Below are positions 1-5,978 of a DNA stretch of 5,978 nt, piece after piece. The DNA is taken from NCBI GenBank assembly GCA_002841685.1, contig PHAM01000085.1:1-5978 (forward strand), in the 5' to 3' direction. How positions within the stretch are numbered: position 1 is the stretch's first letter; every line of letters begins with the position of its first letter. Source of the stretch: Elusimicrobia bacterium HGW-Elusimicrobia-2 (GTDB taxonomy: Bacteria; CG03). The notes under the pieces are model-generated. The model was not told the origin of the DNA. It did not search any database and saw only the letters and a list, made by a program, of their open reading frames with translations. The translations under genes were made by a program, and so were the position numbers.

Positions 1-1
1 A

Positions 2-1207
2 ATCCTCGCGGATAATTCCGACGCATCCCACACGGCGCAGCTTAAGAAACTAAAAATTAAACCTATCGAGCTTGTCTGCGTTAACCCGTACAAACTGAAA
101 AAAATACCGGAAAACATAGACATCGGCGGCATAGCTCTTCTGCGCGCTGCGGCGAAAAATTGCGGTTCCGCTGTCCCCATATGCGATCCGCGGGACTATA
201 AACTCATTCTTTCTCAAATACGCAGAAGAGGCTATGTGCCCCGCGATGTTTCGGAAAAACTCGCTCTGAAAGTTTTCAATCTCACATCGGAATACGACAG
301 GCGAATCTTGCGCGGGTGGGGCTTTGCATCTGCCGGATGCGGGGATACACCTCTTAAGTACGGCGAGAATCCGCAGGACAAAGCGTTTGTCAATTTCGCA
401 AACGGCTGTTCTCAAATTTCGGGCAAACAGATGTCATCCAACAATATTTTTGATATGGAGGCGGCTTATAATATAGCGGGCGAATTTAATAAACCATCAT
501 GCGCGATTATAAAACACAGAAACGCCTCCGGCGTCGCAGTCGCTGAAAAACCGAGCGAGGCTTTGAAGAGAGCTTATAACGCTGACTCCCTAAGCGCGTG
601 GGGCGGCGTTTACGGGTTTAACCGCAGGCTGGATGCCGAATGCGCCGCGTTTATTTCAAAGAAATTTGTGGATTGCGTGGTCGCTCCGGATTTTTCACCT
701 GAAGCTCTTGAAATTTTTTCACGAAAAAAAACAGTTCTTTTTAAAGCTCCCCTCAGGCGCGCTGCGGAAATCTTAAAAAGCTCTGCCTTCGGTACCATAA
801 ATGAAATTCCCGGAAAAAGCGCATTTAAGCCGCAGACAGTTACAAAAAAGAAAGCCGGTAAAATTATGATGCGCGATCTTGAATTTGCGTGGAAGGTAGT
901 GAAAAACACTGCGTCCAATGCCGTTGTCATAGCCTCGCAAGGCAGAACTCTCGCCATTTGCGGCGGCGCGCAGTCAAGAATACGGGCTCTTGAAATTTGT
1001 GGAAACTATTTGAAGAAGCGGGAAAATATGGTTCTTGCCACCGACGGATTTTTCCCGTTTGACGATTCAATAAAACTGGCTAAAAAAATGGGAATAAAAG
1101 CCATTATTCAGCCCGGCGGCTCTATGCGGGACGCCGAAGTAATTAAAACAGCCGACAAGCTGGGGCTGATAATGCTGTTTACCGGATTCAGAGCGTTTCG
1201 GCACTAA
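2..1207 (+). CDS. purH: Bifunctional purine biosynthesis protein PurH (AICAR transformylase / IMP cyclohydrolase), 5'-truncated by the window edge
   Basis: PurH is a cytosolic enzyme that formylates AICAR with 10-formyl-tetrahydrofolate and closes the ring to give IMP. The frame is open from base 2, so about 401 residues are visible. The first ones match the family segment just before the usual NLYPF motif, so roughly 75 N-terminal residues should lie outside the window. Visible cyclohydrolase motifs are NPYKL (family NLYPF, Tyr kept), ENIDIGG (Asp kept) and RAAAKN (Lys kept). The transformylase half starts at KYGENP, followed by SSNNIFD, the catalytic Lys-His in IIKHRN, SAWGG, FAWKVVK, TDGFFPF, IQPGGSMRD and the terminal FRH. 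Oddities are NASG for NPCG, CGGAQSR for GAGQ-SR, KYGENPQD for KYGENPHQ, and an unusually short linker between NPYKL and ENIDIGG. From KYGENP to the end is about 280 residues, against about 320 in typical members. Family assignment is certain; activity is inferred. A later in-frame ATG at 236 is internal, not the start. Confidence 0.95.
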   Translation: MLADNSDASHTAQLKKLKIKPIELVCVNPYKLKKIPENIDIGGIALLRAAAKNCGSAVPICDPRDYKLILSQIRRRGYVPRDVSEKLALKVFNLTSEYDRRILRGWGFASAGCGDTPLKYGENPQDKAFVNFANGCSQISGKQMSSNNIFDMEAAYNIAGEFNKPSCAIIKHRNASGVAVAEKPSEALKRAYNADSLSAWGGVYGFNRRLDAECAAFISKKFVDCVVAPDFSPEALEIFSRKKTVLFKAPLRRAAEILKSSAFGTINEIPGKSAFKPQTVTKKKAGKIMMRDLEFAWKVVKNTASNAVVIASQGRTLAICGGAQSRIRALEICGNYLKKRENMVLATDGFFPFDDSIKLAKKMGIKAIIQPGGSMRDAEVIKTADKLGLIMLFTGFRAFRH

Positions 1208-1223
1208 TTCTAAAAAACTATAC

Positions 1224-1979
1224 TCATCGGTCAGAGGATACAGTTTCCGGAATATTGTTTTGATAAACTTTCTTAATGAACCTTTTTTCCATAATATAAA
1301 AAAATAAGAAAACAAAGATCTGATTTAATAAAACTGCGATTAAACCATATTTTGATCCCTGCCCGATCGCAAGCGCGTATCCTGCAAGTTGTCCAATCCC
1401 GTACATCGGATTGTCAAAATATTTATAGGGTCCGGATTCTGCAAAGTCGGTAATTTTTTTACCGAGAAACATATCTTTCCAATAATAAATATCAATAGAT
1501 ACCACTTTTGCCGCCCATATCTTTATAGCAAAACCCACTATGAACATTAGCATTGGTATTACAAATAAAAAATATTTATGCCAAAAACCCGGTAAGCTTC
1601 CCGAGGTCGACGAGATAATATATCCTATACTTGCCGCATTATGAAAAAATATCACTCCAAGCGTCGCTTCGTAAGCTAAATATCCTTCATGTTCCCCGCC
1701 CCCCATTCTGACAAACCAATGGCGTAACCCGTTTTCTGAAAGAACAAGCGTGATGAAACTTATGTAAACGGTTTCAATCAATATAAAATAGCAAATGGCT
1801 AATTTATAATTACGCGGCTGATATTTGACGAGATATATAGAAAAAGCAAGCGAGAACAGTATCGCGATTGTTCTGGGGATAGTCTTATGTTTTACCACAT
1901 AACCGGATATTGAAATCAGAAGTACAATAAATTCACGTATTGCTTTAATTAAATTAGTAAACATATTTTTGTATGGCAT
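1224..1979 (-). CDS. Integral membrane methyltransferase, PEMT / isoprenylcysteine methyltransferase (ICMT-like) superfamily
   Basis: This 251-residue protein is strongly hydrophobic, with about six or seven membrane segments (roughly residues 16-29, 34-51, 59-80, 101-123, 135-157 and 195-229 in one or two passes). The signature is in the C-terminal third: ESGPYKYFDNPMYGIG (181-196), then a glycine-rich helix GYALAIGQGSKYG and, near the end, MEKRFIKKVY (230-239). In phospholipid N-methyltransferases and ICMT-like enzymes the GPY-NPMY segment and the C-terminal Glu region bind S-adenosylmethionine. The expected role is methyl transfer from SAM to a lipid or lipid-linked group at the inner membrane, but the substrate cannot be read from the sequence. 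The extra N-terminal helices make it longer than a minimal four-helix PEMT. The start at 1979 has AAGGA about 15 bases upstream, which is rather far; the Met at 1964 is an alternative. The gene is convergent with purH (16 bp between stops) and no clear promoter or terminator is seen. Confidence 0.72.
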   Translation of the reverse strand: MPYKNMFTNLIKAIREFIVLLISISGYVVKHKTIPRTIAILFSLAFSIYLVKYQPRNYKLAICYFILIETVYISFITLVLSENGLRHWFVRMGGGEHEGYLAYEATLGVIFFHNAASIGYIISSTSGSLPGFWHKYFLFVIPMLMFIVGFAIKIWAAKVVSIDIYYWKDMFLGKKITDFAESGPYKYFDNPMYGIGQLAGYALAIGQGSKYGLIAVLLNQIFVFLFFYIMEKRFIKKVYQNNIPETVSSDR

Positions 1980-2071
1980 ACCCGCTTATTGAATTCCTTT
2001 GGCGTTCCTCATTATGAATAATCCAACTTAGCGGACATTATCATATCACTGATTAGACGCCGTGCGTTTTT

Positions 2072-2350
2072 TCATTTACGCTTGCGGTAAACTTTTTTGC
2101 GATGATCAATACTAATCACCATTACAACCAACTCCATCTTTATAACTTGATAGATTATCCGTAAACTCCCTATTCGTTCTGAACGAAGTCCCTTCAATGC
2201 GCCGTGCAACGGTTTACCCTTCAAAGGATTACGGGCTATTTCTTCTTCCAGTATTTTTATTATTTCCTGTCTGATTTTAGATTGGAGCGAATCAAATTGT
2301 TTTTTGGAGGTTCCGGTAAAGCAAATATTATAATTATTCTTCCGGCTCAT
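2072..2350 (-). CDS. RelE/ParE-superfamily toxin of a type II toxin-antitoxin pair
   Basis: This 92-residue basic protein has the compact RelE/ParE fold pattern. It has an N-terminal strand (NYNICFTG), two amphipathic helices (residues 15-38), the NPLKGKPLHGALKGLRSERIG segment (41-61), a strand LRIIYQV (63-69), and a closing IDHRKKVYRK (81-90). Arg59, Arg64, Arg84 and Tyr88 lie where RelE-type ribosome-dependent mRNA interferases carry their basic catalytic residues, so mRNA cleavage is the more likely activity; gyrase inhibition as in ParE cannot be excluded. The start ATG overlaps the antitoxin stop in an ATGA junction. GAGG lies only two bases before the ATG and GGGAG sits further upstream, so translation is probably coupled to the antitoxin. 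No intrinsic terminator is evident in the 92 bp between this gene and the methyltransferase start at 1979; that gap otherwise shows only AT-rich sequence. Confidence 0.88.
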   Translation of the reverse strand: MSRKNNYNICFTGTSKKQFDSLQSKIRQEIIKILEEEIARNPLKGKPLHGALKGLRSERIGSLRIIYQVIKMELVVMVISIDHRKKVYRKRK

Positions 2351-2625
2351 TTCCTCTGTTTTCTCCCGGTAACTTCCTCAAAGGAATACACATTCCCCTT
2401 TTTTAAATCTTTTAAGGACTGCATAATTGAAGCGGCAACCTTATTATTTCTTAAAATATCCAAGGTTTCCAGAAGCCCCTCATAATCCTCGCTTCCCAGC
2501 AGGACAGCCGATTCTTCGCCGCGATGTGTGATTAAAAAAACCTGACCTAATTCATGCGCTTTTCTCACCATCGCGAGAAAATGCGCTTTTGCGCCGCTCG
2601 TTGTAGTTGTTGTTGAAGTATTCAT
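2347..2625 (-). CDS. Phd/YefM-family antitoxin
   Basis: This 92-residue protein is encoded directly before the toxin. The N-terminal half fits the Phd/YefM DNA-binding domain: a short strand, helix GAKAHFLAMVRKAHELGQ (11-28), strands VFLITHRGEESAVLLG (29-44), then SEDYEGLLETLDIL (45-58). The C-terminal part (about 60-92, ending VTGRKQRK) would be the toxin-neutralising tail. The N terminus is unusual: residues 3-9 are Thr-Ser-Thr-Thr-Thr-Thr-Thr, encoded by ACN-rich codons. The start at 2625 is chosen because AAAGGGGGTG lies at the right distance upstream. A start ten codons earlier (2655) would translate through that site into Gly-Gly-Gly and is unlikely. The gene overlaps the toxin by four bases. 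It probably represses its own promoter through the palindrome at 2667-2683. Confidence 0.9.
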   Translation of the reverse strand: MNTSTTTTTSGAKAHFLAMVRKAHELGQVFLITHRGEESAVLLGSEDYEGLLETLDILRNNKVAASIMQSLKDLKKGNVYSFEEVTGRKQRK

Positions 2626-2630
2626 TTCGC

Positions 2631-2640
2631 CACCCCCTTT
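2631..2640 (-). promoter_or_regulatory. Ribosome binding site that fixes the antitoxin start
   Basis: On the minus strand the sequence reads AAAGGGGGTG followed by GCGAA and the ATG at 2625. This is a strong purine-rich Shine-Dalgarno match at 5-7 bases from the start. It decides between the two in-frame ATGs (2655 and 2625) in favour of 2625. Confidence 0.85.
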
Positions 2641-2666
2641 TTTTTCAAGAGCCACTTTAGCAAACC

Positions 2667-2683
2667 AGTCAGTTTAACTGACT
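2667..2683. promoter_or_regulatory. Palindromic operator candidate of the toxin-antitoxin operon
   Basis: AGTCAGTT-T-AACTGACT is a perfect inverted repeat with 8-bp arms and one central base. It begins 5 bp downstream of the -10 box at 2689-2694, so it covers the predicted transcription start. A second 10-bp palindrome, TACTATAGTA (2683-2692), shares its edge base and runs into the -10 box. Phd/YefM antitoxins commonly bind palindromes overlapping their own promoter, which makes this the natural autorepression site; that function is inferred. In RNA the same bases could form a 6-bp stem with a 5-base loop at the 5' end of the transcript. Confidence 0.72.
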
Positions 2684-2688
2684 ACTAT

Positions 2689-2718
2689 AGTATACTGCGC
2701 TTTGGCGGGATTTGTCAA
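2689..2718 (-). promoter_or_regulatory. Sigma-70-type promoter of the toxin-antitoxin operon
   Basis: On the minus strand TTGACA (2713-2718) is followed, after 18 bp, by TATACT (2689-2694). The -35 box is a perfect consensus match and the -10 box matches five of six. The predicted start is near 2682, giving a leader of about 57 bases before the antitoxin ATG. The -35 box contains the TGA stop codon of ssnA (2715-2717), so the promoter begins inside the preceding gene. Confidence 0.8.
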
Positions 2719-4055
2719 ACTTTCCAGCTCTTTTTTGATAAAGCCGCTTTGTTAAATTTCTTCCAGAACTTAGGAGCTCTTTTGGAGATGGCTTCGGAAA
2801 GTTTCTTCTCGTCAAAAGCGAGGATTTTTTTGTTCTGCATAAGAATTCTGCCGCCGGCTATTGTCGTATCCACCTGACAGTTAACAAGGCCGAAAATAAG
2901 ATGCCCTAAGAAATTGCCCGAATTAAGCGGCGTCGGCGGAAGATAATCCATGATGGCGATATCCGCTGTTTTACCTTTTGCTATCTGCCCGAAAGTTCCG
3001 CCGAAAATGCGGGAAGCTATCTCAGCGTTGTTCTGAAGCAGCATCGCCGGAGCTTCCATAAAACCGACTCTCGGATCACCGGTAGCGTGACGGGCTATAA
3101 GATAAGCGCAGCGGAGCTGCTGCAGCATATTGGAGCTCATCCCGTCGCTACCGAGGCCTGCGAGAACTCCTTTTTTAAGAAGTTTCAGAATATCCGCCCA
3201 GCCCACGGCGTTATTCATATTTGATTCGGGGTTATGAACCGCTATTGAATCGGATTTTTTTATTAAATCTATTTCTTTGTCATTCACATGAACGCAGTGC
3301 ACGAGTATCGTTTTTTTACCGAGAGCGCCTAATTTATTCAGCCTCTCAACAATTCTCATCCTGTGCTTTTTGAGCGACGCGTCTTCGTCGGATTTAGCTT
3401 CCGCCACATGCACATGCAATCCGCAATTATATTTTTTCGCCATCGCAACGGAGGCCTTTAAAGTTTCGTCATTCACGGTAAACGCCGCGTGAAGACCGAC
3501 CATGCATTTGATAAGAGGATGATTTCCCTTTTTCAGTTTCTTTAAAAATCTCTCATTCTCCTCAACGCCCTCAAGGCCTTTGCCGTATCTGTCGCTTGAG
3601 CCAAGAGTGAGAGCGGCGCGAATGCCGGCTTTTTCACAAGCCTTCATCAGAGTGTCCAGAGAACCAATCTGGAAATTTTGGCTCTCATGATGGTCTATTA
3701 TCGTCGTCGTGCCCCAGCGTATACATTCGCCGAGAGCGTAAAGAGCCGAAAGATAAATATCTTCTTCGTCGAGCGCTCTATCAAGAGGCCACCATAACCT
3801 GTCCAGCACTTCCTGAAAGTTTTTCGCGGGCGTGCCCGGAATGCCCATGCCGCGCGCCATTGTGGAATAAAGATGATGGTGGACGCATATAAAACCCGGC
3901 AGCACCACTTTGCCGGAAGCATCGATCACTTCTACGCCGGACCTTTTAATTTTGGAAGCGACGGCGTCAATCTTGCCGTCCTTAATATACACATCGGCAT
4001 TCCTCACATTCTTGCCATCAAATATCGTTCCGTTTTTGATTAAAATCTTGCTCAT
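2715..4055 (-). CDS. ssnA: SsnA-type metal-dependent aminohydrolase (amidohydrolase superfamily)
   Basis: This 446-residue cytosolic enzyme is close to the length of known SsnA proteins (about 440). It has a small N-terminal beta domain (IKNGTIFDG, then DASGKVVLPGF), the TIM barrel, and a C-terminal return to the beta domain (KGKTADIAIMD; VDTTIAGGRILM). Likely metal and catalytic residues are the HxH pair His59/His61 in CVHHHLY, His216 and Glu219 in HVHVAE, His253 in VHCVH, and Asp304 in GLGSDG. SsnA-typical stretches include ARGMGIPG, RLWWPLD, TTTIIDHHES and HNPESNMNNAVG. The family resembles guanine and chlorohydrolase-type deaminases and would remove an amino group by hydrolysis, but the SsnA substrate is not firmly known. 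In enterobacteria and clostridia, ssnA sits in purine/selenium-dependent hydroxylase clusters; none of those partners is visible here. The start is well supported by AAGGAG at 4061-4066 and by its own promoter. Expression may read through into the toxin-antitoxin pair. Confidence 0.88.
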   Translation of the reverse strand: MSKILIKNGTIFDGKNVRNADVYIKDGKIDAVASKIKRSGVEVIDASGKVVLPGFICVHHHLYSTMARGMGIPGTPAKNFQEVLDRLWWPLDRALDEEDIYLSALYALGECIRWGTTTIIDHHESQNFQIGSLDTLMKACEKAGIRAALTLGSSDRYGKGLEGVEENERFLKKLKKGNHPLIKCMVGLHAAFTVNDETLKASVAMAKKYNCGLHVHVAEAKSDEDASLKKHRMRIVERLNKLGALGKKTILVHCVHVNDKEIDLIKKSDSIAVHNPESNMNNAVGWADILKLLKKGVLAGLGSDGMSSNMLQQLRCAYLIARHATGDPRVGFMEAPAMLLQNNAEIASRIFGGTFGQIAKGKTADIAIMDYLPPTPLNSGNFLGHLIFGLVNCQVDTTIAGGRILMQNKKILAFDEKKLSEAISKRAPKFWKKFNKAALSKKSWKV

Positions 4056-4106
4056 AAATTCTCCTTATTTATTGAAACCACCTTCAGGCATCTCGTCTCT
4101 TTTATC

Positions 4107-4136
4107 ATTATTCTTAATTATTTCCCGCTGAGTCAA
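4107..4136 (-). promoter_or_regulatory. Probable sigma-70-type promoter of ssnA
   Basis: On the minus strand TTGACT (4131-4136) and AATAAT (4107-4112) are separated by 18 bp. The predicted start near 4100 gives a leader of about 45 bases ending in the AAGGAG site (4061-4066) before the ATG at 4055. The -35 box is only about 19 bp past the ATPase stop codon, so ssnA need not depend on the upstream gene. No intrinsic terminator separates the two. Confidence 0.6.
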
Positions 4137-4154
4137 GGTGCGTCATTTAAAAAT

Positions 4155-5276
4155 CTATAAAAACAAATTCTTGAAATATTTATCCGCCCGGACAAGCTCA
4201 ATTCCACCGGCGGTCCTTTCTCTTTTCAATTCTCTCACAATCTGCCTGCCTTTCAAATTATATTTCCCACAGAAATATTTCAGATTCTCAGATATATTTG
4301 AATCACGGAATTTCACTTCAATCGCTTCTTCTATATTGTTATTGCTTGCAATACAAAAATCCACTTCTTTGCCTTCTTTTGTGCGAATATATTTTAATGC
4401 GCAATCCTCGCCTTTATAATCGACTCTCCCGTATAAATATTTTAACAGGCTCAATGCCGCGAAGTTTTCGAATTTTGCGCCGGCATCTCCTTCCACAAGC
4501 CCGTTATCAAAAAAATAGATTTTTGGTTCTTTCAATATTGACCGCGCGATATTTTTTGAATACGGGTTAACCCTGAAAACTATGTATAAAGCTTCAAGTA
4601 TCTGAATGTATTTGATCACTGTTGTCGGAGAAATACTAACATCACGCGCGATAGATGCATACGATACCGGTGACCCAACCCTGGCCCTGAGAAGTTCAAA
4701 AACCATCCTGATAGCTTTAAAATCATGTATCCTTTCAAAATCAAGTATGTCTGACCGGATAAGGCCATCTGTGCACTGACCCCTCCAGCGTTTCGCGTCA
4801 ATATCCGTTTTTGCAAGAAAAGGCTCCGGAAAACCGCCCCTGCTGATAAACCGCTCTATATCATCGCCAAGAGGATTATCCCGCAATTCGGAAATTGAAA
4901 AAGGCAGAAGCCTGTGAGTAAAAAATCTTCCCGCAAGAGAATCCCCTCCCTGCCTGAAAATATCGAGCCGCGCGCTGCCGGTGACAAGTATTTTGAGGGG
5001 CTTGGCCTTAGTATCAAAAACTCCTTTCAGATAATTTTTCCATCCCTGCATTTTATGCAGTTCGTCTAAAATTAATAATTCCGTTGATTGCGGCCAGCTC
5101 TCGTCTTCTATTATTCGCCTGTCCTGGAAACTGTCGTAATTCAAATAAACCGTATTATTGAAATGTTTGCCTGTTTCATGAGCCAGCCATGTTTTGCCAA
5201 CTTGGCGCGGGCCTACAATAAAAACAATTTTTTTATTGAGGTCTTTAACTATTTGTTTAATTTGCCGTCTGTACAT
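4155..5276 (-). CDS. AAA_14-type ATPase with C-terminal DUF4143 domain
   Basis: The protein has 373 residues from the ATG at 5276 (378 from an upstream GTG at 5291). The N-terminal ATPase core carries the Walker A motif GPRQVGKT (residues 22-29), the Walker B motif ELLILDELHK (66-75), a sensor-like strand KILVTGSARLD (95-105) and GGDSLAGRFFTHRLLPFSISEL (110-131), typical of this family. A winged-helix-like segment SPVSYASIARDVSISPTTVIKYIQ (202-225) follows. The C-terminal DUF4143 region has EVDFCIA (304-310) and AIEVKF (318-323), a D...ExK arrangement like PD-(D/E)XK nuclease folds. These single-gene ATPases are widespread in bacteria and archaea and have no established function; links to DNA transactions or conflict systems are speculative. 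The ATG is preferred because the GTG lies upstream of the -10 box, and homologues generally begin with a short M-(Y/I)-(K/R)-R-like segment just before the Walker A motif. No Shine-Dalgarno sequence precedes either start. The gene appears intact. Confidence 0.9.
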   Translation of the reverse strand: MYRRQIKQIVKDLNKKIVFIVGPRQVGKTWLAHETGKHFNNTVYLNYDSFQDRRIIEDESWPQSTELLILDELHKMQGWKNYLKGVFDTKAKPLKILVTGSARLDIFRQGGDSLAGRFFTHRLLPFSISELRDNPLGDDIERFISRGGFPEPFLAKTDIDAKRWRGQCTDGLIRSDILDFERIHDFKAIRMVFELLRARVGSPVSYASIARDVSISPTTVIKYIQILEALYIVFRVNPYSKNIARSILKEPKIYFFDNGLVEGDAGAKFENFAALSLLKYLYGRVDYKGEDCALKYIRTKEGKEVDFCIASNNNIEEAIEVKFRDSNISENLKYFCGKYNLKGRQIVRELKRERTAGGIELVRADKYFKNLFL

Positions 5277-5282
5277 ACGACT

Positions 5283-5310
5283 ATTATACACACAAATGGA
5301 TAAAAGTCAA
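5283..5310 (-). promoter_or_regulatory. Near-consensus promoter of the ATPase gene, predicted leaderless
   Basis: On the minus strand TTGACT (5305-5310), a 16-bp spacer and a perfect TATAAT (5283-5288) precede AGTCGT and the ATG at 5276. A start 6-8 bases past the -10 box falls on 5277-5275, that is, on the ATG itself. No ribosome binding site is present. The boxes are read directly; leaderless transcription is inferred from the spacing. Confidence 0.78.
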
Positions 5311-5319
5311 GACTATTTT

Positions 5320-5338
5320 CCATTTCACTGCGAAATGG
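5320..5338. repeat. Perfect inverted repeat between the zf-TFIIB gene and the ATPase promoter
   Basis: CCATTTC-ACTGC-GAAATGG has 7-bp perfect arms and a 5-base loop. It lies 10 bp upstream of the ATPase -35 box. On the minus strand it is followed by AAAATAG, not a T-run, and on the plus strand by TCGTGTCC, so it does not look like an intrinsic terminator in either direction. It could be a regulator site or part of a dispersed element together with the neighbouring hairpin at 5342-5367. Confidence 0.6.
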
Positions 5339-5341
5339 TCG

Positions 5342-5367
5342 TGTCCGCTCCGCGCTTTAGCCGGACA
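5342..5367. repeat. Second hairpin downstream of the zf-TFIIB gene
   Basis: TGTCCGCT (5342-5349) pairs with AGCCGGACA (5359-5367), giving 8 base pairs with one bulged C around a 9-base loop. It begins 9 bp after the zf-TFIIB stop codon and is separated from the inverted repeat at 5320-5338 by only three bases. It has no following T-tract on the minus strand, so a factor-independent terminator is not supported. It might still protect the 3' end of the message. Confidence 0.5.
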
Positions 5368-5375
5368 GACAAAAA

Positions 5376-5798
5376 CTATTGCGGCGAAAACTTTCCCGCT
5401 TCTATTAAAAACAATTCTATCGCTATTAATTCTTCTTCCGCTTTTTCTTTCAGTTTTTCTATCCAGGTCGCGCACGCCTCATGTATGGCTTTGAGTTCCC
5501 CCGCATCCAGCCACAGCCCGTCGCATTCGGAACAGACATCCACCTTGATGCCGCTTTCCTGCGCGTATTCTATGGTGTGCAGCGCTTCATCGCATCGCGG
5601 ACATTTCAATTCGCCCCGATAACTTTTTGACACGGCGCAGGTGATGCCAGAATCCAGCTTGAACCAGTCTTTCTGTTTTTTGATTTCTTTCAGCTCGTCC
5701 TTATCAAACCAGAACCCGCCGCAGCTTTCGCACTTATGGTAAACGACATCTGCGAAAATTCCCTCAGTCAAAACTTTTTTACATTTCGGACAATCCAT
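5376..5798 (-). CDS. Tandem zf-TFIIB-type zinc ribbon protein
   Basis: This small cytosolic protein (140 residues) has two copies of the zf-TFIIB zinc ribbon. The first uses Cys3, Cys6, Cys23 and Cys26 (MDCPKC ... CESCGGFWFDKDEL). The second uses Cys66, Cys69, Cys89 and Cys92 (KCPRCDEAL ... CSECDGLWLDAGEL). Each would bind one zinc ion. Residues 103-140 form a predicted charged helix (WIEKLKEKAEEELIAIELFL). The CxxCxGxWxDxxEL signature defines the family, which is common in bacteria but has no assigned role; nucleic acid or protein binding is a guess. The start is supported by AGGAG at 5805-5809, six bases before the ATG. The next gene downstream on the same strand is the ATPase, 99 bp away and with its own promoter, so the two are probably separate transcription units. 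No clear -35/-10 pair was found upstream; TTGTTT with AATAAT is only a weak candidate. Confidence 0.9.
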   Translation of the reverse strand: MDCPKCKKVLTEGIFADVVYHKCESCGGFWFDKDELKEIKKQKDWFKLDSGITCAVSKSYRGELKCPRCDEALHTIEYAQESGIKVDVCSECDGLWLDAGELKAIHEACATWIEKLKEKAEEELIAIELFLIEAGKFSPQ

Positions 5799-5847
5799 TT
5801 GTTTCTCCTATCCCGCATTATTCATACTCCGATGACAAAAACAACAG

Positions 5848-5876
5848 TCTGTCATTCCGAACGAAGTGAGGAATCT
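5848..5876. repeat. Inverted-repeat element resembling a widespread dispersed intergenic repeat
   Basis: The sequence contains GTCATTCCGAACGAAGTGAG followed by GAATCTT. It holds outer arms ATTCC (5854-5858) and GGAAT (5870-5874), with an AC-GAA-GT mini-hairpin between them. Read on the minus strand it gives the peptide RFLTSFGMTD, a string I remember from many spurious short ORFs in bacterial genomes where this element is dispersed between genes. Its presence here in a gene-free stretch fits that. The structure is seen directly; dispersal cannot be tested from one copy. Confidence 0.55.
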
Positions 5877-5978
5877 TAGCCCAAGTTCGCCAAAACAGCG
5901 AAAAAAACAGCGAAAATAAGCGGATTTTGGGGGTCGCGCAAACAGGCGCTCGTCGGGGAGAGACTGAAAATATGCCTG
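5877..5978. other. Gene-free right end of the window, unassigned
   Basis: Apart from the tandem repeat no feature is supported here. A plus-strand frame is open from 5880 to the edge but has no start codon or ribosome binding site. A minus-strand frame is open from the edge down to a stop near 5811, but it runs through the repeat-like element and encodes nothing recognisable. The stretch is most likely intergenic or part of a larger repeat that continues outside the window. Confidence 0.4.
5892..5916. repeat. Short tandem repeat, two 12-bp units
   Basis: AAAACAGCGAAA occurs twice in direct succession (5892-5903 and 5904-5915), with a degenerate continuation (ATAAGCGGA) after it. It lies just beyond the dispersed-repeat-like element. 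No function is apparent; replication slippage is the simplest origin. Confidence 0.6.

Follow-up and report, generated by a model that had tools for sequence, protein, structure and literature searches.

Single-gene phage defence candidates of the class PDC-S01 (COG1373, or AAA_14-DUF4143) have been described as fusions of an ATPase and a PD-(D/E)XK domain that undergo cross-domain transfer; 29,494 bacterial and 9,986 archaeal members were counted, PDC-S01 was ranked fourth by frequency among the defence systems of prokaryotes, and the defence activity of most PDCs was described as unvalidated (PMC12988326). Leaderless genes have been studied in other settings. Specifically, acuR of Rhodobacter sphaeroides is leaderless by RACE and represses itself at an inverted repeat in its promoter (PMC3017554), lambda cI (from PRM) and tetR of Tn1721 are older leaderless autoregulated genes cited in that same report, and bacterial leaderless genes have been surveyed computationally (PMC3160421). 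In the open-access literature, we found no description of a promoter or operator for the AAA_14/DUF4143 family, nor of a leaderless start.

Here, we analyzed the window, a stretch of 5,978 nucleotides of contig PHAM01000085.1 from Elusimicrobia bacterium HGW-Elusimicrobia-2, and we consider it probable that its AAA_14/DUF4143 gene is a mobile, self-repressing and leaderless single-gene cassette. The gene and the elements at its start are as follows.

4155..5276, minus strand: AAA_14-wHTH-DUF4143 ORF of 373 aa, PADLOC class PDC-S01 (Pfam, PADLOC, homologue starts)
5274..5276, minus strand: ATG start codon, also the predicted +1 of transcription, 6 nt past the -10 box, N terminus conserved in homologues
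5283..5288, minus strand: -10 box TATAAT, within the right arm of palindrome R2 (reading and scan; position kept in the family)
5305..5310, minus strand: -35 box TTGACT, located where the two palindromes join (reading, scan, half-site alignment)

Read directly on the minus strand, TTGACT (5310-5305) is followed by a 16-bp spacer, TATAAT (5288-5283), the bases AGTCGT and the ATG (5276-5274), which is exactly the geometry given in the original prediction, and the TTGACT/TATAAT pair is the top promoter-like site of the window by scan (11/12 matches). No Shine-Dalgarno (SD)-like motif was present in the 18 nt 5' of this ATG, as had been noted, and the AGGAG-type sites said to precede most other minus-strand starts were found at the SsnA-like (AAGGAGAATTTATG) and Zn-ribbon (ATAGGAGAAACAAATG) genes. 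The gene had been called an exception, which holds within the window but not within the AAA_14/DUF4143 family, where the layout is typical. Across its own genome (1.78 Mb), the pattern TTGACN-N15-17-TATAAT-N5-7-ATG has 6 matches vs. 0 for the reversed pattern; AAA_14/DUF4143 genes follow two of the six promoters, and the genome holds 8 DUF4143 matches in total. A chance match as the source of the promoter geometry is ruled out by this genome-wide control together with the family survey below. Translation from an in-frame GTG at 5291 is also ruled out, as this codon overlaps the -10 box and lacks conservation in relatives, and an MxR motif located ~21 residues N-terminal to Walker A and common to aligned relatives supports the ATG at 5276 as the start. 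Elsewhere in the same genome (L043:541-1503, C53), a perfect near-ATG promoter, overlapped by direct repeats GGGAATCCCGGTA, also precedes a HATPase_c_2 gene (320 aa), which is possibly another leaderless self-operated gene.

The family sample combined own-genome paralogues, relatives from other genomes and a set of 80 close relatives whose organisms are named (41-73% identity). We surveyed 207 distinct AAA_14/DUF4143 genes having enough upstream DNA, using 346 other ORFs of the same loci as control. A strict sigma-70 promoter, defined by at least 9 of 12 matches and an end 5-8 nt before the start, precedes 51% of the family genes vs. 2.6% of the neighbouring ORFs, with a peak at gap 6, and about half of the family does not pass this strict test. 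Such promoters occur in 52 of 86 close members and 54 of 121 other members, and near-ATG promoters were seen in every homology bin (19-69%). When the -10 box alone is sought at this distance under a relaxed definition, it is found in 67% of genes vs. 18% after shuffling. SD-like motifs are rarer in the family (13.5%) than in control ORFs (38%, a lower bound because control starts are first-ATG guesses). The alignment of homologues proposed along with the original prediction showed that the promoter-ATG distance is kept across phyla (gap 6 in 66/207, gap 7 in 26/207), and a homologue N terminus upstream of the -10 box was looked for as a refutation; the conserved N terminus begins at the ATG. 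In bacterial promoters, a pyrimidine is expected at position -1 when the A of the ATG is +1, and 78% of the family carries one.

One could argue that the gene has a leader after all, with a true start further upstream and a near-ATG promoter that is decorative or weak. A few relatives do have leaders (L046, ~40 nt; L049, operator ~90 nt upstream; L050, SD-led), and the upstream palindrome gives promoter-like matches at gap 38-39 in 13 of 78 family genes. However, gaps of 6 (37 genes) and 7 (16 genes) dominate among the 78 (53/78), where shuffled upstream regions yield ~0.45 genes per gap position, and the depletion of SD sites and the pyrimidine bias at -1 also speak against a leader, which makes this explanation highly improbable. 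We conclude that the near-ATG promoter and the leaderless start predicted from it characterize the family and are not an isolated case. For the window gene, the conserved promoter-ATG gap, the N terminus at the ATG and the pyrimidine at -1 support the leaderless mRNA originally predicted, and we regard a leaderless start as very likely on these sequence grounds. Leaderless mRNAs are, by textbook reasoning, translated through 70S initiation and may behave differently under stress, as the prediction had added. Phd/YefM antitoxin genes were considered as a leaderless control class, among which few were placeable; those looked SD-led and were too few to count. On the Rhabdochlamydia oedothoracis plasmid NZ_CP075588.1 (L265:2501-2549), the RefSeq start of WP_245397626.1 lies 16 codons past the conserved leaderless ATG, likely a misannotation caused by the absent SD, and this shift illustrates how automated annotation can misplace starts that lack an SD.

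Two larger findings, both absent from the original prediction, are a tandem palindromic operator and an insertion. The promoter is embedded in a conserved operator made of two tandem 30-bp palindromes, i.e., GACTATTNTGCA-N6-TGCANAATAGTC, then TT, then a repeat of GACTATTNTGCA-N6-TGCANAATAGTC. In the window, its two halves are as follows.

5279..5308, minus strand: operator palindrome R2, GACTTTTATCCA-N6-TGTATAATAGTC, ending 2 nt before the ATG (half-site alignment, 64 loci)
5311..5340, minus strand: operator palindrome R1, GACCATTTCGCA-N6-TGGAAAATAGTC (half-site alignment, 64 loci)

In most of ~60 close relatives, which represent 14 named phyla, the operator stops 2-4 nt short of the ATG. The -35 box consists of the junction TT plus GACT and the -10 box sits in the last operator arm. 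The gene's promoter and its dyad operator overlap, the two 30-bp palindromes lying over the -35 and -10 boxes. Each operator contains four 12-bp half-sites; their positions 8, 10 and 11 differ between loci and agree within one locus far more than under permutation (z mostly 3.4-9, 64 loci). A 13-bp core, AATAGTCTTGACT, occurs 4 times in 12 whole genomes, each time before a family gene, vs. 0 for the reversed control. A genome-wide regulon is ruled out, as these four are the only sites of the core motif across the 12 genomes. A degenerate two-arm pattern gave no match in the gene's own genome, the arms of the window being too diverged for the pattern. Since the predicted transcript begins downstream of the palindromes, a DNA-binding protein is favoured over RNA structure and an RNA hairpin reading is disfavoured. 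Other family branches have different dyads at the same place, where best-dyad scores are also above shuffles, including a TACTCGCGAGTA palindrome before a TTGACA-like box in one sub-lineage (L168, L173, L180, L184, L199, L201) and a TGGACAAATTG..CAATTTGTCCA dyad in L142. On a Candidatus Bandiella plasmid (L266:1492-2514), the AAA and DUF4143 parts of a relative are found on two CDSs, and the AATAGTCTTGACT core is kept ~70 nt upstream.

The encoded protein comprises an AAA+ ATPase, a winged helix and a PD-(D/E)XK domain, and belongs to the PDC-S01 class. Pfam recognizes both DUF4143 (7.5e-29, 101 bits, cut-off 28.1) and AAA_14 (3.8e-26, 92.1 bits, cut-off 27) in the one ORF, and PADLOC returns PDC-S01 as best match (2.4e-57), a class that all 70 members of our alignment (A2) also match. 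Its parts map to the window as follows.

5190..5213, minus strand: Walker A GPRQVGKT, residues 22-29 (G22, P23, R24, Q25, G27 and K28 invariant, 70 homologues)
4563..4721, minus strand: winged helix-turn-helix, residues 186-238, with recognition helix 217-229, proposed operator reader (AF2 model; operator-protein covariation)
4158..4559, minus strand: DUF4143, PD-(D/E)XK nuclease-like domain, residues 240-373 (invariant residues, domain model, structure comparison)

Walker B (LLILDE, residues 67-72) is intact and conserved. The AF2 model (mean pLDDT 92.5) consists of an AAA+ domain, a winged helix with helices at 186-198, 206-213 and 217-229, and a C-terminal alpha/beta domain. In the latter, D306, E320 and K322 (D...ExK) are invariant in 70 sequences, and the matches listed for the domain model are largely PD-(D/E)XK nucleases (Can1/Can2, McrC, EcoT38I, NgoMIV, Hjc), with a best Z of 8.7 and weak Foldseek E-values. 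Residues 1-264 have 2qen and 2fna as best structural matches (Z 14.4 and 14.3, rmsd 3.3-3.4 over 241-243 residues), and a PDB sequence search with the protein gave no match. Given its class, the window gene may serve in phage defence.

We then asked the alignments which part of the protein varies together with the operator. With overall protein similarity held constant, operator position 11 best tracks segment 216-230, i.e., the recognition helix, among 358 segments (partial r = 0.35, maximum of 200 permutations 0.21), and for the outer positions 1-4 the tracked segment is 195-209, which belongs to the same winged-helix domain (r = 0.38 vs. 0.28 by permutation). Tracking does not point to the winged helix for position 8 alone, position 10 alone or positions 5-7. 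A test on phylogenetically independent pairs, which has little power, placed columns 218, 222, 210 and 207 among the top ones. It is conceivable that the mRNA is leaderless and that a host regulator or another protein reads the operator instead of the AAA_14 protein, for which one could cite the weak independent pairs and the positions (5-7 and 8) that do not track the winged helix. Yet the operator core was found before AAA_14/DUF4143 genes only (12 genomes), and it occurs in at least 14 phyla, a spread that a host factor would have to equal, and position 11 tracks the recognition helix better than any other segment; we consider an outside reader quite unlikely. Self-recognition of the operator by the protein is the likely reading of this covariation, and the gene quite probably represses itself through the winged helix.

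The second larger finding concerns the presence or absence of the whole unit at a precise site.

4075..5376, strand not applicable: indel comprising operator, ORF and short flanks (L236 alignment; absent from same-genus G003)

In G003, the Zn-ribbon gene is directly followed by the SsnA-like gene (CGCCGCAGTAAATAAGGAGAATTTATGAGC), where the window holds ~1.3 kb extra. This empty site is complemented by sharp ends in two 94% identical copies from two genomes (L051 and L073), whose common DNA is confined to -72 to +28; in pairs that are 75-85% identical, constraint alone could produce sharp homology ends. The mobile unit is likely limited to operator plus ORF, on the basis of one empty site and one near-identical pair. 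L051 (a Desulfobacula MAG) and L073 (a 'Proteobacteria' bin) carry the same two adjacent ATPase genes in swapped order. A second variable spot of the window, at 2047-2714, is a Phd/YefM-ParE-like toxin-antitoxin stretch that does not align to G003 while both of its sides do. Over a tree of close relatives (55 named rows), we counted 26 phylum changes for a minimum of 13, and several sampled genomes have about 30-46 candidate family places each; in G149, G174, G370 and G058 these number 34-46 per genome, some of them clustered on one contig. Overall, the arrangement recurs in relatives from 14 or more bacterial phyla, and it appears to move together with the gene as a minimal cassette under its own control.

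Mobility also raises the question of what the palindromes are for. They might mainly serve the movement of the cassette, as a site that is recognised or processed in the manner of a transposon end or nuclease target, with promoter hexamers of secondary importance and expression control as a side effect. The moved unit begins at the left end of the operator, the protein has a predicted nuclease fold, and the same-genus genome G002 has a solo palindrome at the matching intergenic position, all of which would suit this explanation. Against it, no matching palindrome lies at the 3' end of the unit, the -35/-10 spacing and the ATG distance are kept as in a working promoter, and there is only one clean empty site; we therefore rate it as unlikely. 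The solo palindrome of G002 (GACTATTTTCCATTATACTGCAAAATAGCC, L237 at ~2903-2932, between the Zn-ribbon and SsnA-like genes) is operator-like and without a gene, being either a remnant or a non-autonomous copy. The operator plus ORF unit encodes no transposase or recombinase, and the nuclease domain could serve in its transposition. A bolder proposal is that PDC-S01 is a minimal selfish element, made of one leaderless gene and a tandem palindrome read by the gene's own product. A single protein would then repress itself, recognise its own end by the winged helix and use the PD-(D/E)XK domain in its own movement. We hold this to be unlikely; if true, leaderless translation would be an adaptation to work in any bacterial, perhaps archaeal, host.

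Under the mobile, self-repressing cassette that we favour, a ~64-bp operator-promoter and one ORF would suffice for regulated expression. The winged helix of the protein would bind the gene's own two tandem palindromes, and bound protein lying over the -35 and -10 boxes would block RNA polymerase, keeping its own level low. On a free promoter, transcription would begin at the ATG or within about one base of it, giving a leaderless mRNA at whose 5'-terminal AUG ribosomes would initiate. Because no outside element such as a host SD context or an upstream promoter is needed, the cassette would be expressible wherever it is inserted, and this independence from host signals fits its spread over many phyla. 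Our results suggest that selection may favour leaderless, self-operated expression in genes that hop between distant hosts. PDC-S01 comprises tens of thousands of genes without an established mechanism, for which the conserved operator abutting the start codon offers a concrete handle, i.e., a defined 64-bp site and a predicted transcript start, and the recognition helix offers a way to predict operator specificity.

Among known systems, the published accounts of PDC-S01 consulted here concern the same sequence class as the window gene and are silent on promoter, operator and leaderless start. By fold, residues 1-264 resemble the archaeal AAA+-winged-helix ATPases PABY2304 (2qen) and SSO1545 (2fna), a likeness seen only by structure. 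AbiE, a type IV toxin-antitoxin system, is a mobile module for defence that regulates itself negatively through several inverted repeats, traits that are predicted for the window cassette; AbiE differs in having two genes and an unrelated antitoxin repressor (PMC7319586). The acuR-acuI-dddL operon shares near-consensus -35 and -10 boxes adjoining the ATG and an inverted-repeat operator in the promoter (PMC3017554), and the leaderless start and self-repression reported for acuR are those predicted for the window gene. In contrast, AcuR is a TetR-family repressor of an operon, with acrylate as inducer and one 8-bp inverted repeat (PMC3017554), whereas the window has a single AAA+ nuclease-like gene and two 30-bp palindromes. 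Lambda cI and Tn1721 tetR, as cited there (PMC3017554), also reside on mobile DNA and are autoregulated with a 5'-terminal AUG, features predicted for the window gene; they appear in that source as isolated cases, whereas here the architecture is conserved in a family across many phyla.
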